Of a DNA stretch of 64,000 bases, positions 1-64,000 are shown in pieces; position 1 is the stretch's first letter, and every line of letters begins with the position of its first letter. Origin of the DNA: Longitalea luteola (GTDB taxonomy: Bacteria; Bacteroidota; Bacteroidia; Chitinophagales; Chitinophagaceae); NCBI RefSeq assembly GCF_017356035.1, contig NZ_JAFIQX010000005.1, forward strand, positions 159,368-223,367, written 5' to 3'. The notes beneath the pieces were generated by a model. The model did no database searches, was not told the DNA's origin, and saw nothing but the letters and a program-made list of their open reading frames with translations. A program made the translations under genes and the position numbers.

Positions 1-150
1 TTGGTTCCTGGATCTTGGTTCTTGAGATTTTAGTGTAGGAGTTTGGTTTTTGAGATTTATCTGGTTCCTGGATCTTGGTTCTTGAGATTTTAGTGTAGGA
101 GTTTGGTTTTTGAGATTTATCTGGTTCCTGGATCTTGGTTCTTGAGATTT
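1..150. repeat. 60-bp tandem repeat, 2.5 copies, built of heptads
   Basis: Bases 1-60 and 61-120 are identical except for the second base, and 121-150 repeat the first 30 bases. Inside each copy the sequence advances in 7-base words (GGTTCCT, GGATCTT, GGTTCTT, GAGATTT). The same words, inverted, occur at 3241-3304. The array ends 24 bases before the folA start codon, so it forms the upstream region of folA. The left boundary lies outside the window. Confidence 0.9.
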
Positions 151-173
151 TTTTCAGTATTAATTTAAATCGT

Positions 174-674
174 ATGATTCTAAGCCAGGTGGTGGCAGCG
201 GCTGATAACAATGCCATTGGAAAAAATAACCAGTTGCTGTGGACGCTGCCGAACGATATGAAATTTTTTAAGAATACCACCTGGGGTATGCCAGTGATCA
301 TGGGCCGAAAAACCTATGAATCGCTGGGTAAACCACTGACCGGCAGAACCAACATTATCGTTACCCGGCAGCAGGACTGGAAACCCGACGGAGTAATTGT
401 CGTTAATGATATAAAAGCCGCTATGGCGGCCGCAGCTGAAACCGATGCCAAAGAAGCATTCATTATCGGCGGCGGGGAAATTTACCGGCAAACGCTGCCC
501 ATTACCCAACGCGTTTATCTTACCCGCGTTCATACCAGTTTAGACGCTGATACTTATTTTCCTGAACTCAATGAAGCCGACTGGGAGCTGCTTTCACAAC
601 TCGATTTTTCCGCCGATGAAAAGCATGCCTATGCCTATAGCTTCCAGGTGTGGCAGCGAAAAGCAGCGCAATAA
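174..674 (+). CDS. folA: Dihydrofolate reductase
   Basis: Reduces dihydrofolate to tetrahydrofolate with NADPH in the cytoplasm, feeding thymidylate, purine and formyl-methionine synthesis. The 166-residue product has the family's usual length and its signatures: an N-terminal segment MILSQVVAAADNNAIG, the LLWTLPNDMKFFK substrate-binding stretch with the catalytic acidic residue, the cofactor motif VIMGRKTYESLGKPL, and a later IIGGGEIY glycine-rich loop. I chose the ATG at 174. A TTG at 135 would add 13 residues encoded largely by the upstream repeat and is unlikely. The methyltransferase gene follows after one base, so the two are probably cotranscribed. Confidence 0.96.
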   Translation: MILSQVVAAADNNAIGKNNQLLWTLPNDMKFFKNTTWGMPVIMGRKTYESLGKPLTGRTNIIVTRQQDWKPDGVIVVNDIKAAMAAAAETDAKEAFIIGGGEIYRQTLPITQRVYLTRVHTSLDADTYFPELNEADWELLSQLDFSADEKHAYAYSFQVWQRKAAQ

Positions 675-675
675 A

Positions 676-1485
676 ATGACAAACGACATGTTTTCTTCCT
701 GGCAACTGTTAAAAAAATACGCTGACTACTACCTGACCGCCTCCAACGGGAAAGGCCATGGCATCCATTCACCTTTTGTATATGAATTCGTACGGCGCGT
801 ATTGATCGATAAGCGGAACTTTTATGCCTATAACCAGGTGGAAGTTCTGCGTGCAAAATTGCTGCGGGATGAAACCGTATTGGAAGTGGAGGATCTGGGC
901 GCAGGCTCCGTCATCAGCAAGACGGGTCAACGGTCTGTTTCGTCCATTGCCCGGCATGCAGCCAAATCAAGGAAATGGGCGCAGCTGTTATTTCGAATTG
1001 TCAATTATTACCAGCCATCAACTATACTTGAGCTTGGCACTTCCCTCGGTATTTCCACAGCTTATATGGCCATGGCCAATCCTGCGGCACAGATCATCAC
1101 CGTTGAAGGAAGCAACGCCATTGCAGCCCAGGCAAAAAAGAATTTTCAATCCCTTCAGTTATCCTCTATTGAGCAGGTAACGGGCAATTTCGATGATACC
1201 CTGCCCGGTATCCTTTCCCGTTTACCGCGGCTCGATCTGGTTTTTATCGATGGCAATCACCGCTACGAACCCACCGTGCGGTATTTTAACCAGTTATTGC
1301 CTAACCTGCACGCCGGAAGTATGGTTATTTTTGATGATATCCACTGGAGCGCCGGCATGGAAAAGGCCTGGCACGACATTAAGGAAAATTCCGCCGTACG
1401 GCTTTCCATCGATCTGTTTTTTATCGGACTGGTATTTTTCAGTGATCAGTTCAAGGTGAAACAACATTTTACGATCCGGTTTTAA
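676..1485 (+). CDS. Class I SAM-dependent methyltransferase (O-methyltransferase-like)
   Basis: Predicted soluble methyltransferase of 269 residues; the substrate is unknown. The Rossmann fold shows motif I ILELGTSLGISTAYMA near residue 118, an acidic end of strand two (ITVEGS), and LDLVFIDGNHRYEPT, whose Asp-Gly-Asn-His resembles the metal- and SAM-binding region of small-molecule O-methyltransferases. A further IFDDIHWS follows. The ATG at 676 lies one base after the folA stop; an ATG at 688 (MFSSW) is an alternative. A longer reading from 571 overlaps folA and is rejected. Linkage to folA suggests shared transcription, not necessarily shared function. Confidence 0.82.
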   Translation: MTNDMFSSWQLLKKYADYYLTASNGKGHGIHSPFVYEFVRRVLIDKRNFYAYNQVEVLRAKLLRDETVLEVEDLGAGSVISKTGQRSVSSIARHAAKSRKWAQLLFRIVNYYQPSTILELGTSLGISTAYMAMANPAAQIITVEGSNAIAAQAKKNFQSLQLSSIEQVTGNFDDTLPGILSRLPRLDLVFIDGNHRYEPTVRYFNQLLPNLHAGSMVIFDDIHWSAGMEKAWHDIKENSAVRLSIDLFFIGLVFFSDQFKVKQHFTIRF

Positions 1486-1672
1486 TGCTCATTTAATATT
1501 CCGGTCAATAAACGGTCCATACTGCGGAAATGTCGCAACAGGCGAGGTGCAGCCATTGCTCGCGGCCTGCTCAATTTTTCAAAATGCGGTCACAATAAAA
1601 TCGCAATTCTGACGTAGCCATTTACATAACTTAAATTTTCCTTACCTTGAAGCATATAACTACTACCTGATT

Positions 1673-2782
1673 ATGACGATTGGAGTTTTAAAAGAACCAG
1701 CCGAAGAGACCCGCGTATCATTCCTGCCCGAAGCCATAACTGCCCTTACCAAAAAAGGCATTACTGTAGTTGTTGAATCAGGCGCAGGCGAAAAAGCCTT
1801 TCATAACGACGAAGAATACGTTAATGCCGGTGCGGCGATCAAAAGCAGGGGAGAAGTCATTCAATCATCCGACATACTGGTAGCCATTCACCCTTTTGCT
1901 GAAGCGGCTGCGCTCACGCAAAAGATCATTATCGGCGTATATCAGCCTTTGTTTAATGGTCCGCTGATGCAGCAATGGGCCAAACAGGGCATTACTACCT
2001 TCAGCCTCGATATGCTGCCGCGCACCACGCGGGCGCAAAGCATGGATGTGCTGAGCTCGCAGGCGAATATTGCAGGATATAAAGCCGTATTGCTGGCTGC
2101 CAACACCTATGGCCGCTATTTTCCCATGTTCATGACCGCTGCAGGCAGTATTGCGCCGGCCAAAGTATTGATATTGGGAGCCGGTGTGGCCGGATTGCAG
2201 GCGATTGCCACCGCACGTCGCCTCGGTGCTGTGGTTGAAGTATTTGATACCCGCCCTGCAGTAAAAGAAGAGGTAATGAGTTTGGGCGCCAAATTCGTTG
2301 AGGTTGAAGGCGCCGCAGACGCTTCCAAGGCGGGCGGTTATGCCGTTGAACAATCGGCCGATTACCAGCAACGCCAGCAGCAACGCATTGCCGATAGCAT
2401 TGCCAAAGCCGACATCGTGATCACCACCGCCCAGATCCCTGGTAAAAAAGCGCCGGTACTGGTTACCGAAGAGATGCTGCAAAAGATGCGTAAAGGATCG
2501 GTGATCATTGATCTTGCCGCTGCTACCGGTGGTAATACGCCTGTCACAAAGAACAGGGAGACCGTGCTGTACAATGGCGTACACATCGTAGGTAACAGCA
2601 ACCTCGCTGCTACCATGCCTTCCGATGCCAGTAAGCTGTATGGCAAGAACCTGTTGAATTTTTTACAGCTGATCATTGATAAAGAGGGAAAACTGAACCT
2701 AAACTGGAATGACGACCTGGTGAAAGGCTGTTGTATAACATTCAATGGAGAAGTGACGCACGAACGGGTGAAAGGCAATTAG
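1673..2782 (+). CDS. pntAA: NAD(P) transhydrogenase subunit alpha, part 1
   Basis: NAD(H)-binding domain I of the proton-translocating transhydrogenase, which couples proton re-entry to hydride transfer from NADH to NADP+. The 369-residue protein begins MTIGVLKEPAEETRVSFLP, typical of the alanine dehydrogenase/PntA N-terminal domain. It has the dinucleotide motif ILGAGVAGLQAIATARRLGA near residues 167-186 and an RQQQRIADSIAKADIVITTA segment. As in many non-enteric bacteria the alpha subunit is split, with the membrane part in pntAB. The TAG stop at 2780-2782 lies in the first word of the octad array that follows. Confidence 0.95.
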   Translation: MTIGVLKEPAEETRVSFLPEAITALTKKGITVVVESGAGEKAFHNDEEYVNAGAAIKSRGEVIQSSDILVAIHPFAEAAALTQKIIIGVYQPLFNGPLMQQWAKQGITTFSLDMLPRTTRAQSMDVLSSQANIAGYKAVLLAANTYGRYFPMFMTAAGSIAPAKVLILGAGVAGLQAIATARRLGAVVEVFDTRPAVKEEVMSLGAKFVEVEGAADASKAGGYAVEQSADYQQRQQQRIADSIAKADIVITTAQIPGKKAPVLVTEEMLQKMRKGSVIIDLAAATGGNTPVTKNRETVLYNGVHIVGNSNLAATMPSDASKLYGKNLLNFLQLIIDKEGKLNLNWNDDLVKGCCITFNGEVTHERVKGN

Positions 2783-2815
2783 CTGATTAGCTAATGTGCT
2801 GATGGTGCTAATGGA
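2780..2815. repeat. Octad array GCTGATTA/GCTAATGT at pntAA 3' end
   Basis: Three to four copies of an 8-base word (GCTGATTA, GCTAATGT, GCTGATG, GCTAATGG). The pntAA stop codon TAG is part of the array. The same words dominate the large array at 21225-21706. No inverted partner is obvious nearby. Confidence 0.75.
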
Positions 2816-2930
2816 ATACAATTTTCAGGGAACCAACTGCAGGGCCGTGATGGTGCTTTGTTGCCGCCGGCGCGGACTCTTAATCGGTTAGTTCTTTATT
2901 GAGCCAATTAAATTTTTGAAAACTTATTAT

Positions 2931-3275
2931 ATGGAAGCGATTCTTAACTGGATAGCGGATAATCAGCAGATGATCTACATCGTTATATTGATGATCTTCG
3001 TTGGCATTGAAGTGATCGGTCATGTGCCCAGCGTATTGCATACCCCGCTGATGAGCGGCGCCAATGCGATCCATGGCGTGGTGATCATCGGGGCCATCAT
3101 TGTCATGGGCAAGGCGGAGCCGCATAATTACGTGGCGCTCGTTCTCGGTTTTCTCGCCGTAGTGCTCGGCACCCTCAATGTAGTTGGCGGTTTTGTGGTC
3201 ACCGACCGTATGCTGGAAATGTTTAAGGGAAAGGGAAAGAAAAATCTCAAATCTCAAGACCCAAGATCCAAATAA
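2931..3275 (+). CDS. pntAB: NAD(P) transhydrogenase subunit alpha, part 2 (membrane)
   Basis: Small membrane subunit carrying part of the proton channel (domain II) of transhydrogenase. The 114-residue protein has about three hydrophobic helices (IYIVILMIFVGIEVIG, VVIIGAIIVMG, VALVLGFLAVVLGTLNVVGG) and the family stretch SGANAIHGVVIIGA near residue 45. I use the ATG at 2931 (MEAILNW); a TTG at 2916 is also in frame. The last residues, roughly NLKSQDPRSK, are encoded by the left arm of the heptad element beginning near 3241, so this C-terminus appears to have been replaced or extended by repeat sequence. It lies in an operon with pntAA and pntB. Confidence 0.93.
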   Translation: MEAILNWIADNQQMIYIVILMIFVGIEVIGHVPSVLHTPLMSGANAIHGVVIIGAIIVMGKAEPHNYVALVLGFLAVVLGTLNVVGGFVVTDRMLEMFKGKGKKNLKSQDPRSK

Positions 3276-3304
3276 AAATTTCAAAACACAAGATCCAAAT
3301 AAAT
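3241..3304. repeat. Left arm of inverted heptad element (CTCAAGA words)
   Basis: Words such as CTCAAAT, CTCAAGA, CCCAAGA, TCCAAAT follow a 7-base period; AAGATCCAAATAAA occurs twice. The reverse complement resembles 3788-3824 (for example AAATCTCAAGACCCA against AAATCCCAAGAACCA, 13 of 15 matching). The arm supplies the C-terminus and stop codon of pntAB. Confidence 0.85.
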
Positions 3305-3374
3305 CCAGATTTTTATAAAAACCAAATCAAAGGCTCTGGTCCTGTAAAATTCAAATATTAAAATTCGAGTTTCA

Positions 3375-3757
3375 ATGGAACAGAGAATCGATAAAAACCT
3401 TATGATTTAGAAGAAAGGACTGCTTTATTTGCAGAAAGGATCAGAAACTTCTGTTTAAAGCTTCCTAAGAATGTGGGTAACAATGAGTATGTACCCCAAT
3501 TATTACGGTCAGGAAGTTCTCCGGGTGCAAATTATATTGAGGCGAATGAATCTATAGGTGATAAGGATTTTAATATGAAAATAAAAACCTGTAGAAGGGA
3601 GTCGAAGGAGTCATCCTATTGGCTACGATTGGTTATAACCGATGGTTCAGCAGAAATGGAAAATGAAAGGAATTCGTTACACCAGGAAGCAAACGAGTTT
3701 GTGTTGATTTTTAATTCTATTCTTAAAAAACGAGAGCATAATTCCAACAGGAATTGA
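3375..3757 (+). pseudogene. Frameshifted four-helix-bundle (23S rRNA IVP-type) protein gene
   Basis: Members of this family (TIGR02436, S23 / intervening-sequence protein type) are small four-helix-bundle proteins found in 23S rRNA intervening sequences and scattered elsewhere; Avd of diversity-generating retroelements is related. From the ATG at 3375 the frame reads MEQRIDKNLMI and stops. If one A is added to the A5 run at 3393-3397, the frame becomes MEQRIDKKPYDLEERTALFA and continues through RIRNFCLKLPKN, LRSGSSPGANYIEAN and RRESKESSYWLRL to 3757, about 127 residues, normal for the family. An in-frame GTG at 3473 would give only 94 residues. The gene lies between two inverted repeat arms and splits the transhydrogenase operon. 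It could be a true one-base deletion, slippage-controlled expression, or a sequencing error in the A run. Confidence 0.8.
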
Positions 3758-3787
3758 TTGTGGTTTGTGTATTAAAATTTGACATTT

Positions 3788-3824
3788 TTTTGGTTCTTGT
3801 TATTTGGTTCTTGGGATTTAAAAA
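3788..3824. repeat. Right arm of inverted heptad element
   Basis: TTTGGTTCTTG and TTTGGTTCTTGGGATTT form the inverted counterpart of 3241-3304 and belong to the same word family as 1-150. It ends a few bases before the pntB start. Confidence 0.8.
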
Positions 3825-3830
3825 TAAGCT

Positions 3831-5258
3831 ATGGAACTAAGCATACTTACAGTTAGTTATTTAATTGGTTCAGTTACATTCATCATAGGTTTAAAGATGT
3901 TGTCGAACCCGGCTACCGCCCGGAATGGGAACCTGCTGGCAGCAGCAGGTATGGCCATTGCCATCGTGGGCACGATCTTTCTGTATGAAGAAGACGGCAA
4001 AAAGCTGGGTAACTATCTCTGGATCTTCGGGGGTATCCTCGTTGGCGGTGTTATAGGCACCTTGGCCGCAAAAAGGGTAAAAATGACGGCCATGCCCGAG
4101 ATGGTGAGCATGTTCAACGGAATGGGGGGCGCCTGTGCGGCCCTGATTTCCGCCGTTGAATTCGATCATTTGTATCATGCCTACAATACCATCGATACTG
4201 CCTGGCTGGCCGATTTCGTGCCTGCCGGCATGTACCTCACCATTATTGCCGGCGCTATTATCGGCAGCGTGTCCTTTGCCGGTAGTATGATCGCCTGGGG
4301 AAAATTAAGCGGTAAAATAAAAGATTTCTCCTTCCGCGGCCAGCATATCGTAAACCTGCTGGTACTATTGCTGGTGCTGGCGGCTGCGGTGTTTACCTAT
4401 CAATACAATGTAGGGCTTTCCCTGATACTGTTCTATACAACCGTTGCACTCGCGCTCATCTACGGCGTATTGTTTGTAATGCCCATCGGTGGCGCCGACA
4501 TGCCCGTGGTTATTTCTTTGTTGAACTCCTTTACCGGTGTGGCCGCTGCCTGCGGCGGTTTTCTGTATAACAACAAGGTGATGTTAACGGGCGGTATCCT
4601 GGTGGGCGCTGCCGGTACCCTGCTCACCATCCTGATGTGTAAGGCCATGAACCGGTCGCTGAAGAATGTGCTCATCGGGTCGTTTGGCGGCAGCAGCGCC
4701 GCCGCTGCTGGTAAAAAAGACCAGGGTTCTTACAAAGAGATCACCCTGAGCGATACGGCTGTGGTTATGAGTTATGCCAATAAGGTCATGATCGTGCCCG
4801 GGTACGGACTGGCCGTAGCGCAGGCCCAGCATGCCTGTCATGAACTGGAAAAATTACTCGAAAGCAAAGGCGTGGAGGTAAAATATGCCATTCACCCCGT
4901 TGCGGGACGGATGCCCGGCCATATGAACGTATTGCTGGCCGAAGCCGATGTGAGCTATGATAAACTGCTCGAAATGGAACAGGCCAATGACGAGTTCACC
5001 ACCACCGATGTCGTGCTGGTGCTGGGCGCCAACGACGTGGTAAACCCCGCTGCCAAAACGGATCCTGCTTCTCCCATTTACGGGATGCCCATTCTCGATG
5101 TGGAACTGGCAAAAAATGTGATCGTGAACAAACGCAGTATGAAACCCGGTTACGCCGGTATTGAAAATGATCTTTTCTTTCAACCCAGGACCTCGATGTT
5201 GTTTGGCGACGCCAAAAAAGTGTTGCAGGACCTCATCGGCGAGATTAAAAATTTGTAA
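3831..5258 (+). CDS. pntB: NAD(P) transhydrogenase subunit beta
   Basis: Membrane domain plus NADP(H)-binding domain III of proton-translocating transhydrogenase. The 475-residue protein has about eight or nine hydrophobic segments in its first 285 residues, including TAMPEMVSMFNGMGGACAAL, which is characteristic of PntB. After a linker comes the soluble domain with VMIVPGYGLAVAQAQHA near residue 322, VKYAIHPVAGRMPGHMNVLL, VLVLGANDVVNPAA and the NADP-loop region RSMKPGYAGIENDLFF. Length and order match the family. It completes the pntAA-pntAB-pntB operon despite the insertion between pntAB and pntB. Confidence 0.96.
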   Translation: MELSILTVSYLIGSVTFIIGLKMLSNPATARNGNLLAAAGMAIAIVGTIFLYEEDGKKLGNYLWIFGGILVGGVIGTLAAKRVKMTAMPEMVSMFNGMGGACAALISAVEFDHLYHAYNTIDTAWLADFVPAGMYLTIIAGAIIGSVSFAGSMIAWGKLSGKIKDFSFRGQHIVNLLVLLLVLAAAVFTYQYNVGLSLILFYTTVALALIYGVLFVMPIGGADMPVVISLLNSFTGVAAACGGFLYNNKVMLTGGILVGAAGTLLTILMCKAMNRSLKNVLIGSFGGSSAAAAGKKDQGSYKEITLSDTAVVMSYANKVMIVPGYGLAVAQAQHACHELEKLLESKGVEVKYAIHPVAGRMPGHMNVLLAEADVSYDKLLEMEQANDEFTTTDVVLVLGANDVVNPAAKTDPASPIYGMPILDVELAKNVIVNKRSMKPGYAGIENDLFFQPRTSMLFGDAKKVLQDLIGEIKNL

Positions 5259-5460
5259 TAACCCTGGCAAATACTAAACGCTCCCGCTGTGGGGACACTA
5301 AACGAACCCGGTAAGCCGTTATAAGGGCGCACCGGCGGGGGATTGTTGCCGTAACCCGGCGCTCCAACTGCTCAATTAATTGTAAAAGAATAGTTTACAA
5401 TTGTAGTATACACAAATATTCTCCACTATATTAGTGGCAATTAATAGTTAATCGTACATT

Positions 5461-6069
5461 ATGATCACAAAAAGAGCCTATTTTGTAGCCATTGTTCTTT
5501 TAATTACCTGCCAGATCGGTAAAGCACAGGGCGGAGGAGAATTTACGAAAGTAGATGATTCTGCAGTGGCAAAGCCTAAAAGTAACCTCACTTATGAGTA
5601 CCAGTACCTGAACGATGATCACAGCGAAGGCATTGAAAAATCCTACCTGTTCGGAAAGCTGAAAACCGAGATCCATTTTAAGGAAAAAGGCAAGTTTCAG
5701 TTCGCCAAGTCATATGATACGCAAACAGGCCGGTTGATAAAGACCGACACCATTGTTGACTTTAAAAAGCTGGTAGGCACTACCACTACTTATTATGCCA
5801 ATGGAAATCCCAAGGAGCAGGAACACCGCGATACCAGTGGCGCTGTTGACCGTTACAGTTCTTATTTTCAAAGTGGGAAACCCAAAGTGATCATTCATTA
5901 CAAAAATGGCAAACGAAACGGTTTATTAACGGAATATAACCCAAATGGCACCGTGAAAGAGACCGGGAACTATGTTAATGATAAACGGGAAGGCACGTTC
6001 AAATTCTATGATGTGCGTGGCAACCTCATCACCTCCAGGAAATTCAAGGCCGACAAGGTCGTTAAATAA
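5461..6069 (+). CDS. Secreted MORN-repeat (YwqK-like) protein
   Basis: 202-residue protein with a signal peptide (MITKRAYFVAIVLLITCQ, likely cleaved after GKAQ). The second half carries MORN_2-type repeats, each of the form YxxG-x-KxxxxYxxG: TTYYANGNPKEQ, SYFQSGKPKVIIHY, LTEYNPNGTVKETGNY and FKFYDVRGNLITSRKF. Such repeats are called YwqK-family antitoxin components in databases, but the sequence gives no sign of a toxin partner. Periplasmic or outer-membrane-associated location is inferred. It is probably a single transcription unit. Confidence 0.75.
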   Translation: MITKRAYFVAIVLLITCQIGKAQGGGEFTKVDDSAVAKPKSNLTYEYQYLNDDHSEGIEKSYLFGKLKTEIHFKEKGKFQFAKSYDTQTGRLIKTDTIVDFKKLVGTTTTYYANGNPKEQEHRDTSGAVDRYSSYFQSGKPKVIIHYKNGKRNGLLTEYNPNGTVKETGNYVNDKREGTFKFYDVRGNLITSRKFKADKVVK

Positions 6070-6177
6070 GCAAACATATTGATACTTACCTGTAATGCCG
6101 TCTCTCCATTTGGGGGACGGTATTTGCATTTTACAGGGCCTGCAAGCGCCCACGGAACCTGTTAGCGCATAATTTCA

Positions 6178-6185
6178 TAGTTTTG
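6178..6185 (+). promoter_or_regulatory. Bacteroidota -7 box (TAGTTTTG)
   Basis: Matches TAnnTTTG and sits immediately before the GTG start at 6187 of the RsmF-like gene, which would give a very short leader or none. No convincing TTG -33 box at normal spacing was found, so this is tentative. Confidence 0.35.
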
Positions 6186-6186
6186 C

Positions 6187-7632
6187 GTGGTGCAACTTCC
6201 TCAACAACTTCTTGATTCTTTAACCGGCGTAGCAGGCTTCAGCAGGGAAGCGTTTGTTCAGGTGCATGAAAGCGGCGAACAGGTTACTTCGGTTCGCATG
6301 AATCCAGGCAAATGGTCAATGGTGAATGGTGAATGGTCAATAGGAAATGGCCTTCCAACGATATTTCAGCAGTCCCTGAACCTCCCATCTTCAACAAAAA
6401 TACCCTGGTCGTCCTACGGCTACTATTTACCGGAGCGGCCTGCATTTATCTTTGATCCGCTCATCCATGCCGGTGCCTATTATGTACAGGAGGCGTCGAG
6501 TATGTTCCTGGAGCAGGCGCTTATGCAAACGACAGCCATTGATCAGCCCCTGCGGGTGCTGGATCTTTGTGCGGCACCCGGCGGTAAATCGACCCTGTTG
6601 CAATCCCTGATCAGCCCCGACAGTTTGCTGGTGAGCAATGAAGTGATCAAATCGAGGGCAGCCATCCTCGAAGAGAATTCTGTGAAATGGGGCGGGGCCA
6701 ATGTCATTGTTACCAATGCAGACCCTGCAGCCTTTGAGCGGCTTCCCAACTTTTTCGATGTGATCGTTATTGATGCGCCCTGCTCAGGATCGGGATTGTT
6801 CCGGCGCGAGCAGGAAGCGATCGGCGAATGGAGTGAACAGAATGTAACACTTTGTTATCAGCGGCAGCAGCGCATTCTGGCGGCTGCGTTACCGGCATTG
6901 AAGGCAGGCGGCGTACTGATCTATTCCACCTGTTCTTATTCGAAAGAGGAAGATGAGGATATAGCCGACTGGCTGATGGATACGTTTACGGTTGACAGTT
7001 TGCCTTTGCAAACAGAAACTTCCTGGGGCATTGTGGAAACACGATCCGACAAACACCAGGCATACGGCTATCGCTTTTTTCCAGATAAAGTAAAGGGCGA
7101 GGGCTTTTTTATCGGTTGTTTTCGCAAACAGGAAGGCGGCGGTCACAGTACCAGGCCTCCTAAGAAATCATTACTCCAAAAGGCATCCAGGAACGAATCG
7201 GCGATCGTGCAACCCTGGCTGCAAGCAGGATTGCAGCTGCAGTTGTGGAAACAGAAAGAAGAGCTGCTCGCCTTTCCCCAACAACTGGAAAAGGACCTGC
7301 TCACCATTGTTGATAATGTGTATGTACGCCGTGCCGGCATTACTGTTGGTAAAATAGCCGGTAACGACCTGTTGCCTGACCATGCACTGGCATTAAGCAC
7401 TATCATCAGTGCGTCAATTGTTGCAGTAACGTTAAAAAAGGAAGAGGCAATACAATATTTGCGGAGGGAGGAAGTTAGCGTATCAACACCACATAAGGGT
7501 TGGACCCTGGTGCAATACGAGCATTACAATATAGGATGGATGAAGGTGCTGGCAAACAGGATCAACAATTACTATCCGCAGGGATGGCGCATATTGAAAA
7601 GAATTCCCGATCATAGCAGTGAAAACAGCTAG
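6187..7632 (+). CDS. RsmF-like rRNA (cytosine-C5) methyltransferase
   Basis: NOL1/NOP2/Sun-family enzyme that methylates cytosine C5 in rRNA using SAM. Residues 115-220 carry LDLCAAPGGKSTLLQSL (SAM motif I), VIVIDAPCSGSGLFRR and YSTCSYSKEEDEDIADW, including both conserved cysteines (nucleophile and release). The C-terminal half, with VYVRRAGITVG and a basic end, fits the RNA-binding region of RsmF-type enzymes. Total length, 481 residues, is normal or slightly long. Residues about 42-55 (WSMVNGEWSIGNG) are encoded by a heptad repeat array with a 7-residue protein period, absent from the family as I know it. GTG at 6187 or 6190 is the start; no ATG fits. Confidence 0.88.
   Translation: MVQLPQQLLDSLTGVAGFSREAFVQVHESGEQVTSVRMNPGKWSMVNGEWSIGNGLPTIFQQSLNLPSSTKIPWSSYGYYLPERPAFIFDPLIHAGAYYVQEASSMFLEQALMQTTAIDQPLRVLDLCAAPGGKSTLLQSLISPDSLLVSNEVIKSRAAILEENSVKWGGANVIVTNADPAAFERLPNFFDVIVIDAPCSGSGLFRREQEAIGEWSEQNVTLCYQRQQRILAAALPALKAGGVLIYSTCSYSKEEDEDIADWLMDTFTVDSLPLQTETSWGIVETRSDKHQAYGYRFFPDKVKGEGFFIGCFRKQEGGGHSTRPPKKSLLQKASRNESAIVQPWLQAGLQLQLWKQKEELLAFPQQLEKDLLTIVDNVYVRRAGITVGKIAGNDLLPDHALALSTIISASIVAVTLKKEEAIQYLRREEVSVSTPHKGWTLVQYEHYNIGWMKVLANRINNYYPQGWRILKRIPDHSSENS
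6311..6352. repeat. Heptad array inside the RsmF-like gene
   Basis: Six consecutive 7-base words: AATGGTC, AATGGTG, AATGGTG, AATGGTC, AATAGGA, AATGGCC. The 42 bases equal 14 codons, so the reading frame is kept. Identical words occur in the intergenic array at 26319-26392 and, inverted, at 15949-15970. Confidence 0.9.
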
Positions 7633-7659
7633 CGGCGCATAGATGTATAGTTATCCCCG

Positions 7660-7692
7660 TTGGCGCTAATTAAAAAATATGGTGCATCTTTG
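7660..7692 (+). promoter_or_regulatory. Putative promoter for LysM/RlpA-like gene
   Basis: TTG at 7660-7662 and CATCTTTG at 7685-7692 (one base from TAnnTTTG) are 22 bases apart, near the usual Bacteroidota spacing. The predicted start site lies about 20 bases before the ATG at 7718. Confidence 0.45.
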
Positions 7693-7717
7693 CATCCGAA
7701 TACGAAATGCATAGCCT

Positions 7718-8785
7718 ATGTTGAAGATTAAAGGAGTATTAATAATCGCGTTTCTTGTACTCACACAATGTGTATGGTCACAATCAGATATGACTGTACA
7801 GGGTACTTCGCCCGACCTTTACCTGCTGCATACGGTTCAACCCAAAGAAACCTGGTATGGAATAGGCCGTATTTATAATGTATCGCCCAAGGAAATAGCC
7901 ACCCTGAGCGGTGTGGCCATGGACAAACTGAATATTGGTCAGCAATTGAAAGTACCACTGTCGGCACACAACTTTACACAGGATGGTAAAAAGGGCGCCG
8001 ATGAGGTATTTGTTCCCGTATATCATATCGTACAGGAAAAAGAATGGATGTACCGCATCAGCCAGAACCATAATAAAATTCCGGTTGAAACGCTGGAGAA
8101 ATGGAACAGTGTTACCAATGATCACCTGCAGGCAGGTATGAAACTGGTGGTAGGATACCTGAAAGTAAAGACCGCCCATTCACCACTGGCCGCTACCGGG
8201 CTGAAAAAAATAGTGGTTCCTGCAACGGCGCCTGCAGTTACAACTCCCAAACCGCCTGTAGAAACAGTTGCCCAAACCAAACCAACGGAAACCAAACCGG
8301 CCGAAACAAAACACGAAGAGCCGAAAGCGGTTGAAGCCAAAAAAGAAGAGCTGAAGAAAGAGGAAATGAAGAAGGAAGATCTCAAAAAGGAGATAGGCGC
8401 ACCGGCAACGACTACAGAAGAGAAGTCATCAAAGACATCTGCACCGGTAACACCGGCTACAGAAGCCAACTATACCGGGTATAAAGGTGGTTATTTCAGA
8501 TCCATGTACAACAGCAATGGAAAATCAACGGCTGGTAATGCCGGTATTTTCAGAAGCACCAGCGGCTGGAAAGACGGTAAATATTATGCGCTCATGAATA
8601 ATGTACCGGTGGGCACCATTGTAAAGATCAGCTACAATTCTACGAATAGATCAATTTACGCGAAAGTGTTGGGGCAGTTGCCTGAAATGCGCGAAAGTGT
8701 TGGACTTACCGTTCGCTTAAGCGATGCCGCTGCTGCGGAACTCGGCGCAGAGATGGGTAAATTCTATGTGGATGTTGCCTATTAA
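7718..8785 (+). CDS. LysM-domain protein with RlpA-like double-psi barrel
   Basis: 355-residue exported protein (signal MLKIKGVLIIAFLVLTQ, cleavage after VWSQ). Two LysM peptidoglycan-binding modules follow: one around residues 32-82 (HTVQPKETWYGIGRIYNVS, NIGQQLKVPL) and one around 105-150 (YHIVQEKEWMYRISQNHNK). A long linker rich in Pro, Thr, Lys and Glu carries repeated KKEE/KKED units. The C-terminal 95 residues (YALMNNVPVGTIVKIS, then GLTVRLSDAAAAELG) resemble the RlpA/DPBB fold. A role in cell-wall binding or remodelling is inferred; catalytic activity is not assured. It is convergent with fmt. Confidence 0.82.
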   Translation: MLKIKGVLIIAFLVLTQCVWSQSDMTVQGTSPDLYLLHTVQPKETWYGIGRIYNVSPKEIATLSGVAMDKLNIGQQLKVPLSAHNFTQDGKKGADEVFVPVYHIVQEKEWMYRISQNHNKIPVETLEKWNSVTNDHLQAGMKLVVGYLKVKTAHSPLAATGLKKIVVPATAPAVTTPKPPVETVAQTKPTETKPAETKHEEPKAVEAKKEELKKEEMKKEDLKKEIGAPATTTEEKSSKTSAPVTPATEANYTGYKGGYFRSMYNSNGKSTAGNAGIFRSTSGWKDGKYYALMNNVPVGTIVKISYNSTNRSIYAKVLGQLPEMRESVGLTVRLSDAAAAELGAEMGKFYVDVAY

Positions 8786-8799
8786 CCGCCTGGCCCATG

Positions 8800-9003
8800 C
8801 CCCCTAAAGGGGGAAAAAGGAATGCTTACGCGCTTTGGGAAGAGGTCACTTCATTCAACAGTCTGTAAAGGGTAGAATTTGATATAAGAAAAGGTATGCG
8901 ATCTGTAACGATAGCATACCTTTTCTTATTCGACTTCCGCCTTGTTAACCAGCCGAATTTTCTTATGCTTTTTAAAGCGCGGTAGCTCTCCCCCTTTAGG
9001 GGG
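8800..9003. repeat. Pair of C5-TAAA-G5 palindromes in the convergent gap
   Basis: A 14-base palindrome-like sequence, CCCCCTAAAGGGGG, lies at 8800-8813 and its reverse complement, CCCCCTTTAGGGGG, at 8990-9003. The second contains the TAA stop of fmt and is flanked by runs of G/C that encode the Pro-rich fmt tail. A related CCTCCTTTAGGGGG occurs at 30696-30709. Confidence 0.8.
8884..8929. terminator. Bidirectional terminator hairpin
   Basis: Perfect 16-bp arms (ATAAGAAAAGGTATGC and its complement) with a 14-base loop, flanked by A-rich and T-rich ends, located between the convergent LysM gene and fmt. It should stop transcription from both sides. Confidence 0.8.
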
Positions 9004-10063
9004 CCGGGGGGGTAGGTGGGGGGGTAAGTGGGGTGTTAGGTATTCGGTACCCCCGTAAAAACTCATCTACCGTCATTTTCTTTTTTCCTTCCAGTTGCAG
9101 TTCGGTAACATGAATATACCCATCGGCGCCGGCGAATTTTATATAGGTCTTTTGATCTGTTTCAATACTGCCTGCGGGTTTAGGCGAAGGATGTATTTCC
9201 TTTTTTGCCTTGTAGATCTTCAGCACTTTTTCGTTCAGATATGTAAATGCTGCGGGGTAGGGCGATAAGCCCCTGATGAGATTGTAAATAGCCGCAATGG
9301 GTTGGTTCCAGTCTATTTTACATGTTTCAGTAAATATTTTAGGAGCGTGTTTCAGTTGCAGTGCATCATAAAGTTTAGAATGATCAGTTCCCGGTTCCCG
9401 GGTCCCTGTTTCCAGGCCCTGGTGACTGCTAACTGGTAACCGGTAACTGGTATTTTGTGGTATTTCTTTCAAAGTGCCATTCGTTAAACCTGCCACCGTT
9501 TTAACCAGCAATTTTGCGCCGATCTCTTTCATGCGGTCATGCACTTCACCAGCGGTTTCATCATCGCCGATGGGAAAACTTTCCTGCAGCAGTATATCGC
9601 CGGTATCAATTTCATGTTGCAGTTTGAAAGTGGTTACGCCGGTTTCTTTTTCTCCATTGATAACGGCCCAGTTGATAGGTGCAGCCCCGCGGTATTGCGG
9701 CAATAAGGAACCATGCAGGTTGATGGTTCCCATCGGAGGCATGTTCCATACCACCTCGGGCAACATACGAAAAGCAACCACGATCTGCAGGTCGGCCTGT
9801 AATGCTTTGAGTGTTTCAATAAAAGCAGGATCTTTTAATTTCACCGGTTGCAGAATGGGCAATTGTTTTTCAACTGCATATTTCTTCACGGCGCTTTCGG
9901 TTAATTTCATTCCTCTGCCGGCAGGTTTGTCAGGCGCGGTGATCACCGTTATGATATTAAAGCCTGCCTGCACCAATGCGTCCAGCGAAGCCACTGCAAA
10001 TTCAGGTGTGCCCATAAACACAATTCGGGGACTATTGTTCGTGTGAGGTTTGTTTTCTGCCAT
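8996..10063 (-). CDS. fmt: Methionyl-tRNA formyltransferase
   Basis: Formylates initiator Met-tRNA with 10-formyltetrahydrofolate. The start region has IVFMGTPEFAVASLDALVQA; the active site shows the NLHGSLLPQYRGAAPINWAV signature near residue 115 (Asn, His and later the Asp of ETGVTTFKLQHEIDTGDIL). The C-terminal domain follows with IDWNQPIAAIYNLIRGLSPY. At 355 residues it is about 40 longer than the E. coli enzyme. Two additions explain this: an in-frame heptad array at 9382-9453 between KEIPQ and LKHAPK, and a Pro/Thr-rich tail (NTPLTPPPTPPAP) encoded by the GC-rich repeat that also holds the stop codon. The core looks intact. Confidence 0.95.
   Translation of the reverse strand: MAENKPHTNNSPRIVFMGTPEFAVASLDALVQAGFNIITVITAPDKPAGRGMKLTESAVKKYAVEKQLPILQPVKLKDPAFIETLKALQADLQIVVAFRMLPEVVWNMPPMGTINLHGSLLPQYRGAAPINWAVINGEKETGVTTFKLQHEIDTGDILLQESFPIGDDETAGEVHDRMKEIGAKLLVKTVAGLTNGTLKEIPQNTSYRLPVSSHQGLETGTREPGTDHSKLYDALQLKHAPKIFTETCKIDWNQPIAAIYNLIRGLSPYPAAFTYLNEKVLKIYKAKKEIHPSPKPAGSIETDQKTYIKFAGADGYIHVTELQLEGKKKMTVDEFLRGYRIPNTPLTPPPTPPAP
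9382..9453. repeat. Heptad palindrome inserted in frame in fmt
   Basis: On the minus strand the words run ACCAGTT, ACCGGTT, ACCAGTT, AGCAGTC, ACCAGGG, then CCTGGAA, ACAGGGA, CCCGGGA, ACCGGGA, ACTGATC. The two halves are imperfect inverted copies of each other (about two thirds of positions pair). Length 72 is a multiple of three. The word family is that of the intergenic arrays at 26461-26500, 33789-33905 and 56601-56700. Confidence 0.9.
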
Positions 10064-10100
10064 TTTTTATTTTAAAATTCAGATACAAGGTTTAAAATCA

Positions 10101-10188
10101 ACAGGCAATGGGCGATAGGCAAGTTCAAAATTCAGCCTCTTTTGCCAATTGTCATCTGTCATTTGCCAATTGATTTGGCAAATGTCAT
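10101..10188. repeat. Inverted heptad element between fmt and FKBP gene
   Basis: A left arm with GGCAATGGGCGATAGGC and a right arm with words TTGCCAA, TTGTCAT, CTGTCAT, TTGCCAA, TTGATTT, GGCAAAT. It lies between the divergent starts of fmt and the FKBP gene, upstream of the FKBP promoter. Confidence 0.75.
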
Positions 10189-10202
10189 TAAAAAAACTTT
10201 TA

Positions 10203-10233
10203 TTGGCTGCCCGAAATTAATCCTGTTACTTTG
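10203..10233 (+). promoter_or_regulatory. Putative promoter for FKBP isomerase gene
   Basis: TTG at 10203-10205 and TTACTTTG at 10226-10233 (one base from TAnnTTTG), separated by 20 bases. It would give a leader of about 115 bases. Confidence 0.45.
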
Positions 10234-10355
10234 CAGCTTAGGGAATTGGGCTTTTTTTATCTGCTCGCTTCTGTTCATTTGAAAGGTCAAAAGCATGCTG
10301 CGAAGTGGTACAGGGAGTTGGTTTCCCATTAAATTTTTAACACAAAAAAGTTTGT

Positions 10356-10811
10356 ATGCAACAAGTAAAAAGCGGCGATACTGTAAAAGTTCATTATCAT
10401 GGCCGTTTGACGGATGGCACCACTTTTGACACATCTGCCGGCCGCGAACCGCTGCAGTTCGAAGTTGGAAGCGGAATGGTGATTGCCGGTTTCGATAATG
10501 GTGTAATGGGAATGAAAGTGGGTGATAAAAAAACCATTCAGATCCCTGTTGAAGAGGCATACGGTCCCAAAAATCCTGATATGATCGTCGCATTCCCTGT
10601 CGGCGAATTTCCCCAGGATATGGAACTGGAAGTAGGCATGCGTTTGAATATGACCAATTCAGAAGGACACGTAATTCCGGTTGTAGTTACCGAGATCGGC
10701 CAGGAAAATGTGATGCTGGATGCTAACCATCCACTGGCGGGTGAAGACCTCGTTTTCGATATTGAACTGGTTGAGATCGGAGCACCGCCTTCCCGCATCA
10801 TTATGCCATAG
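10356..10811 (+). CDS. FKBP-type peptidyl-prolyl isomerase, SlyD/SlpA-like
   Basis: Cytoplasmic prolyl isomerase and chaperone of 151 residues. The N-terminal FKBP half reads VKVHYHGRLTDGTTFDTS with the Asp/Phe of the active pocket, followed by GMVIAGFDNGVMGMKVGDKK. An inserted flap domain (about residues 70-128) gives the SlyD type, and the FKBP fold closes with NHPLAGEDLVFDIELVEI. There is no His-rich metal-binding tail, unlike E. coli SlyD. No signal peptide is present. It is monocistronic, with a hairpin terminator at 10892-10931. Confidence 0.92.
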   Translation: MQQVKSGDTVKVHYHGRLTDGTTFDTSAGREPLQFEVGSGMVIAGFDNGVMGMKVGDKKTIQIPVEEAYGPKNPDMIVAFPVGEFPQDMELEVGMRLNMTNSEGHVIPVVVTEIGQENVMLDANHPLAGEDLVFDIELVEIGAPPSRIIMP

Positions 10812-10861
10812 TCGGGTGACCGAAGCCGGAAGTTCAAAACCGCAGGACGGATATGATATAA

Positions 10862-10970
10862 CTAAGTTTGAAGTCGGATAATAAAACACAGTCCGAAGTA
10901 AGAAGAATACACTTCTCACTTCGGATTTTTTATTTGGATTTACCTCCGACCTCCGACTTCCGACCTCGTA
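10862..10970. repeat. Heptad element CCGACCT/GAAGTCG
   Basis: A left arm (AAGTTTGAAGTCGG, GTCCGAAGTAAGAAG) and a right arm with words CCTCCGA, CCTCCGA, CTTCCGA, CCTCGTA. The same word family makes the arms of the element inside prmC (22203-22350). Confidence 0.8.
10892..10931 (+). terminator. Hairpin terminator after FKBP gene
   Basis: Arms TCCGAAGTAAGAAG and CTTCTCACTTCGGA (13 of 14 pairing), a 6-base loop and six T. The stem is built from the words of the heptad element around it, so the repeat seems to serve as the terminator. Confidence 0.7.
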
Positions 10971-11030
10971 TTTTTCCGATATTGACACGCCCGGCTTTTT
11001 TTTCTATTTTGCTGCGATAATTTATACCCT

Positions 11031-11702
11031 ATGATACAAACCACGAAACACATCGTTGCGTGTGCACTATTGATCTGTTTATCCGGTATCGTTTATGCGC
11101 AGGACCAGGCAACCACTACAGCTACACCTGACCAGCCATTACCAGAATCTGACACCGCCATTGCTACCCGCAATGCCTTACGTTTTGCTGATAGTTTGGT
11201 AAAAGCCGATTTTTATGTTGACTGGAATACTTACCTGAACTTAAGTATGGCCAGCGCCATTAAATACTATGGCGGAAAAGACGGCTACAAAGAGAGTGCT
11301 GTCATTGCCCATTACCGTAATGAACCTAAAACCGAGGAGAAACCCCAGACATTGCGGGTGGTTAACATGATGAATGACATTGAAACCTGGCAATGTGTTA
11401 TTGAAAAAACACGTGACTGGTGGGATGAGTCGCGGGGAAAAGTAAAGACAACGACCTACCTCGTGGGTGAGTCAACCGACAACGGACAAACCTGGAAATT
11501 CATTGATGTAAGCCATAACTCGCTTCAGAACATCGTGTACATTATGCCTTCCATTTTCAGTACGCTCGAAATACCGGAAGGCAAAACCATATATGTAGAC
11601 GAAGTAGCGGCCCTGGAAGCGGCACAGGCGGCACAGGCTGCCCAGGAAGCTGCAAAACCAACGGTAAAAAAGAAGCCGGCAGCAAAAAAACCGGCTAAGT
11701 AA
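11031..11702 (+). CDS. Secreted protein of unknown function, Ala/Lys-rich C-terminus
   Basis: 223 residues with a signal peptide (HIVACALLICLSGIVYA, cleavage before QDQ). The middle (residues about 45-185) resembles a compact soluble domain with an YYGGKDGYKESAVIAHYRN segment and several Trp residues; I do not recognise a named family. The last 40 residues are low complexity: repeated AAQAAQ, then KPTVKKKPAAKKPAK, a positively charged tail that could bind acidic surface polymers. A possible promoter lies at 10982-11011 (TTG, then CTATTTTG). Confidence 0.65.
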   Translation: MIQTTKHIVACALLICLSGIVYAQDQATTTATPDQPLPESDTAIATRNALRFADSLVKADFYVDWNTYLNLSMASAIKYYGGKDGYKESAVIAHYRNEPKTEEKPQTLRVVNMMNDIETWQCVIEKTRDWWDESRGKVKTTTYLVGESTDNGQTWKFIDVSHNSLQNIVYIMPSIFSTLEIPEGKTIYVDEVAALEAAQAAQAAQEAAKPTVKKKPAAKKPAK

Positions 11703-11703
11703 T

Positions 11704-11862
11704 GCAAGAAATTTGGAGATTTTCGATTTAGAAATTTCGAGATTTACCCTGCAAGTTTAAACCTCGGCAAATCGCAAAACCTGCCTGCCGGCCTTGCTTC
11801 GCCGAAGCTATGCGAAGGGGCAGCAGGCAGGTCTCTAAATCTCCAAATCTCAAAATCAGAAA
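11704..11862. repeat. Inverted heptad element with GC-rich palindromic centre
   Basis: The left arm TTTGGAGATTTTCGATTT and right arm AAATCTCCAAATCTCAAAAT are inverted copies. The centre holds CCTGCCTGCCGGC (11780-11792) and the inverted GCAGGCAGG, with a small CTTCGCCGAAG hairpin. The same centre motif recurs at 48219-48231. It lies between convergent genes. Confidence 0.8.
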
Positions 11863-11868
11863 TCATAT

Positions 11869-12420
11869 TCAGGCTTTCTTCCTTCCATACAGCCAGCCCA
11901 GCCATATACCTACCAAAGCCCAGGACACAATACTGTCAATGAAATAAGCCATCAGGTCGAAGCCTTTGAACCAGATATGATTGGTATAAGGTACATTGAA
12001 GAAAACGATCATGCCCACGAAAAGCGCAGAAATGAATATGGCGGTAAAGTTGAGAGCGTTCATGCGGCTGATAATAGTGCAGAAAAAGGCAACGATCAAC
12101 ATATTTACGATCAGTCCGCGGATCATGTTCGAGCCCATATTCGTGCTCATCGACTGGTGGTATTGTACCAAAGCCCAGGGTTTGCCTTCCATGGTCTTCA
12201 TAAATTGTTCGTGTTCTTCCATGGGCGCATCGGGAGGAAGGGAAGGCATCATGTACTGTCCTTCTTTTTCGAGCTGGGCACTCAATGTGCTCATGATCGC
12301 ATCCTGTTTGGGCGTGTACTGGTAGGCGTTGTAATGCAGGTTCAATACCGTCCACGAAAGAAATTGCCACATAAACAAAATGATGCCACCAACCAGGGCG
12401 CCAATGAGTAATTTTTTCAT
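11869..12420 (-). CDS. Membrane protein of unknown function
   Basis: 183 residues with about four hydrophobic helices: one at the N-terminus (LLIGALVGGIILFMWQFLSW) and three in the last 80 residues (IVNMLIVAFFCTIIS, IFISALFVGMIVFF, SIVSWALVGIWLGWLYG). The acidic loop between residues 35 and 90 (LPPDAPMEEHEQFMKTMEG) is probably extracytoplasmic. It belongs to a common Bacteroidota hypothetical family that I cannot name. It is followed by an inverted repeat element and lies downstream of the CPBP protease on the same strand, with a 57-base gap. Confidence 0.65.
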   Translation of the reverse strand: MKKLLIGALVGGIILFMWQFLSWTVLNLHYNAYQYTPKQDAIMSTLSAQLEKEGQYMMPSLPPDAPMEEHEQFMKTMEGKPWALVQYHQSMSTNMGSNMIRGLIVNMLIVAFFCTIISRMNALNFTAIFISALFVGMIVFFNVPYTNHIWFKGFDLMAYFIDSIVSWALVGIWLGWLYGRKKA

Positions 12421-12477
12421 AATAGGCGACTTTAGATTTGAAAAAGGTAGAAAGATTTATCGGATTTTACAAATATG

Positions 12478-13368
12478 TTATCGCCTGGTGCTAACGGTGT
12501 TTACATATACTTTTTCGTACACCGTGTAAAACAGCAGCAGCGCCAGCACAAATAACACGGTCGCAATAAATGAACCTTCCAGTCCGAAGACGCCGCCGGT
12601 CAACCACCACGGTCCCTGTAAGGCAGGTTGCAATAAACCCTGTAAGGGTAAGCCGCTAACTTCGTAGCCGAGCACAGGACCCTGAAAGAAGTTCCAGCTG
12701 AAATGGAAACAGATAGCAAACCAGAGATTGCGGGTATAGATGAAGTTCATACCCAGTAGCAGTCCGGCCAATAATAGATTTGCAGCGGCGACAGATGTGA
12801 TACCCGGGTTGCTTCCATGGGCCAGCGTAAAGAGCGCGGCGGATACGGCCAGGGCGGCCCATTTATTCATCGATTCCATCAGGTTGTTGAGGATATAACC
12901 CCGGAAAACCATTTCTTCCATAACAGCGATCAGTGCCATCATAAAGAACCCAACCAACAGGTCGCCGGCATCCAAATGAACAGCTGTCCATTCGAGATTA
13001 TTGGTAGCTACCAGTACCAGGGTCGCAACGCCCAGCAATGTTATGCCAAGGCTGAAGCCGGTAAGCGCATCCGCTTTATGCGGATGCCAGGCAAATCCCA
13101 GGCTTTCAGGCGGTTTCTTATCTATATAGCGCCGGAAGATGACCGTTAGTGCAATGGAAAGAGCGGCCGTGATGAAGAGAGAAAGAACAACTATTTGCAG
13201 CATCAGGTCTTCCCTGGGCGTTTGGGCGCCATCCGTTGCAGCAGGTACAATGATGATAAAGCTCGCCAGTACGCCGGCCACCAGGGAGCACACCATAAAA
13301 GCGAACAGCAGCAACAGGGCGCGCAGCCAGCCTTGTCTTATCACCGGGGTCAGCGTACCAGCGGTCAT
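12478..13368 (-). CDS. CPBP-family intramembrane metalloprotease
   Basis: 296-residue multi-pass protein of the CAAX-protease/bacteriocin-processing (ABI, CPBP) family. The catalytic motifs are visible: EEMVFRG with Glu151-Glu152 and Arg156, TLAHGSN with His184, and FHFSWNFFQG with His222 and Asn226. About eight hydrophobic segments surround them. In bacteria such proteins cleave membrane substrates or have unknown roles; the substrate here cannot be told. It is divergent from pepT, with 53 bases between the starts. Confidence 0.9.
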   Translation of the reverse strand: MTAGTLTPVIRQGWLRALLLLFAFMVCSLVAGVLASFIIIVPAATDGAQTPREDLMLQIVVLSLFITAALSIALTVIFRRYIDKKPPESLGFAWHPHKADALTGFSLGITLLGVATLVLVATNNLEWTAVHLDAGDLLVGFFMMALIAVMEEMVFRGYILNNLMESMNKWAALAVSAALFTLAHGSNPGITSVAAANLLLAGLLLGMNFIYTRNLWFAICFHFSWNFFQGPVLGYEVSGLPLQGLLQPALQGPWWLTGGVFGLEGSFIATVLFVLALLLFYTVYEKVYVNTVSTRR

Positions 13369-13421
13369 AGGTTAAATAAGTTGAACGATAATTGAGTTAT
13401 CTTGCCAAAAATACAGCTTAC

Positions 13422-14669
13422 ATGTTTACTAACTATAGTTTTACCGTACAGGAAAGGTTTTTACGATATGTACAGATAGACACACAAAGTGATCCGCAAT
13501 CAACTTCCTGCCCCTCTACTGAAAAACAAAAAGACCTCAGCCGCCTGCTTGTGCAGGAGTTGAAAGCCATGGGCATTAGCGATGCGCAGCTCGATGATCA
13601 TGGGTATGTCTATGCCACCATTCCGGCCAATACCACAAAGCAGGTGCCTGTTATTTGCTATTGCTCGCATGTTGATACGGCGCCTGATTGCACAGGCCGG
13701 GGCGTGAAACCGATCGTTCATGCCAGCTATGATGGCGGCGACATTGTATTGCCTGATGATCCGTCACAGGTTATTTCGCCAAAGGATCATCCCTATTTGC
13801 TGAAGAAGAAAGGGGAGGACATCATTACTGCCAGCGGCACTACGCTGCTCGGAGCCGATGATAAAGCAGGCGTTGCGGTGATCATGGATATGGCGCATTT
13901 TTTTATGACCAATCCCAACGTGCCGCATGGTACCATCAGGATCCTGTTCACGCCTGATGAAGAAATAGGCCGTGGAGTTGATAAAGTCGATCTCAAAAAG
14001 CTGGGCGCCCAGTATGCCTACACCCTCGATGCCGGGGAGCGTGGCGCTTATGAAGATGAAACATTTTCGGCCGATGGTGTTACCATCACCTTTCATGGCG
14101 TCAGTGCCCATCCGGGTTATGCTAAAGATAAGCTCGTGAATGCGATGAAAGTGGCTGGCGCTTTTTTGGAGTCATTGCCGAAAGATAGCCTGTCGCCCGA
14201 AACAACCGAGAAACGCCAGGGCTTTGTACATCCGGTACGGATCAATGGCATTGCTGAAAAGGTGACGCTGGAGTTCATCATCCGCGACTTTATTACGGCT
14301 AAACTGGCCGAGTATGAAAACCTCCTAAAGGAGAAGCTCGCACAGACCCTGCAACGTTTTCCCGGCGCAAAAGCCGATTTTGAGGTGAAAGAGCAATACC
14401 GCAATATGAAGGAAGTGCTGGATAAACATCCGCAGGTATCGGCTTATGCAAAAGAGGCCATAGCGCGGGCCGGCGTACCGTTGATTGAAATGAGCGCCCG
14501 CGGCGGAACGGACGGGTCGCGACTGTCATTTATGGGATTGCCCTGTCCAAACATTTTTACCGGCGAGATGGCATTTCATGGCAAACATGAATATGTGAGC
14601 GTACAGGACATGCAGAAGAGCGTAGAAACGATCGTGCATCTGGCTTGTATCTGGGAAGAAAAAAGCTAG
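13422..14669 (+). CDS. pepT: Peptidase T (tripeptide aminopeptidase)
   Basis: Zinc-dependent M20 peptidase releasing N-terminal residues from tripeptides in the cytoplasm. The 415-residue product has the metal ligands in CYCSHVDTAPD, LLGADDKAGVAVIMD, TPDEEIGRGVDK and near the end IFTGEMAFHGKHEYVS; the dimerisation domain lies in between (GVSAHPGYAKDKLVNAMKVA). I chose the ATG at 13422 (MFTNYSFTVQERFLRYV); a TTG at 13392 would add 10 residues. The stop is followed directly by a repeat element. Confidence 0.95.
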   Translation: MFTNYSFTVQERFLRYVQIDTQSDPQSTSCPSTEKQKDLSRLLVQELKAMGISDAQLDDHGYVYATIPANTTKQVPVICYCSHVDTAPDCTGRGVKPIVHASYDGGDIVLPDDPSQVISPKDHPYLLKKKGEDIITASGTTLLGADDKAGVAVIMDMAHFFMTNPNVPHGTIRILFTPDEEIGRGVDKVDLKKLGAQYAYTLDAGERGAYEDETFSADGVTITFHGVSAHPGYAKDKLVNAMKVAGAFLESLPKDSLSPETTEKRQGFVHPVRINGIAEKVTLEFIIRDFITAKLAEYENLLKEKLAQTLQRFPGAKADFEVKEQYRNMKEVLDKHPQVSAYAKEAIARAGVPLIEMSARGGTDGSRLSFMGLPCPNIFTGEMAFHGKHEYVSVQDMQKSVETIVHLACIWEEKS

Positions 14670-14775
14670 TAACTTACGACAAGTTAGTTTGAAGGTAGTA
14701 GGAAATAGTTTCAGGTTACAGGTTACATGTTTCAAGGAATGCCCTGTAACCGGGAACCTGTAACCTGTAACTTCA
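14670..14775. repeat. Inverted heptad element (CAGGTTAC / GTAACCTG)
   Basis: The left arm CAGGTTACAGGTTACATG (14713-14730) is the inverted copy of CCTGTAACCTGTAAC (14758-14772). It occupies the whole gap between pepT and the next gene and ends eight bases before that start codon. Confidence 0.88.
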
Positions 14776-14782
14776 TACATAT

Positions 14783-15925
14783 ATGAAATGTCTCTTTGTT
14801 TGCTGCATATTGCTTTATTGGCGGGCGATTGCTTATACTCAAAACCTGTTGGCGAACGGCGGCTTTGAAGATGAGAATATATGCATTGAATATATCAAAA
14901 ATTGTGCACCTGAAGCCTGGATAGCTACTTCTTTAACCGCCAACTATTATTTCGACGCTACCCAGAAAGGGGCCGCCAAAGCCCACACCGGCACTCATTT
15001 TATCGGACTTACCGCCGGCAGCCTGTCCATGGAGGGCATCCGGAATTTTGTGAGGACCCGGTTATTATGCGGACTGCGGAAAGGACATCAGTACAGGTTG
15101 AAAATGTATATCCGCTCGCCGCATTCCATTCTCGATAGTATTGGCGTCTACTTCTCCGAGCAGGATTATTTATACGAGAAAAGATATTTCAAGCTCATTA
15201 CACCGCAGTTGTGGAGCATCAATGGTATGGATACAACCATCAGGAATCCTGCGGTATGGCAAAAAGTGGAATTTTTATATACGGCAGATGGAACGGAAGG
15301 TTATATCGCTATCGGCAATTATAAACGGAACGATTATACCGGTATTCAACACGCGGAATACCGACATGATTATTATTTTTTCCTCGATGATGTGTCGCTC
15401 ACGCCGGTTGATAGCCAGGAAAAAATATGCTTGCAGGCCGATAGTGTGCGGCGCGCTATTTATGAAGAGAACGAACGGCATAGTTACCTGGTGCGAAAAG
15501 TGTATCAATACCGCCGCAACCCACCACCCGTATTGCCTTTGCCAAAGACTGCCCACAGGAAAGCGCAACACATAGATACGCTGGTTATACCGGATATCTT
15601 TTTTGCTACGGGCAGTTACCAATTATCGCCGGTGAGTTATCATTTGCTCGACAGCTTCGCCAGTAAATTGTCGTTACCGGTGATTGATTCAATGGTCGTG
15701 GAAGGCCATACAGACAGCATCGGGAAGCTGGCATATAATGAAACGCTGTCGCTGAACCGGGCTGAGTCGGTCAAAATGTATCTGGCAGGCAAAGTGCGCG
15801 GTCTCGATGTTAAGACCACCACGCGTGGCTTTGCCTACCGGCGGCCGCTGGCGAGTAACAAAACGCCCAAAGGAAGGCAGCTTAACAGGAGAGTAGAGAT
15901 CTTTCTGTATAAAAATGATAAGTAA
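14783..15925 (+). CDS. OmpA-family cell-envelope protein
   Basis: 380 residues with an N-terminal signal (CLFVCCILLYWRAIAYT). Residues about 20-220 form a module starting NLLANGGFEDENICIEYIKN, a carbohydrate-binding-like beta-sandwich often seen before OmpA domains in Bacteroidota. The C-terminal OmpA domain (from about residue 265) has the peptidoglycan-binding core VVEGHTDSIGKLAYNETLSL and NRRVEIFLYK. It is probably tethered to peptidoglycan from the outer membrane. It stands alone, convergent with the next gene, with a hairpin between. Confidence 0.85.
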   Translation: MKCLFVCCILLYWRAIAYTQNLLANGGFEDENICIEYIKNCAPEAWIATSLTANYYFDATQKGAAKAHTGTHFIGLTAGSLSMEGIRNFVRTRLLCGLRKGHQYRLKMYIRSPHSILDSIGVYFSEQDYLYEKRYFKLITPQLWSINGMDTTIRNPAVWQKVEFLYTADGTEGYIAIGNYKRNDYTGIQHAEYRHDYYFFLDDVSLTPVDSQEKICLQADSVRRAIYEENERHSYLVRKVYQYRRNPPPVLPLPKTAHRKAQHIDTLVIPDIFFATGSYQLSPVSYHLLDSFASKLSLPVIDSMVVEGHTDSIGKLAYNETLSLNRAESVKMYLAGKVRGLDVKTTTRGFAYRRPLASNKTPKGRQLNRRVEIFLYKNDK

Positions 15926-15948
15926 AGTTTATAGGTAAAAAGCTAAGG

Positions 15949-15970
15949 CGACCATTCACCATTCACCATG
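15949..15970. repeat. Short heptad array (ACCATTC)
   Basis: ACCATTC, ACCATTC, ACCATGC: three words, the inverse of the AATGGTG family at 6311-6352 and 26319-26392. Confidence 0.65.
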
Positions 15971-15971
15971 C

Positions 15972-16001
15972 AAAAAAGCCACCGAATTTTATTCCGATGG
16001 C
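15972..16001 (-). terminator. Terminator for the sorted secreted protein gene
   Basis: On the minus strand GCCATCG and CGGTGGC pair (one G-U) around a 10-base loop and are followed by six T. It probably acts weakly on the plus strand too. Confidence 0.7.
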
Positions 16002-16028
16002 TTCTTTCATCCAAATGGTGGTACGGTT

Positions 16029-17354
16029 TTACTGTTTTATCACAGTTTTACTAAACATGTCCTGCCCGCTTTTATAAACAATATGGTACAGGCCGCTTGT
16101 AAATCCACTCATATCTACGTTTGAAATAACCGCATTGGCAGATAATCTTATATCTCTCATCAGCTGGCCGTTGACGCCTGTAATTTGAATATGACCATTC
16201 GCGCCGGCTTTCGGGTGCTGGATCATCAGTATATTTTTCACCGGGTTAGGCGACAGGCTGATATGCATACTGAGCCTGCTCCTGAGACTAATGATATAAC
16301 TCAGTTTATAGGTGCCGTCTGTTTCAACCATTTTCAATCTGTAGTAGCTATGCTCAGCAACAGGTTGTATATCGGTAAAGCTGTAGGTGCTCAAATTGGC
16401 AGCTTTCACTGAACCGATAGCTTTATAAGTTCTGCCATCCGTGCTTTTTTCTATGATGTAGCTGGTTATGCCGCTTTCTTCTTCAGTATTCCAGATCAGT
16501 TTTGTGCTGAGGCCCTCTTCGCTGGCATTAAAGCTGGTGAGGCGAACGGGCAGGGGAGCGCCGGCGGGGTTCAGGAAGTTCCAGGCGTCAGCTGAAGTAG
16601 CGGCATACGTTACCCGGAAACCATCAAAAGAAGCATTGGGTGAATCTTCGTCATGGCTTTGCGCTATTCCCATGGCATTGATGGTAGAACCAAAGTTTAC
16701 TTCATTACCATTGAGCATAGCGGCGCCGGTGACGCCTGTAGCCGTGGTTGTAGACGGTTCAGTAGAGAGGTCTGGATTTACCCACAGATAAGCATTGTCG
16801 TTATCGTTACCGCCCTGGGAGATGGTGTATCTGATAACTATTAAATAGGTTGTATTAAAGGTATAAGCCGCGCTCGTGGATGTATAAACAGGCGCCGTTT
16901 CGTCCCCGGTGGCAATACCAAACTGGAGCTCACCGTTAGCGCTTTGTTCCTGCGCAATGAAAAATCTTAACGGCCGGTCAGCATCGCCGGTATTGAAAAG
17001 TGCAATGCTGTGATCGGGGCTTTCATTCAACAGCTCTGCGTTCGACACCCGCACTACAAAGCTCATATAGAATGTTTGGCCACTGGAAGTAGATACGCCT
17101 GTAAAGCATCTATAGGGATCTTTACCGTTCTCTGTGGCTACAGTTATGTATTCCGAGCCACTGGTATAACCCGGATAGATCAACGGGGAAGTGTTGGCAA
17201 CCTGTACATCAGGAGTGCCTGTAGTTGTTGTCCAGCTACCCTGGGTTCCCAGGTCGCCTGTGTTATAGCCGGTAAAGTTTTCAAAAAATGCAATTTGTGC
17301 ATTTGAGGTAATGGCAATAGCAGATACCATGACTAAAGAGTAGATCTTTTTCAT
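16029..17354 (-). CDS. Secreted protein with type IX sorting domain
   Basis: 441 residues, signal MKKIYSLVMVSAIAITSNAQ. The N-terminal part (FFENFTGYNTGDLGTQGSW to about residue 265) looks like a concanavalin/laminin-G type beta-sandwich. A fibronectin-III-like stretch follows (VRLTSFNASEEGLSTKLIWN, SYYRLKMVETDGTYKLSYI). The last 80 residues form a type A sorting domain: LSPNPVKNILMIQHP, VNGQLMRDIRL, FTSGLYHIVYKSG, ending in a basic segment. This predicts export through the type IX system and anchoring at the surface. Ligand unknown. Confidence 0.85.
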   Translation of the reverse strand: MKKIYSLVMVSAIAITSNAQIAFFENFTGYNTGDLGTQGSWTTTTGTPDVQVANTSPLIYPGYTSGSEYITVATENGKDPYRCFTGVSTSSGQTFYMSFVVRVSNAELLNESPDHSIALFNTGDADRPLRFFIAQEQSANGELQFGIATGDETAPVYTSTSAAYTFNTTYLIVIRYTISQGGNDNDNAYLWVNPDLSTEPSTTTATGVTGAAMLNGNEVNFGSTINAMGIAQSHDEDSPNASFDGFRVTYAATSADAWNFLNPAGAPLPVRLTSFNASEEGLSTKLIWNTEEESGITSYIIEKSTDGRTYKAIGSVKAANLSTYSFTDIQPVAEHSYYRLKMVETDGTYKLSYIISLRSRLSMHISLSPNPVKNILMIQHPKAGANGHIQITGVNGQLMRDIRLSANAVISNVDMSGFTSGLYHIVYKSGQDMFSKTVIKQ

Positions 17355-17623
17355 TTCAATTGATTTTGGATAAATAAAAATTAGGGATGGCCCCAGAGGA
17401 ATTGGAGGAAATGCTTTTCTGCTACGTTTGTAGAAAAGATTACAGGGAGGTCTTCAAAAGGATGAATGAAAAGAAATATCTTTTGAAGGTTATGATTTGG
17501 TAATGGTGGAGTTTCTAAAGGATGTGTGGTAGAAGTAAGCTGGTGTAAAAGTATAATGCGTTTTTTTGAGATGCAATAGGGCCTGGGCTTTCTTGATATT
17601 GATCAAACCTGCGCTACATACGC
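17355..17623. other. Gene-free upstream region of the sorted secreted protein
   Basis: No gene seen. It contains two small inverted repeats, CTTTTCT...AGAAAAG (around 17415-17437) and CTTCAAAAG...CTTTTGAAG (around 17452-17486), which may be leader hairpins of the minus-strand gene. No clear promoter boxes. Confidence 0.5.
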
Positions 17624-17750
17624 GTTCAAAGTTTAAAGTTCATAGTTCAAAGTTCATAGTTCAAAGTTCATAGTTCAAAGTTCATAGTTAATTGTTCAAC
17701 TATGAACTTATGAACTAAATAACTGAGGAACTGAATAACTGAATAACTAT
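17624..17750. repeat. Inverted array AGTTCATAGTTCAA / AACTGAATAACTG
   Basis: The left arm repeats GTTCATA and GTTCAAA seven-base words; the right arm has ACTATGAACTTATGAACT followed by 8-base words AACTGAAT, AACTGAAT. The two arms are mutually inverted. The right end contains the TAG stop of the YpdA-like gene. Confidence 0.88.
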
Positions 17751-18730
17751 TCATTAAGCAACTTCTTCCTGATAGACTTCATGATCAGCTCGGCATGCTC
17801 GCGGCTGTTCTCGATAAACCATACATGCGTATTCATGCCGCCGCAAACCACACCGGCCAGGTAAATATTCGGCATATTCGTTTCCATGGTCTCGGGGTTG
17901 TATACAGGCTGCAGCACTTCATCATCCGATAACTGGATGCCTACCTGTTGCAAAAAACTACAGTTGGGCTGATAGCCGGTCATGGCGATCACATAATCGT
18001 TATCAATGGTTACCATTCCATCGGGCGTAAGAATGTCTACCTCTTTTTCGCGAATGGCCTTTAACGTTGAGTTGGTATATGCTTTAATGCTGCCTTCTTT
18101 AATGCGGTTTTCGATATCGGGCTTTACCCAGTATTTCACCCGTTTCCCAATGCCTTCATGGCGAATGACCATACTTACCTCGGCGCCCTTACGCCAGGTT
18201 TCCAGGGCTGCATCAACCGCCGAGTTATTGGCACCAACGACCAGTACTTTATGCATGGCATAGAAATGCGGGTCTTTGTAATAGTGAACCACCTTGGGCA
18301 GGTCTTCCCCGGGGATATTCATCATGACGGGAATATCATAAAATCCGGTGGCGATCACCACAAACGTAGCCAGATAGGTTTGTTTAGTGGTAATTACCTG
18401 GTACTTACCATTGGTGCCGGTAATGTCTTTTACTTCTTCCTGCAGGTGAATGGTGAGTTTTTTGCTGGTAGCAACCCGCCGGAAATATTCCAGGGCTTCT
18501 GGCCGGGTTGGTTTAATGTTGTTGCTTACAAAAGGAATACCGCCGATCTCCAGTTTATCGGATGTAGAGAAGAACGTCATATTGATGGGGTAATGGTAAA
18601 GTGAGTTCACCAGGCACCCTTTTTCCAGTATGCAATAATGTAAACCTGCTTTTTTCGCTTCCAGGGCACAGGCCAAACCAATAGGTCCACCCCCCACGAT
18701 AATAATGTCAAATTGATTGGTTGAATTCAT
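17747..18730 (-). CDS. ypdA: YpdA-like FAD/NAD(P) reductase
   Basis: 327-residue flavoprotein of the thioredoxin-reductase superfamily, closest by memory to YpdA, the bacillithiol disulfide reductase. It has the N-terminal FAD motif DIIIVGGGPIGLACALEA, a second Rossmann motif VLVVGANNSAVDAALE near residue 165 for NADPH, and ATGFYDIPVMMNIPGEDLPK between. There is no CxxC thioredoxin-reductase redox pair, as expected for YpdA. Bacillithiol use in this organism is inference. The stop codon lies at the edge of the upstream repeat element. Confidence 0.85.
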   Translation of the reverse strand: MNSTNQFDIIIVGGGPIGLACALEAKKAGLHYCILEKGCLVNSLYHYPINMTFFSTSDKLEIGGIPFVSNNIKPTRPEALEYFRRVATSKKLTIHLQEEVKDITGTNGKYQVITTKQTYLATFVVIATGFYDIPVMMNIPGEDLPKVVHYYKDPHFYAMHKVLVVGANNSAVDAALETWRKGAEVSMVIRHEGIGKRVKYWVKPDIENRIKEGSIKAYTNSTLKAIREKEVDILTPDGMVTIDNDYVIAMTGYQPNCSFLQQVGIQLSDDEVLQPVYNPETMETNMPNIYLAGVVCGGMNTHVWFIENSREHAELIMKSIRKKLLNE

Positions 18731-18778
18731 TGTGCCAAAGTTAATTCTTAGTTCTTTAGATGTTCAATGCTTACTTGC

Positions 18779-18953
18779 GTGATATGTATTCTCAGGGTTG
18801 TGGTACATGTTTTTGGTTCCGGGGCCCTGAAAAACAGGAAATCCGCCTGTCATTTGCATTTTGCTCCTGAGCTCCGGAACCTCTACCTGTTAACCTGCAA
18901 CTTGTGTTCCATCATTTGCTGATTTTCCCATTTGCATATTTGCACATTTGCCG
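18779..18953. repeat. Inverted element plus octad array (ATTTGCAT)
   Basis: GGGTTGTGGTACATG and GGTTCCGG on the left face CCGGAACCTCTACC and TTAACCTGCAACTTG on the right. From 18913 the words are octads: ATTTGCTG, ATTTTCCC, ATTTGCAT, ATTTGCAC, ATTTGCCG. It forms the upstream region of the SPFH gene and lies between divergent starts. Confidence 0.75.
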
Positions 18954-18980
18954 TACTTTCATTAATTAAAATTTAATCTT

Positions 18981-19922
18981 ATGGATTTGTTAGCGTCCTA
19001 TTGGTATGTCATTGTGATCATACTCTTTTTATTTGCCGGTTTAAAAACCATCAACCAGGGCTTTGTCGGGGTAGTGACCATGTTTGGTAAATACCGCAGG
19101 GTATTAAACCCTGGCCTGAATTTTTTAATACCCTTCCTGGAACAGATCAGCCGCCGGGTAAGCATCCAGAACCGTTCCGTTGAAATGGAATTTCAGGCGG
19201 TGACTTCTGACCAGGCCAATGTGTATTTTAAAAGCATGTTGCTATACTCGGTGCAGAATGCCGATGAGGAGACCATCAAAAAAGTAGCTTTTAAGTTCCT
19301 GAGCGAGCGCGATCTGATGCAGGCGCTTACCCGAACCATTGAAGGTACCATCAGATCGTTTGTGGCCACAAAGCGCCAGGCCGAGATCCTGGGCCTGCGC
19401 AAAGAGATCGTGGAATATGTAAAAGAACAGATAGACCATTTGCTGGAAGAATGGGGCTATCACCTGCTCGACCTGCAGATCAATGATATTACATTCGATA
19501 AAGCCATTATGGACAGTATGAGCAAAGTAGTGGCCAGTAATAACCTGAAAGCCGCGGCAGAAAATGAAGGGCAGGCCCTGCTGATCACCAAGACCAAATC
19601 GGCCGAAGCGGAGGGGAATGCCATAAAAATAGCGGCTGAGGCTGAACGTACAGCGGCCCAGTTACGCGGTCAGGGAGTAGCGTTGTTCCGTGAAGAAGTA
19701 GCCCGTGGTATGAGCCAGGCTGCCGAGCAAATGAAACAGGCGAACCTCGATACCAATGTGATCCTGTTCAGTATGTGGACAGAAGCCATTAAGAATTTTG
19801 CCGAAGTGGGCAAGGGCAATATTATTTTCCTCGATGGCAGCAGTGAAAGCATGCAGCGCAATATGCAACAGATCATGGCTATGATGCAGATGAAGGGGGA
19901 TACGCATCACGGCCGGAATTAA
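18981..19922 (+). CDS. SPFH/Band 7 (stomatin-like) membrane protein
   Basis: 313 residues. One N-terminal membrane helix (YWYVIVIILFLFAGL) is followed by the Band 7 domain starting TINQGFVGVVTMFGKYRRVL and running to about residue 190. A long Ala/Glu-rich coiled coil follows (AAAENEGQALLITKTKSAEA, AEAERTAAQLRGQGVALFRE), where these proteins oligomerise into ring-like scaffolds. The product probably organises membrane microdomains or regulates membrane proteases. No NfeD-like partner is adjacent. The ExbB/ExbD genes downstream are likely a separate unit. Confidence 0.9.
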   Translation: MDLLASYWYVIVIILFLFAGLKTINQGFVGVVTMFGKYRRVLNPGLNFLIPFLEQISRRVSIQNRSVEMEFQAVTSDQANVYFKSMLLYSVQNADEETIKKVAFKFLSERDLMQALTRTIEGTIRSFVATKRQAEILGLRKEIVEYVKEQIDHLLEEWGYHLLDLQINDITFDKAIMDSMSKVVASNNLKAAAENEGQALLITKTKSAEAEGNAIKIAAEAERTAAQLRGQGVALFREEVARGMSQAAEQMKQANLDTNVILFSMWTEAIKNFAEVGKGNIIFLDGSSESMQRNMQQIMAMMQMKGDTHHGRN

Positions 19923-20064
19923 CGATTTGTTGGCTGTACAATTATGACTATCAGGTGATTCAATTAGCAAACTTTTAAGAAATATTAAATCGTTCGATTC
20001 GTTTTAGGCACACATTTGCCTACATTTACACCATTGTTGAGTTTTTACTTTCAAACTATTAAAA

Positions 20065-20778
20065 ATGAATTGGTTTTTTTTACAAGTTACCAATCCCGCT
20101 ACCACATCCGTCGCCGATTCTTTAGCAAGAGCCACTCCAGCTGGCGCACAGGACGCTCAAACCATGAATGTAATGGAGCTCCTGGCAAATGGCGGTCCCC
20201 TCATGATTCCCCTGGGATTATTGTTCGTGCTGGCCGTATTCTTCTTTTTCGAAAGGCTTATAGCCATTCGCAAGGCCAGTAAGATAGATCCTAATTTCAT
20301 GTATATTATACGGGATAATATTTTAAGCGGAAATGTATCTGCAGCCCGGTCAATGGCTAAAAATACCCAGAACCCTGTTGCCCGCATCATTGATAAAGGA
20401 TTGCAACGGATCGGCAAACCCATCGATGCCATTGAAAAAAGTATGGAAAATGTAGGCGTTCTTGAAGTGTATAAAATGGAACGTAACCTGTCGGTGCTGT
20501 CACTGGTGTATGGTATTGCACCCATGTTCGGGTTCCTGGGAACTATCTTTGGTATGCTGCAATTGTTCTATAATATCAATGCATCGGGTGAGTTCACCCC
20601 TGCCCAGATCGCCGGTGGTATCTATACGAAAATGATCACCTCGGCGGCTGGTTTGATCATCGGTCTGCTCGCGTATGTAGCATATAACTTCCTCAATGCG
20701 CAGATAGACAAAACGGTGAACCGCATGGAAGTGGCCAAAGCCGAATTCATGGATATCCTGCAGGAACCAACGAGATAG
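20065..20778 (+). CDS. exbB: MotA/TolQ/ExbB proton-channel protein
   Basis: 237-residue inner-membrane channel that forms the proton-driven motor with ExbD/TolR. Three helices are seen: GPLMIPLGLLFVLAVFFFFE after a periplasmic N-terminus, SLVYGIAPMFGFLGTIFGML, and MITSAAGLIIGLLAYVAYNF. The conserved cytoplasmic stretch ENVGVLEVYKMERNLSVLS and the GLLGTV-like GFLGTIFGM motif are present. It drives TonB-dependent import or the Tol/Gld systems; the exact partner is not shown here. ExbD follows after 47 bases. Confidence 0.93.
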   Translation: MNWFFLQVTNPATTSVADSLARATPAGAQDAQTMNVMELLANGGPLMIPLGLLFVLAVFFFFERLIAIRKASKIDPNFMYIIRDNILSGNVSAARSMAKNTQNPVARIIDKGLQRIGKPIDAIEKSMENVGVLEVYKMERNLSVLSLVYGIAPMFGFLGTIFGMLQLFYNINASGEFTPAQIAGGIYTKMITSAAGLIIGLLAYVAYNFLNAQIDKTVNRMEVAKAEFMDILQEPTR

Positions 20779-20825
20779 GTCATGCGATCTTCAACGTTAT
20801 ACATTATACCTTAAACGTTTTTAAA

Positions 20826-21227
20826 ATGAGTATAAGAAGAAGACTCAGAACACACTCGGAGATGCATGCAGGAGCGTTGAACGATATCCTGTTCATCCTG
20901 TTGTTCTTCTTCCTTATTGTATCCACTTTGGCCAATCCGAATGTGATCAAGCTGTCGCAGCCAAAGGCTAAAAGCGATACCAAAGCCAAACAAACGGTTA
21001 TTGTGAATATTAAACCTACCGGTGAATACATCATCAACGGTAAACAGATCTCTATTGAAGAAATGACGGCCTTCATTCAGCCTTATGTGCAGAAAGATTC
21101 AACGCAGGCGACAATAGCGATCAATGCCGACAAAACGGTGCCGCTCGAAAACGTAGTGGCCGTTATGCGTGTGGCCAGAAACCTCGGCGCAAGATCTACT
21201 TTGCTGGTAGACACGAAGACCAATTAG
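20826..21227 (+). CDS. exbD: ExbD/TolR biopolymer transport protein
   Basis: 133-residue single-pass protein paired with the upstream channel. The segment HAGALNDILFILLFFFLIVS contains the membrane helix with the conserved proton-carrying Asp (NDILF). The periplasmic domain (from about residue 45) includes VNIKPTGEYIINGKQISIEE and the typical ATIAINADKTVPLENVVAVM. Length is normal. The TAG stop at 21225-21227 is the first word of the large octad array. Confidence 0.92.
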   Translation: MSIRRRLRTHSEMHAGALNDILFILLFFFLIVSTLANPNVIKLSQPKAKSDTKAKQTVIVNIKPTGEYIINGKQISIEEMTAFIQPYVQKDSTQATIAINADKTVPLENVVAVMRVARNLGARSTLLVDTKTN

Positions 21228-21706
21228 TTAATTAGATAATTAGATGATGTGATAATTTGATAATGGAAAACAAAATACAATTAGCTAATTGGCTAATTAG
21301 CTAATGTGCTAATGTGCTAATGGAATACACAAATGCAATTTGATAATTAGATGATGTGATAATTTGATAATGGAAAACAAAATACAATTAGCTAATTGGC
21401 TAATTGGCTAATGTGCTAATGGAATACACAAATGCAATTAGATAATTAGATGATGTGATAATGTGATAATGGAAAACAAAATACAATTAGCTAATTGGCT
21501 AATTAGCTGATGTGCTAATGGAATACACAAATGCAATTAGATAATTAGATGATGTGATAATTTAATAATGGAAAACAAATACGATTAGCTGATTAGCTGA
21601 TGTGCTAATGGATACAAAAGCTCCTTGATTTATTGGAACTGTATTAATTATCACATTATCAAATTATCACATTATCAAATTATCACATTGGTTTTCATTA
21701 GCACAT
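21225..21706. repeat. Large octad array: four ~99-bp direct repeats plus inverted arm
   Basis: The unit begins GATAATTAGATGATGTGATA at 21235, 21342, 21441 and 21540 (spacings 107, 99, 99). Copy 1 has an extra octad. Each unit carries two blocks of 8-base words, GATAATTA/GATGATGT/GATAATTT and GCTAATTG/GCTAATTA/GCTAATGT, joined by GGAAAACAAAATACAA and GGAATACACAAATGCAA. At 21644-21706 the same words appear inverted (ATTATCAC, ATTATCAA). Both flanking genes end inside it: exbD by its stop and prmC by its last ten codons. No coding potential. Confidence 0.93.
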
Positions 21707-22670
21707 TGGCCTTGATCATCCTGTCTTTCCCCTGAAGATCCTTCTTCACTTCCGCAGCAAACCCTTTCGATTCAAACAGTTTTTTAGTGCTTTCGCCCAG
21801 GTCTTCATGAATTTCAGCAATGAGGGCGCCGCCGGGTAACAAATGCAGTAACGCAAACCGGGCAATGGCCTCATAAAACAACAGCGGATCGTCATTGGGC
21901 ACAAACAATGCCAGGTGTGGTTCGTAGGCCAGTACATGCTGTACCATGCTGCTTTGATCACTTTGCGGGATATAAGGCGGGTTGCTCACGATGAGATCCA
22001 CCGCCGGTAAAGATGGCCAGGTGGCGGTATCCAGAAAATCGGCGTGCAGAAAATGAACGGCAGTTCCATGCGCCGTTGCATTGCGGGCAGCTACCGAGAG
22101 CGCCGCTGCGCTCACATCACAGGAATAGATCTCCGCCTGGGGTAGTTTCTTTTTTAATGCAATGGGTATGCAGCCGCTGCCGGTGCCTATATCAAGTATT
22201 CTGAGGTCGGAAGTAGGAGGTGGGAAGTAAGGCGGGTTTTCATTCTTCTGGTCTCCTGACTTGTCCGCCGGCGCCTTGCCGTAGGTAGATTGCAGGTCGC
22301 CTGTTCCTGGTCCTGTATTTCTTGCTTCATACTTCATACTTCTTGCTTCTGAAAACACCCACTCCACAAGCTCCTCCGTTTCAGGCCGGGGGATAAGCAC
22401 GTTCTCATCAACATAAAAAGACATACCGCAGAACCAGGCCTCGTGCAGCACGTATTGCACCGGTTTATGCGCCAGCAGTTCGCTGGTATATTGCTGCAGC
22501 CTCGTTATTTGCTCAGCCGTCAGGGGCGACTGTTTATACATAATGCGGTCGATCTTCCGCAGGCCGGTAACAGATTCCATCACCCAGTCGGCAATATTGG
22601 CCGCCTCGCGGTTGTCGTACAATGCATACAGGGAAGTCTGCAACTGCTGCTGTGCTTCATGAAGGGTCAT
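21675..22670 (-). CDS. prmC: Release factor glutamine methyltransferase
   Basis: Methylates the Gln of the GGQ motif of peptide-chain release factors. Signatures present: LIPRPETEELVEWV, the SAM motif ILDIGTGSGCIPIALKK, and the catalytic VDLIVSNPPYIPQ. The protein has 331 residues against about 280 expected. The excess is an in-frame repeat element at 22203-22350, between EWVFSE and RILDIG, encoding residues such as SMKYEARNTGPGTGD and PPYFPPPTSD. The last residues, NVLMKTNVII, come from the octad array downstream. The catalytic core is intact, so the inserted loop may be tolerated at the junction of the N-terminal helical domain and the Rossmann domain. Confidence 0.94.
   Translation of the reverse strand: MTLHEAQQQLQTSLYALYDNREAANIADWVMESVTGLRKIDRIMYKQSPLTAEQITRLQQYTSELLAHKPVQYVLHEAWFCGMSFYVDENVLIPRPETEELVEWVFSEARSMKYEARNTGPGTGDLQSTYGKAPADKSGDQKNENPPYFPPPTSDLRILDIGTGSGCIPIALKKKLPQAEIYSCDVSAAALSVAARNATAHGTAVHFLHADFLDTATWPSLPAVDLIVSNPPYIPQSDQSSMVQHVLAYEPHLALFVPNDDPLLFYEAIARFALLHLLPGGALIAEIHEDLGESTKKLFESKGFAAEVKKDLQGKDRMIKANVLMKTNVII
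22203..22350. repeat. Complete inverted-arm element inside prmC
   Basis: The left arm GGTCGGAAGTAGGAGGTGGG is purine-rich; the right arm CTTGCTTCATACTTCATACT is its approximate inverse, with 7-base words (on the minus strand GAAGCAA, GAAGTAT, GAAGTAT, GAAGCAA). A GC-rich centre includes CCGCCGGCGCCTTGCC. About 150 bases, kept in frame; the word family is that of 10862-10970. Confidence 0.87.
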
Positions 22671-22697
22671 AAGGGCAAAGATGAGGGTATTTTAGTG

Positions 22698-22705
22698 TAT
22701 ATTTG
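22698..22705 (+). promoter_or_regulatory. Bacteroidota -7 box for ribD (TATATTTG)
   Basis: Exact TAnnTTTG upstream of ribD; the reverse strand nearby has CATCTTTG for prmC (22672-22680 region). No clear -33 TTG. Transcription from here would include the repeat element 22718-22821 in the ribD leader. Confidence 0.4.
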
Positions 22706-22717
22706 CGGCTTTAATTT

Positions 22718-22821
22718 GGTTTCAGGTTACTGGTTTCAGGTTGCATGGATTGCATGTTGTGCCCATTTTTTGAGTTTCGGAAATATAGCCCTGTAACTTG
22801 TACCTGGAACTTGTAACACTT
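22718..22821. repeat. Inverted heptad element upstream of ribD
   Basis: The left arm GGTTTCAGGTTACTGG, GGTTTCAGGTTGCATGG and the right arm CCTGTAACTTGTACCTGG, AACTTGTAACACTTG are inverted. It fills the prmC-ribD gap, and the last bases overlap the probable TTG start of ribD. Confidence 0.85.
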
Positions 22822-23902
22822 GAATAGTCACGACCAGTCTCCATTGAACACGCACGAATCGTATATGCAACGTTGTATCCAGCTGGCCGCACAGGCAGCA
22901 GGATACGTAGCGCCCAACCCGATGGTGGGGGCCGTGCTGGTGCATGAAGGCCGCATTATAGGGGAGGGGTACCATCAGGTATATGGCGGTCCGCACGCAG
23001 AAGTGCATTGTGTAAATTCGGTAAGGGAGGCAGACAGGCATTTGATCCCCCAATCGGTAATGTATGTGTCGCTGGAGCCCTGTGCTCATTTCGGCAAAAC
23101 ACCGCCCTGTGCCGACCTGATCATTGAAAAAAAGATCCCCGAGGTGGTGATCGGTGTACGTGATCCCTTTAAACAGGTTGATGGCAAAGGGGTCGAGAAA
23201 TTGCAGGCTGCCGGTGTACGGGTTACCATGGGCGTATTGGAGCAGGATTGCAAAACCCTCAATAAACGGTTCATTACTTTTCATAAACAGCACCGCCCGT
23301 ATATAATTTTAAAATGGGCACAAACGGCCAATGGAAAAATGGCCGGTGAAGCTGGTGCTGAACGGCTGTTGATCAGCAATGCGTTCACTAACCGGCTGGT
23401 GCATAAGTGGCGCAGCGAGGAAGCGGCGATCCTCGTAGGCACCAATACCGCCCTGTTCGATGATCCGGCACTGACCACCCGGTTGTGGAAGGGACCTGAT
23501 CCCGTGCGGCTGGTGGTAGATATGAACCTGCGGCTGCCCTCATCCTTACAGTTATTTAACGGCCAGGTGCGTACGATCGTTTTTAACAGCCTGCAGCATC
23601 AGGAAAAGGATAACCTGATGTATTACCAGGTAACGCAGGACGTAAACCTGGTTCACCAGGTGCTGCAGGCGCTGTACCAGTTGAAGATCCAGAGTGTGCT
23701 GGTTGAAGGCGGCGCTCAATTGCTGCAGTCATTCATCGATGAAAGCTTGTGGGACGAAATTCGGGTGATCACCAATAATGAACTGGTGGTGCCGCATGGA
23801 TTACCTGCCCCCCGTATGCATACCGGCCGGCTGCTGCAACAGGAAACATTGTATTCAGATTCACTCCAATATTTTGTGAACCCGCAAACCCTGGTTCAGT
23901 GA
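22820..23902 (+). CDS. ribD: Bifunctional riboflavin deaminase-reductase
   Basis: Catalyses two steps of riboflavin synthesis: pyrimidine deamination, then ribosyl side-chain reduction. The deaminase domain has GGPHAEVHC (zinc His and catalytic Glu) and SLEPCAHFGKTPPCADLI (two zinc Cys), followed by GVRDPFKQVDGKG. The reductase domain begins PYIILKWAQTANGKMAG and contains VLVEGGAQLLQSFIDE. Length 360 with the TTG at 22820, 345 with the ATG at 22865. Homologs carry a few residues before the YMQRC segment, so a start upstream of 22865 is likely; the TTG lies in the right arm of a repeat element, which may have replaced the native 5' end. The transporter gene overlaps by four bases. Confidence 0.93.
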   Translation: MNSHDQSPLNTHESYMQRCIQLAAQAAGYVAPNPMVGAVLVHEGRIIGEGYHQVYGGPHAEVHCVNSVREADRHLIPQSVMYVSLEPCAHFGKTPPCADLIIEKKIPEVVIGVRDPFKQVDGKGVEKLQAAGVRVTMGVLEQDCKTLNKRFITFHKQHRPYIILKWAQTANGKMAGEAGAERLLISNAFTNRLVHKWRSEEAAILVGTNTALFDDPALTTRLWKGPDPVRLVVDMNLRLPSSLQLFNGQVRTIVFNSLQHQEKDNLMYYQVTQDVNLVHQVLQALYQLKIQSVLVEGGAQLLQSFIDESLWDEIRVITNNELVVPHGLPAPRMHTGRLLQQETLYSDSLQYFVNPQTLVQ

Positions 23903-24783
23903 GCAGTTTATTATTTCTCATTGCCAGTATTATACTTACTGCCTGGTTGACCATTGCCTTTAAAATAGTTGGACGGTTAGGCATCAATAACCTGCAGGCT
24001 ATTGTATATAACTATACAGTGTGCGTAATAACAGGCAGCTTCGTGAACGGTAGTTTTCCGGTGAACGCTTCACTTGTTCAACAACCCTGGTTTTACTGGG
24101 CATTGGTGATGGGCGCCTGTTTTATTTCGATGTTCAACCTGGCGGCTTTTACCGTGCAGAAAATTGGGGTAGCCGCTGCAACGGTTGCCTACAAATTATC
24201 GATGGTAATACCCTTTGTGTTTTCAATTTACCTGTACAACGAAGAAGCTACAGCGTTGAAGATCGCAGGGGTTGCGCTGGCGCTGCTGGCTGTCTGGTTC
24301 ACCACAAGACCCAGTCAGCAGGAAAGAAAAGGCAAAAAGCTATCGTGGGTATTGTGGGCCATGCCGCTCTTGTTGTTTGTGGGCAGCGGCCTGCTCGATG
24401 CCATGATCAAATATGTTGAACAGGCATTTATAAACCCTGCTAACCAGGATGCTTACCTGATCACTGCTTTTTGTGTGGCAGCCAGTATAGGAATAATGCT
24501 GTTATTATTCCTGTTCGTGACCGGCAGGCAAAAAGTGTCGGGTAGAGCAATGGTGGCAGGCATCTGTATCGGTGTGCCGAATTATTTTTCTATCTGGTGT
24601 TTGCTGGGAGCCCTGAAAGGATATGCCCGCAACAGTTCGGCCATTATTCCCATTAATAACATGGGAATTGTATTGTTCACGGCCATGGTGGCCTGGCTGG
24701 TCTTTAAAGAAAAGCTGTCGGCCATCAACTGGCTCGGAATTGTTCTGTCGCTGGTCGCTATCGCATTGATCGCCTATGGATAG
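23899..24783 (+). CDS. EamA/DMT-family transporter
   Basis: 294 residues with about ten hydrophobic helices in two halves, the pattern of drug/metabolite transporters (EamA). The GTG start overlaps the ribD stop (GTGA), so the two are translationally coupled. Helices include SSLLFLIASIILTAWLTIAF, LALLAVWFTT and a last INWLGIVLSLVAIALIAYG; the second half has a typical KEKLSAINWLGIV ending. Coupling to ribD suggests, but does not show, export of a flavin-related compound. Confidence 0.82.
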   Translation: MSSLLFLIASIILTAWLTIAFKIVGRLGINNLQAIVYNYTVCVITGSFVNGSFPVNASLVQQPWFYWALVMGACFISMFNLAAFTVQKIGVAAATVAYKLSMVIPFVFSIYLYNEEATALKIAGVALALLAVWFTTRPSQQERKGKKLSWVLWAMPLLLFVGSGLLDAMIKYVEQAFINPANQDAYLITAFCVAASIGIMLLLFLFVTGRQKVSGRAMVAGICIGVPNYFSIWCLLGALKGYARNSSAIIPINNMGIVLFTAMVAWLVFKEKLSAINWLGIVLSLVAIALIAYG

Positions 24784-24798
24784 TGTACCCGCAGTCAG

Positions 24799-24827
24799 GT
24801 GTGCCACACTTTAAAAGTGTGGCACAC
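24799..24827. repeat. Perfect palindromic hairpin GTGTGCCACACTT
   Basis: 13-bp perfect arms around TAA. It starts 16 bases after the transporter stop and ends 28 bases before the next start. It may be a terminator or a small dispersed palindrome; it lacks a T run. Confidence 0.7.
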
Positions 24828-24854
24828 ATCAGCATCTTTCAATTTGAATCATTT

Positions 24855-25466
24855 ATGACCGACTCCGAATTTTTCTATACGATCGATAAATCCGCAACCG
24901 CAGAATTCAAGGATCGCGGCAGCAAATTCATTGCCTATACGTTTCCCATACAATCTGTTGAAGATTTTAAAAAGAACCTGGAAGCGATCAAAAAAGAGCA
25001 TCCCAAAGCCACGCATCATTGCTTTGCCTATCGCATCGGGCTCGACAATAATACCTTCCGCGTAAGCGACGACGGCGAACCTTCGGGTACGGCCGGAAAA
25101 CCCATTCTGGGCCAGATCGATAGCAAAAAGCTCACGAACATCCTGGTAGTGGTGGTGCGCTACTTCGGCGGCACCCTGCTGGGCGTACCGGGTTTGATCA
25201 ATGCCTACAAATCAGCCGCTTCCATGGCGCTCCAGGTAACGCCTATCATTCAAAAACCTATCGAGGTAGTATATACCCTCCAGTTCGATTACACGCAAAT
25301 GAACGAGATAATGATGCTCGTAAAGCAGCTGAATTGCCAGGTGCTGGAAAAGGAAATGAACCTCTTTTGCCAGATGGTAATTGGTATTCCAAAAGGCAGG
25401 ATCGAAGAAGCGTTGTATAAGTTCAGTGAGATCAGGAATGTGGAGGTAATGAAGAAAAATTTGTAG
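24855..25466 (+). CDS. YigZ/IMPACT-family protein
   Basis: 203-residue protein of the UPF0029/IMPACT family, whose N-terminal domain has a ribosomal-protein-S5-like fold. Conserved segments: EFKDRGSKFIAYTFPIQSVE, HPKATHHCFAYRIG, DDGEPSGTAGKPILGQI and VVVRYFGGTLLGVPGLINAY. The C-terminal half corresponds to DUF1949. Family members have been linked to translation regulation and RNA binding; the bacterial role is unclear. I chose the ATG at 24855; an upstream extension would cross the hairpin at 24799-24827. Confidence 0.9.
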   Translation: MTDSEFFYTIDKSATAEFKDRGSKFIAYTFPIQSVEDFKKNLEAIKKEHPKATHHCFAYRIGLDNNTFRVSDDGEPSGTAGKPILGQIDSKKLTNILVVVVRYFGGTLLGVPGLINAYKSAASMALQVTPIIQKPIEVVYTLQFDYTQMNEIMMLVKQLNCQVLEKEMNLFCQMVIGIPKGRIEEALYKFSEIRNVEVMKKNL

Positions 25467-25497
25467 TATCTTTCTCCTGACTGAGGACTGATAGCGT

Positions 25498-26328
25498 ATG
25501 AGCAGGTTTGTTATAATAATATTCCTTCATATCATATTGCTCGTAGCCTGCAAACAGGGAAATGGACCATGGGGCAGGAGCAAAACAAAAGATACATTAT
25601 CGGTACACACCGTTCCTTATGAAGTGTTGAGAAGTAAGGCTATGGATAGTGCCGAACAAATGTCTTTTTTCACCGATTACTGCATCAGAAAACTCCAAAG
25701 CCATAAAGGGGGCGACCGCTTCTACACCCTGGCCGTATTCGACGGCGATACCACCAAAATACAATTCTGCCAAGGGAATATCTGCACCAGTAGTAAGCAA
25801 CATGCCGTAGTGGGCTTTGCCAACAAAAATCTTTTTTTCTTTTTTTTGAAAGAAGAGGCCTGGCGCCTGCGGCAGGTGATGAACGGCTATGGGATCATAA
25901 ATGACAGCGCCATTCAATTCTCCGATGTGAATTTTGACGGTTATAAAGACGTTTCAATCATCTGGAACTATTCTGCCGGCACCTGTAATTGCACAGCGCC
26001 GGGCTGCAGGGATATTTATTTATACAACAGCGAAAAGGACAGGCTGGTACATATACCGGAAATAAGATCTTATTACGATTTCGGACTATCGGCAGAAGAG
26101 CAGTCGATCTACCTGGGCGAACATTGCAAAGGCTTTTATGGTAAGTTCATGTGGCAGGATGGAAAACTGCAGATACAGGAAGAATACAGTTCCAACCAAT
26201 ACAACGAAAGCGATTCCGCCCGCTGGCGCCTGGAACATTTTATTTATTGCAATGGCGAACGGGTTCCAGCTTATACCATTCCCAATTTACCCTTGCCGGA
26301 GAAATGGCAGAGGCAGTTTGGGTGGTGA
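25498..26328 (+). CDS. Lipoprotein of unknown function
   Basis: 276 residues with a lipoprotein signal (VIIIFLHIILLVAC, lipidated Cys18). The middle contains FSDVNFDGYKDVSIIWNYSA, a D-x-N-x-D-G calcium-loop-like segment seen in FG-GAP and XAC2610-type proteins, and a Cys-rich GTCNCTAPGCRD. Cysteines there may form disulfides. No close family recognised. The gene ends QRQFGW followed by TGA, and that TGA is part of the heptad array that follows. It is probably an outer-membrane or surface lipoprotein. Confidence 0.65.
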   Translation: MSRFVIIIFLHIILLVACKQGNGPWGRSKTKDTLSVHTVPYEVLRSKAMDSAEQMSFFTDYCIRKLQSHKGGDRFYTLAVFDGDTTKIQFCQGNICTSSKQHAVVGFANKNLFFFFLKEEAWRLRQVMNGYGIINDSAIQFSDVNFDGYKDVSIIWNYSAGTCNCTAPGCRDIYLYNSEKDRLVHIPEIRSYYDFGLSAEEQSIYLGEHCKGFYGKFMWQDGKLQIQEEYSSNQYNESDSARWRLEHFIYCNGERVPAYTIPNLPLPEKWQRQFGW

Positions 26329-26513
26329 GTGGTGAATGGTCAATGGTCTGTGGTCAATGGTGAATGGCCAATGATCAATGGTGAATCAGTTACCTGTTAC
26401 CGGGTTCCTGGTACCGCGCCTCAAAATGAAACCATTAATCTGTATTCAGCCGCCTGAGCCTGGAATCTGTATTCCTGGTAACTGGTAACCGGTAACGCTG
26501 CAATCTGCAACGC
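26319..26513. repeat. Heptad arrays AATGGTC and TAACCGG between convergent genes
   Basis: 26333-26386 repeats AATGGTC, AATGGTC, TGTGGTC, AATGGTG, AATGGCC, AATGATC, AATGGTG. After GTTACCTGTTACCGGGTTCC and a centre, 26475-26500 reads GGTAACTGGTAACCGGTAAC, the inverse of the middle portion. The lipoprotein stop (TGA 26326-26328) lies inside, and the hbd stop lies just beyond the right edge. Confidence 0.9.
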
Positions 26514-26515
26514 CA

Positions 26516-27400
26516 TTAAAGGAACCGATCACTTACAATCAAATCTTTACTTCCATTTGAGTACTTATAAAATCCTTCACCACTCTTTACACCCAGATAT
26601 CCGGCAGTGACCATATTGGTGAGCAGGGGACAGGGTGCATATTTCGGATTGCCGAAACCTTCATACAATACATTCAGGATGGCATGGCAGGTATCCAGTC
26701 CGATAAAATCGGCTAATTGCAGTGGTCCCATCGGGTGAGCCATGCCCAGCTTCATAATGGTGTCAATTTCATTCACGCCGGCAATGCCTTCATACAAGCT
26801 ATAGATCGCTTCATTGATCATCGGCATCAGGATGCGGTTGGCAATAAAACCGGGATAATCATTCACTACGCAGGGCACTTTACCCAATTGTTTACTCAAT
26901 GCAACAATGGTATCGGTGACAGACGGTGAAGTAGCATACCCGTTAATGATCTCCACCAGCTTCATTACCGGAACCGGGTTCATAAAATGCATCCCGATCA
27001 CCTGGCTGGGGCGTTTGGTAGCTGCCGCAATGCGGGTGATGGAGATGGAGGAAGTATTGGTAGCCAGCAGCGCATTGGCAGGGGCCAGGGTGTCGAGCTG
27101 TTTAAATATATCTAGTTTGAGGTCGATGTTCTCGGTGGCAGCTTCAACGATCAGTTCGGCATCTTTTACACCCTGAACGAGGTCGGTATAAGTAGTAAGA
27201 TTGCCCAGGGCATTGTTCTTTTGTTCTTCCGTGGCAGCGCCTTTGGCGATCTGGCGATCGAAGTTCTTTTGAATGGTTTGAAGGGCTTTTTCGAGCTGGG
27301 CGGCATTAACGTCAATAAGGTTTACCGGAAAACCATTTTGTGCAAAAACATGCGCAATACCATTGCCCATAGTACCTGCGCCGATGACAGCAACGTTCAT
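26516..27400 (-). CDS. hbd: 3-hydroxybutyryl-CoA (3-hydroxyacyl-CoA) dehydrogenase
   Basis: NAD-dependent oxidation or reduction of 3-hydroxyacyl-CoA in fatty-acid or butanoate metabolism. The 294-residue protein has the Rossmann motif VAVIGAGTMGNGIAHVFAQ at the start, the catalytic segment VIGMHFMNPVPVMKLVEII (His), DYPGFIANRILMPMINEAI (Asn) and the C-terminal domain GMAHPMGPLQLADFIGLDT. The length is typical of the stand-alone short enzyme. Its ATG directly abuts the left arm of an inverted octad element, which therefore makes up the 5' leader. Confidence 0.95.
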   Translation of the reverse strand: MNVAVIGAGTMGNGIAHVFAQNGFPVNLIDVNAAQLEKALQTIQKNFDRQIAKGAATEEQKNNALGNLTTYTDLVQGVKDAELIVEAATENIDLKLDIFKQLDTLAPANALLATNTSSISITRIAAATKRPSQVIGMHFMNPVPVMKLVEIINGYATSPSVTDTIVALSKQLGKVPCVVNDYPGFIANRILMPMINEAIYSLYEGIAGVNEIDTIMKLGMAHPMGPLQLADFIGLDTCHAILNVLYEGFGNPKYAPCPLLTNMVTAGYLGVKSGEGFYKYSNGSKDLIVSDRFL

Positions 27401-27664
27401 AATGTGATAATGTGATGATTAGATAATGTGATAATGATGGTCCGCCTGATTTCAGTCCGAAATTTTGGCCAAACAGACTATTATTTCAGTTTATTAAAAG
27501 CGGGTGCTAAGATAATATTCTTAATTGATAGCTAACAAGTGTTTGTCTGTTAATACGTAAAGGCCGATAGTAGTCATCCTGTTATAATGAGGCGGCAATA
27601 AGTTGTCGGTGGTCATGAATCCCGGCAATTATCACATAATCAAATTATCGAATTATCTAATTCT
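27401..27664. repeat. Inverted octad pair (GATAATGT) around a 190-base centre
   Basis: 27401-27440 carries AATGTGATAATGTGATGATT; 27627-27664 carries ATTATCACATAATCAAATTA and ATCTAATT, its inverse. The centre has no gene and probably holds the hbd promoter on the minus strand. The right arm contains the TAG stop of the next minus-strand gene. Confidence 0.85.
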
Positions 27665-28298
27665 GATTTTTAAAGTCTCCCCGTTTCCACGCCTTGATGA
27701 ATTCTGACCAGGCGGCGGGGTTGAAAATGTTTTGTGGAGGAGCTTGTCCGCTGTAGTAGTACCGTTGTGCATTGTTACGCAGGAACATATTGGAGCTTTC
27801 GGTACCATCTCGGGGTAAGGTGCGTGCCAGTACCCGGCGTTTGGATTCATCGGTATTCTTGCGGGCGATCTCTATATCATCGTCGGGAATGGATACATTC
27901 ACAAAATCCCGTTCAAACTGTTCTTTGGTGGGGCGTGGTTTAATGACCGTAGCGGGCAGGTACATCGTGTCGGTAACCATCAATTGCAGCAGGCTGTACT
28001 GGTTGCCTTCCAGGTCGCGCGGAATGGTGGCCAGTTTGGGTTTATAACCAATAGACGTGAACTCTACGATATCTCCTTTCATCACCACAATGCTGAAAAC
28101 GCCCTGCTCATTCGTGATGGTACCCCGGTTCTGGCCTTTGATCATGACGGTCACGGAAGGGATGGCTTTCAGGCTGTCGGCTGTCATTACAACACCGTAC
28201 AACTGAATCACGGAATCTTTCAGTTTCTCAAATTGAGCGTTAGCGGCAAAGGGTATGGCAATCGCCAGGAAAATCAGTAAAAGTAAACGTCTTTTCAT
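27657..28298 (-). CDS. Secreted CarboxypepD_reg-like (beta-sandwich) protein
   Basis: 213 residues with a signal peptide (LLLLIFLAIAIPFAANA). Residues about 30-110 form a carboxypeptidase-regulatory-like domain: LYGVVMTADSLKAIPSVTVM, GTITNEQGVFSIVVMKGDIV and FTSIGYKPKLATIP, the fold found at the N-terminus of SusC proteins. The rest is unassigned. The ATG at 28298 is preferred to a TTG nine bases upstream. The C-terminus (FKNQN) and TAG stop are contributed by the repeat arm. The Mrp gene is divergent. Confidence 0.75.
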   Translation of the reverse strand: MKRRLLLLIFLAIAIPFAANAQFEKLKDSVIQLYGVVMTADSLKAIPSVTVMIKGQNRGTITNEQGVFSIVVMKGDIVEFTSIGYKPKLATIPRDLEGNQYSLLQLMVTDTMYLPATVIKPRPTKEQFERDFVNVSIPDDDIEIARKNTDESKRRVLARTLPRDGTESSNMFLRNNAQRYYYSGQAPPQNIFNPAAWSEFIKAWKRGDFKNQN

Positions 28299-28401
28299 GC
28301 CCGTCAAATATATACATAATGCCTAAAATACTTCAACAAAATACTAAGGTCAATGGTTAATTTTGTGGCAAATAAATCTTTTTAACAAAACTCTTAGATG
28401 A

Positions 28402-29499
28402 ATGACCCCTGAGAAAGTTTTAGATGCATTGAGGAACGTTCAGGAACCTGATTTGGGCAAGGATATAGTTACGTTGGACATGGTAAAAGATATAGTGATT
28501 AGCGGTAATACGGTGTCTTTCACTGTTGTGCTTACCACACCCGCTTGTCCTATGAAAGATATGATGGCAAGGGCCAGTGAAAACGCTATCAGATCACTGG
28601 TTAACAAAGAAGCAGTTGTAAGAGTAAACTTCACAGCTAATACCAGCACTAACCGGCAGGATCCGGGGTCTGTTCTGCCAAAAGTCAAAAATATTATAGC
28701 TGTGATCAGTGGAAAAGGAGGCGTGGGAAAAAGTACTGTGTCCGCCAATCTGGCACTGGCGCTGGCCCAGGGTGGTGCAAAAGTGGGGCTGATGGATGCC
28801 GATATTTATGGTCCCAGCGTACCCATCATGTTTGGCGTGCGTGGTGAACGGCCGATGATGAAAAGCATGGGCGAAGGACAGAAGGGTATGATCGTTCCGC
28901 TGGAGCGTTTTGGTATAAAGCTCATGAGCATTGGCTTACTGGTGGATGAAAAAAGCGCAGTGATCTGGCGTGGTCCCATGGCCAGCAGCGCCATTCGCCA
29001 GTTTGTGACCGATGTATGGTGGGATGAACTGGATTACCTGGTCATCGATATGCCTCCCGGAACAGGTGATATTCATTTGACCCTGGTACAAACAGTGCCG
29101 GTTACCGGCGCGGTGATCGTTACCACACCGCAGGATGTTGCCCTGGCCGATGCTAAAAAAGCGATCGGCATGTTTAGCCAGGCCCAGATAAAAGTGCCGG
29201 TAATAGGCCTTGTCGAAAATATGAGTTATTTTACACCTGCTGAATTACCTGATAATAAGTACTATATCTTTGGCAAAGAAGGTGGCAAACGCCTGGCCGA
29301 AGAATATGATATTCCTTTCCTGGGGCAGATTCCCTTAGTGCAAAGCATTCGGGAAGGGGGCGATATGGGCATTCCGATCATGGTGAGCGATGATATGATC
29401 TCCCGGAAAGCATTTGAAGAATTTGCCGCTAATGCCACCCGCAGCATTGCCATGCGCAATGCCAATGTAAGCGCCGCTAAAGTAGCTGAGGTCATTTAA
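28402..29499 (+). CDS. apbC: Mrp/NBP35-family iron-sulfur carrier ATPase
   Basis: P-loop ATPase involved in Fe-S cluster transfer. Residues 1-85 are a DUF59/MIP18 domain (LDALRNVQEPDLGKDIVTLD, TTPACPMKDMM). The ATPase domain has the deviant Walker A VISGKGGVGKSTVSANLALA near residue 104, MDADIYGPSVPIMFG and VIDMPPGTGDIHLTL. The C-terminal CxxC that binds the bridging cluster in ApbC/Nbp35 is absent: the position reads ENMSYFTPAELPDNKYYIFG. That is, as I recall, usual in Bacteroidota homologs. A possible -7 box TAATTTTG is at 28358-28365. Confidence 0.92.
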   Translation: MTPEKVLDALRNVQEPDLGKDIVTLDMVKDIVISGNTVSFTVVLTTPACPMKDMMARASENAIRSLVNKEAVVRVNFTANTSTNRQDPGSVLPKVKNIIAVISGKGGVGKSTVSANLALALAQGGAKVGLMDADIYGPSVPIMFGVRGERPMMKSMGEGQKGMIVPLERFGIKLMSIGLLVDEKSAVIWRGPMASSAIRQFVTDVWWDELDYLVIDMPPGTGDIHLTLVQTVPVTGAVIVTTPQDVALADAKKAIGMFSQAQIKVPVIGLVENMSYFTPAELPDNKYYIFGKEGGKRLAEEYDIPFLGQIPLVQSIREGGDMGIPIMVSDDMISRKAFEEFAANATRSIAMRNANVSAAKVAEVI

Positions 29500-29518
29500 T
29501 GAATATGCACAGCCAATA

Positions 29519-29664
29519 AAGCAACGGGCAACAGACAATTGGCAATGGATAAGAGAGTTCTCTTTGCTGGTTGTCTGTTCCTGAAAATTAAAGTAACCTG
29601 CAATTAACAGTTGAGCATGAATTTTGGTAATTGTCAATTGCTTATTGTCAGTTGTCAATTGGAT
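29519..29664. repeat. Inverted heptad element (CAATTGG / GTCAATT)
   Basis: Left arm GCAACGG, GCAACAG, ACAATTG, GCAATGG; right arm GGTAATT, GTCAATT, GCTTATT, GTCAGTT, GTCAATT. The centre has TTGCTGGTTGTCTGTTCC and other half-arms. It occupies the gap between the Mrp and phosphodiesterase genes. Confidence 0.87.
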
Positions 29665-29703
29665 CTCCAATATCCTCCCTGATCATCACTGTAAAAATTG
29701 TAT

Positions 29704-30615
29704 ATGTTTAAATTTAGGGAAGTAACAGAGCTCCTCGTATTGGTTGCCTTGATTTTTGCCTGTCACGCTTCAAAAAAAGTTACTGATCCGTTGTTACCAG
29801 CATTTGATATCGAAGGCCATCGCGGCTGCAGGGGTTTAATGCCCGAAAATACCATTCCCGCCATGATGAAGGCACTGGAACTGGGCGTTACTACCCTGGA
29901 GATGGATGCCGTGATCACCAAAGACAAAGAAGTGATCCTGTCACATGAACCTTTTTTCAATCACGAGATCACCACAGGTCCCGATGGGAAGTATGTAACA
30001 GCGCAGGATGAGCGCAGCCTGAACATTTACAACATGACCTATGCACAAACGCAAACATTTGATGTGGGGCTGAAACCGCATCCGCGTTTTCCGAACCAGA
30101 AGCGGCTGAAAGCCACCAAACCCTTACTGCGCGAAGTGATCGATCATGTAGAAGCCTATCACAAATTAAATGGCGGCCGCCCGGTTTTCTATAATATAGA
30201 AACCAAATCACAACCGGCTACTGATAACAAGTATCACCCGGCGCCCGAAGAGTTCGTAAGAAGACTTATGGAAGTGGTCAACACGGGCAAGATCAGTGAC
30301 CGGGTGATCATTCAGTCATTTGATTTTCGTACGTTGCAGGTGGTGCATAAAAGATATCCCGGCGTAAGAACCGCTGCCCTGATCGAGGACTATGATAAAC
30401 GCACCCTGGAAGAGCACCTGAAAGCCCTGGGATTCAAACCCACGATCTACAGCCCCGCCTACAGCCTGGTGACAAAAGAGCTGGTAACAAAATGCCATGA
30501 ACGGCAGATCAAGGTCATTCCCTGGACGGTCAATGATAAAGAAGCTATCGAAAAATTAAAGGCGCTTGGTGTCGATGGTATTATTTCTGACTATCCTGAC
30601 CTGTTGGTTCAGTAG
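29704..30615 (+). CDS. Glycerophosphodiester phosphodiesterase lipoprotein
   Basis: Hydrolyses glycerophosphodiesters to glycerol-3-phosphate and an alcohol. The 303-residue protein starts with a lipoprotein signal (ELLVLVALIFAC). The GDPD TIM barrel shows EGHRGCRGLMPENTIPAMMK (catalytic HRG and ENT), LEMDAVITKDKEVILSHEP (Glu-x-Asp metal site and the second His), YNIETKSQP and WTVNDKEAIEKLKALGVDGI near the end. Probably surface- or periplasm-exposed. The ATG at 29704 is preferred to a TTG six bases upstream. Confidence 0.92.
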   Translation: MFKFREVTELLVLVALIFACHASKKVTDPLLPAFDIEGHRGCRGLMPENTIPAMMKALELGVTTLEMDAVITKDKEVILSHEPFFNHEITTGPDGKYVTAQDERSLNIYNMTYAQTQTFDVGLKPHPRFPNQKRLKATKPLLREVIDHVEAYHKLNGGRPVFYNIETKSQPATDNKYHPAPEEFVRRLMEVVNTGKISDRVIIQSFDFRTLQVVHKRYPGVRTAALIEDYDKRTLEEHLKALGFKPTIYSPAYSLVTKELVTKCHERQIKVIPWTVNDKEAIEKLKALGVDGIISDYPDLLVQ

Positions 30616-30716
30616 TTGTGATGGTGATAGGTTAACGGTTGCTTGCATACATGAAACTGTATTGTATTCAAAACACTATTATAAACTTTAACTTCCTCCT
30701 TTAGGGGGCAGGGTGT

Positions 30717-31502
30717 ATGAATTTATCATTAGAAGGAAAAAACGCCGTGATCTGCGGAAGCACCCAGGGCATCGGCCTGGCCATTGCCGAAGAGCTGGCA
30801 TTACAGGGCGCTAACTGTACCTTGCTGGCCAGGAATGAAGAAGCGCTGCATGCCGCTTTAAAAAGCCTGGATATTGCGCTTCGCCAGCAGCACAGCTGCC
30901 TGGTAGCCAATTTCAGCAAGCCCGAGCAGGTAAAGCATGTCATTGAACAGCATGTTCAGCAAAAGCCGGTGCACATCCTCATCAACAATACAGGTGGGCC
31001 GCCACCCGGCTCGGTACTCGAGGCCACCGAAGAAGCGTTTTTGCAGGCATTCAATCAGCACCTGATCGTAAATCAGCTGCTGGCCCAGGCTGTTATTCCG
31101 GGCATGAAGCAGGCGAATTACGGACGCATCATCAATATCATATCTACGTCTATCCGAATTCCCATTACCAACCTGGCGGTATCAGGCACGGTACGGGGAG
31201 CGGTGGCCATGTGGTCGAAGATCCTGGCCAATGAGGTTGGTCAGTTCAATATAACGGTAAACAATATCTTACCCGGCTTAACAAAAACACAACGGTTGGA
31301 TAGCCTGATCCAGAACAATGCACAAAAACGCGGGGTATCACCCGACGTTATTGAACAGGAAATGAAACAGGAGATACCCATGAAGCGTTTTGGCGAAGCA
31401 GCGGAACTGGCTGCTGTTGCCGCCTTCCTGGCTTCCCCCGCCGCTTCCTATGTGAATGGGATAAGTATTCCGGTCGATGGAGGGAAAACCGGTTCATTTT
31501 AA
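30717..31502 (+). CDS. SDR-family protein with altered catalytic motif
   Basis: 261-residue Rossmann-fold protein of the short-chain dehydrogenase family. The cofactor motif is ICGSTQGIGLAIAEELA, followed by ILINNTGGPPPGSV (the NNAG position reads NNTG) and a C-terminal YVNGISIPVDGGKTGSF. The catalytic YxxxK is not recognisable: the region reads IPITNLAVSGTVRGAVAMWS, placing Ser and Arg where Tyr and Lys are expected. A subfamily with this pattern exists, but its reaction is unknown to me. A CCTCCTTTAGGGGG sequence lies just before the start. Confidence 0.85.
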   Translation: MNLSLEGKNAVICGSTQGIGLAIAEELALQGANCTLLARNEEALHAALKSLDIALRQQHSCLVANFSKPEQVKHVIEQHVQQKPVHILINNTGGPPPGSVLEATEEAFLQAFNQHLIVNQLLAQAVIPGMKQANYGRIINIISTSIRIPITNLAVSGTVRGAVAMWSKILANEVGQFNITVNNILPGLTKTQRLDSLIQNNAQKRGVSPDVIEQEMKQEIPMKRFGEAAELAAVAAFLASPAASYVNGISIPVDGGKTGSF

Positions 31503-31690
31503 AATAGTTCATAGTTTAAAGTTCATCAGTTATTCAGTTCCTAAGTTCCTGAGTTATTGAGTTATTCAGTTCATAAGTTTTTGAGTTTATAATTAATCGT
31601 AAGGCTGAATAACTGAACAACTGAATAACTGAACAACTGAATAACTGAATAACTGAACAACTGAATAACTGAACAACTGAATAACCAGGA
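31503..31690. repeat. Inverted octad element AGTTATTC / AACTGAAT
   Basis: The left part, AGTTCATAGTTTAAAGTTCA then AGTTATTCAGTTCC and GAGTTATTGAGTTATTC, faces a right arm of at least eight 8-base words (AACTGAAT, AACTGAAC alternating) from 31609 to 31686. It shares words with 17624-17750. It fills the gap before kynU. Confidence 0.92.
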
Positions 31691-31704
31691 AACAAACCTA
31701 CTAC

Positions 31705-32991
31705 ATGATATTTGAAAATTCCCGCTCGTTTGCCTGCCGGCTCGATCAGCAGGATGAGCTGCGTTCCTTCCGGGATCAGTTTATCATGCCCGTTATAGAT
31801 GGCCGGCAGCAGATCTACTTTTTAGGCAATTCCCTGGGCCTGCAACCCAAACGTACGGCAGCCTGCCTGCAACAGGTAATGAACAAATGGGCCAATTACG
31901 GTGTGGAAGGTTTTTTCATGGGCGAACAACCCTGGCTGCAATACCACGACCAGCTCATTCAGCCGCTTTCACAAATTGTAGGTGCTTTACCACATGAAGT
32001 AGTGGTCATGAACCAGCTTACGGTAAACCTGCATTTACTGTTGGTGTCCTTCTATCAACCCGATCAAAAACGCTATAAGATCATTTGCGAGGCCAAAGCA
32101 TTTCCCAGCGATCAGTATATGCTGGAAACACATGTGAAATATTGTGGCTTCGATCCCGCTGATGCCATCATTGAAGTAGCGCCAAGGGCAGGGGAACATA
32201 CCATCAGGCAGGAAGATGTTCTTCAGGTAATACACGAACACAAAGATGAGCTGGCGCTGGTTGTATGGGGTGGACTCAATTACTATACCGGTCAGCTGTT
32301 TGACATGGCTGCCATTACCAACGCGGCACAGGCAGTTGGCGCCAAAGTAGGATTCGACCTGGCGCATGCAGCCGGAAATGTTGCTTTACAGCTGCACGAC
32401 TGGAACGTTGATTTTGCAGCCTGGTGCAGTTATAAATACATGAATTCAGGCCCGGGCGGAATTGGCGGCGCCTATATTCATGAACGGTATCATAACGATC
32501 ATACAATACCGCGTTTTGCCGGTTGGTGGGGCTACGATAAAGCTACGCGTTTCCTGATGCAGAAAGGGTTTAATCCAACCCGCTCGGCGGAGGGCTGGCA
32601 ATTAAGTACGCCCTCTCCCTTGTTATATGCAGCCCACCGCGCTGCGCTGGAGATCTTTACGGAAGCCGGTATCGACCGCCTGCAAAAGAAAAGGCAATTG
32701 CTCAACAGCTGGTTGTGGTTCCTGCTCGACGATCTGAACAGCCGGCAATCGGAACCGGTCATTGAATTTATTACACCCCGCAAGGAAAGTGAAAGAGGAT
32801 GCCAGGTATCTATGTTGATGTTACAACAGGGCAAAAAGGTGTTTGACGAACTGGCGAAGGCGGGGGTGATCGTCGACTGGCGCGAACCGAATGTGATCAG
32901 GCTGGCGCCGGTACCTTTGTACAATACTTTCGAGGAAGTATGGCAATTCACTAATATCTTGCGGCAAATATTACAACTCCAACTCGTATGA
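31705..32991 (+). CDS. kynU: Kynureninase
   Basis: PLP-dependent cleavage of kynurenine or 3-hydroxykynurenine to (hydroxy)anthranilate and alanine, in tryptophan breakdown or NAD synthesis. The 428-residue protein has LGNSLGLQPKRTAACLQQVM, the PLP lysine in WCSYKYMNSGPGGIGGAY (Lys244), VGFDLAHAAGN (Asp that holds the pyridine nitrogen) and GWQLSTPSPLL. Length is normal. pyrF overlaps by four bases (ATGA), so the two are translationally coupled. No other kynurenine-pathway gene is adjacent. Confidence 0.95.
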   Translation: MIFENSRSFACRLDQQDELRSFRDQFIMPVIDGRQQIYFLGNSLGLQPKRTAACLQQVMNKWANYGVEGFFMGEQPWLQYHDQLIQPLSQIVGALPHEVVVMNQLTVNLHLLLVSFYQPDQKRYKIICEAKAFPSDQYMLETHVKYCGFDPADAIIEVAPRAGEHTIRQEDVLQVIHEHKDELALVVWGGLNYYTGQLFDMAAITNAAQAVGAKVGFDLAHAAGNVALQLHDWNVDFAAWCSYKYMNSGPGGIGGAYIHERYHNDHTIPRFAGWWGYDKATRFLMQKGFNPTRSAEGWQLSTPSPLLYAAHRAALEIFTEAGIDRLQKKRQLLNSWLWFLLDDLNSRQSEPVIEFITPRKESERGCQVSMLMLQQGKKVFDELAKAGVIVDWREPNVIRLAPVPLYNTFEEVWQFTNILRQILQLQLV

Positions 32992-33788
32992 CACGGCAGC
33001 AACTGGTAGAACAGATACGCATTAGAAAAACATACCTCATCGTGGGGCTTGATACGGATCTAAACAAGATCCCAAAACACCTGCTGACAAAAAGCGACCC
33101 GGTATTTGAGTTTAACAAACAGATCATCGATGCTACCAAAGAGTACTGTGTAGGTTATAAGATCAATACGGCATTTTATGAAGCCCTGGGTTTACCCGGT
33201 TGGGAAGCCATGCAAAAAACAGTTGCTTACATTCCCGATACGCATTTCAAAATAGCCGATGCCAAAAGAGGCGATATCGGTAATACCTCCTCGCAATATG
33301 CCAGGGCCTTCTTTGAAACAATACCATTTGATGCCATTACGGTAGCCCCTTATATGGGCGCCGACAGCGTTTTACCGTTCCTGGAGTATAAAGACAAATG
33401 GACCATCGTGCTGGGCCTCACATCAAATACCGGTGCCCGCGACTTTGAATTGCAAAAGGCAGGCGAAGAATTGTTGTACGAAAAAGTATTACGTACCGCC
33501 GCACAATGGGGTACTGCCGGTCAGTTGATGTTTGTAGTAGGGGCCACACAGGCTTCAGAATTTTCCAATATCCGTGCTCTTACGCCAGACCATTTTTACC
33601 TGGTGCCGGGGGTAGGGGCGCAGGGAGGCAGCCTGAAAGAGATCTCAGAAAAAGCAATGAATAAAGACGTAGGGCTGCTGGTAAATGCCAGCCGGGCTAT
33701 TATTTATGCTTCCGATCAGGAAGATTTTGCTGCCAGGGCAATGCTCGTTGCCAAAGAATACCAGCAGGAAATGGCTGGTTACCTGTAA
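32988..33788 (+). CDS. pyrF: Orotidine 5'-phosphate decarboxylase, type 2
   Basis: Last step of de novo UMP synthesis. The 266-residue enzyme belongs to the larger pyrF subfamily: YLIVGLDTDLNKIPKHL at the start, YKINTAFYEALG, the catalytic FKIADAKRGDIGNTSSQYA (Lys and Asp pairs), and VPGVGAQGGSL (phosphate loop). It overlaps kynU by four bases. Pairing of pyrF with kynU is unusual in function and may be only a shared transcript. Confidence 0.95.
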   Translation: MTRQQLVEQIRIRKTYLIVGLDTDLNKIPKHLLTKSDPVFEFNKQIIDATKEYCVGYKINTAFYEALGLPGWEAMQKTVAYIPDTHFKIADAKRGDIGNTSSQYARAFFETIPFDAITVAPYMGADSVLPFLEYKDKWTIVLGLTSNTGARDFELQKAGEELLYEKVLRTAAQWGTAGQLMFVVGATQASEFSNIRALTPDHFYLVPGVGAQGGSLKEISEKAMNKDVGLLVNASRAIIYASDQEDFAARAMLVAKEYQQEMAGYL

Positions 33789-33905
33789 TAATTACCGGTT
33801 GACAGTTCCCGGGTACCGGGCGTTGAATCGGGTAACGGACGGCAATTAACCGCGCATCCTGCGATTTGGACCCGGTAACCGGTGCCAGGTAACCGGTTAC
33901 CTGTA
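33789..33905. repeat. Inverted heptad element (CCGGTAA / TACCGGG)
   Basis: Left arm TACCGGTTGACAGTTCCCGG, GTACCGGG; right arm GACCCGGTAACCGGTGCCAG, GTAACCGGTTACCTG. It starts right at the pyrF stop (TAA TAATTACCGG). Confidence 0.88.
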
Positions 33906-34376
33906 TGTCTTTACATTTTTTCCTTCTAATATAATCTTCCTAATAGATTTAGTTTCACACAGTTCTCTTTACAAAATGTGTATTATTTTTTCACTTACAG
34001 GCAGGGGTGCACACAATTGCAGGCACTAAAAAGCGTTTTAGATGTTTTAAGGCGTAAAGATACCAAATGCCTTTTCCGAAAGCGTTATAGTTGATTTGAG
34101 TGAAGATGCGAAGATGTACTGATTAACGGATCGTACTATTACGTTTTGCCGGTTAACAGGTCAGGTATTTTAACGTTGAAGCACTAACAACCCAAACTCC
34201 GTGAATTCCGTATACCCTTGTATGAATGATGCATTCTTACACGGGTTATACTGTTGCCGGAGAACCATTAACCAATGATCGAACGACGATTGTGGTAATT
34301 GGTTTTTAAGTTTGGCATATTAATCAGCTAAAAGAGATCCCATATCCTATCGAAATTTAAAATCCAATCATCGGCT
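33906..34376 (+). promoter_or_regulatory. Gene-free leader of the type IX cargo operon
   Basis: No gene seen in 470 bases. A -7-like box TAAGTTTG lies at 34307-34314, with a TTG at 34290-34292 that is rather close (14 bases). A hairpin at 34214-34246 (ACCCTTGTATGAATG and its near-inverse, 13 of 15 pairs, loop ATG) lies upstream. The AT-rich 33900-34080 part shows nothing I can assign. Confidence 0.4.
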
Positions 34377-37300
34377 ATGCGAAAAATTTTACGCGGGCAC
34401 GTAGTTTATAAAATATTTCTGTTTACCCTTTGTTTAGGTTCATCTTTTTTGTTCGAAGCTCACGCTCAGGTGTCCGGTACATTTACCATTAATAGCGGCG
34501 CACCAGCCAGTGCAACTAATTTCCAGACTTTTGCTGCAGCCGTTGCATCGCTTTCCGGCGGTGTCAATGGCGCCGTGACTTTTAATGTGGTGTCAGGCAG
34601 CGGGCCTTATACCGAGCAGGTGGTGATCAATGCCATTGCCGGCGCCTCGGCAACCAATACCATCACATTCAATGGTAATGGTGAAACCCTCAACTTTCTT
34701 TCTACCGACTATAACAGCCGTGCCGGTATAAAGCTGAACGGTGCAGATTATGTAACGTTCGATAACCTCAACATTCAGCCGCTGGCCGATGCGCCCGGTG
34801 AATACGGTTATGGTGTACACATCTTAAATGATGCCGATCATAACACGATCAAAAATTGCCATATCACCTGTTTTGTTGATTGGGATAATTACGATAATCA
34901 TGCCGGCATAGTGATAAATGGCAGCCACGCCAATACGTGGGATGAGGGAGATAGCAATTGCGATGACAACCTGATCCTGCATAATACAATCACCGGCGGA
35001 ACAGCAGGTATAACGCTCTCATCCATACCGGTATGGGGCAATCCGGCTCAGTTTATGACCGGAAATAGAATAATTGGTAATACTATTTCAAATGCCATTT
35101 TTTATGGTATTCAGATGTATTATACCAGTAGTACCCTGATAGATGGTAACGATATTACGGGTGGTCCCGATGCCATTTACGACCTCATCGGAATGTATCT
35201 TGCTTATTACAATCAAAGCTTTGTCATTACCAATAACCGCATCCATGGTTTTCATGCAGAGCCTGGTAGCACACTAACCGGTCTTTTTATCTCATCCGAG
35301 AGTGTTGCCGGTAAGGAATGTCTGTTTGCCAATAATCTTATTTACGATTTTCAAACTGCCGGTACCGTCATAGGCATCGTTTCCAGGCTGCCCAATACTG
35401 TATATTCCACTTCATTCCTCAATATTTATCATAACACGATATCCCTCGACGATCAAAGCGTTCCCGGCACTGATGCATTCGGGATGCAGTTTGATAACGT
35501 TTCGGATGTGAATATCATGAACAATATTGTGACAGTGACGCGCAGAAGCAGTAATATTAATTATGGTATCTATTTTGAAGTGGCCCCCACCAACTTTACC
35601 AGCCAACGGAATGATATATATGTGCCAGACGGCCCCGCTACCAATGATGCAGTAGGCGTGATCAGAAGTGTTGTCTATAATACAATGGCAGCCTGGCAAA
35701 AGGCTACCGGTTATGATTATTTTTCAACCGACGTTAACCCGATATACGCAAATCCTGCCGCCTTCGATTTCAGACCAACGGCACAGGGCATAGATAATAT
35801 GGCCGTTTATCAAAGTATAAATACTGATATAACCGGAGCCCCTCGTAGTACATCGAACCCCGATGTAGGTTGTTATGAATTTTTATCTGCCGCGTGCTCG
35901 TCCACCATTACCGGCGGTACCGTCAATGCTTTACCTGATTCCATCTTATGCATAGGCCCAAAGATCTCTCTTGGCTTAACAGGTCATTCGGCTGGTGGCG
36001 GGCAAACCTATACCTGGCAAACCTCTACCACCGCTACAGGAACTTATAGCAATATTACCGGTCAGCTTGGTTTTCCGTATCTGGAAACAACGCCTGTTAC
36101 GACCTTATTTTACCGCGTAGCGCTTACCTGTGGAACCACTACTGCTTACTCCAAACCGATCAGGGTGTTGGTAAACACTTCGCTCAACGGCGGTACTTAT
36201 ACCATTAATTCTGAACTGCCTACCGGTGGCATCAATTTCAATTCGTTCAAAGACGCGGCATTGGCTTTACAATGCGGTATCAACGGGCCTATTGTATTTA
36301 ACGTGGCCAGCGGCAGCGGGCCTTATAATGAGCAATTGATCCTGCCTGCATTAAGTACGTCGCCCACAAAAACGGTGACCTTTAATTGCAATGGCGTAAC
36401 CATGTCTTATGCGCCAACGACTTCCAGTCAAAGTGCTGTACTAAAGTTGAATGGAACTGATTACATTACTATCGATAGCCTGAACGTTGACGTACAGGGA
36501 TCTTCGACCTTTGGTTTTGGCATACAGCTCACGAATGATGCCGATCATAATACGATCAAACGTTGCACGATCAATCTCAGTAAAACAGCAACCACTAACC
36601 GGTATGCAGGAATAGTTATCAGCGGGGCTGCCGACAATCCTACAAGTACTGTTGGTTATAGCGATTGCGATACCAACCTCATCACCAACAATACTGTCAT
36701 TGGTGGTAGTCATGGTATTACCAATGCTTCCAATTCCATTTCTCCCGGCGTATCGAGGTCAAGGGGAAATATCATCAGAAAAAACATCCTGAAAGATAAC
36801 TACCAGTACGGGATCTATTTAACAGGCGCCTCTAAAACCCTGGTTGATAGCAATGATATCAGTCAGCCTACCCGCACTGTACTGGCGGCGTTCACCGGCA
36901 TTTATTTGCTGGAGGTGAACTTTGGGGTAACGGTGTCAAGAAACAAGATCCATAATCTGGCAGAGAATGCTAAAACAACCAGTGTGCTGTTAGAAGGAAT
37001 AAAATGTGAGCTGGTTAAAGCATTGCCAACGGAACCGATCGTGATCACCAACAATTTATTGTATACCTGGCGGGGAAGCGGCGTACAGAATGGACTGAAC
37101 AACATTTCTTCCCAGCATGTGAAATATTATCATAATACGGTTTCACTGGATGATTCTTCCTCTGGCAACCCGAGCTTAACCCGTGGATTCGGCGCATTTG
37201 GTATGCTCAACGAGGGGATAGAGATCAAGGATAATAACATAGTTGTGCGCCGCGGTGGTACGGGGGCAAAGTATGGATTCTATACGAATGTCAACGATAG

Positions 37301-38135
37301 TGGTTTGGTAGCTAACTTTAATAACTACTATATTTCTTCTACGGAAGGTCCGGCCATTATCGGTTACATGACCACCGACTATCCTACCTTACCTCAATGG
37401 CTGGCCACCCGCAAGGATTCCAATTCAATTTCCATCGATCCGGTACCACATGATCCCGCAAAAGGAGATTATACTCCTACCAAAATACCATTTGAGAACA
37501 GGGGTAGCAATGTGGGCATTACCACCGATATCCGGGATGTTACAAGAGATTTGGCAAGGCCTGATATTGGGGCCGTGGAATTCACCATCTGCCGCCAGCT
37601 TACCAACCCGGTGATCAGTGCCGATTCTGTGGGCGTGAATGCCATCAGGTTCAGCTGGCCTGCTGTACAAAATACTACCGGTTACCGCGTATCCCGTGAT
37701 GGCATCAACTGGGCGATCCCTTCTTCGGGCGCCATGGGACTTACGCATATCATTGCCGGGTTAAAACCTGCTGATACTGCAGGATTGATGGTAAAAGCTT
37801 TGGGTTCGCGTATCGATTGTCCGGAATATTTGTCGGGCCGTGTGGTGTCACGAACGCTCACAGATGGCATTTATGTGCCCAATACTTTTACCCCCAATGG
37901 CAATGGTCAGAACGACGTGTTCAAAGTATATAGTAATATGATGAGGTCAATCCGCTGGATGGTATTCAACCAGTGGGGTGAAAAAGTGTTTGAAACCACG
38001 GAACTGCAGGGCGCCTGGGATGGCAGGTATAAGGGCAAACCCCAACCCGTAGGCGTATATGTATTCGTGGTGTCGGGCACGCTTTCAGATGGCACTAAAG
38101 TAACCCAGAAAGGAACATTTAATCTGATCCGGTAA
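34377..38135 (+). CDS. Giant secreted beta-helix protein with type B T9SS sorting domain
   Basis: 1252 residues, signal peptide ending FEAHAQ. Two long parallel beta-helix modules are clear internal duplicates: residues about 34-510 start GTFTINSGAPASATNFQTFA and residues about 606-1070 start GTYTINSELPTGGINFNSFK. Both contain NDADHNTIK and the repeated N-x-I turns of right-handed helices. An Ig-like segment (residues about 515-605) separates them. A fibronectin-like segment (INPVI-type, about 1085-1160) precedes the gliding-motility C-terminal domain: NTFTPNGNGQNDVF, MVFNQWGEKVFE, PQPVGVYVFVVSG. Export by the type IX system to the surface is predicted. PorP/SprF and a PorE-like gene follow at once, a typical type B cargo operon. 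Ligand (glycan?) unknown. Confidence 0.9.
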   Translation: MRKILRGHVVYKIFLFTLCLGSSFLFEAHAQVSGTFTINSGAPASATNFQTFAAAVASLSGGVNGAVTFNVVSGSGPYTEQVVINAIAGASATNTITFNGNGETLNFLSTDYNSRAGIKLNGADYVTFDNLNIQPLADAPGEYGYGVHILNDADHNTIKNCHITCFVDWDNYDNHAGIVINGSHANTWDEGDSNCDDNLILHNTITGGTAGITLSSIPVWGNPAQFMTGNRIIGNTISNAIFYGIQMYYTSSTLIDGNDITGGPDAIYDLIGMYLAYYNQSFVITNNRIHGFHAEPGSTLTGLFISSESVAGKECLFANNLIYDFQTAGTVIGIVSRLPNTVYSTSFLNIYHNTISLDDQSVPGTDAFGMQFDNVSDVNIMNNIVTVTRRSSNINYGIYFEVAPTNFTSQRNDIYVPDGPATNDAVGVIRSVVYNTMAAWQKATGYDYFSTDVNPIYANPAAFDFRPTAQGIDNMAVYQSINTDITGAPRSTSNPDVGCYEFLSAACSSTITGGTVNALPDSILCIGPKISLGLTGHSAGGGQTYTWQTSTTATGTYSNITGQLGFPYLETTPVTTLFYRVALTCGTTTAYSKPIRVLVNTSLNGGTYTINSELPTGGINFNSFKDAALALQCGINGPIVFNVASGSGPYNEQLILPALSTSPTKTVTFNCNGVTMSYAPTTSSQSAVLKLNGTDYITIDSLNVDVQGSSTFGFGIQLTNDADHNTIKRCTINLSKTATTNRYAGIVISGAADNPTSTVGYSDCDTNLITNNTVIGGSHGITNASNSISPGVSRSRGNIIRKNILKDNYQYGIYLTGASKTLVDSNDISQPTRTVLAAFTGIYLLEVNFGVTVSRNKIHNLAENAKTTSVLLEGIKCELVKALPTEPIVITNNLLYTWRGSGVQNGLNNISSQHVKYYHNTVSLDDSSSGNPSLTRGFGAFGMLNEGIEIKDNNIVVRRGGTGAKYGFYTNVNDSGLVANFNNYYISSTEGPAIIGYMTTDYPTLPQWLATRKDSNSISIDPVPHDPAKGDYTPTKIPFENRGSNVGITTDIRDVTRDLARPDIGAVEFTICRQLTNPVISADSVGVNAIRFSWPAVQNTTGYRVSRDGINWAIPSSGAMGLTHIIAGLKPADTAGLMVKALGSRIDCPEYLSGRVVSRTLTDGIYVPNTFTPNGNGQNDVFKVYSNMMRSIRWMVFNQWGEKVFETTELQGAWDGRYKGKPQPVGVYVFVVSGTLSDGTKVTQKGTFNLIR

Positions 38136-38160
38136 TTAAAATCCAAAAAAACTGTTTGTA

Positions 38161-39156
38161 ATGAGATATCTTATAAAAACCGGCTTGTTACTGTTAACCC
38201 TGGTTAAAGGAGTAACAGGTCTTTCTCAAACAGATCCCCATTTTTCGCAATATTATGCGTACCCGGTTTGGTTGAACCCCGCTTTGACGGGCGCCATAGA
38301 CGGTAATTGCCGGGTAACAGCCATGTACCGCAGTCAATGGGGCGGCATCAGCAATCCATTTGCAACGCCCGCTGTTTCTGCAGACTTTGTAACGAATAAA
38401 AATGTAAGCCTTGGTGTTAACCTCATGAACCAGCGGGCAGGCACTATTGGCTACAGCTATATGACCGGGTATGCTACCATGTCTTATAATGGCGTACGCT
38501 TTGGGTATCACCAGATCTCTATGGGTATGGCTTTGGGTGTATTGAACCGCCGCTTCGATCAATCGAAGTTCAGAACAGGCGATATGTGGAATCCCTATAT
38601 GGGCTTCGACCCAACGAATGGCGGTACCGAAGTGCTGAATAAAACATCTGCCATTGCATTCGATGCGGGGGTAGGCGCCGTGTATTTTGATGGAACGCCG
38701 GGTAAAAAAGCGAATTGGTTCGGCGGTATCTCAGCCTATCATTTAACCCAGCCACAGGACCCATTCCTGGCAGGCGATCATGAAAAAATGCCGATGCGGT
38801 TAACAGCCCATGGCGGTTTGAAATATAATGTGAACGAAGACGTGAGCATTACGCCCAACCTGTTGTATATGCGCCAGGGTAACAGTGAAGAAAAAATGGC
38901 AGGCGCCTATGCCCAGATGCGGGTAAATGAAACCACCGACTTTTTACTGGGCGCCAACTACCGGTTCAAAGATGCGGTGTCGCCCTATGTAGGTGTTTAC
39001 TATAAGAACTATATGATCAGTGTGAGCTATGATGTAAACATGTCTGACCTGGGTAAAGTGGCAGGTAATGCCAACAATTTCGAAATATCCCTGACGCTCA
39101 TCGGCCGCAAATCGGTTAAACAGGATGCCGTGCCGTTCGTGTGTCCGCGGTTGTAA
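38161..39156 (+). CDS. PorP/SprF-family outer-membrane protein
   Basis: 331-residue beta-barrel protein of the type IX secretion membrane family PorP/SprF. Signal MRYLIKTGLLLLTLVKGVTG, then SQTDPHFSQYYAYPVWLNPA, the diagnostic family start. The rest alternates short strands typical of a 14-strand barrel, and the C-terminus reads NNFEISLTLIGR. Such proteins pair with individual type B cargo (as SprF with SprB) and hold it at the surface. The gene starts 25 bases after the giant cargo gene. Confidence 0.94.
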   Translation: MRYLIKTGLLLLTLVKGVTGLSQTDPHFSQYYAYPVWLNPALTGAIDGNCRVTAMYRSQWGGISNPFATPAVSADFVTNKNVSLGVNLMNQRAGTIGYSYMTGYATMSYNGVRFGYHQISMGMALGVLNRRFDQSKFRTGDMWNPYMGFDPTNGGTEVLNKTSAIAFDAGVGAVYFDGTPGKKANWFGGISAYHLTQPQDPFLAGDHEKMPMRLTAHGGLKYNVNEDVSITPNLLYMRQGNSEEKMAGAYAQMRVNETTDFLLGANYRFKDAVSPYVGVYYKNYMISVSYDVNMSDLGKVAGNANNFEISLTLIGRKSVKQDAVPFVCPRL

Positions 39157-39199
39157 TATACAAAACGAAGAGAAGGACCCACCAGCCACCGGCTGTTTC

Positions 39200-39230
39200 A
39201 AAACATTATCACATTAGCAAATTGATTATA
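39200..39230. repeat. Short octad array (ATTATCAC)
   Basis: ATTATCAC, ATTAGCAA, ATTGATTA: three words of the family at 21644-21706, right before the start of the PorE-like gene. Confidence 0.6.
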
Positions 39231-39231
39231 C

Positions 39232-41247
39232 ATGATCAAGCAAATTATAATAATAGCCTGTCTGGGTTTGAGTACCGCTGCGGTACATGCGCAGGCAACT
39301 AACTTTAAGCGCGTAGCGGAACAGTTCTATGCCAAAGGCGATTATTATTCTGCCGCACACTATTTTGAAAAATACTTAAGTGGGAAGACTCCTTCCCATT
39401 CAGGGTATAATGCCTATGTAGTACAAAAGCAGGGCGCTGCATTGATCAACCCCAACGATCTCGGCGGTCTCGACGGTAACCTCTTGTATAAAATGGGCGA
39501 CTGTTACTTTAACCTGAACGATTATATACATGCAGAACAATGGTATAAAGTGTTGCTGAAAAAAGACTCTGCCAGCTTTCCGCTGGCCCGTTACTATTAT
39601 GGCATTTGTTTGCGCGCCAATGGTAACTACAAAATTGCCCAGCAGGAGCTCACGAGGTTCATGCAGGAGAATACCGAAGGCGAGAAGTATAATAAACGGG
39701 CGCAGCAGGAGATCGATAACTGTGCGTTCATTCAGCAGCAATTGACCAATGGCCCTACCGGTATTAAAATAGAAAGGCTCAATAACAACATCAATAAAGA
39801 AGGCGCCAATTACGCTGCCAGCTGGCTCAACAATAATACCCTGGCCTTTACATCAACCCGGTCGGAAGGGTATAACAATGCCTTGTACAGCGTAGCCTTC
39901 AATAACGGCGGTTTTGGCAGGATAGAAAAAATAAATGTGGCAGCGCCGAGGAATACCCATTTAGGAACTCCAACTTTTACACCTGATGGCTCAAAAATGT
40001 TCTTTACTGGCTGGATGGTGAAGAATGGAAAGAAACTGTCGGCCATTTATATGAGCGAACGCGATGGCGAAAGATGGAGCGAGCCTGTTGTGATCGACGG
40101 CAAGCTCAGTGAAGAATCATTCAATTCCAGGCAGCCGCAGGTAACGCCCGATGGCAAATACCTGTTATTTGCCAGTGACCGCTCGGATGGCATCGGCGGT
40201 TTCGATATCTGGTCGGCCACCCTCGACCCTAAAGGAATGCCCGAAAAGATCACTAATTTGGGACCGGCCATCAATACCACGGGCGATGAAGAAGCGCCGT
40301 TTTACCATGGCGGCAGCCAGTCCCTCGTATTTGCCTCCAATGGCAGAACCGGTATGGGCGGCTTCGACCTGTTCTCATCCAGTGGTTATTTCAATGGCTC
40401 ATGGACGGTGGCATTGAACCTGGGCTACCCGGTAAATTCAGAAAAAGATGATATTTACTTTGTAGGCAAAGGAAAGGGGTTGCTTGAAGATGCCATCATC
40501 AGCAGTGACCGCGCCTCATTATGTTGTTTGGAATTATTCTCCATACATAAGAATTACAACCAGGTATTTACCGGGGTGGTGCTCGATTGCGATACCAAGA
40601 AACCGCTGGAAGGCGCTATCGTAACTGCCAAAGATCCGCGTGGTAACGAGATCGCTACTATCAAGACCCAGGCAGGCGGCCGGTATACCATTCAAACCGA
40701 TGCCGGGTTGGCCCTGCAGATCAGTGGCCGCCAGGAAGAGTACCAGGATGGCCTGCTGACGGCCTACCCCTCGAAAGGCGACACCGTATATGCACAGGAG
40801 TTATGTTTGGCCAAAAAGCCCGATCCGTTCAAAAACAAGACCGAGGTTACCTATCAGATCGTGTTTGAGTTAAAGACCGAGATCGCAAAAGAATCATACC
40901 CATATCTTGATCTCATTGCCGGTTACCTGAAGGCCAATCCATCGGTCGTGCTTGAAATAAATGTGCACACAGACGGCCTGGGATCGGTTAAATCGAACGA
41001 GTTCCTGTCGAAAGGACGGGCCAATGCCTGCGCCGAGTACCTGATCAATGCCGGTGTATCGCCCGGACAGCTGTTGCCAAGAGGATTTGGGGAATGCTGC
41101 CCGATCGAGAAAGAGACCACACCTGATGGAAAAGATATCCCGGAAGCCCGTGAGAAGAACAGGCGTGTGGTGTTCAAGATGATCAGCAATGGCACCCCCA
41201 TCAACAATGGTACGCCCATTGGCAATGGCACCCAAACGACCAACTAA
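39232..41247 (+). CDS. PorE-like OmpA/PD40/TPR protein
   Basis: 671 residues in four modules, as in PorE of Porphyromonas: signal (IIIIACLGLSTAAVHAQ), TPR-like repeats (RVAEQFYAKGDYYSAAHYFE, about residues 25-170), a beta-propeller of PD40 blades (TFTPDGSKMFFTGW, VTPDGKYLLFASDRSDGIGG, about 185-440), a carboxypeptidase-regulatory domain (VLDCDTKKPLEGAIVTAKDP) and an OmpA domain (VLEINVHTDGLGSVKSNEFL, NRRVVFKMI) that binds peptidoglycan. It likely links the cargo/PorP pair to the cell wall. The C-terminal tail repeats NGTPI three times. A terminator follows at 41332. Confidence 0.9.
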   Translation: MIKQIIIIACLGLSTAAVHAQATNFKRVAEQFYAKGDYYSAAHYFEKYLSGKTPSHSGYNAYVVQKQGAALINPNDLGGLDGNLLYKMGDCYFNLNDYIHAEQWYKVLLKKDSASFPLARYYYGICLRANGNYKIAQQELTRFMQENTEGEKYNKRAQQEIDNCAFIQQQLTNGPTGIKIERLNNNINKEGANYAASWLNNNTLAFTSTRSEGYNNALYSVAFNNGGFGRIEKINVAAPRNTHLGTPTFTPDGSKMFFTGWMVKNGKKLSAIYMSERDGERWSEPVVIDGKLSEESFNSRQPQVTPDGKYLLFASDRSDGIGGFDIWSATLDPKGMPEKITNLGPAINTTGDEEAPFYHGGSQSLVFASNGRTGMGGFDLFSSSGYFNGSWTVALNLGYPVNSEKDDIYFVGKGKGLLEDAIISSDRASLCCLELFSIHKNYNQVFTGVVLDCDTKKPLEGAIVTAKDPRGNEIATIKTQAGGRYTIQTDAGLALQISGRQEEYQDGLLTAYPSKGDTVYAQELCLAKKPDPFKNKTEVTYQIVFELKTEIAKESYPYLDLIAGYLKANPSVVLEINVHTDGLGSVKSNEFLSKGRANACAEYLINAGVSPGQLLPRGFGECCPIEKETTPDGKDIPEAREKNRRVVFKMISNGTPINNGTPIGNGTQTTN

Positions 41248-41331
41248 AACAGACAAACGCTGATCGGCTATCGACAGAAGGCCACAACTGATCTGTGAAC
41301 CGATAGCTTTCCACGCAGTTTATAATTGAAC

Positions 41332-41380
41332 AAAAAGCCCCCGGAATTCGGCTTGATCGAACACCGGGGGCCTTATTTTT
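41332..41380 (+). terminator. Rho-independent terminator of the cargo operon
   Basis: Perfect 8-bp GC-only arms, GCCCCCGG and CCGGGGGC, preceded by five A and followed by CTTATTTTT. It ends the 34377-41247 operon. The remaining 41381-41572 holds no gene. Confidence 0.88.
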
Positions 41381-41572
41381 GTCCCGGATCCAGGATCCTT
41401 CAACACCCCGGCTCGCGAACATCGTTGCCAATTGTAAGAATATTCACTTTTTCGGGTGTATCAGATTAAGATACGTAGAGATAAAAAACCTTAAATTGCA
41501 ATAATACCCAGCGGTTAAGGGCTTTTTTACGTATTAAGCATAGATCATCTACATAATCAAAATTTACAATTT

Positions 41573-42073
41573 ATGAAACACGTTTTCTCTGTCCTCTCAG
41601 TTACCTGTGTTGCATTTTTAACCATTTTGATATCCTCGACCGGTTGTAAAAAAGGCGATACCGGCCCGAAAGGTGAAACCGGTAATGCCAATGTACAATA
41701 CTCACCCTGGCTCGATGTTTCATTTGAAGCGGTTAGAAATACAGCAGGCGATACCCTTTACTATGAGACGGTAGTGCCCGCTCCGAAGATAACCGATAGT
41801 GTATTAGCCTATGGTGATGTGAGAATATACGTAAACAATGGAACTGCAGCACAACCTGAGATCATCCCGCTTCCTATTGGCACAATCCTCATCCCTTTTA
41901 TCAGCAAAGGCGAGATCTACATGCAGGGCGGCGATTTTTCAACTTTTACACAGGGCGGACAGAAATACTCTCAGTTCAGATATGTGATAATAGCAGGATC
42001 TACTCCGGCCCGAAGAGATGTGAACCTGAACGATTATAATGCTGTAAAAGCGTTTTATAACATCCCTGACTGA
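41573..42073 (+). CDS. Small lipoprotein with collagen-like start
   Basis: 166 residues. A lipoprotein signal (FLTILISSTGC) is followed directly by KKGDTGPKGETGNAN, three to four collagen-like Gly-x-y triplets, a common beginning of Bacteroidota surface lipoproteins. The remainder (SPWLDVSFEAVRNTAGDTLY, FISKGEIYMQGGDF) is probably a beta-sandwich; I cannot name the family. It ends VKAFYNIPD. Single gene. Confidence 0.72.
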   Translation: MKHVFSVLSVTCVAFLTILISSTGCKKGDTGPKGETGNANVQYSPWLDVSFEAVRNTAGDTLYYETVVPAPKITDSVLAYGDVRIYVNNGTAAQPEIIPLPIGTILIPFISKGEIYMQGGDFSTFTQGGQKYSQFRYVIIAGSTPARRDVNLNDYNAVKAFYNIPD

Positions 42074-42184
42074 GAACACGGCTTCTTCATAAATAGCAAC
42101 CGTTCCTTAAGAAATCCTTCTCCCTGAAAACCGAGTTTATAGAATAAACGTATTTGTTCAGATAAATGCGCTTTGAAATAGTAT

Positions 42185-42223
42185 CTGTCGGGCCAGTGCA
42201 TCAGTAATGCACAGGCCCGACAG
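42185..42223 (+). terminator. Long perfect hairpin between lipoprotein and SusC genes
   Basis: Outer arms CTGTCGGGCC/GGCCCGACAG (10 bp), an A-A mismatch, inner arms GTGCAT/ATGCAC, loop CAGTA. No T run follows, so it may be an atypical terminator or a structured leader of the SusC operon. A smaller hairpin (TATCCC/GGGATA) lies at 42234-42249. Confidence 0.5.
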
Positions 42224-42289
42224 GTTAAATGGATATCCCAAAAGGGATAGGACGTTAACCCAATCTTCAGTTAATCAAAAACTAATGCT

Positions 42290-45200
42290 ATGCGTTTTAT
42301 GCAAAACGCTTTTGAGGCAAAGGCAGTACGAACAACGTGCAAAAGATTGTTGTTGGTGGTGGTTGTAGCTGGTTGTTTGCCATTCATCGCTCGCGCATCC
42401 GGTATTCCCAACATAAATAACACCCGATTTTTCCAGGATACCACTGTGGTACGAGGCAGGGTCTCAGGTACTGAAGAAGGAGGCATTCTGCCCCAGGTAT
42501 CTGTACAGAACCTGGTCTCAGGCAGGGGTACCTTCACCAATACACAGGGTGAGTTTGCCATTGGCGCCCGCCGGGGCGACAGCATCCGGTTCTCCTATAC
42601 CGGCAAAGCTCCCCAAACCATCATTTACCGCGGCGAAAGGTTTATGGAGGTGTTCATGTCGGAAGGCGGTAAAGCGTTATCCGAAGTGATTGTGACCGGT
42701 TTCCAGACCATCGAAAAAAAGAAATTTGCCGGCGCGGCCGCCACTGTAAAAATGGATGATGCCAGGCTGAGCGGTCAAACAGATGTCAGCCGGATGCTCG
42801 AAGGCCGGGCTGCCGGGGTTTCCGTTCAAAACGTGTCGGGCACATTTGGTACCGCACCCAAAGTGCGGGTGCGCGGCGCCACCTCCATCAACGGTGATAA
42901 CAAACCTTTGTGGGTGGTAGACGGTGTGGTGCTGGAAGACATCGTAAACATCTCTAACGACCAGCTGTCGAGCGGCGACCCTACTACTTTGTTAGGTTCC
43001 GCCGTAGCCGGTTTAAATGCCAACGATATTGAAAGCTTCGACATCTTAAAGGACGCCTCTGCCGCCGCTCTTTATGGCGCCAGGGCCATGAACGGGGTAG
43101 TGGTCATCACTACAAAAAGAGGGCGGGCCGGAAAACCCAACGTAAATTATATCGGTAATTTCAGTACTTACCTGAAACCCCATTACCGTGATTTCAATAT
43201 CATGAATTCTGCCCAGCAAATGTCGGTTCTGGCCGAACTCGAGCGCAAAGGCATGCTGAACGCCAACATCCTCGACCGGGGCGATAACGGCGTTTATGGT
43301 AAAATGTACGAACTGCTGAACGAACCGTTACCAGGTGGCAATGGTTTCGTATTGCCCAATACCCAGCCCGCCCGCAAAGCATTTTTGACCCGGTACGCAC
43401 AGGCGAATACCGACTGGTTCGATCTGCTCTTCCGTAATAACTTCACGCAGGAACATTCCCTCAGTATTTCTGCAGGAACCGACCGTTCCCAATCTTATTT
43501 TTCTACCAGTTATTATGGCGATAACGGCTGGACGCCGGCCGATAAAGTAAGCCGTTATACCCTCAACTTCCGCAATAATTATAAGTTCAATGAACGGCTG
43601 TCGGCCGATTTTACTACCGTAGGGTCCATGCGCGAACAGAAAGCGCCCGGTGCGCTCACGCGCAACAGCAACCCGGTAGAAGGTAGTTACGATCGCGATT
43701 TCGACATCAATCCTTTCAGCTATGCCCTCAACTCAAGCCGCACCTTAACGGCATACGACGAGAACGGCAACCGCGAATATTTCCGGCGCAACTTTGCTCC
43801 GTTCAACATCCTCACCGAACTGGAGAACAACTATATGGACCTCAAAGTGATCGACCTGCGGTTGCAGGGAAGCCTGAACTACAAGATCACCCCCTCGCTG
43901 CGGTATGAATTTGTAGGCGCCCTGCGTTTCGTGAAATCGAGCCGTGAGCACCAGATCACCGAGTCGTCGAATATGGCCAATGCCTATCGTGCCGCAAACA
44001 CATCAACCATCAGGGCTAATAACAAGTTCCTGTACCGTGATCCGGAGAACCCCGATGCTGAACCGGTAGTCGTATTGCCGTATGGCGGTTTTTACAACCG
44101 CGTAGAAGACCAGCTGTTGAACTATGATTTCCGGAACAGCCTTAATTTCAATAAAACGATCAACGACCTGCATACGATCACCGCGTTGGTGGGTCAGCAG
44201 GTAAAATATGCCGATCGTCAGCAATTCAACAACACCGGTTATGGCTACCAGTATGAGAATGGCGGCGTGCCTTTCATCGATTACCGCATTCTGAAACAAA
44301 CCATCGAGCTGAACTTCCCGTATTATGGAATGTCTAAGGATTATGACCGCTTTGTGGCCTTTTACGGATCGGGTACCTATACCTATAATTCAAGGTACAA
44401 TTTAACCGCAACAGTACGGTACGATGGTTCGAACCGGTTGGGTAAGTCAAGAAATGCCCGCTGGTTGCCTACCTGGAGCGTGGCCGGTTCATGGAACGTA
44501 GAACAGGAACGCTTTATGGAAAACATTGCCTGGGTAGATGCCCTTACGGTGCGCGCCAGTTATGGTTTAACAGCGAGTATGGGACCTGCCACCAACTCAA
44601 ACATCGTATTGAGGAATATTAATACCAACAGGACCTATTTAACAGAACGGGAGTCGGTGATACAGCTGGCCAACCTGGAGAACAGCGAGCTTACCTGGGA
44701 AAAGTTATACACTACCAACCTGGGTGTTGACGCTACCATGTTGAACAGGCGCCTGAATGTGAGTGTAGACGTATACAACCGCAGCAGCTTCGATCTTATA
44801 AGTGTAGTTAAAACATCAGGCGTAGGCGGTGAGCCGTACAAAGCCGCCAACTATGCCGATATGGAATCGCAGGGTGTTGAATTGCTCGTAGGGTATCTGG
44901 TGTTGAATAACAAGAACTTTAAATGGCGCACCAACCTTACTGCCGGTTACAACACCAATAAAATTACCAATGCCCGCAACGAGCCCCTCATCTGGGACCT
45001 GGTAGCAGCAGAAGGTGGCAATAAACAGGGATACCCCGTACGAAGCCTGTTCTCGATCGACTTTAAAGGACTGGAACATTTTACCGGTACGCCGCAGTTT
45101 GTTGATGAGACCGGCAAAGTGGGCAACAATGTGTACCTGCAGGATCAGAATACCAGCTTCCTGGTGCATGAAGGTCCGGTTGATCCCCGCCTTACCGGCG

Positions 45201-45697
45201 GCTGGTTGAACAGCTTCAGCTACAAGGATTTCACCCTGAGTGTATTCATTACTTACCAGGCTGGTAACAAGATCAGGTTATACCCTGCCTTCAGGAACAG
45301 CTATTCAGACCTGGATGCCATGCCGAAAGAGTTTTATGACCGGTGGACCATGCCTGGCGATGAGCAGTTCACCACAGTGCCTTCCATATTAGGCGCTTTT
45401 GAACAGTCAAAGCTGGCAGGCTCCACGCCGTATAACAACTATAATTATTCAACGGCGCGGGTTGCCAATGGCGATATGATCAGGTTAAAGAACGTTTCGT
45501 TCACCTGGCAGGTGCCCAACAGGATAATTAAAAAGATCGGCCTCAACAGCCTGGCATTACAGGCGGTGTCGAATAATACCTGGTTGATCTATTCCGACAA
45601 AAAGTTAAAGGGGCAGGATCCTGAGTTCTTCAATACCGGTGGTATTGCCCAGCCCGTTCAAAAACAGTTTACGTTCTCATTGAAACTGGGAGTATAA
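42290..45697 (+). CDS. SusC/RagA-family TonB-dependent transporter
   Basis: 1135-residue outer-membrane importer. The N-terminus has a signal region (KRLLLVVVVAGCLPFIARA), then a carboxypeptidase-regulatory-like domain (VVRGRVSGTEEGGILPQVSV) and the SusC signature ALSEVIVTGFQTIEKKKFAG. The plug follows (ISRML-type VSRMLEGRAAGVSVQNVSG, VRVRGATSINGDNKPLWVVD, DASAAALYGARAMNGVVVIT) and a long beta-barrel ending FTFSLKLGV. It imports ligand with SusD, powered by TonB/ExbBD. Its TAA stop is the first three bases of a TAACGC heptad array. The substrate is not evident; no glycoside hydrolase is linked. Confidence 0.96.
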   Translation: MRFMQNAFEAKAVRTTCKRLLLVVVVAGCLPFIARASGIPNINNTRFFQDTTVVRGRVSGTEEGGILPQVSVQNLVSGRGTFTNTQGEFAIGARRGDSIRFSYTGKAPQTIIYRGERFMEVFMSEGGKALSEVIVTGFQTIEKKKFAGAAATVKMDDARLSGQTDVSRMLEGRAAGVSVQNVSGTFGTAPKVRVRGATSINGDNKPLWVVDGVVLEDIVNISNDQLSSGDPTTLLGSAVAGLNANDIESFDILKDASAAALYGARAMNGVVVITTKRGRAGKPNVNYIGNFSTYLKPHYRDFNIMNSAQQMSVLAELERKGMLNANILDRGDNGVYGKMYELLNEPLPGGNGFVLPNTQPARKAFLTRYAQANTDWFDLLFRNNFTQEHSLSISAGTDRSQSYFSTSYYGDNGWTPADKVSRYTLNFRNNYKFNERLSADFTTVGSMREQKAPGALTRNSNPVEGSYDRDFDINPFSYALNSSRTLTAYDENGNREYFRRNFAPFNILTELENNYMDLKVIDLRLQGSLNYKITPSLRYEFVGALRFVKSSREHQITESSNMANAYRAANTSTIRANNKFLYRDPENPDAEPVVVLPYGGFYNRVEDQLLNYDFRNSLNFNKTINDLHTITALVGQQVKYADRQQFNNTGYGYQYENGGVPFIDYRILKQTIELNFPYYGMSKDYDRFVAFYGSGTYTYNSRYNLTATVRYDGSNRLGKSRNARWLPTWSVAGSWNVEQERFMENIAWVDALTVRASYGLTASMGPATNSNIVLRNINTNRTYLTERESVIQLANLENSELTWEKLYTTNLGVDATMLNRRLNVSVDVYNRSSFDLISVVKTSGVGGEPYKAANYADMESQGVELLVGYLVLNNKNFKWRTNLTAGYNTNKITNARNEPLIWDLVAAEGGNKQGYPVRSLFSIDFKGLEHFTGTPQFVDETGKVGNNVYLQDQNTSFLVHEGPVDPRLTGGWLNSFSYKDFTLSVFITYQAGNKIRLYPAFRNSYSDLDAMPKEFYDRWTMPGDEQFTTVPSILGAFEQSKLAGSTPYNNYNYSTARVANGDMIRLKNVSFTWQVPNRIIKKIGLNSLALQAVSNNTWLIYSDKKLKGQDPEFFNTGGIAQPVQKQFTFSLKLGV

Positions 45698-45757
45698 CGC
45701 GAAACGCAGAACGCTTAACGCTTAACGCAGAACGCTTAACGCAGAACGCAGAACGTA
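45695..45757. repeat. Heptad array TAACGC(T/A) / GAACGC
   Basis: Nine words: TAACGCG, AAACGCA, GAACGCT, TAACGCT, TAACGCA, GAACGCT, TAACGCA, GAACGCA, GAACG. It fills the susC-susD gap inside one operon and contains the susC stop codon. Confidence 0.95.
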
Positions 45758-45778
45758 AAAAGAAAAAAGGTAAATACA

Positions 45779-47239
45779 ATGCAAAAGATACTATCATATA
45801 CAGCATTTGCACTGCTTTTTTCAACAGCAGGATGTAAAAAGTTCCTTGAAAAAAATCCCGACAACCGGGCCGCTGTAAGTACGCCCTCCCAGGTATCGCA
45901 GCTGTTGGGAACAGCTTATCCGCAGGGCAACTATATGGCCTTTACCGAATCCATCTCGGATAATGTGACCGATAAAGGAAGCGGCACGCAGGAAAGGATC
46001 AATGTGGATCCATACTTTTTCCAGGACGTGGCCGATAACCAGCAGGATTCACCGGAGAATTACTGGAATGCCTGTTATACAGCCATCGCCGCCGCCAACC
46101 AGGCATTGGAAGCCATTAGAAACGCAGCCGACACTACCTTGTACAGTGCCCAGAAAGGTGAGGCGCTGGTTTGCCGCGCCTATGCGCATTTTATGCTGGT
46201 GACCTTGTTCTCGAAAGTGTACGATCCGGGCACGGCTGCACAGGACATGGGCATTCCATATGTGACCACACCCGAGAATGTGGTATTCAAGAATTACGAT
46301 CGCAGAACGGTAGCCTATGTTTATCAAATGATCGAACAGGACCTTACCCAGGGTTTACCGCTGATCGACGATACCAAATACACGGTACCCCGTTACCATT
46401 TTACCAAAGCTGCGGCCAATGCTTTTGCTGCCCGGTTCTATCTTTTCAAACAGGAATACGCCAAGGTAGTTACCCATGCGAATGCTATATTTTCCGGCGG
46501 CAACATTACCTCCCTGCTGCGCCCCTGGAATACGGTTTACCTTACCAAAACACCGCAGGAGATGTGGGCGCTTTACCAGAAAGCTACCGAACCGGCAAAC
46601 CTGTTACTGGTTGAAACTGTGTCGAACTGGGGACGTGATTATTTTACCGTACGCTATGCCATGAACTCGGAAAAGCGCGATGAGATATACGAATCCGAGA
46701 GAATATTCAGCGACACCTCCGAATGGGCTTTCAGGTATCAGACCTATACAGCGGGCACCAACAACTATCTGGTGCCAAAGATCAATGAATATTTCGTGCG
46801 CAACTCGGTAAATGCCAATATCGGTTTACCTTATGTGATGGTGCCGTTATTCACCACTGAAGAAGTATTATTCAACAGGGCGGAAGCATATATTTATCTT
46901 AATAACGTAAATGCTGCTATCCAGGACCTGAATACCTATGCAAGCACCCGTGTCGTTGGTTACAAGACTGCCGACCATCAGATCACGCCCGACAAACTGA
47001 AGGCAGCTTATGGCTCAAACGACGTACGCCTAAATGCCTTGAACGCATTGCTCGATTTTAAACGGGCCGAATACGTTCAGGAAGGCATGCGCTGGTTCGA
47101 TATAATACGGTATGACATTACAGTTACCCATACAACCACGGATGGCCGCACGTTGAGTTTGCCGGCGAATTCTCCGCAACGGGTATTCCAGCTGCCAGAA
47201 TCGGTATCGTTATCGGGTATGCCTTTAAACCCGAGATGA
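45779..47239 (+). CDS. SusD/RagB-family nutrient-binding lipoprotein
   Basis: 486-residue surface lipoprotein that caps the SusC barrel. Signal YTAFALLFSTAGC, then KKFLEKNPDNRAAV. SusD-type TPR helices are seen in AYTAIAAANQALEAIRN-like YTAIAAANQALEAIRNAADT, GEALVCRAYAHFMLVTLFSK and the C-terminal LNALLDFKRAEYVQEGMRWF, a strong SusD/RagB signature, ending LPESVSLSGMPLNPR. It follows SusC after a heptad array and is followed by the metallohydrolase. Confidence 0.95.
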   Translation: MQKILSYTAFALLFSTAGCKKFLEKNPDNRAAVSTPSQVSQLLGTAYPQGNYMAFTESISDNVTDKGSGTQERINVDPYFFQDVADNQQDSPENYWNACYTAIAAANQALEAIRNAADTTLYSAQKGEALVCRAYAHFMLVTLFSKVYDPGTAAQDMGIPYVTTPENVVFKNYDRRTVAYVYQMIEQDLTQGLPLIDDTKYTVPRYHFTKAAANAFAARFYLFKQEYAKVVTHANAIFSGGNITSLLRPWNTVYLTKTPQEMWALYQKATEPANLLLVETVSNWGRDYFTVRYAMNSEKRDEIYESERIFSDTSEWAFRYQTYTAGTNNYLVPKINEYFVRNSVNANIGLPYVMVPLFTTEEVLFNRAEAYIYLNNVNAAIQDLNTYASTRVVGYKTADHQITPDKLKAAYGSNDVRLNALNALLDFKRAEYVQEGMRWFDIIRYDITVTHTTTDGRTLSLPANSPQRVFQLPESVSLSGMPLNPR

Positions 47240-47276
47240 GTTCTAAGTTTTAAGTAATAAGTTCTAAGTAATAAAT
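47237..47276. repeat. Heptad array GTTCTAA / GTAATAA
   Basis: GTTCTAA, GTTTTAA, GTAATAA, GTTCTAA, GTAATAA directly after the susD TGA stop. It fills most of the gap to the next gene of the operon. Confidence 0.92.
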
Positions 47277-47286
47277 AGCAACTGAT

Positions 47287-48168
47287 ATGTTCAAACATAA
47301 AATATACCTTGTTTTACTGGCGCTGGCGGTTTTTGCGTCGTGTAAAAAGGAAGATGACCTGGGCGATGTGAGTAATATTCCCGGGCTTGGCGGCGACACC
47401 TGGGCAGCTACGCCAATCGATAACTGGATACGAGATACCCTTACCACACCCTTTAATGTTGCGGCCAAATATAAATGGGACCAGGGTGAACTGGATTTCG
47501 ATAAAACCTTAACGCCTCCTAAGGAAGAGAAGATCATCCCGCTGCTTAGCGCCATCAAAAAAGTATGGATCGATAACTATGTGGCCGAAGCCGGAAAGCT
47601 GTTCATGCAAAAATATATTCCCAAGTTCTTTGTATTGGTGGGCAGCGCCAACTGGAACATCGACGGCACCATCACCCTGGGTACAGCCGAAGGTGGCCGG
47701 CGCATTGTATTATACGTATTGAATGATTTCAGGATAAAAGGTATGCCGGGTTATGTACCGTCAGACTCGGTTGAGGTTAAAATGATGTTCCATACCATTG
47801 AGCATGAGTTCGCACACATTATGCACCAGACAGTAATGTACCCCGAAGACTTCAAACGCATTTCTGTAGGTGATTATACTTCTAACTGGAACAACGTTCG
47901 TGATGATGAAGCCAACGAAAAGGGATTTGTTTCAGCCTATGCGCAAAGTGCAGCCGACGAAGACTTTGTGGAAATGATCTCCCTGATGCTTGTTGAAGGA
48001 AGGGACGGGTTTGAATCATTTTTGAAAACCATTTCCAATCCGGCCGCGGTAGACAAGTTGCGTCAGAAGGAAACGATCGTGGTCAACTATTTTAAAGATG
48101 TATGGGGCATCAACTTTTATAGTTTGCAAACCCGTACACGTAATTCGATCAATGCATTGATGTATTAA
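47287..48168 (+). CDS. Zinc metallohydrolase lipoprotein of SusCD locus
   Basis: 293-residue lipoprotein (signal VLLALAVFASC) with the zinc-binding motif HTIEHEFAHIMHQ near residue 175, an HExxH protease-type site, and a downstream DEANEKGFVSAYAQ and DEDFVEMISLML where the third ligand may lie. It matches the substrate-import-associated zinc metallohydrolase family known next to SusC/SusD pairs. Probably it processes the imported ligand, likely a peptide, at the cell surface. It ends with a TAA that is part of the following repeat element. Confidence 0.88.
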   Translation: MFKHKIYLVLLALAVFASCKKEDDLGDVSNIPGLGGDTWAATPIDNWIRDTLTTPFNVAAKYKWDQGELDFDKTLTPPKEEKIIPLLSAIKKVWIDNYVAEAGKLFMQKYIPKFFVLVGSANWNIDGTITLGTAEGGRRIVLYVLNDFRIKGMPGYVPSDSVEVKMMFHTIEHEFAHIMHQTVMYPEDFKRISVGDYTSNWNNVRDDEANEKGFVSAYAQSAADEDFVEMISLMLVEGRDGFESFLKTISNPAAVDKLRQKETIVVNYFKDVWGINFYSLQTRTRNSINALMY

Positions 48169-48369
48169 ACGCTAAACGCAGAACGCTGAACGCTGAACGC
48201 AGAACGCTGAACGCTAAACCTGCCTGCCGGCAGGCATGCGCAAAACGCAAAAGCAGAAGCCGCCAAAGCGCACAGGCGCAAAACGCGGAAATGCCATCCT
48301 TCCTGATGCCGGCAGTTGTAAAATGCGGAAACCAGCGTTGAGCATTAAGCTTTAAGCGTTAAGCTTTAT
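48166..48369. repeat. Inverted heptad element AACGCTG with GC-rich centre
   Basis: The left arm repeats TAAACGC, TAAACGC, AGAACGC, TGAACGC (48166-48217); the right arm has GCATTAAGC, TTTAAGCGTTAAGC (48341-48366), inverted. The centre begins CCTGCCTGCCGGCAGGC (48219-48235), the motif also seen at 11780, and continues with degenerate words GCAAAAC and GCGCAAAAC. It contains the stop of the metallohydrolase gene. Confidence 0.93.
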
Positions 48370-48389
48370 TCACGATTAAAGAGACAGGT

Positions 48390-49709
48390 ATGAATAAGAA
48401 CCTATTATATTTTCTACTCGCTATAGCCCTGCTTGCCTCGTGCCGGAAGGACGACGACAATGTGTTCGATAAAACACCTGACGAGCGGCTCAATGAGGCC
48501 CTGGCAGCTTATCAGAAGGCCCTTACCGGCTCCCCTTTCGGGTGGAATGGAAACCTTACCACCGCCGATGGCGGCACTTACCGCTTCTATTTTAATTTTA
48601 ACGACAGCAACCGGGTAGTAATGTACAGTGATTTTGACAGCACTACCGCTACGGTGACCAAAGAAAGCAGTTACCGGTTAAAGGCGTTGCAGCAACCCAG
48701 TCTCATATTCGATACCTATTCGTACATACATATTCTCAGCGACCCTGATGGGTCTGTAAGCGGAGGCGGCAACGGCCAGGGATTAAAGGCTGATTTCGAG
48801 TTTCGGGTCGATACCGTAACGGCAGACAGTATCAGTTTAACCGGCCGGTTCAACGGCAGCAGGCTGAGCCTGCGAAAAGCCGTTCAATCAGACGTATCGG
48901 TATGGGCGAATAAACAGGTGACCAACGGCGTAGTAAAGTTCAAGGACTATTGGAAATTCCTGCTTTACTGGAAACGGCTTAACTATCGCAACGGGGATTA
49001 CGAACTGCAATTTGATACAACCGTGAAAAAAGTAACTGTTTCCTGGGGAACCGGTAACCAGGCACAGTCGGTTACCAGGGGCTATTATTTTTGGGCAAAC
49101 GGTGTATACTTTACTGATCCTGTTGTAAACGGGGCCACCTCTATACCTGGGTTCACCATTAACAACTTTAATGCGGGGGCCCAGGTAATGAATGTAGCTG
49201 TGAATGGCACTGCCGCCACCATAACCGGCGCCAATGCGCCTGTTAATCCCGATGTAAGAAGTGCCGTCAACCGCTGGTGGGGCCAGGGTGCTGCCGGTGA
49301 TAATTACTGGATCTCGTTCGATGGCTTTCACATAAATGGGGTAGACGATGCCTACAACCTTAAATCGTTGAAGAACGATACATCTCAATTCTATTTCTTA
49401 CTGTACAAACCGAATTCCAACGGTGTTGATGCATTCTTTAGTATTTATCTCGATTCAGCTGAAAGTGCCCTCGACCTGGTTGCCGGTTCATGGGTGGGCA
49501 TGACGGCCAACTCTGCGGGCCGGGCAAACTTTAGTCTGGTTGAAGAACACCAGGACATACCCTGGCCTGGTAGCGGACCGCTGGTTGATACCCGTAATCT
49601 GCTCTTTGCACCTACAGGCTACTATTTTGTACAAAGCAGCGCCAATTCATTCGATATGGTTAGCGTTGCCGATGCAAAGGTGTGGGTTTCGTGGCTCTGG
49701 ATCTTCTGA
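48390..49709 (+). CDS. DUF4302-family lipoprotein of SusCD locus
   Basis: 439 residues, lipoprotein signal (LLAIALLASC), then RKDDDNVFDKTPDERLNEAL. DUF4302 proteins accompany SusC/SusD pairs that carry the zinc metallohydrolase, and are thought to be surface-exposed accessory ligand-binding proteins. The sequence shows SPFGWNGNLTTADGGTYRFY and a long beta-rich body ending VWVSWLWIF. It is the last gene of the operon; a modest hairpin follows. Confidence 0.85.
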   Translation: MNKNLLYFLLAIALLASCRKDDDNVFDKTPDERLNEALAAYQKALTGSPFGWNGNLTTADGGTYRFYFNFNDSNRVVMYSDFDSTTATVTKESSYRLKALQQPSLIFDTYSYIHILSDPDGSVSGGGNGQGLKADFEFRVDTVTADSISLTGRFNGSRLSLRKAVQSDVSVWANKQVTNGVVKFKDYWKFLLYWKRLNYRNGDYELQFDTTVKKVTVSWGTGNQAQSVTRGYYFWANGVYFTDPVVNGATSIPGFTINNFNAGAQVMNVAVNGTAATITGANAPVNPDVRSAVNRWWGQGAAGDNYWISFDGFHINGVDDAYNLKSLKNDTSQFYFLLYKPNSNGVDAFFSIYLDSAESALDLVAGSWVGMTANSAGRANFSLVEEHQDIPWPGSGPLVDTRNLLFAPTGYYFVQSSANSFDMVSVADAKVWVSWLWIF

Positions 49710-49736
49710 CGATATTGTAATTGCATTGTAAATACA

Positions 49737-49770
49737 AAGGCCCTGACGATACTGCCGGGGCCTTGTTATT
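49737..49770 (+). terminator. Weak terminator of the SusCD operon
   Basis: 7-bp arms AAGGCCC/GGGCCTT with a 14-base loop, followed by GTTATTT. A second small inverted repeat (CTCCCG/CGGGAG) lies at 49783-49802, so it may work for both convergent units. Confidence 0.45.
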
Positions 49771-49858
49771 TAAAAACGGGCCCTCCCGATTATAACCGGG
49801 AGAAGCGCCGTTGTAGAGAGTCTCGACTCTGCTGACTGCAAGTTGGAAAGGAGTTGCG

Positions 49859-50851
49859 TCAAATTCTCACCGTGCCCTTCTTGTCTTTGTCCTTTTTGTC
49901 ATCCTTGTTCATATTGATGTTCAGATTGTGGCCGATGGTTATCTTACCGAATTCTGATTTTATTTTCATGGCGGTACTACCATTGCCCGATCTGCCGGTG
50001 AATTTTTTATCGAACCGCGGACCATGCCCCTCATCGTCGTCTTTCTCTTCTTTTATCTCCAGGTTGGTCTTATTCTGCAGGTCGCCAAAATGTGTGCTGA
50101 TATCAAAATTGGCAGAGATATTATTTTGCAGATCGAGGTACAGGTTAGAAAAACTGTTTTTTACGGTAAGCGTCCTCGTGTTGTTATCAACCCGCAGTTT
50201 GGCCACGTCACAATGTTCAAAGACCGCATTTACATTGCCGTCGAGATTATCGATGACCGCTTTGGAGAATTTGATGACCACATTGCCATTGTTGATGCCG
50301 CCAATGGTGCCTTTACCAAACTCGATCTGCACTTTTGCATTGGCCAGTTTGCCGGTAGTTAAACTGCCGAACTTGCTTTCAAGCGATACATCGCCACTGT
50401 GATCGCCGATGCTCATAGGCCCAAAGTGGTTGATGGCGGTAAGTGCGTTGCGCGCCGGTAGATATACGACATAGTCGATATTGAACTGTTGTTTCTCGCC
50501 TTTGCCCCATTTGGTGTCTTTCTTTTTATCAAATTTTGTTTCAAAAAAAACGCCGCCATTCTTCTTGCCATCTTCAATACTGATGTGATCGAGGATAGCC
50601 TGTGCCTTTTCGTCGGTGCCGGCTTCAGCGGTGATGGTTACGGTTGCTTTCACCTCGTCCCTGTCCCAGGTATTTATCTGCAGCTCGCCAAACTGATTGT
50701 TGAAAGAGATCTTGTCATTGCTGCTTACGTTATAGGACTTGGTATAGGTCTTCGTTTTTTTCACTACCGGGTCACCGGCAAAAACCGTTACCGATGTTGC
50801 CAGGCAGGTAAAAAGTAAGAGGAGGTTATATCTTTTTATTATTGCTGTCAT
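49859..50851 (-). CDS. Exported beta-rich protein (putative adhesin-like)
   Basis: 330 residues with a signal peptide (NLLLLFTCLATSVTVFA). Short repeats with alternating hydrophobic residues (ISFNNQFGELQINTWDRDEV, FGPMSIGDHSGDVSLESKFG, LTTGKLANAKVQIEFGKGTI) suggest a solenoid of the DUF4097 putative adhesin type. The C-terminal 40 residues are highly charged (NMNKDDKKDKDKKGTVRI). Its start overlaps the anti-sigma gene end by 26 bases. As third gene of an ECF sigma operon it is probably part of the envelope response. Confidence 0.75.
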   Translation of the reverse strand: MTAIIKRYNLLLLFTCLATSVTVFAGDPVVKKTKTYTKSYNVSSNDKISFNNQFGELQINTWDRDEVKATVTITAEAGTDEKAQAILDHISIEDGKKNGGVFFETKFDKKKDTKWGKGEKQQFNIDYVVYLPARNALTAINHFGPMSIGDHSGDVSLESKFGSLTTGKLANAKVQIEFGKGTIGGINNGNVVIKFSKAVIDNLDGNVNAVFEHCDVAKLRVDNNTRTLTVKNSFSNLYLDLQNNISANFDISTHFGDLQNKTNLEIKEEKDDDEGHGPRFDKKFTGRSGNGSTAMKIKSEFGKITIGHNLNINMNKDDKKDKDKKGTVRI

Positions 50852-51452
50852 GATGATTACTTTTTGATGCTTTGATTTGATTGATAATACTTAATTGCTG
50901 ATTGAGGATCTCGGTCTGCAGCCTCAGGTTCTCAATCATGGCTTCCAGTAATTGTTCGCGGTTAGGATTTTCCGGGAGTTCTTGTTGCAACGCGTTGTAA
51001 GAGCTATCGAGCTTATTGATATCCGAAACAAACTTTTTATATAAAACAGGGTTTTCTTTTTCAATTGCCTTCAGTTCATTTTGCTTGTCTTCAATGAGCC
51101 GCGTGAACTGGTATACTTCCTTCGCATAGTTTGGATTGATCTCCTTCAGGATCGGGTCGTTCGCCGGAGGCGTATCGGGTCGTTCCTGCTGCACCACAGA
51201 AGGCTGGTTGTTGCTCCGGTTGGTCAGTAGGGAGAAGATACCTATACCGGCCAGCACCAGGATGGCTGCGGCGGCGCTCCAGCGAAGCAGGGTGAATACA
51301 AGTAATGTCCGGTTCTTTGAAGTTTGCTTTTGTTCAGTGGGTTTGCCGTCAGTCAGTTGTTGTTCCAGCTTTTTCCATACCTGTTCCCCGGGTTCATCAG
51401 CGTTGAACTGGTCACGATGGTCACGAATAAATTGTTCTAAACCTTTACTCAT
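50826..51452 (-). CDS. Anti-sigma-factor-like single-pass membrane protein
   Basis: 208 residues: a short cytoplasmic N-terminal region (MSKGLEQFIRDHRDQFNADE), a membrane helix near residues 55-75 (WSAAAAILVLAGIGIFSLL), and a periplasmic coiled-coil part (NKLDSSYNALQQELPENPNR, ENLRLQTEILNQQLSIINQI). The arrangement and the position two bases after the sigma gene fit a cognate anti-sigma factor, though no classical zinc-binding motif is visible. The ATG at 51452 is preferred to a TTG two codons upstream. Confidence 0.75.
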   Translation of the reverse strand: MSKGLEQFIRDHRDQFNADEPGEQVWKKLEQQLTDGKPTEQKQTSKNRTLLVFTLLRWSAAAAILVLAGIGIFSLLTNRSNNQPSVVQQERPDTPPANDPILKEINPNYAKEVYQFTRLIEDKQNELKAIEKENPVLYKKFVSDINKLDSSYNALQQELPENPNREQLLEAMIENLRLQTEILNQQLSIINQIKASKSNHHDSNNKKI

Positions 51453-51454
51453 TG

Positions 51455-52006
51455 TCAAACTCCTTGTTTAATTAATGTCAGCAGTTTTTGTTTGGCGCGT
51501 ACATACTGGGTACGTACCGTGTTATGCGAAATATTCAATATTTGTGAGATCTCTTCATGATCATAACCTTCCAGCAGGTATAAGCTCAGCACCGTTCGAT
51601 AGCCATCGGGCAGCCGGGTGATCATTTTTTTTATCACTTCCACCTGGTAATGGATATCGTCTTCATTTACCGGTTCATCATCAGTAACAGCCTGCAGTTC
51701 GGAGCTTTCCATATCAACCAGGTAATTCCTGCGTTTGCGGAGTATATTGATCGATTTATTGATAACGATCTTTTTCAGCCAGGCGCCAAAGGTGCTGCGA
51801 TAGTGAAAATCGTGCAGCGAGCGGAAAGCATCCAGGAACGATTCCTGCAACACATCCTCCGCGTCGGCGGTATTGTTTACAATACGTAAACTGGTGTTAT
51901 ACATCGCTTTGGAATATTGCCGGTACAACGCCTGGTAGCTCTGCGGATCGCCCAGCTTACAGCGTTCAACCAGTTCATCCCGGATAATGTTTGCAGTCAG
52001 CTCCAA
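51455..52006 (-). CDS. ECF RNA polymerase sigma factor
   Basis: 183-residue sigma-70 factor of the extracytoplasmic-function group. Region 2 covers YSKAMYNTSLRIVNNTADAE and DVLQESFLDAFRSLHDFHYR; region 4 covers LPDGYRTVLSLYLLEGYDHE and ISQILNISHNTVRTQYVRAK (helix-turn-helix). Region 2 must include residues before the first Met (residue 35), and no in-frame ATG occurs upstream, so the start is the TTG at 52006. It is the first gene of an operon with an anti-sigma gene and an envelope protein gene. Confidence 0.93.
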   Translation of the reverse strand: MELTANIIRDELVERCKLGDPQSYQALYRQYSKAMYNTSLRIVNNTADAEDVLQESFLDAFRSLHDFHYRSTFGAWLKKIVINKSINILRKRRNYLVDMESSELQAVTDDEPVNEDDIHYQVEVIKKMITRLPDGYRTVLSLYLLEGYDHEEISQILNISHNTVRTQYVRAKQKLLTLIKQGV

Positions 52007-52080
52007 AATGATCTGTTTAGGTTGTTTGTTTTATAAAGAGACATGGCGAAAGTTATGATGTTGCATGGAACGATCAATTT

Positions 52081-52250
52081 GTTTGTGGTTTGTTGTTTGT
52101 GGTTTGTTGTTTGTGGTTTGTGGTTGCTGCCGCGCTTTGAGGTGGTTAACCGATTTCAAAACGCTGGTTATCAGCAGAACCGGTGGTGCCGGAAAATAAG
52201 GCGTTGCGAATGAAAATTAACCACAAACAACAAACTATAAACCATAAACT
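52081..52250. repeat. Inverted heptad element GTTTGTG / AAACCAC
   Basis: Left arm GTTTGTG, GTTTGTT, GTTTGTG, GTTTGTT, GTTTGTG, GTTTGTG; right arm AACCACAAACAACAAACT, ATAAACCATAAAC. A centre of about 90 bases lies between. It separates the divergent sigma and acyl-CoA dehydrogenase genes, so it sits in both upstream regions. Confidence 0.93.
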
Positions 52251-52298
52251 TGCCCGCTTTTTCTTACTTTTAGCGTAATATCGAAAATCAGTTTAGTC

Positions 52299-53483
52299 AT
52301 GGGTACCAGAACCGATTTGTTCACCAGCCCGGATTACTTCTTATTGGACGAACTATTGACCGACGAACAGAAACTTGTCAGAGAATCTGTTCGTAATTAC
52401 GTGAAAAAAGAAATATCGCCTATCATAGAAGATTTTGCGCAGAAAGCAGAGTTCCCCGAACAGATCGTTCAGCAGATGGGAGAGCTCGGCTGTTTCGGCC
52501 CTACCATCCCGGTTGAATACGGGGGAGGGGGATTAGACTACATCAGCTACGGCCTCATGATGCAGGAGCTGGAGCGGGGCGACAGCGGCGTACGGTCAAC
52601 CGCATCTGTACAGGGTTCCCTGGTAATGTTCCCCATTTATGAATACGGCAGTGAAGACCAGCGGCGCAAATACCTGCCCAAGCTGGCCAATGGCGAATGG
52701 CTCGGCTGCTTCGGCCTTACCGAACCCGATCATGGTTCAGACCCCGGCAGCATGACCACCCATTTTACCGATGCAGGCGACCACGTTATTCTCAACGGCG
52801 CCAAAATGTGGATCAGTAATGCCCCTTACGCCAAAGTGGCCATCGTTTGGGCCAAGGATGAAAATGGGGAAATATACGGCCTCATCCTGGAACGGGGCAT
52901 GAAAGGTTTTACAGCCCCTTTAACGCATAATAAATGGAGCTTGCGGGCTTCCGCAACCGGTGAGCTGGTTTTTGATAATGTAAAAGTGCCGAAAGAGAAT
53001 ATTCTGCCCAATGTAAAAGGACTGAAAGGGCCGCTGAGCTGCCTTACCAAAGCACGGTATGGCATCGCCTGGGGCGCTACCGGTGCGGCTATGGACTGTT
53101 ATGATACCGCTTTGCGCTATTCGAAAGAACGGCAGCAGTTCGATAAACCGATCGGCTCTTTTCAACTGCAGCAAAAGAAGCTGGCCGAAATGATCACCGA
53201 GATCACCAAGGCGCAATTGCTGAACTGGCGGCTGGGGGTACTGATGAATGAAGAAAAGGCCACGCCGCAGCAGGTGAGTATGGCTAAACGCAATGCCTGC
53301 GAAATGGCTGCGTTTATTGCCCGCGACGCCAGGCAGATCCTCGGCGGCAGCGGCATCACCGGCGAATATTCCGTGATGCGGCACATGATGAATATGGAAA
53401 GTGTTATTACCTACGAAGGCACACATGACATACATTTGCTGATCACTGGTATGGATGTTACGGGTTTCAATGCTTTTAAATAA
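52299..53483 (+). CDS. gcdH: Acyl-CoA dehydrogenase, glutaryl-CoA type
   Basis: 394-residue FAD enzyme. Sequence order fits glutaryl-CoA dehydrogenase: LLTDEQKLVRESVRNYVKKE, GCFGLTEPDHGSDPGSMTT, TKARYGIAWGATGAAMDCYD (Arg contacting the second carboxylate), then FDKPIGSFQLQQKKLAEMIT, QILGGSGITGEYSVMRHMMN and the catalytic Glu in VITYEGTHDIHLLI. Substrate is therefore probably glutaryl-CoA from lysine or tryptophan breakdown, although other short-chain acyl-CoAs cannot be excluded. aroK follows after 11 bases. Confidence 0.88.
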   Translation: MGTRTDLFTSPDYFLLDELLTDEQKLVRESVRNYVKKEISPIIEDFAQKAEFPEQIVQQMGELGCFGPTIPVEYGGGGLDYISYGLMMQELERGDSGVRSTASVQGSLVMFPIYEYGSEDQRRKYLPKLANGEWLGCFGLTEPDHGSDPGSMTTHFTDAGDHVILNGAKMWISNAPYAKVAIVWAKDENGEIYGLILERGMKGFTAPLTHNKWSLRASATGELVFDNVKVPKENILPNVKGLKGPLSCLTKARYGIAWGATGAAMDCYDTALRYSKERQQFDKPIGSFQLQQKKLAEMITEITKAQLLNWRLGVLMNEEKATPQQVSMAKRNACEMAAFIARDARQILGGSGITGEYSVMRHMMNMESVITYEGTHDIHLLITGMDVTGFNAFK

Positions 53484-53494
53484 CTTGCGACGTA

Positions 53495-54004
53495 ATGAGG
53501 ATTTTCTTAATCGGTTTCATGGGTTCCGGAAAAACGCATTGGGGCAAACAGGTAGCGCAACGGCTGAGTTTACCATTTTATGATCTTGATGAAGTGATTG
53601 TGGCAGAAGAAAAACGGAGTATTCCGGAGATCTTCGGCGAATCGGGTGAAGAGTACTTCCGTAACCGCGAAAAAGAAGTGCTGGAAAAGATCGTGGATGA
53701 AAACAGCAATATGGTGTTGTCGTGCGGCGGCGGCACGCCCTGTTTTTTTAATAATATCGAATTCATGAAGAAGTATGGCACCGTGGTATGGCTCAATACC
53801 CAGGTAGATGTGCTGCTGCACCGCCTGATGAAGGAGCGTTTACAACGGCCATTGCTGAAAGATATCCAGGACGAAGACCTCAAACATTACATCATTCGTA
53901 AACTGAATGAACGCCGGATGTACTATGAGCAGGCAGATGTAATCATCGATAAGGAAGATGCCATATCCATGAATGATTTTATTCAAACCGTATTACATGC
54001 ATAA
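53495..54004 (+). CDS. aroK: Shikimate kinase
   Basis: Phosphorylates shikimate in the pathway to aromatic amino acids. The 169-residue protein shows the Walker A FLIGFMGSGKTHWGKQVAQR, the shikimate-binding FYDLDEVIV, the EYFRNREKEVLEKI Arg and the SCGGGTPCF glycine motif. The Arg lid region reads LMKERLQRPLL. The C-terminus is overlapped for eight bases by the DUF423 gene. It may be cotranscribed with the acyl-CoA dehydrogenase. Confidence 0.95.
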   Translation: MRIFLIGFMGSGKTHWGKQVAQRLSLPFYDLDEVIVAEEKRSIPEIFGESGEEYFRNREKEVLEKIVDENSNMVLSCGGGTPCFFNNIEFMKKYGTVVWLNTQVDVLLHRLMKERLQRPLLKDIQDEDLKHYIIRKLNERRMYYEQADVIIDKEDAISMNDFIQTVLHA

Positions 54005-54392
54005 AGGTTTTTTACAAACGGCCGCCATTCTGGGCGCACTCGCCGTAGCCCTCGGCGCTTTTGGCGCACACGGATTAAAGAAGATTGTTCCTCCTGAAAC
54101 CGTTACTACCTTTGAGACCGGGGTGCGTTATCAATTCTACCATGTATTTGCATTATTGGCGGTAGCTATTCTGTTTGGAAGCTTCCCTGGCAAATATCTC
54201 CAGTACGCAGGGATCTGCTTCATCGTGGGTATAATATTGTTCTCTGGCTCATTGTATGTATTAACCATCTTGCAGGCAACAAAAACCGTTGGACTGCGCG
54301 GCATAGGCGCCATTACGCCCTTTGGAGGTGTTTTCTTTATTGTTGGCTGGATCTTTCTGTTCCTGGCAGTGATTAAGAAAAGCAGTTTATAG
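53997..54392 (+). CDS. DUF423 membrane protein
   Basis: 131-residue protein with four membrane helices (YgdD/UPF0382-type). The family signature ALAVALGAFGAHGLKK is near the N-terminus, followed by TFETGVRYQFYHVFALLAVA and GIGAITPFGGVFFIVGWIFL. The ATG at 53997 lies inside the end of aroK, suggesting translational coupling. The function of the family is unknown. The stop TAG is embedded in a heptad array. Confidence 0.9.
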   Translation: MHKGFLQTAAILGALAVALGAFGAHGLKKIVPPETVTTFETGVRYQFYHVFALLAVAILFGSFPGKYLQYAGICFIVGIILFSGSLYVLTILQATKTVGLRGIGAITPFGGVFFIVGWIFLFLAVIKKSSL

Positions 54393-54514
54393 TTTATGGT
54401 TTATAGTTTAGCGAATTCAAGCTGCAACTATAGTGAGTGAATCGAAAGGCTGCAAGTAATAGTGAGTTCCGAATATAGGCGTAACAACAAACCACAAACC
54501 ATAAACCACAAACC
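54386..54514. repeat. Inverted heptad element supplying both convergent stop codons
   Basis: Left arm GTTTATAGTTTATGG, TTTATAGTTTAG (54386-54411); right arm AACAAACCACAAACCATAAA and CCACAAACCTA (54486-54514). The DUF423 stop is the TAG of GTTTATAG and the histidine kinase stop is the TAG of TAGGTTTGTGG on the other strand. The centre is about 75 bases. Confidence 0.93.
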
Positions 54515-56499
54515 TAAATCGGGGCTTCGAATGTAAGAATGCAATTCTTATCAGACTCTATTTTAAATGTGCCGTCGATACTTTCCATGCGGCGGCGCAT
54601 ATTGCTGAGGCCGTTGCCGAAGCGGCGCAGTTTGTCGGCATCGATGCCCACGCCGTTATCTGCCACTTTGATCATAAGCCATTTATCACTGGTAGAAATA
54701 ACGATCTGGATCTGCGTGGCCTGCGAGTGTTTCATGGCATTGTTCAGCGCTTCTTTAATGCTCAGGAAGATGTTCCTTCTTTTTTCGCCACTTACTTCTG
54801 CCTGCGGAATAAGCGGCGGCAGCTGCACTTTACATTCAATAGGCGTGGAGTCAAAATATTCAATGGCATGGGCCCTGATGTAGGCGATCAGGCTCTCCAG
54901 CGTGTCGTTACTGCTTTTCATGGTCCAGATGATGGTATTCATCTTGCCCAGCAGTTCATTCGCCGAGTTGGAGATCTTTTCGAGCTCGGGCACTACATCG
55001 CCTTTCAACCGGCTCTTCATGATCTCGCTCATGAGTCTGATGGCTGTAACGCCCGATCCCAGCTCATCGTGCATGTCGGCTGAAATCCGGTTGCGCTCTT
55101 CCTGTTTGGCAGCCATTACCGCCATTTGTTTATCGAATTCTTTACGTTCATTTTCCAGTTTCAGGCGTTCCCGCTCTTTTACCCGCTCGATGATATCACG
55201 CCGGTTCTTATACGCCAGGCCCGACAAAAAGAATCCCAGCTCCAACACCAGTCCGATCTCGTAATAGAACAAAGCCCGGTTAAAGACAGAGGTGATATCG
55301 TCCTTCACCAGCTTCCAGCCCGTAATGATGATGATATAGGAAATAACGGAAAACACCACCAGCGAAAAATTGCCGGCAGCCAGGTAGTTGAGCAGCGTAT
55401 TCTTCTTTTTAATGCTGTACACGATAAAGAACACACCGGTTAGGAAGAAAACCTGTTTAATGATAAAGTTCTCCATGATGTTCAACAGGATATACCTGTC
55501 GGTTAAAAAATATACAATGGAAAACACGATACTGGCGCCGATCAGCAGCAGGGAGAAAAAATGAAGGCATTTATCGAGCAGCGGATAATTCTCTTTACTG
55601 TTAATGAATTTTCGCATGAAGATCTGATACATTACCACGCTGCCCGTCATGATCATGAAATCGAGGTATTCTTCATAAAAATAATTGAATGGGGTGGCGC
55701 TGTAATTGAGATACGATTTTAAAAACAGCAGCGAGCAGGTGAGGAAGGTGTAGCCGGCGTAAAAAATAAATTCTTTGTTGCGGCTTTGAATATAAACAGC
55801 CAGTGAATAAAAGATCATGAACAACAATACGCCCGAGACCGTGTAAGTGAATACGTCGAGCATATGGTCGCGGTCACGCTGGCTCATGCTCCATTGCGGC
55901 AGGTAATCGTACCGGATGATGCGGGGCGTAAGAGAGTTTATATTCGTTCGCACGAAATTGAACCGGCAAAAATAGGTAGCCGTTTCATGAGGTTGCACAA
56001 CGATCTGTTTTACGCCATCAGACCGGTCGTCAGCCGTAAGGCTGTCGGGCAACCTGCTGAAGCTTCCGGGAATATCATCGGGCCGGGCTTTGAACAGTAT
56101 AAATTCCGAACAGAAATACGCCGGGGTAAAACAAACCGTAATGGCCGTGTCATGCGAGTTGGTTAAAAAGAACTGTAAAAAGCAGTCCTGTTCTATGAGC
56201 TTGCCTGGCAGGTCATGGGGCAGGTAATTGCCCGGATTTTGCTGGAAAGGCAGCTTATAGATATCAGCATCCGGTATTTGATGTTTGGGCTGCGAGTTGA
56301 ACAGGGAATATTTCCCGATAGCTTTATGATAACGGATAGCGGCCACATCAATGATCATGGTATCTGACCATTGTGCATAACTATTGGTGGCTAAACAAAA
56401 AAGCAGGATATAAAAAAATGTATGTTTGACGGCCTTGTGATAAGGATGGTGGCAGGTAGTGTTGGCTGATACAAATCCAGGATGGCGATTAGTGCTCAT
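54514..56499 (-). CDS. 7TM sensor histidine kinase (NarL-partner type)
   Basis: 661 residues from the ATG at 56499. A signal or first helix (FFYILLFCLATNSYAQ) is followed by an extracytoplasmic 7TMR-DISM-type domain (about residues 45-210), then seven helices (VSGVLLFMIFYSLAVYIQSR to YYEIGLVLELGFFLSGLAYK), a coiled coil and the HisKA_3 dimerisation domain with RISADMHDELGSGVTAIRLM (His near residue 477). The HATPase domain has NNAMKHSQATQIQIVI, VADNGVGIDADKL and FGNGLSNMRRRMES. No response regulator is adjacent. Longer readings from 56724 translate repeat sequence and are rejected. Confidence 0.9.
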   Translation of the reverse strand: MSTNRHPGFVSANTTCHHPYHKAVKHTFFYILLFCLATNSYAQWSDTMIIDVAAIRYHKAIGKYSLFNSQPKHQIPDADIYKLPFQQNPGNYLPHDLPGKLIEQDCFLQFFLTNSHDTAITVCFTPAYFCSEFILFKARPDDIPGSFSRLPDSLTADDRSDGVKQIVVQPHETATYFCRFNFVRTNINSLTPRIIRYDYLPQWSMSQRDRDHMLDVFTYTVSGVLLFMIFYSLAVYIQSRNKEFIFYAGYTFLTCSLLFLKSYLNYSATPFNYFYEEYLDFMIMTGSVVMYQIFMRKFINSKENYPLLDKCLHFFSLLLIGASIVFSIVYFLTDRYILLNIMENFIIKQVFFLTGVFFIVYSIKKKNTLLNYLAAGNFSLVVFSVISYIIIITGWKLVKDDITSVFNRALFYYEIGLVLELGFFLSGLAYKNRRDIIERVKERERLKLENERKEFDKQMAVMAAKQEERNRISADMHDELGSGVTAIRLMSEIMKSRLKGDVVPELEKISNSANELLGKMNTIIWTMKSSNDTLESLIAYIRAHAIEYFDSTPIECKVQLPPLIPQAEVSGEKRRNIFLSIKEALNNAMKHSQATQIQIVISTSDKWLMIKVADNGVGIDADKLRRFGNGLSNMRRRMESIDGTFKIESDKNCILTFEAPI

Positions 56500-56559
56500 A
56501 TAATGCCCCGGTTTGCACCGGGGTGCGTTAGTTTCTTGAGTGAAAGTACGAAAAAAGCA

Positions 56560-56700
56560 CAATGTGCTAATGTGATAATTAGCTAATGTGCTGATCCATG
56601 TGCCGGTTACCCGTTGCCAGGAATACAGGTTCAAGGTTAGTATGCCGGAAATATTTAGTTGTTTCCAAGGCCCGGTAACCGCGGCCGGTAACCGGTAACC
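56560..56700. repeat. Octad/heptad element upstream of the histidine kinase
   Basis: AATGTGCTAATGTGATAATT and AGCTAATGTGCTGATCC (octads), then CCGGTTACCCGTTGCCAGG facing CCCGGTAACCGCGGCCGGTA, ACCGGTAACC (heptads). Two word families lie side by side. It separates the divergent kinase and ftsK genes. Confidence 0.85.
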
Positions 56701-56746
56701 TCTTCGAAACTTAACAATTCTCATAGGTGTGAACCGTCCTTATACT

Positions 56747-56778
56747 TTGATCCTTATTCCTTAAACTACTTATCTTTG
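56747..56778 (+). promoter_or_regulatory. Bacteroidota promoter of ftsK
   Basis: TTG at 56747-56749 and TATCTTTG at 56771-56778 (exact TAnnTTTG), 21 bases apart. The predicted transcript starts within a few bases of the ATG at 56784, so the leader is very short. Confidence 0.75.
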
Positions 56779-56783
56779 CGAAC

Positions 56784-59348
56784 ATGGCCAACCGCTTAAA
56801 AGCAGACAAAGCAGAAAAGAAAAAGCCAGCTAATCCGGAAAAATTCAAACCTGAAAAAGAAGCTCAGGTAACGGTAAAACAATTGGTAAAAGACGAACGT
56901 ACCCATAAAATTGCAGGTGCTTTCGCCTTATTGATCAGCCTTTTTTTATTTATTGCCTTTGCATCCTATCTGTTTACCTGGAAGGAAGACCAGGATAAGG
57001 TATTCCGGGGTGCTGCTATCCTGTTGCCCGGCGAAGAAGTAAAGACCACCAATCTGCTGGGTAACCTGGGTGCGTATATTTCACACCTGTTCTTTTTTAA
57101 AGGATTCGGCGCTGCGTCCTTCATGTTCTGCAGCCTTTTTTTTGTAATTGGCGTAAATGCCTTGCTGGGCTCTAAGATATTTTCCCTCGGGCGCAATCTG
57201 CGCTATGTGATCGTAAGCCTGTTGTTTTTCAGTGTTGTATTTTCCTTTGTTTTCAGCAGCAGTGCATTTGCCTGGGGCGGGGCAGTAGGTGATATGTGCC
57301 GCGACTGGCTCGTTCGCATGATCGGCAGCGTTGGCACGGCTGCTTTATTACTGGTAGCCGGCCTGGCCTATATCATTTGGCGTTTCAACCCTGTTTTCAA
57401 GGCGCCAGCATTAGTCAAACCTAAAACGGAAGACCCGGCCAAAGCAGTAACGCCGGTAATGGTGAATACCGAAGAAATTGAAACGCCTAAAGTAAAAACA
57501 GCTGGTAACAAACTGAAAGATGGCGTGGGCGCGCTTAAAAAACTGCCAAAAACAGATCAACCGGAGGAAGAACCGCAGCTGGATATAAAACTGGTCGAAA
57601 AACAAACGCCGGTTCAGGAACCTGCATTGGAGGAAGAAGACGAACTGGAAGAAGAGATTGAAGAAGAAATAGAAGAAACGCCGGAAATTCCGCTGCCCAT
57701 AGAAACGCCGGTGACTGCACAAAAAGGCAAAGGGAATAAACCCGAGCCTAACCTGGAGCTGGAAATTAAATCGTATCCCGAAGTGGATCAACCCGAGCTG
57801 CCGGTGGAAGAGCCAAAGGTTGAACAAAAGCCTGTTTCCCAGGAGCCGTACGATCCTTCGCTCGAGCTGCGCGATTATAAATTCCCAAGCCTCGATCTGT
57901 TAGAGCTGCATGGCAGTGAACGTATCATCCAGGATCCCACAGAACTGGAGACCAACAAGAACCAGATCATCAATACGCTGAAGAATTACGATATAGAGAT
58001 CCAGAAGATCAGCGCCACGGTAGGACCTACCGTAACCTTGTATGAAATAGTGCCGGCTGCAGGCGTGCGGATCTCCCGTATCAAAAACCTGGAGGATGAC
58101 ATTGCGTTGAGTTTGGCGGCCCTGGGTATTCGTATCATTGCGCCCATACCGGGTAAGGGTACAGTGGGTATTGAAGTACCCAATGTGAAAAAGACGGTAG
58201 TGAGTATGCGCAGTATGCTGTCGTCGGAAAAATTCCAGAACAATAATTTCAGCCTGCCGGTCGCCATTGGCAAAAAGATCGATAATGAGAACTTTATAGT
58301 AGACCTTACCACCATGCCGCACCTGTTGATGGCCGGTGCTACCGGTCAGGGTAAGTCGGTTGGGTTGAACGCCATCCTGGTGTCACTCTTGTACAAGAAA
58401 CACCCGTCACAGCTCAAGCTGGTACTGGTTGACCCCAAGAAAGTGGAGTTAAGCCTGTACCGCAATATTGAAACGCATTTTCTGGCCAAACTGCCAGGCG
58501 AGGAAGAAGCCATTATCACCGATACAAAAAAGGTTATTCATACGCTGAACGCCCTGTGTATTGAAATGGATAACCGCTACGACCTGCTGAAAGAGGCCGG
58601 CGCCCGCAACATTCGTGAATACAATGAGAAATTTATTAAACGGAAGCTGAACCCGCAGAAAGGGCACCAGTTCCTGCCTTTCATTGTACTGGTAGTGGAT
58701 GAGTTTGCCGACCTCATCATGACGGCCGGTAAAGAGGTGGAAATGCCAATTGCGCGGTTGGCGCAGCTGGCCCGTGCGGTGGGTATCCATCTGATCATCG
58801 CTACACAGCGTCCTTCGGTGAATATCATCACCGGTACCATTAAAGCCAACTTCCCGGTACGTATTGCTTTTAAAGTATCATCGAAGATCGACTCACGCAC
58901 TATCCTGGATGCGGGCGGCGCCGAACAACTGATCGGTAAGGGCGATATGCTTATTTCCTATAATGGGGAAATAACCCGGCTGCAGTGCGCATTTGTTGAC
59001 ACACCCGAAGTAGACAGCATTTGCGATTTCATTGGTACTCAGGAAGGCTATCCGCAGGCATTCTTCTTGCCGGAATACGTTGATGAGAAGCAGTTTGAAG
59101 GCAAGGAGCTGGACCTCGAGGACCGCGATACCTTGTTTGAAAGCGCTGCCCGCATGATCGTTAGCAGCCAGATGGGCTCTACCTCATTGTTGCAACGGCG
59201 GATGAAACTGGGATATAACCGCGCAGGCCGCCTGATGGACCAGCTGGAAGCCGCTGGCATCGTTGGCCCCAGCCAGGGCAGTAAGGCACGGGACGTACTG
59301 ATCAAGACTGAAGCCGATCTGGAACAACTGCTGGCCGGTTTAATATAG
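56784..59348 (+). CDS. ftsK: DNA translocase FtsK/SpoIIIE
   Basis: 854-residue septal motor that pumps DNA during chromosome segregation. Four membrane helices lie in the first 210 residues (AFALLISLFLFIAFASYLF, FMFCSLFFVIGVNALLG, VIVSLLFFSVVFSFVF, VGTAALLLVAGLAYIIW). An acidic, Pro/Glu-rich linker (DELEEEIEEEIEETPEIPLP) follows. The motor has IEVPNVKKTVVSMRSMLSS, Walker A LLMAGATGQGKSVGLNAILV near residue 520, Walker B IVLVVDEFADLIMTAG and HLIIATQRPSVNIITG. The DNA-reading gamma domain ends it (SSQMGSTSLLQRRMKLGYNR). Length is normal. Confidence 0.96.
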   Translation: MANRLKADKAEKKKPANPEKFKPEKEAQVTVKQLVKDERTHKIAGAFALLISLFLFIAFASYLFTWKEDQDKVFRGAAILLPGEEVKTTNLLGNLGAYISHLFFFKGFGAASFMFCSLFFVIGVNALLGSKIFSLGRNLRYVIVSLLFFSVVFSFVFSSSAFAWGGAVGDMCRDWLVRMIGSVGTAALLLVAGLAYIIWRFNPVFKAPALVKPKTEDPAKAVTPVMVNTEEIETPKVKTAGNKLKDGVGALKKLPKTDQPEEEPQLDIKLVEKQTPVQEPALEEEDELEEEIEEEIEETPEIPLPIETPVTAQKGKGNKPEPNLELEIKSYPEVDQPELPVEEPKVEQKPVSQEPYDPSLELRDYKFPSLDLLELHGSERIIQDPTELETNKNQIINTLKNYDIEIQKISATVGPTVTLYEIVPAAGVRISRIKNLEDDIALSLAALGIRIIAPIPGKGTVGIEVPNVKKTVVSMRSMLSSEKFQNNNFSLPVAIGKKIDNENFIVDLTTMPHLLMAGATGQGKSVGLNAILVSLLYKKHPSQLKLVLVDPKKVELSLYRNIETHFLAKLPGEEEAIITDTKKVIHTLNALCIEMDNRYDLLKEAGARNIREYNEKFIKRKLNPQKGHQFLPFIVLVVDEFADLIMTAGKEVEMPIARLAQLARAVGIHLIIATQRPSVNIITGTIKANFPVRIAFKVSSKIDSRTILDAGGAEQLIGKGDMLISYNGEITRLQCAFVDTPEVDSICDFIGTQEGYPQAFFLPEYVDEKQFEGKELDLEDRDTLFESAARMIVSSQMGSTSLLQRRMKLGYNRAGRLMDQLEAAGIVGPSQGSKARDVLIKTEADLEQLLAGLI

Positions 59349-59410
59349 GGTTAGAATTTTGTTAATGTGATACTAATGCACAACCTCCGTTAACATTTCG
59401 CGTCTTATAA

Positions 59411-59441
59411 TTGCCGCAAAAGGTTATAACTAATATCTTTG
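59411..59441 (+). promoter_or_regulatory. Bacteroidota promoter of lolA
   Basis: TTG at 59411-59413 and TATCTTTG at 59434-59441 (exact TAnnTTTG), 20 bases apart; predicted leader about 20 bases before the ATG at 59468. Confidence 0.72.
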
Positions 59442-59467
59442 CGGCCTTTACCCAAAGAATTCACATA

Positions 59468-60130
59468 ATGAATATAATGAAAAGCCTAATCGTATTAACT
59501 TCTACTTTATTTATAGCCACTATAACTTTTAGCCAACAAAGTGACCCCGCTGCCAAGAAAGTACTGGATGCGGTAAGCGCCAAGTTCAAAACGTTTAAGT
59601 CGGTACAGGCCAGCTTTACCCTGCGCAATGAGGATAATAAAGGCAGTTTGTTGGGAAGTAAAAAAGGTACTGCTTCCCTGAAAGGCGCCCGCTATCGCGT
59701 TAGCATCGCCGGTACCGGTCAGGAGGTTTTTTGTGACGGCGCCAACATCTGGACCTACGATAAATCGGCGAACGAGGTAACGATCACCAAACCTGATAAT
59801 TCTGCCAATACCATTACCATGCAAAAGTTGTTCACCAACTTTTATGACAAGGATTTCCTGTATAAGCTGAACGGCGATAAAAAAGTGAGCAACAAAACGG
59901 TTCAGGAAATTGAAATGACACCGGTTGATAAGACCAAACCCTTCCACAAGGTTTATCTGCTGGTTGATAAGAACAGCAAAACGATTTACAGCACCCGCAT
60001 CCTCGATAAATCAGGCAGCGTAATGGTATATACCGTTAATTCAATGAACGGTGCAGCCAACCTGCCCGACAACCTGTTTGTGTTTGATAAAAGCAAATAC
60101 CCGGGGGTAGAAGTTATTGATCTGAGATAA
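59468..60130 (+). CDS. lolA: LolA-like outer-membrane lipoprotein carrier
   Basis: 220-residue periplasmic chaperone that carries lipoproteins to the outer membrane. Signal MKSLIVLTSTLFIATITFSQ, then the LolA fold: VLDAVSAKFKTFKSVQASFT, GTASLKGARYRVSIAGTGQE, VFCDGANIWTYDKSANEVTI, and a C-terminal FVFDKSKYPGVEVIDLR. Start chosen at 59468 (MNIMKS) because it follows the promoter and leaves a normal signal peptide; 59477 is possible. An outer-membrane LolB is, as usual in this phylum, not seen. Confidence 0.92.
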   Translation: MNIMKSLIVLTSTLFIATITFSQQSDPAAKKVLDAVSAKFKTFKSVQASFTLRNEDNKGSLLGSKKGTASLKGARYRVSIAGTGQEVFCDGANIWTYDKSANEVTITKPDNSANTITMQKLFTNFYDKDFLYKLNGDKKVSNKTVQEIEMTPVDKTKPFHKVYLLVDKNSKTIYSTRILDKSGSVMVYTVNSMNGAANLPDNLFVFDKSKYPGVEVIDLR

Positions 60131-60421
60131 TTGCCGATACAAATTAAGGTTACCAGGTTAATTTATAAGTTACAGGTTACAGGTTCCAGGTTGCAGGGGT
60201 AAGAGCCCTGTAATGTGCAGCTTGTAACCTGTAACGCTTTAATAAGTTACCTATAACTCGTAACCGGTTTAAGGGCAGGGTAAAATATGGGCTCTCTAAC
60301 GAACCTGTAACTTGTAACGCTTTAATATGTTACCTATAACACGTAACCGGTTAAGAGCTGACTGATAGATAGGCCCTGTAACCTGCAACTTGTGACCTGT
60401 AACGCTTTAACAGGTATATTA
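60131..60421. repeat. Long heptad element CAGGTTAC / CCTGTAAC
   Basis: The left arm AAGTTACAGGTTACAGGTTC and CAGGTTGCAGG is followed by several right-arm blocks: CCTGTAATGTGCAGCTTGTA, AACCTGTAACGCTTTAATAA, then GAACCTGTAACTTGTAACGC and TGTAACCTGCAACTTGTGAC. GTAACGCTTTAA occurs three times at spacings of about 90 bases. It lies between convergent lolA and ubiX. Confidence 0.92.
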
Positions 60422-60423
60422 TC

Positions 60424-60987
60424 TTATTCGTTAGCGCCCCATCTATAAGTAGTAATGTCCAATCCCGCCAGATCAAGCACGCGGTCAGTCACCGTGGCCA
60501 CCGCTTCTTCCAAAGTCGTTGGACGGCTGTAAAAAGAAGGGGTAGCGGGGCAAATTATACCGCCGGCCAGGGTAACGGTCTCCATATTCCTTATGTGCAC
60601 CAGATTATACGGGGTATCACGCACCAGGCAAATGAGCCTGCGCCGTTCTTTTAGCACTACGTCGGCGGCGCGCGAAATGAGATCGCTTGATACGCCTGAA
60701 GCAATGCGGCCCAAAGTGCCCATAGAGCAGGGGGCAATGATCATGGTATTGTACCGGCCTGAACCGGATGCAAAGGGCGCAGTAAAGTCTTTGGTCGTAT
60801 AAAAAGAGACGGGGTATTGGGTATAGTCCTTGTTGCCCAGTTCGGTTTCCCACACCTGTTTGGCGTTGTCGGTCATTACTACGGCTACATCCTGCCACTG
60901 TTGTTTGATGGTGAGCAGTTTCTCGATCAATAGGCGGGCGTAAATGCTGCCGCTGGCGCCGGTAATGGCCAACACGATTTTATGCAT
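60424..60987 (-). CDS. ubiX: UbiX-family flavin prenyltransferase
   Basis: 187-residue enzyme that prenylates FMN to make the cofactor of UbiD decarboxylases. It starts MHKIVLAITGASGSIYARLL (FMN phosphate loop), continues IIAPCSMGTLGRIASGVSSD, the VLKERRRLICLVRDTPYNLV motif (Arg and Glu of the prenyl-phosphate site) and VTDRVLDLAGLD. A ubiD partner is not in view. The thioredoxin-fold gene is divergent, 39 bases away. Confidence 0.94.
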   Translation of the reverse strand: MHKIVLAITGASGSIYARLLIEKLLTIKQQWQDVAVVMTDNAKQVWETELGNKDYTQYPVSFYTTKDFTAPFASGSGRYNTMIIAPCSMGTLGRIASGVSSDLISRAADVVLKERRRLICLVRDTPYNLVHIRNMETVTLAGGIICPATPSFYSRPTTLEEAVATVTDRVLDLAGLDITTYRWGANE

Positions 60988-61026
60988 GGAAATGACTTAA
61001 ATTTATGATGTTAAACAAAAATACAC

Positions 61027-61596
61027 ATGCAAACATTGAAAATATCGGTTTTGTTTTGCTGGATAGTTGTTTTTTCATGTGCAGAAAAGCCGGCGATCAA
61101 GGCTGATAAGGGGAACTGGATAACGGCCGGAAAAGAAGAAGCTGACAAAAAGCTGCAGTGGATGACGCTGGAGGATGTTGCAGCCGGATTGCAGAAGGAG
61201 AAACGCCCCGTGCTGATAGATCTGTACACCGATTGGTGCGGCTGGTGTAAAACGATGGACCGGAAAACCTATGCGAACAAGGATGTAAGCAGCTATGTGC
61301 AGCAGAAGTTTTACCCGGTGAAATTTGATGCCGAAGGCCGCAAAACCATCACCTGGAACGGCAAAACCTATAATTTCAATGCAAGGCATAAGACCCACGA
61401 TTTTGCCATTTATCTCACGAACGGGCATTTATCATATCCCACTACTGTCTTTATTCCGGTCAATGGCGAACCGCAAGCCATCCCTGGTTACCTGAACCCA
61501 GGCGAGTTTGAACTCATTGCCAAATATTTCGGCGAAGGCAAATTCGGAAAAGTGCCGTTTGATGACTATCAGAAGAACTTTAAGTCAAGCTGGTAA
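61027..61596 (+). CDS. Thioredoxin-fold lipoprotein
   Basis: 189 residues; lipoprotein signal (SVLFCWIVVFSC). The thioredoxin fold has the redox motif LIDLYTDWCGWCKTMDRKTY (CGWC) near residue 70 and the cis-Pro region HLSYPTTVFIPVNGEPQAIP. The insert NVFAR-type YNFNARHKTHDFAIYLTNG is that of DUF255/YbbN-like periplasmic thiol proteins. Probably reduces or oxidises disulfides in the periplasm. It is divergent from ubiX. Confidence 0.87.
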   Translation: MQTLKISVLFCWIVVFSCAEKPAIKADKGNWITAGKEEADKKLQWMTLEDVAAGLQKEKRPVLIDLYTDWCGWCKTMDRKTYANKDVSSYVQQKFYPVKFDAEGRKTITWNGKTYNFNARHKTHDFAIYLTNGHLSYPTTVFIPVNGEPQAIPGYLNPGEFELIAKYFGEGKFGKVPFDDYQKNFKSSW

Positions 61597-61760
61597 GTGT
61601 ATCTATATAAATTAAACGAATAATAAAGGATGTCACGAATGGAGGTTCATGGGGACATAGCGGTTGCTATACCTGCAACCTGTTAATATATAAGACAAAG
61701 AACAGCTATGTGTTTTATAATCAATTATTAAACATGTGTCTTAGCATGAATATGTTCACA

Positions 61761-61841
61761 GGAAGCGCTTCCCATAAGCGAGTGGTCACTTTATTAAATG
61801 AAAGAATATAAATAAATAATATGTCAGCGCAAACGGTTGCG
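61761..61841. promoter_or_regulatory. Two LacI/GalR-type operator-like palindromes
   Basis: GGAAGCGCTTCC at 61761-61772 is a perfect 12-bp palindrome with a central CG; CGCAAACGGTTGCG at 61828-61841 has 5-bp arms around a CG-containing centre. Both resemble LacI-family operators. They lie 55 bases apart in an 800-base stretch without genes. Confidence 0.4.
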
Positions 61842-61964
61842 TAGGTTATCCAGATTGGAAAAGAACTCAATTATTTCGTTTATTTTTACCTTGATTTTAA
61901 TCAATTAACAACGTCTACAGCAAAATTTCCCCATAACACGACCTATACTTTGAGATATTCATAC

Positions 61965-62047
61965 TATATTTGAATTTTCATAGGATAAGGTTTAATGGTT
62001 AATGGTATTTGATTAGTGCAGCCTCCCCTCCGGGAGGCTATTTTTTT
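61965..62047 (+). ncRNA. Possible small RNA: -7 box followed by a terminator
   Basis: TATATTTG (exact TAnnTTTG) at 61965-61972 would start a transcript near 61979; a perfect 8-bp hairpin AGCCTCCC/GGGAGGCT with loop CTCC and seven T ends at 62047. The product would be about 70 bases. No coding sequence lies between. The -33 box is not convincing. Confidence 0.35.
62020..62047 (+). terminator. Rho-independent terminator
   Basis: AGCCTCCC, CTCC loop, GGGAGGCT, then A and seven T. It could end either a transcript from the thioredoxin-fold gene or a short RNA of its own. Confidence 0.85.
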
Positions 62048-62175
62048 GGTGTTTATTGTAGTTTTTACCGTCCTGCGCCCTTTTACTTACTCAACTCCTG
62101 TTTTCCTCCCTTTTGGCTAATTTTTCTGCCCCCGGTAGTACCCTGGGCCGGGTTTGCTTCGCACCATCTTCTCCC

Positions 62176-62275
62176 ATGTCTCGTACATGTTCCGTAGATG
62201 TCTCGTACATGTCTCGTATATAAGCCGTTCCTTTATAGATACGGGACATCCTCGAGATACGTACATAACAGCTGC
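62176..62275. repeat. 11-base periodic inverted element (ATGTCTCGTAC)
   Basis: Four words of 11 bases: ATGTCTCGTAC, ATGTTCCGTAG, ATGTCTCGTAC, ATGTCTCGTAT (62176-62219), facing ATACGGGACAT and GAGATACGTACAT (62239-62265). Same arm-centre-inverted-arm plan as the 7- and 8-base arrays. Two further CAGGT...ACCTG inverted pairs lie at 62301-62340. Confidence 0.8.
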
Positions 62276-62398
62276 GGGACAGTAACGATAGATTGGCGAA
62301 GCAGGTACGAACCTGAAGCGATCCAGGTATCAACCTGGTATGATTCAACTGCTAAAGAGTGGCTGCGGGTGACCGGTCGTGTGGGCGCGCATCTTCGC

Positions 62399-62845
62399 TT
62401 ACCTGAACGACTTGATATTGGTAATGGCGAGGTTGGTGAAATCGATCTCCATATCAGGCAGAAAAGTGCCGGGAATGTACTCCTCGGTCTTTTGTAATTT
62501 ATACTTCAGGTGATTGCTGTGCCTTTTGCTGATGAACATAAGGTCGTTGAACTTATCGGTGTAAAAACCAAGGCAATAGATGGTTATATAATACTTCCCT
62601 TCGGGAACTTTGGGAATAGTGAATTGATTATTAGTGGGGTAGTAGATATTCCTTACAATCCCGGCCCCGGTATGGTCGAACCGGTCGAATATCACCAATA
62701 CAGAATCAACCCGCGGACTGGAAGGGTTCCGCGGATGCAGACGGATCAGTACGTTCACACTGTCAGGTAGTCTTTTTCTTTGTGCGTTTGCTGTTCTTGC
62801 TGTTAGCAGCGACAGCAGCAAAGTCAGCACAATGACCGCTTTCAT
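62399..62845 (-). CDS. Small exported protein of unknown function
   Basis: 148 residues, signal MKAVIVLTLLLSLLTARTAN. The body (VNVLIRLHPRNPSSPRVDSV, FTIPKVPEGKYYITIYCLGF, FISKRHSNHLKYKL) is beta-rich and resembles a small Ig-like or carboxypeptidase-regulatory fold; I do not recognise the family. No membrane helix after the signal. It stands alone. Confidence 0.65.
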   Translation of the reverse strand: MKAVIVLTLLLSLLTARTANAQRKRLPDSVNVLIRLHPRNPSSPRVDSVLVIFDRFDHTGAGIVRNIYYPTNNQFTIPKVPEGKYYITIYCLGFYTDKFNDLMFISKRHSNHLKYKLQKTEEYIPGTFLPDMEIDFTNLAITNIKSFR

Positions 62846-63001
62846 AGATATCGATATTAGGGTGCCGGAATAAAATTCACTTCATCTGATTAGTGTTTTT
62901 TCTACGTCAATTTACTATTGGAAACTCTTTATCTCTAATAAGTAATAACGCTTATTCCGCCTGTTTCTTATTTGGCAAACGGCTGTTTTGAGTTAATTCA
63001 T

Positions 63002-63030
63002 AAAAAAATCCCGGAGGAGTGCTCCGGGAT
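63002..63030 (-). terminator. Terminator of the serine-palmitoyltransferase-like gene
   Basis: On the minus strand ATCCCGGAG, loop CACTC, CTCCGGGAT, then a run of seven T. Perfect 9-bp stem 105 bases after the stop codon. Confidence 0.88.
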
Positions 63031-63134
63031 CGTATTGGGATGTTGTAAATCAATTTGTTGATCAGGCCCTGAACGCGGTGGACGACTGGTTATTACCTCC
63101 TGACAGTGTTTCGGGCAGTCAAAAAGGGCATAAC

Positions 63135-64000
63135 TTACGCTTCGGCCATATCAGGAATGGCAGAAACTTTATAAGCGCCGGCATCCAGTTTTTGCTTGGT
63201 GGCAGAGAAGGCTTCCAGTGTTTTATGGATGTCCTGGTCCGTATGAGCCGCAGTAGGAATTAACCGGTAAATAATGTGTCCTTTTGGAATCACGGGGTAA
63301 ACTACGATAGAGCAGAAGATGCCGTAGTTCTCACGCAGGTCCATTACCATCGCGGTAGCTTCCTCAACGCCGCCTTTCATATATACGGGAGTAACCACTG
63401 AATCGGTCTTGCCGATATCAAAACCTCTTTCTTTCAGTCCTTTTTGCAGTTTGGTGGCCACATCCCACAGCTTTTCTTTCAGCTCAGGACGGGTCATCAG
63501 CAGTTCCAGGCGTTTCAGGTTACCGATCACCAGCGGCATTGGTAAACTTTTAGCAAAGATCTGGCTGCGGATATTATAGCGGATATAGTCGATGATCGCT
63601 TTCGGACCGGCAATAAATGCACCGATAGAAGCCATGGATTTAGCGAAGGTAGAGAAATACAGGTCGATCTCATCCTGTACGCCCTGCTCTTCACCAGCGC
63701 CGGCGCCGGTTTTGCCCAGGGTACCGAAACCATGTGCATCATCAACCAGTAAACGGAATTCGTATTTCTTTTTAAGATCGGCTATTTCTTTCAGTTTGCC
63801 CTGATCGCCGGCCATTCCAAATACACCCTCGGTGATCACCAGGATCCCGCCGGCCTTTTGTTTTTCGATCAGTGCAGTTGCGCGTTGCAATTGCTTTTCC
63901 AGGTCTTCCATATCATTATGTTTGAAAACATAACGGTGACCGGGGTGCAAACGAACACCATCTATAATACAGGCATGGCTTTCGGCGTCGTAAACAATAA
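63135..64000 (-). CDS. Serine palmitoyltransferase-like PLP enzyme (5' end outside window)
   Basis: The reading frame continues through the window end; at least 288 residues are present. It belongs to the alpha-oxoamine synthase family: VYDAESHACIIDGVRLHPG (substrate-region His), GILVITEGVFGMAGDQGKLK, LLVDDAHGFGTLGKTGAG (Asp and His that hold PLP) and the PLP lysine in YFSTFAKSMASIGAFIAG. The version with EGVFGMAGD and YPVIPKGHIIYRLIPTAAHT is, as I recall, that of Bacteroidota serine palmitoyltransferases, which start sphingolipid synthesis from serine and palmitoyl-CoA. Glycine C-acetyltransferase is the main alternative. Confidence 0.87.
   Translation of the reverse strand, partial: IVYDAESHACIIDGVRLHPGHRYVFKHNDMEDLEKQLQRATALIEKQKAGGILVITEGVFGMAGDQGKLKEIADLKKKYEFRLLVDDAHGFGTLGKTGAGAGEEQGVQDEIDLYFSTFAKSMASIGAFIAGPKAIIDYIRYNIRSQIFAKSLPMPLVIGNLKRLELLMTRPELKEKLWDVATKLQKGLKERGFDIGKTDSVVTPVYMKGGVEEATAMVMDLRENYGIFCSIVVYPVIPKGHIIYRLIPTAAHTDQDIHKTLEAFSATKQKLDAGAYKVSAIPDMAEA

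Follow-up and report, generated by a model that had tools for sequence, protein, structure and literature searches.

Why does prmC, a gene of the essential type, carry within its reading frame a segment made of two inverted arms and a GC-rich center, and by what route could such a segment have entered a protein? The locus lies in the window, by which we mean the whole 64,000-nucleotide stretch of DNA analyzed here, from a genome of 7.30 Mb (G000). The product exceeds the TIGR03534 cut-off and contains the NPPY motif, which is invariant among 33 aligned sequences, and its best named PrmC matches come from Niastella (Chitinophagaceae). An initial annotation had described a complete inverted-arm element that prmC carries in frame and that had probably arrived there as a mobile repeat.

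The segment itself is present and in frame as described. It forms a linker of 52 codons (22200-22355) at the joint that connects the N-terminal and methyltransferase domains, from the ELVEWV motif to the ILDIGTGSG motif. Read in gene sense, the linker begins with a heptad arm built of GAAGTATG and GAAGCAAG words, continues through AAATACAGG and a palindrome-bearing center, and ends in an inverted arm of CCTACTTC and CCGACCTC words. The first arm, termed W, reads GAAGCAAGAAGTATGAAGTATGAAGCAAGAA (22319-22350 plus a few preceding bases), and the second, termed W', reads CTTACTTCCCACCTCCTACTTCCGACCTC (22203-22231). When the two 40-nt flanks are aligned in inverted orientation, 17 of 22 positions pair and the score is 12. 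No dinucleotide shuffle out of 1000 attained this score, and 10 of 4998 windows of 155 nt drawn at random from the contig, with other arrays left in, did so. None of 500 shuffles was as strong as the linker in lag-7/8 periodicity. The features discussed here are collected in Table 1.

Table 1. Features of the window that bear on the prmC segment, with positions counted from the first letter of the window.
Feature	Position	Strand	Basis
AATGGTC array in frame, RsmF-like gene (6187-7632)	6311..6348	+	array call; also in G007
GTTACCAG array in frame, fmt (8996-10063)	9419..9452	-	array call; region exceeds that of G007 in length
Intergenic array with GAAGTCGG/GAAGTAAG words common to the prmC arms	10871..10968	.	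sequence
Intrinsic-terminator-like hairpin: GAAGT-word stem, AATACA loop, T run	10890..10931	+	fold of 10885-10935: -19.1 kcal/mol, z -7.0
Octad arrays in inverted arms, downstream of prmC	21222..21689	.	array calls
prmC, release factor N(5)-glutamine methyltransferase, 331 aa	21675..22670	-	TIGR03534, 237.2 bits vs cut-off 199.1
Array-derived PrmC linker, residues 106-157	22200..22355	-	linker extraction; lag 7/8 test; AF2 pLDDT <50 in 19 of residues 127-152
C-rich inverted arm (W')	22203..22231	-	inverted alignment, 17/22 paired
GC-rich center, degenerate copy of dispersed palindrome CTTGTCCGCC..GCGAAGGCGG	22260..22285	+	44-nt match, 82%, to G000:C33:637626, E 4e-5
AATACAG, inner edge of W arm	22313..22319	-	sequence; AATACA enrichment on inner side of arrays
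G-rich arm (W) of heptad words, encodes SEARSMKYEAR; model helix 96-118 extends into arm	22319..22350	-	array call; DSSP of model

The arm words GAAGTCGG, GAAGTAAG and GACCTC are present again in the array at 10862-10970, which bears out the proposal of a vocabulary in common with this intergenic array as far as the arm words are concerned. The proposal does not extend to the whole element: the 157-nt sequence has no second whole copy in the genome, where matches to E 1 number 27, namely the element itself and 26 partial matches of 19-44 nt. The match of the center at G000:C33:637626 fits the dispersed palindrome with 3 mismatches. This GC-rich palindrome, CTTGTCCGCCGTAGCCTTGGCGAAGGCGG, sought with up to 3 mismatches, has 8 copies in G000, 13 in G004, 0 in G007 and 0 in the control, and is found in 8 of 59 genomes; its places are window 22260-22285, C39:38263, 269739, 344958 and 364573, and the G004 genome, and several copies adjoin word arrays.

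To place the linker among its likes, tandem arrays were called by lag-matching over 400 kb of the window's contig at thresholds of 24/35 or 20/28 matches, on which the calls depend. With N excluded, lag 7 yields 126 arrays and lag 8 yields 81, against 0-7 at lags 4-6 and 9-13. At the stricter threshold the counts are 100 and 66, against 1-4 at other lags, where one match per lag is a masked N run and a shuffled copy gives none at those lags; lags 14, 16, 21, 24 and 28 are harmonics of the 7/8 periods. The same preference holds in 20 stretches from 13 other genera (37 arrays at lag 7 and 14 at lag 8, against 0-2 elsewhere). Arrays thus called number about five per 10 kb in the window genome, and between genera of one family, with 20-40 kb sampled per other genus, their density ranges from 6.75 to 0 per 10 kb; the contrast is between G018, G030 and G012 on one side and G010, G015, G023, G027 and G031 on the other. 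By eye the arrays fall into approximately 12 word families, including AATNNGCT, GATTTNG, AGTTATT, GTTACAG, GTTTGTG, AATGGTN, AACGCNN, AAGGCNN and GAAGTCG. Two further repeats of the window deserve mention: the octad array at 21222-21617 has a higher-order repeat of approximately 99-107 nt and is longer than its positional counterpart in G007, and a 60-nt tandem repeat, TGGTTCCTGGATCTTGG, occupies 2-151 at the window start, with a masked N stretch just upstream.

The placement of arrays is far from even. Among 307 arrays of two species, 254 are intergenic, 20 lie at gene edges and 33 fall within open frames 120 or more codons long, some of them probably not genes; 84% of the DNA is coding. Arrays nearest a start number 81, and 102 of the 192 stop-side arrays lie no more than 10 nt from the stop codon. 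Among gaps at least 30 nt long, an array is present in 55 of 82 that are convergent, 89 of 229 that are tandem and 17 of 83 that are divergent. On their inner side, 38 of 294 arrays have the motif AATACA no more than 45 nt away (6.1 expected), compared with 14 on the outer side, and octads constitute 29 of these 38. The prmC segment is, with good probability, one protein-coding case of this genome-wide class of degenerate heptad and octad tandem word arrays.

PrmC is not the only protein to hold an array. In addition to the RsmF-like and fmt genes of Table 1, the 400 kb include in-frame arrays in a TIGR00275 flavoprotein gene, in a 977-aa frame that matches nothing in NCBIfam at 1e-20, and at the 5' end of mutS; array-holding frames that resemble spurious frames or over-long starts were not counted as genes. 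At mutS the array (C39:328304-328335, L127) lies at the 5' end of the frame, as either an N-terminal extension or an upstream start. An AlphaFold model of PrmC, computed from 33 PrmC sequences (the window and 32 of 80 loci), has a mean pLDDT of 87.8 and a pTM of 0.83. Core blocks mostly score 94-98, with a dip to 74-82 at residues 231-260 and a weak C-terminus, and the blocks covering 121-150 score 47-50, with values below 50 at residues 127-133, 137-139 and 144-152. The enzyme fold is thus modeled with confidence, and the insert with low confidence.

A different explanation is that prmC happens to carry a functional RNA hairpin that acts as a terminator, stabilizer or attenuator. Three chosen intergenic stretches indeed fold strongly (z -7.0, -8.2 and -4.0), arrays are enriched after stop codons, and at 10890-10931 an array has apparently been turned into a terminator, judging from the modeled fold. 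However, an RNA role for the prmC element itself is unlikely because its fold is no better than that of shuffles (z -0.25). A T run follows only 2 of 43 inverted pairs, with a background of 2.9%, and on this count a general terminator role was rejected. Moreover, native terminators stand apart from the arms, beside or between them, at several sites, and the order of units is not mirrored between arms. We consider a functional hairpin at prmC an unlikely explanation.

Comparison of PrmC linkers among relatives bears directly on the age of the segment. The initial annotation held that support for a mobile repeat would come from closest relatives without it, and this did not turn out to be the case: 9 of 10 same-genus genomes (G000-G009) bear a word array in that linker. 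After removal of six duplicate genomes, 81 unique linkers were obtained, 73 of them testable, by a search that demanded one open frame across both motifs, so that frame-broken cases would have been missed and in-frame carriage is partly due to the search. A 7/8 periodicity was detected in 21 of the 73 at p 0.02 (23 on rerun), and other lag pairs gave 1/81, 2/73, 2/67 and 1/81. The 19 linkers that bear an array by a stricter rule have a median length of 31 aa (10-52), compared with 13 aa (9-26) for the other 62 unique linkers, in agreement with the earlier view that the insert accounts for the extra length of PrmC.

The words in these linkers differ by lineage, Pedobacter included. Within the genus, clade A uses GAAGTAAG and clade B uses GGGCAGA and GGCAATCGG; a neighbor genus has GTTACAGG in inverted arms; uncultured Chitinophagaceae, Chitinophagales or Sphingobacteriales have AACGC, GTTTCAGG/GTTACAGG, AAAATG or GAAAATCG words; and three Pedobacter linkers bear arrays. 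On a PrmC tree built with the linker excluded, the array is present in 17 of 78 rows and 11 changes are needed, of which the starred branches force at least 7, on a quick tree with 28 of 75 forks open; for this count L006, which is partial, and other short sequences were dropped, and L046 (10 aa, AT-rich) was relabeled array-free. The array label is clustered on the tree (0 of 500 shuffles as low), mainly due to the genus itself. The linker of N. vici (G001) has 9 codons, and this species sits beside the window genome with a support of 89, not starred. Because it is nested, with modest support, within the array-bearing clade and retains GAAGCAGGAAATACG, its short linker reads as a contraction. 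The third GAAGTAA unit of L002 and L003, which would otherwise place TAA in frame, reads GAAGTAC, a replacement that would fit a translated array. As judged from these sequences, PrmC linkers were colonized repeatedly by arrays with different words.

These comparisons also speak to two other origins. If the segment were an old PrmC domain conserved in Bacteroidota, the finding that distant lineages have the same site filled would be readily explained, but the words and lengths differ between lineages, most linkers are short, the tree forces at least 7 changes and the insert is modeled with low confidence. The earlier view that the segment is not an old domain therefore stands, and we regard such a domain as extremely improbable. 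Equally improbable is a spliced or processed insertion of the intron or intein kind, for which nothing speaks except the position in an essential-type gene: the words vary between lineages, no Rfam family reaches its gathering score within the window, and splicing is not needed because the prmC frame is open throughout. Phage records contain no match to the prmC element.

How arrays change over shorter times can be read from G007, whose contig C40 is syntenic with the window contig at approximately 85% identity. An array occupies the syntenic site in G007 for 51 of the 80 array clusters of G000, and in G000 for 51 of the 61 clusters of G007. At several of 27 sites chosen for reading out of the 80, the word has been swapped while place and layout were kept, as at C39:174027 (GTTACAG vs GATTTNG) and C39:205057 (AACGC vs AGTTCAT). 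Other sites are empty in one species (C39:337834 and 225743). The terminator at C39:225743 lies between arms in G000 and is present but armless in G007, and at C39:307663 and C40:148843 a terminator is flanked by arms in both species. Given that arms can flank a terminator that may stand alone, the arms need not arrive with the center as a unit.

This last point weighs on the possibility that the segment is a discrete MITE-like element with tandem-word inverted ends, inserted in prmC and moved by a transposase acting in trans. Such an element would be consistent with the inverted ends, the single word in both arms, the replacement en bloc at syntenic sites and the presence of Y1 transposases in 10 of 10 same-genus genomes. 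Against it, many copies with fixed terminal repeats, as in MITEs and insertion sequences, were not found in the genome (the element and its 26 partial matches only); there is no second whole copy, the ends have no fixed sequence, and the center can be a native terminator (as at C39:307663 and C40:148843). Nor do Y1 copies track array density (rank correlation 0.34, p 0.11, 24 genomes). Movement as a unit, which the initial annotation had favored, thus fails on the lack of a second 157-nt copy, and we hold the mobile element to be quite unlikely. A Y1 transposase gene at C39:257117-257602, with a syntenic counterpart in G007, has an inverted AATGGTC array adjoining it. Ku and reverse transcriptase (RT) likewise show no significant tracking over the 24 genomes (p 0.17 and 0.20), and Y1, RT and Ku were each rejected as a simple determinant of density. 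Two Ku genes are present in each of nine near-complete same-genus genomes and one in the 61%-complete genome; elsewhere in the set there are 0-1, and genomes with one or none also bear arrays.

The arms have a consistent polarity. An inverted pair was defined as two adjacent arrays, less than 300 nt from each other, in which one word occurs in opposite orientations. Of the 56 such pairs with opposite skew, 52 begin with the G-rich arm, irrespective of gene orientation (9 pairs without opposite skew signs were excluded). The arm with G>C is first rather than second in 25 vs 3 pairs in G000, 13 vs 0 in G007 and 14 vs 1 in 23 other genomes, although G000 and G007 have many of these sites in common, so that some pairs are not independent. 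Pairs composed of unlike words show a similar lean (13 vs 2 and 9 vs 3). The polarity is seen in six word families; it is broken by one GATTTNG pair, one AACGC pair and one unclassified pair, and no AACGC pair obeys it. With ties excluded, the polarity holds in 18 of 21 tandem, 18 of 18 convergent and 4 of 4 divergent gaps, and the same skew is seen in 54 of 76 start-side and 127 of 186 stop-side arrays. Because polarity holds across gap types and array sides, transcription-coupled skew is an unlikely source. Fold-back copying was rejected as the only origin of the second arm, since the arms mirror each other in the order of their units in 1 of 40 inverted pairs at P 0.05: the word is common to both arms and the order is not.

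Vocabulary offers another view of how arrays are related. In G007, 70% of array 7-mers fall within the G000 vocabulary, compared with 13% for reversed arrays, although orthologous arrays contribute to this figure. Overlap with G000 is also elevated in two other genera, G012 (46 vs 15 reversed) and G022 (50 vs 6), and all 75 other-genus arrays together give 20% vs 15% reversed (p 0.20), with unit-permuted controls at 9.5% (maximum 12.8%). The shared vocabulary, strong between the two species and partial with other genera, points to words being copied from locus to locus within a lineage. Such copying is likely, and would amount to a weak form of the mobility originally proposed.

The mechanism that we infer from the 7/8 period, the placement, the 5' position of the G-rich arm, the turnover, the repeated use of the linker and the in-frame carriage, all of them computed, treats the array in PrmC as a passenger. 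We think it probable that a genome-wide repeat process of slippage and repair copying has left in PrmC an array that is tolerated and serves no function of its own. Arrays would grow and shrink through slippage in a register of 7-8 nt, and repair copying from arrays of the same word would seed or replace them. Arrays might then persist at places of low harm, such as just after stop codons and in flexible protein linkers, and selection would hold the PrmC array in frame and free of stops. Slippage alone accounts for neither the common vocabulary nor the polarity.

A more speculative reading, to which we give only a slim chance, is that arrays are scars of break repair in which a polymerase, templated or slipping, adds G-rich words of 7 or 8 bases to both 3' ends, which are then joined head to head, much like telomere fusion. 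If true, the fixed 7/8 register, the single word in both arms, the unmirrored order and the G-rich arm reading from flank to center would be explained together, and in PrmC a coding sequence would have come through such scarring on more than one occasion. Under the passenger reading preferred above, the PrmC linker illustrates how repeats that code for nothing can be turned into linkers of proteins. An array-dense genome, a syntenic sister species, a consistent polarity and a recolonized essential-type gene together provide a system in which to measure array birth, spread and replacement.

REP palindromes associated with Y1 (RAYT) transposases are short, dispersed and located near gene ends. 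The present system resembles them in that a Y1 gene is present and the GC-rich center belongs to a dispersed palindrome family, but its arms are tandem words without a fixed sequence and their density does not follow Y1 copies. The open-licence papers among the matches listed contain nothing on such arrays in Niastella or Chitinophagaceae, which is weak evidence of absence; arrays of this genus, paired-arm polarity, word replacement at syntenic sites and repeated colonization of one linker were not seen in that literature.

The nearest known kind comprises the heptanucleotide STRRs of cyanobacteria together with the heptamer arrays found in Xanthomonas and Beggiatoaceae. A 1997 paper by Vioque reportedly concerns, by its title, heptanucleotide repeats of cyanobacteria. 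As described in two reports (PMC3488679, PMC2670836), the heptanucleotide STRRs of cyanobacteria are degenerate 7-bp units with hairpin-capable arms that occur inside essential-type genes and vary in copy number among close relatives; such repeats are also named in a reference title in PMC2858038. The arrays studied here are likewise 7-nt, head to tail and degenerate, with an additional 8-nt class, and they are mostly intergenic and dispersed, with several words per genome. Their intergenic arms can pair, and the prmC arms align in inverted orientation although the RNA fold is no better than shuffles. They differ in having 8-nt units, arm polarity, a protein-coding host and another phylum. One typed cyanobacterial STRR-type repeat, used as a query with the low-complexity filter on, gave no match.

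Heptamer over-representation in bacterial genomes is already known, and the mechanism named for a 7-nt unit is polymerase slippage, according to the accessible text of two papers (PMC4692102, PMC4679880). In Xanthomonas, GGGAATC heptamers lie closer to the 5' gene than to the 3' gene regardless of how the genes are oriented, and length and sequence vary considerably between close species (PMC4692102, available portions). The unit is also a heptamer, and its polarity is the same as here if 5' is counted along the G-rich strand, but that system comprises one word family, and paired arms are not described in those portions of the paper, whereas many words and paired arms occur here. From the corresponding portions of PMC4679880, TAACTGA arrays are found in Beggiatoaceae, some cyanobacteria and five Bacteroidetes, where they are intergenic except for one set inside a putative purC, and some relatives have shorter gaps and no array. 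These, too, are heptamer arrays in intergenic DNA, and a related 8-nt unit, TAACTGAA, is present in the window at 31605-31684. In contrast to that system, which is treated mainly as a single word and in its main genome lies mostly just before start codons, the arrays described here use many words and mostly follow stops.
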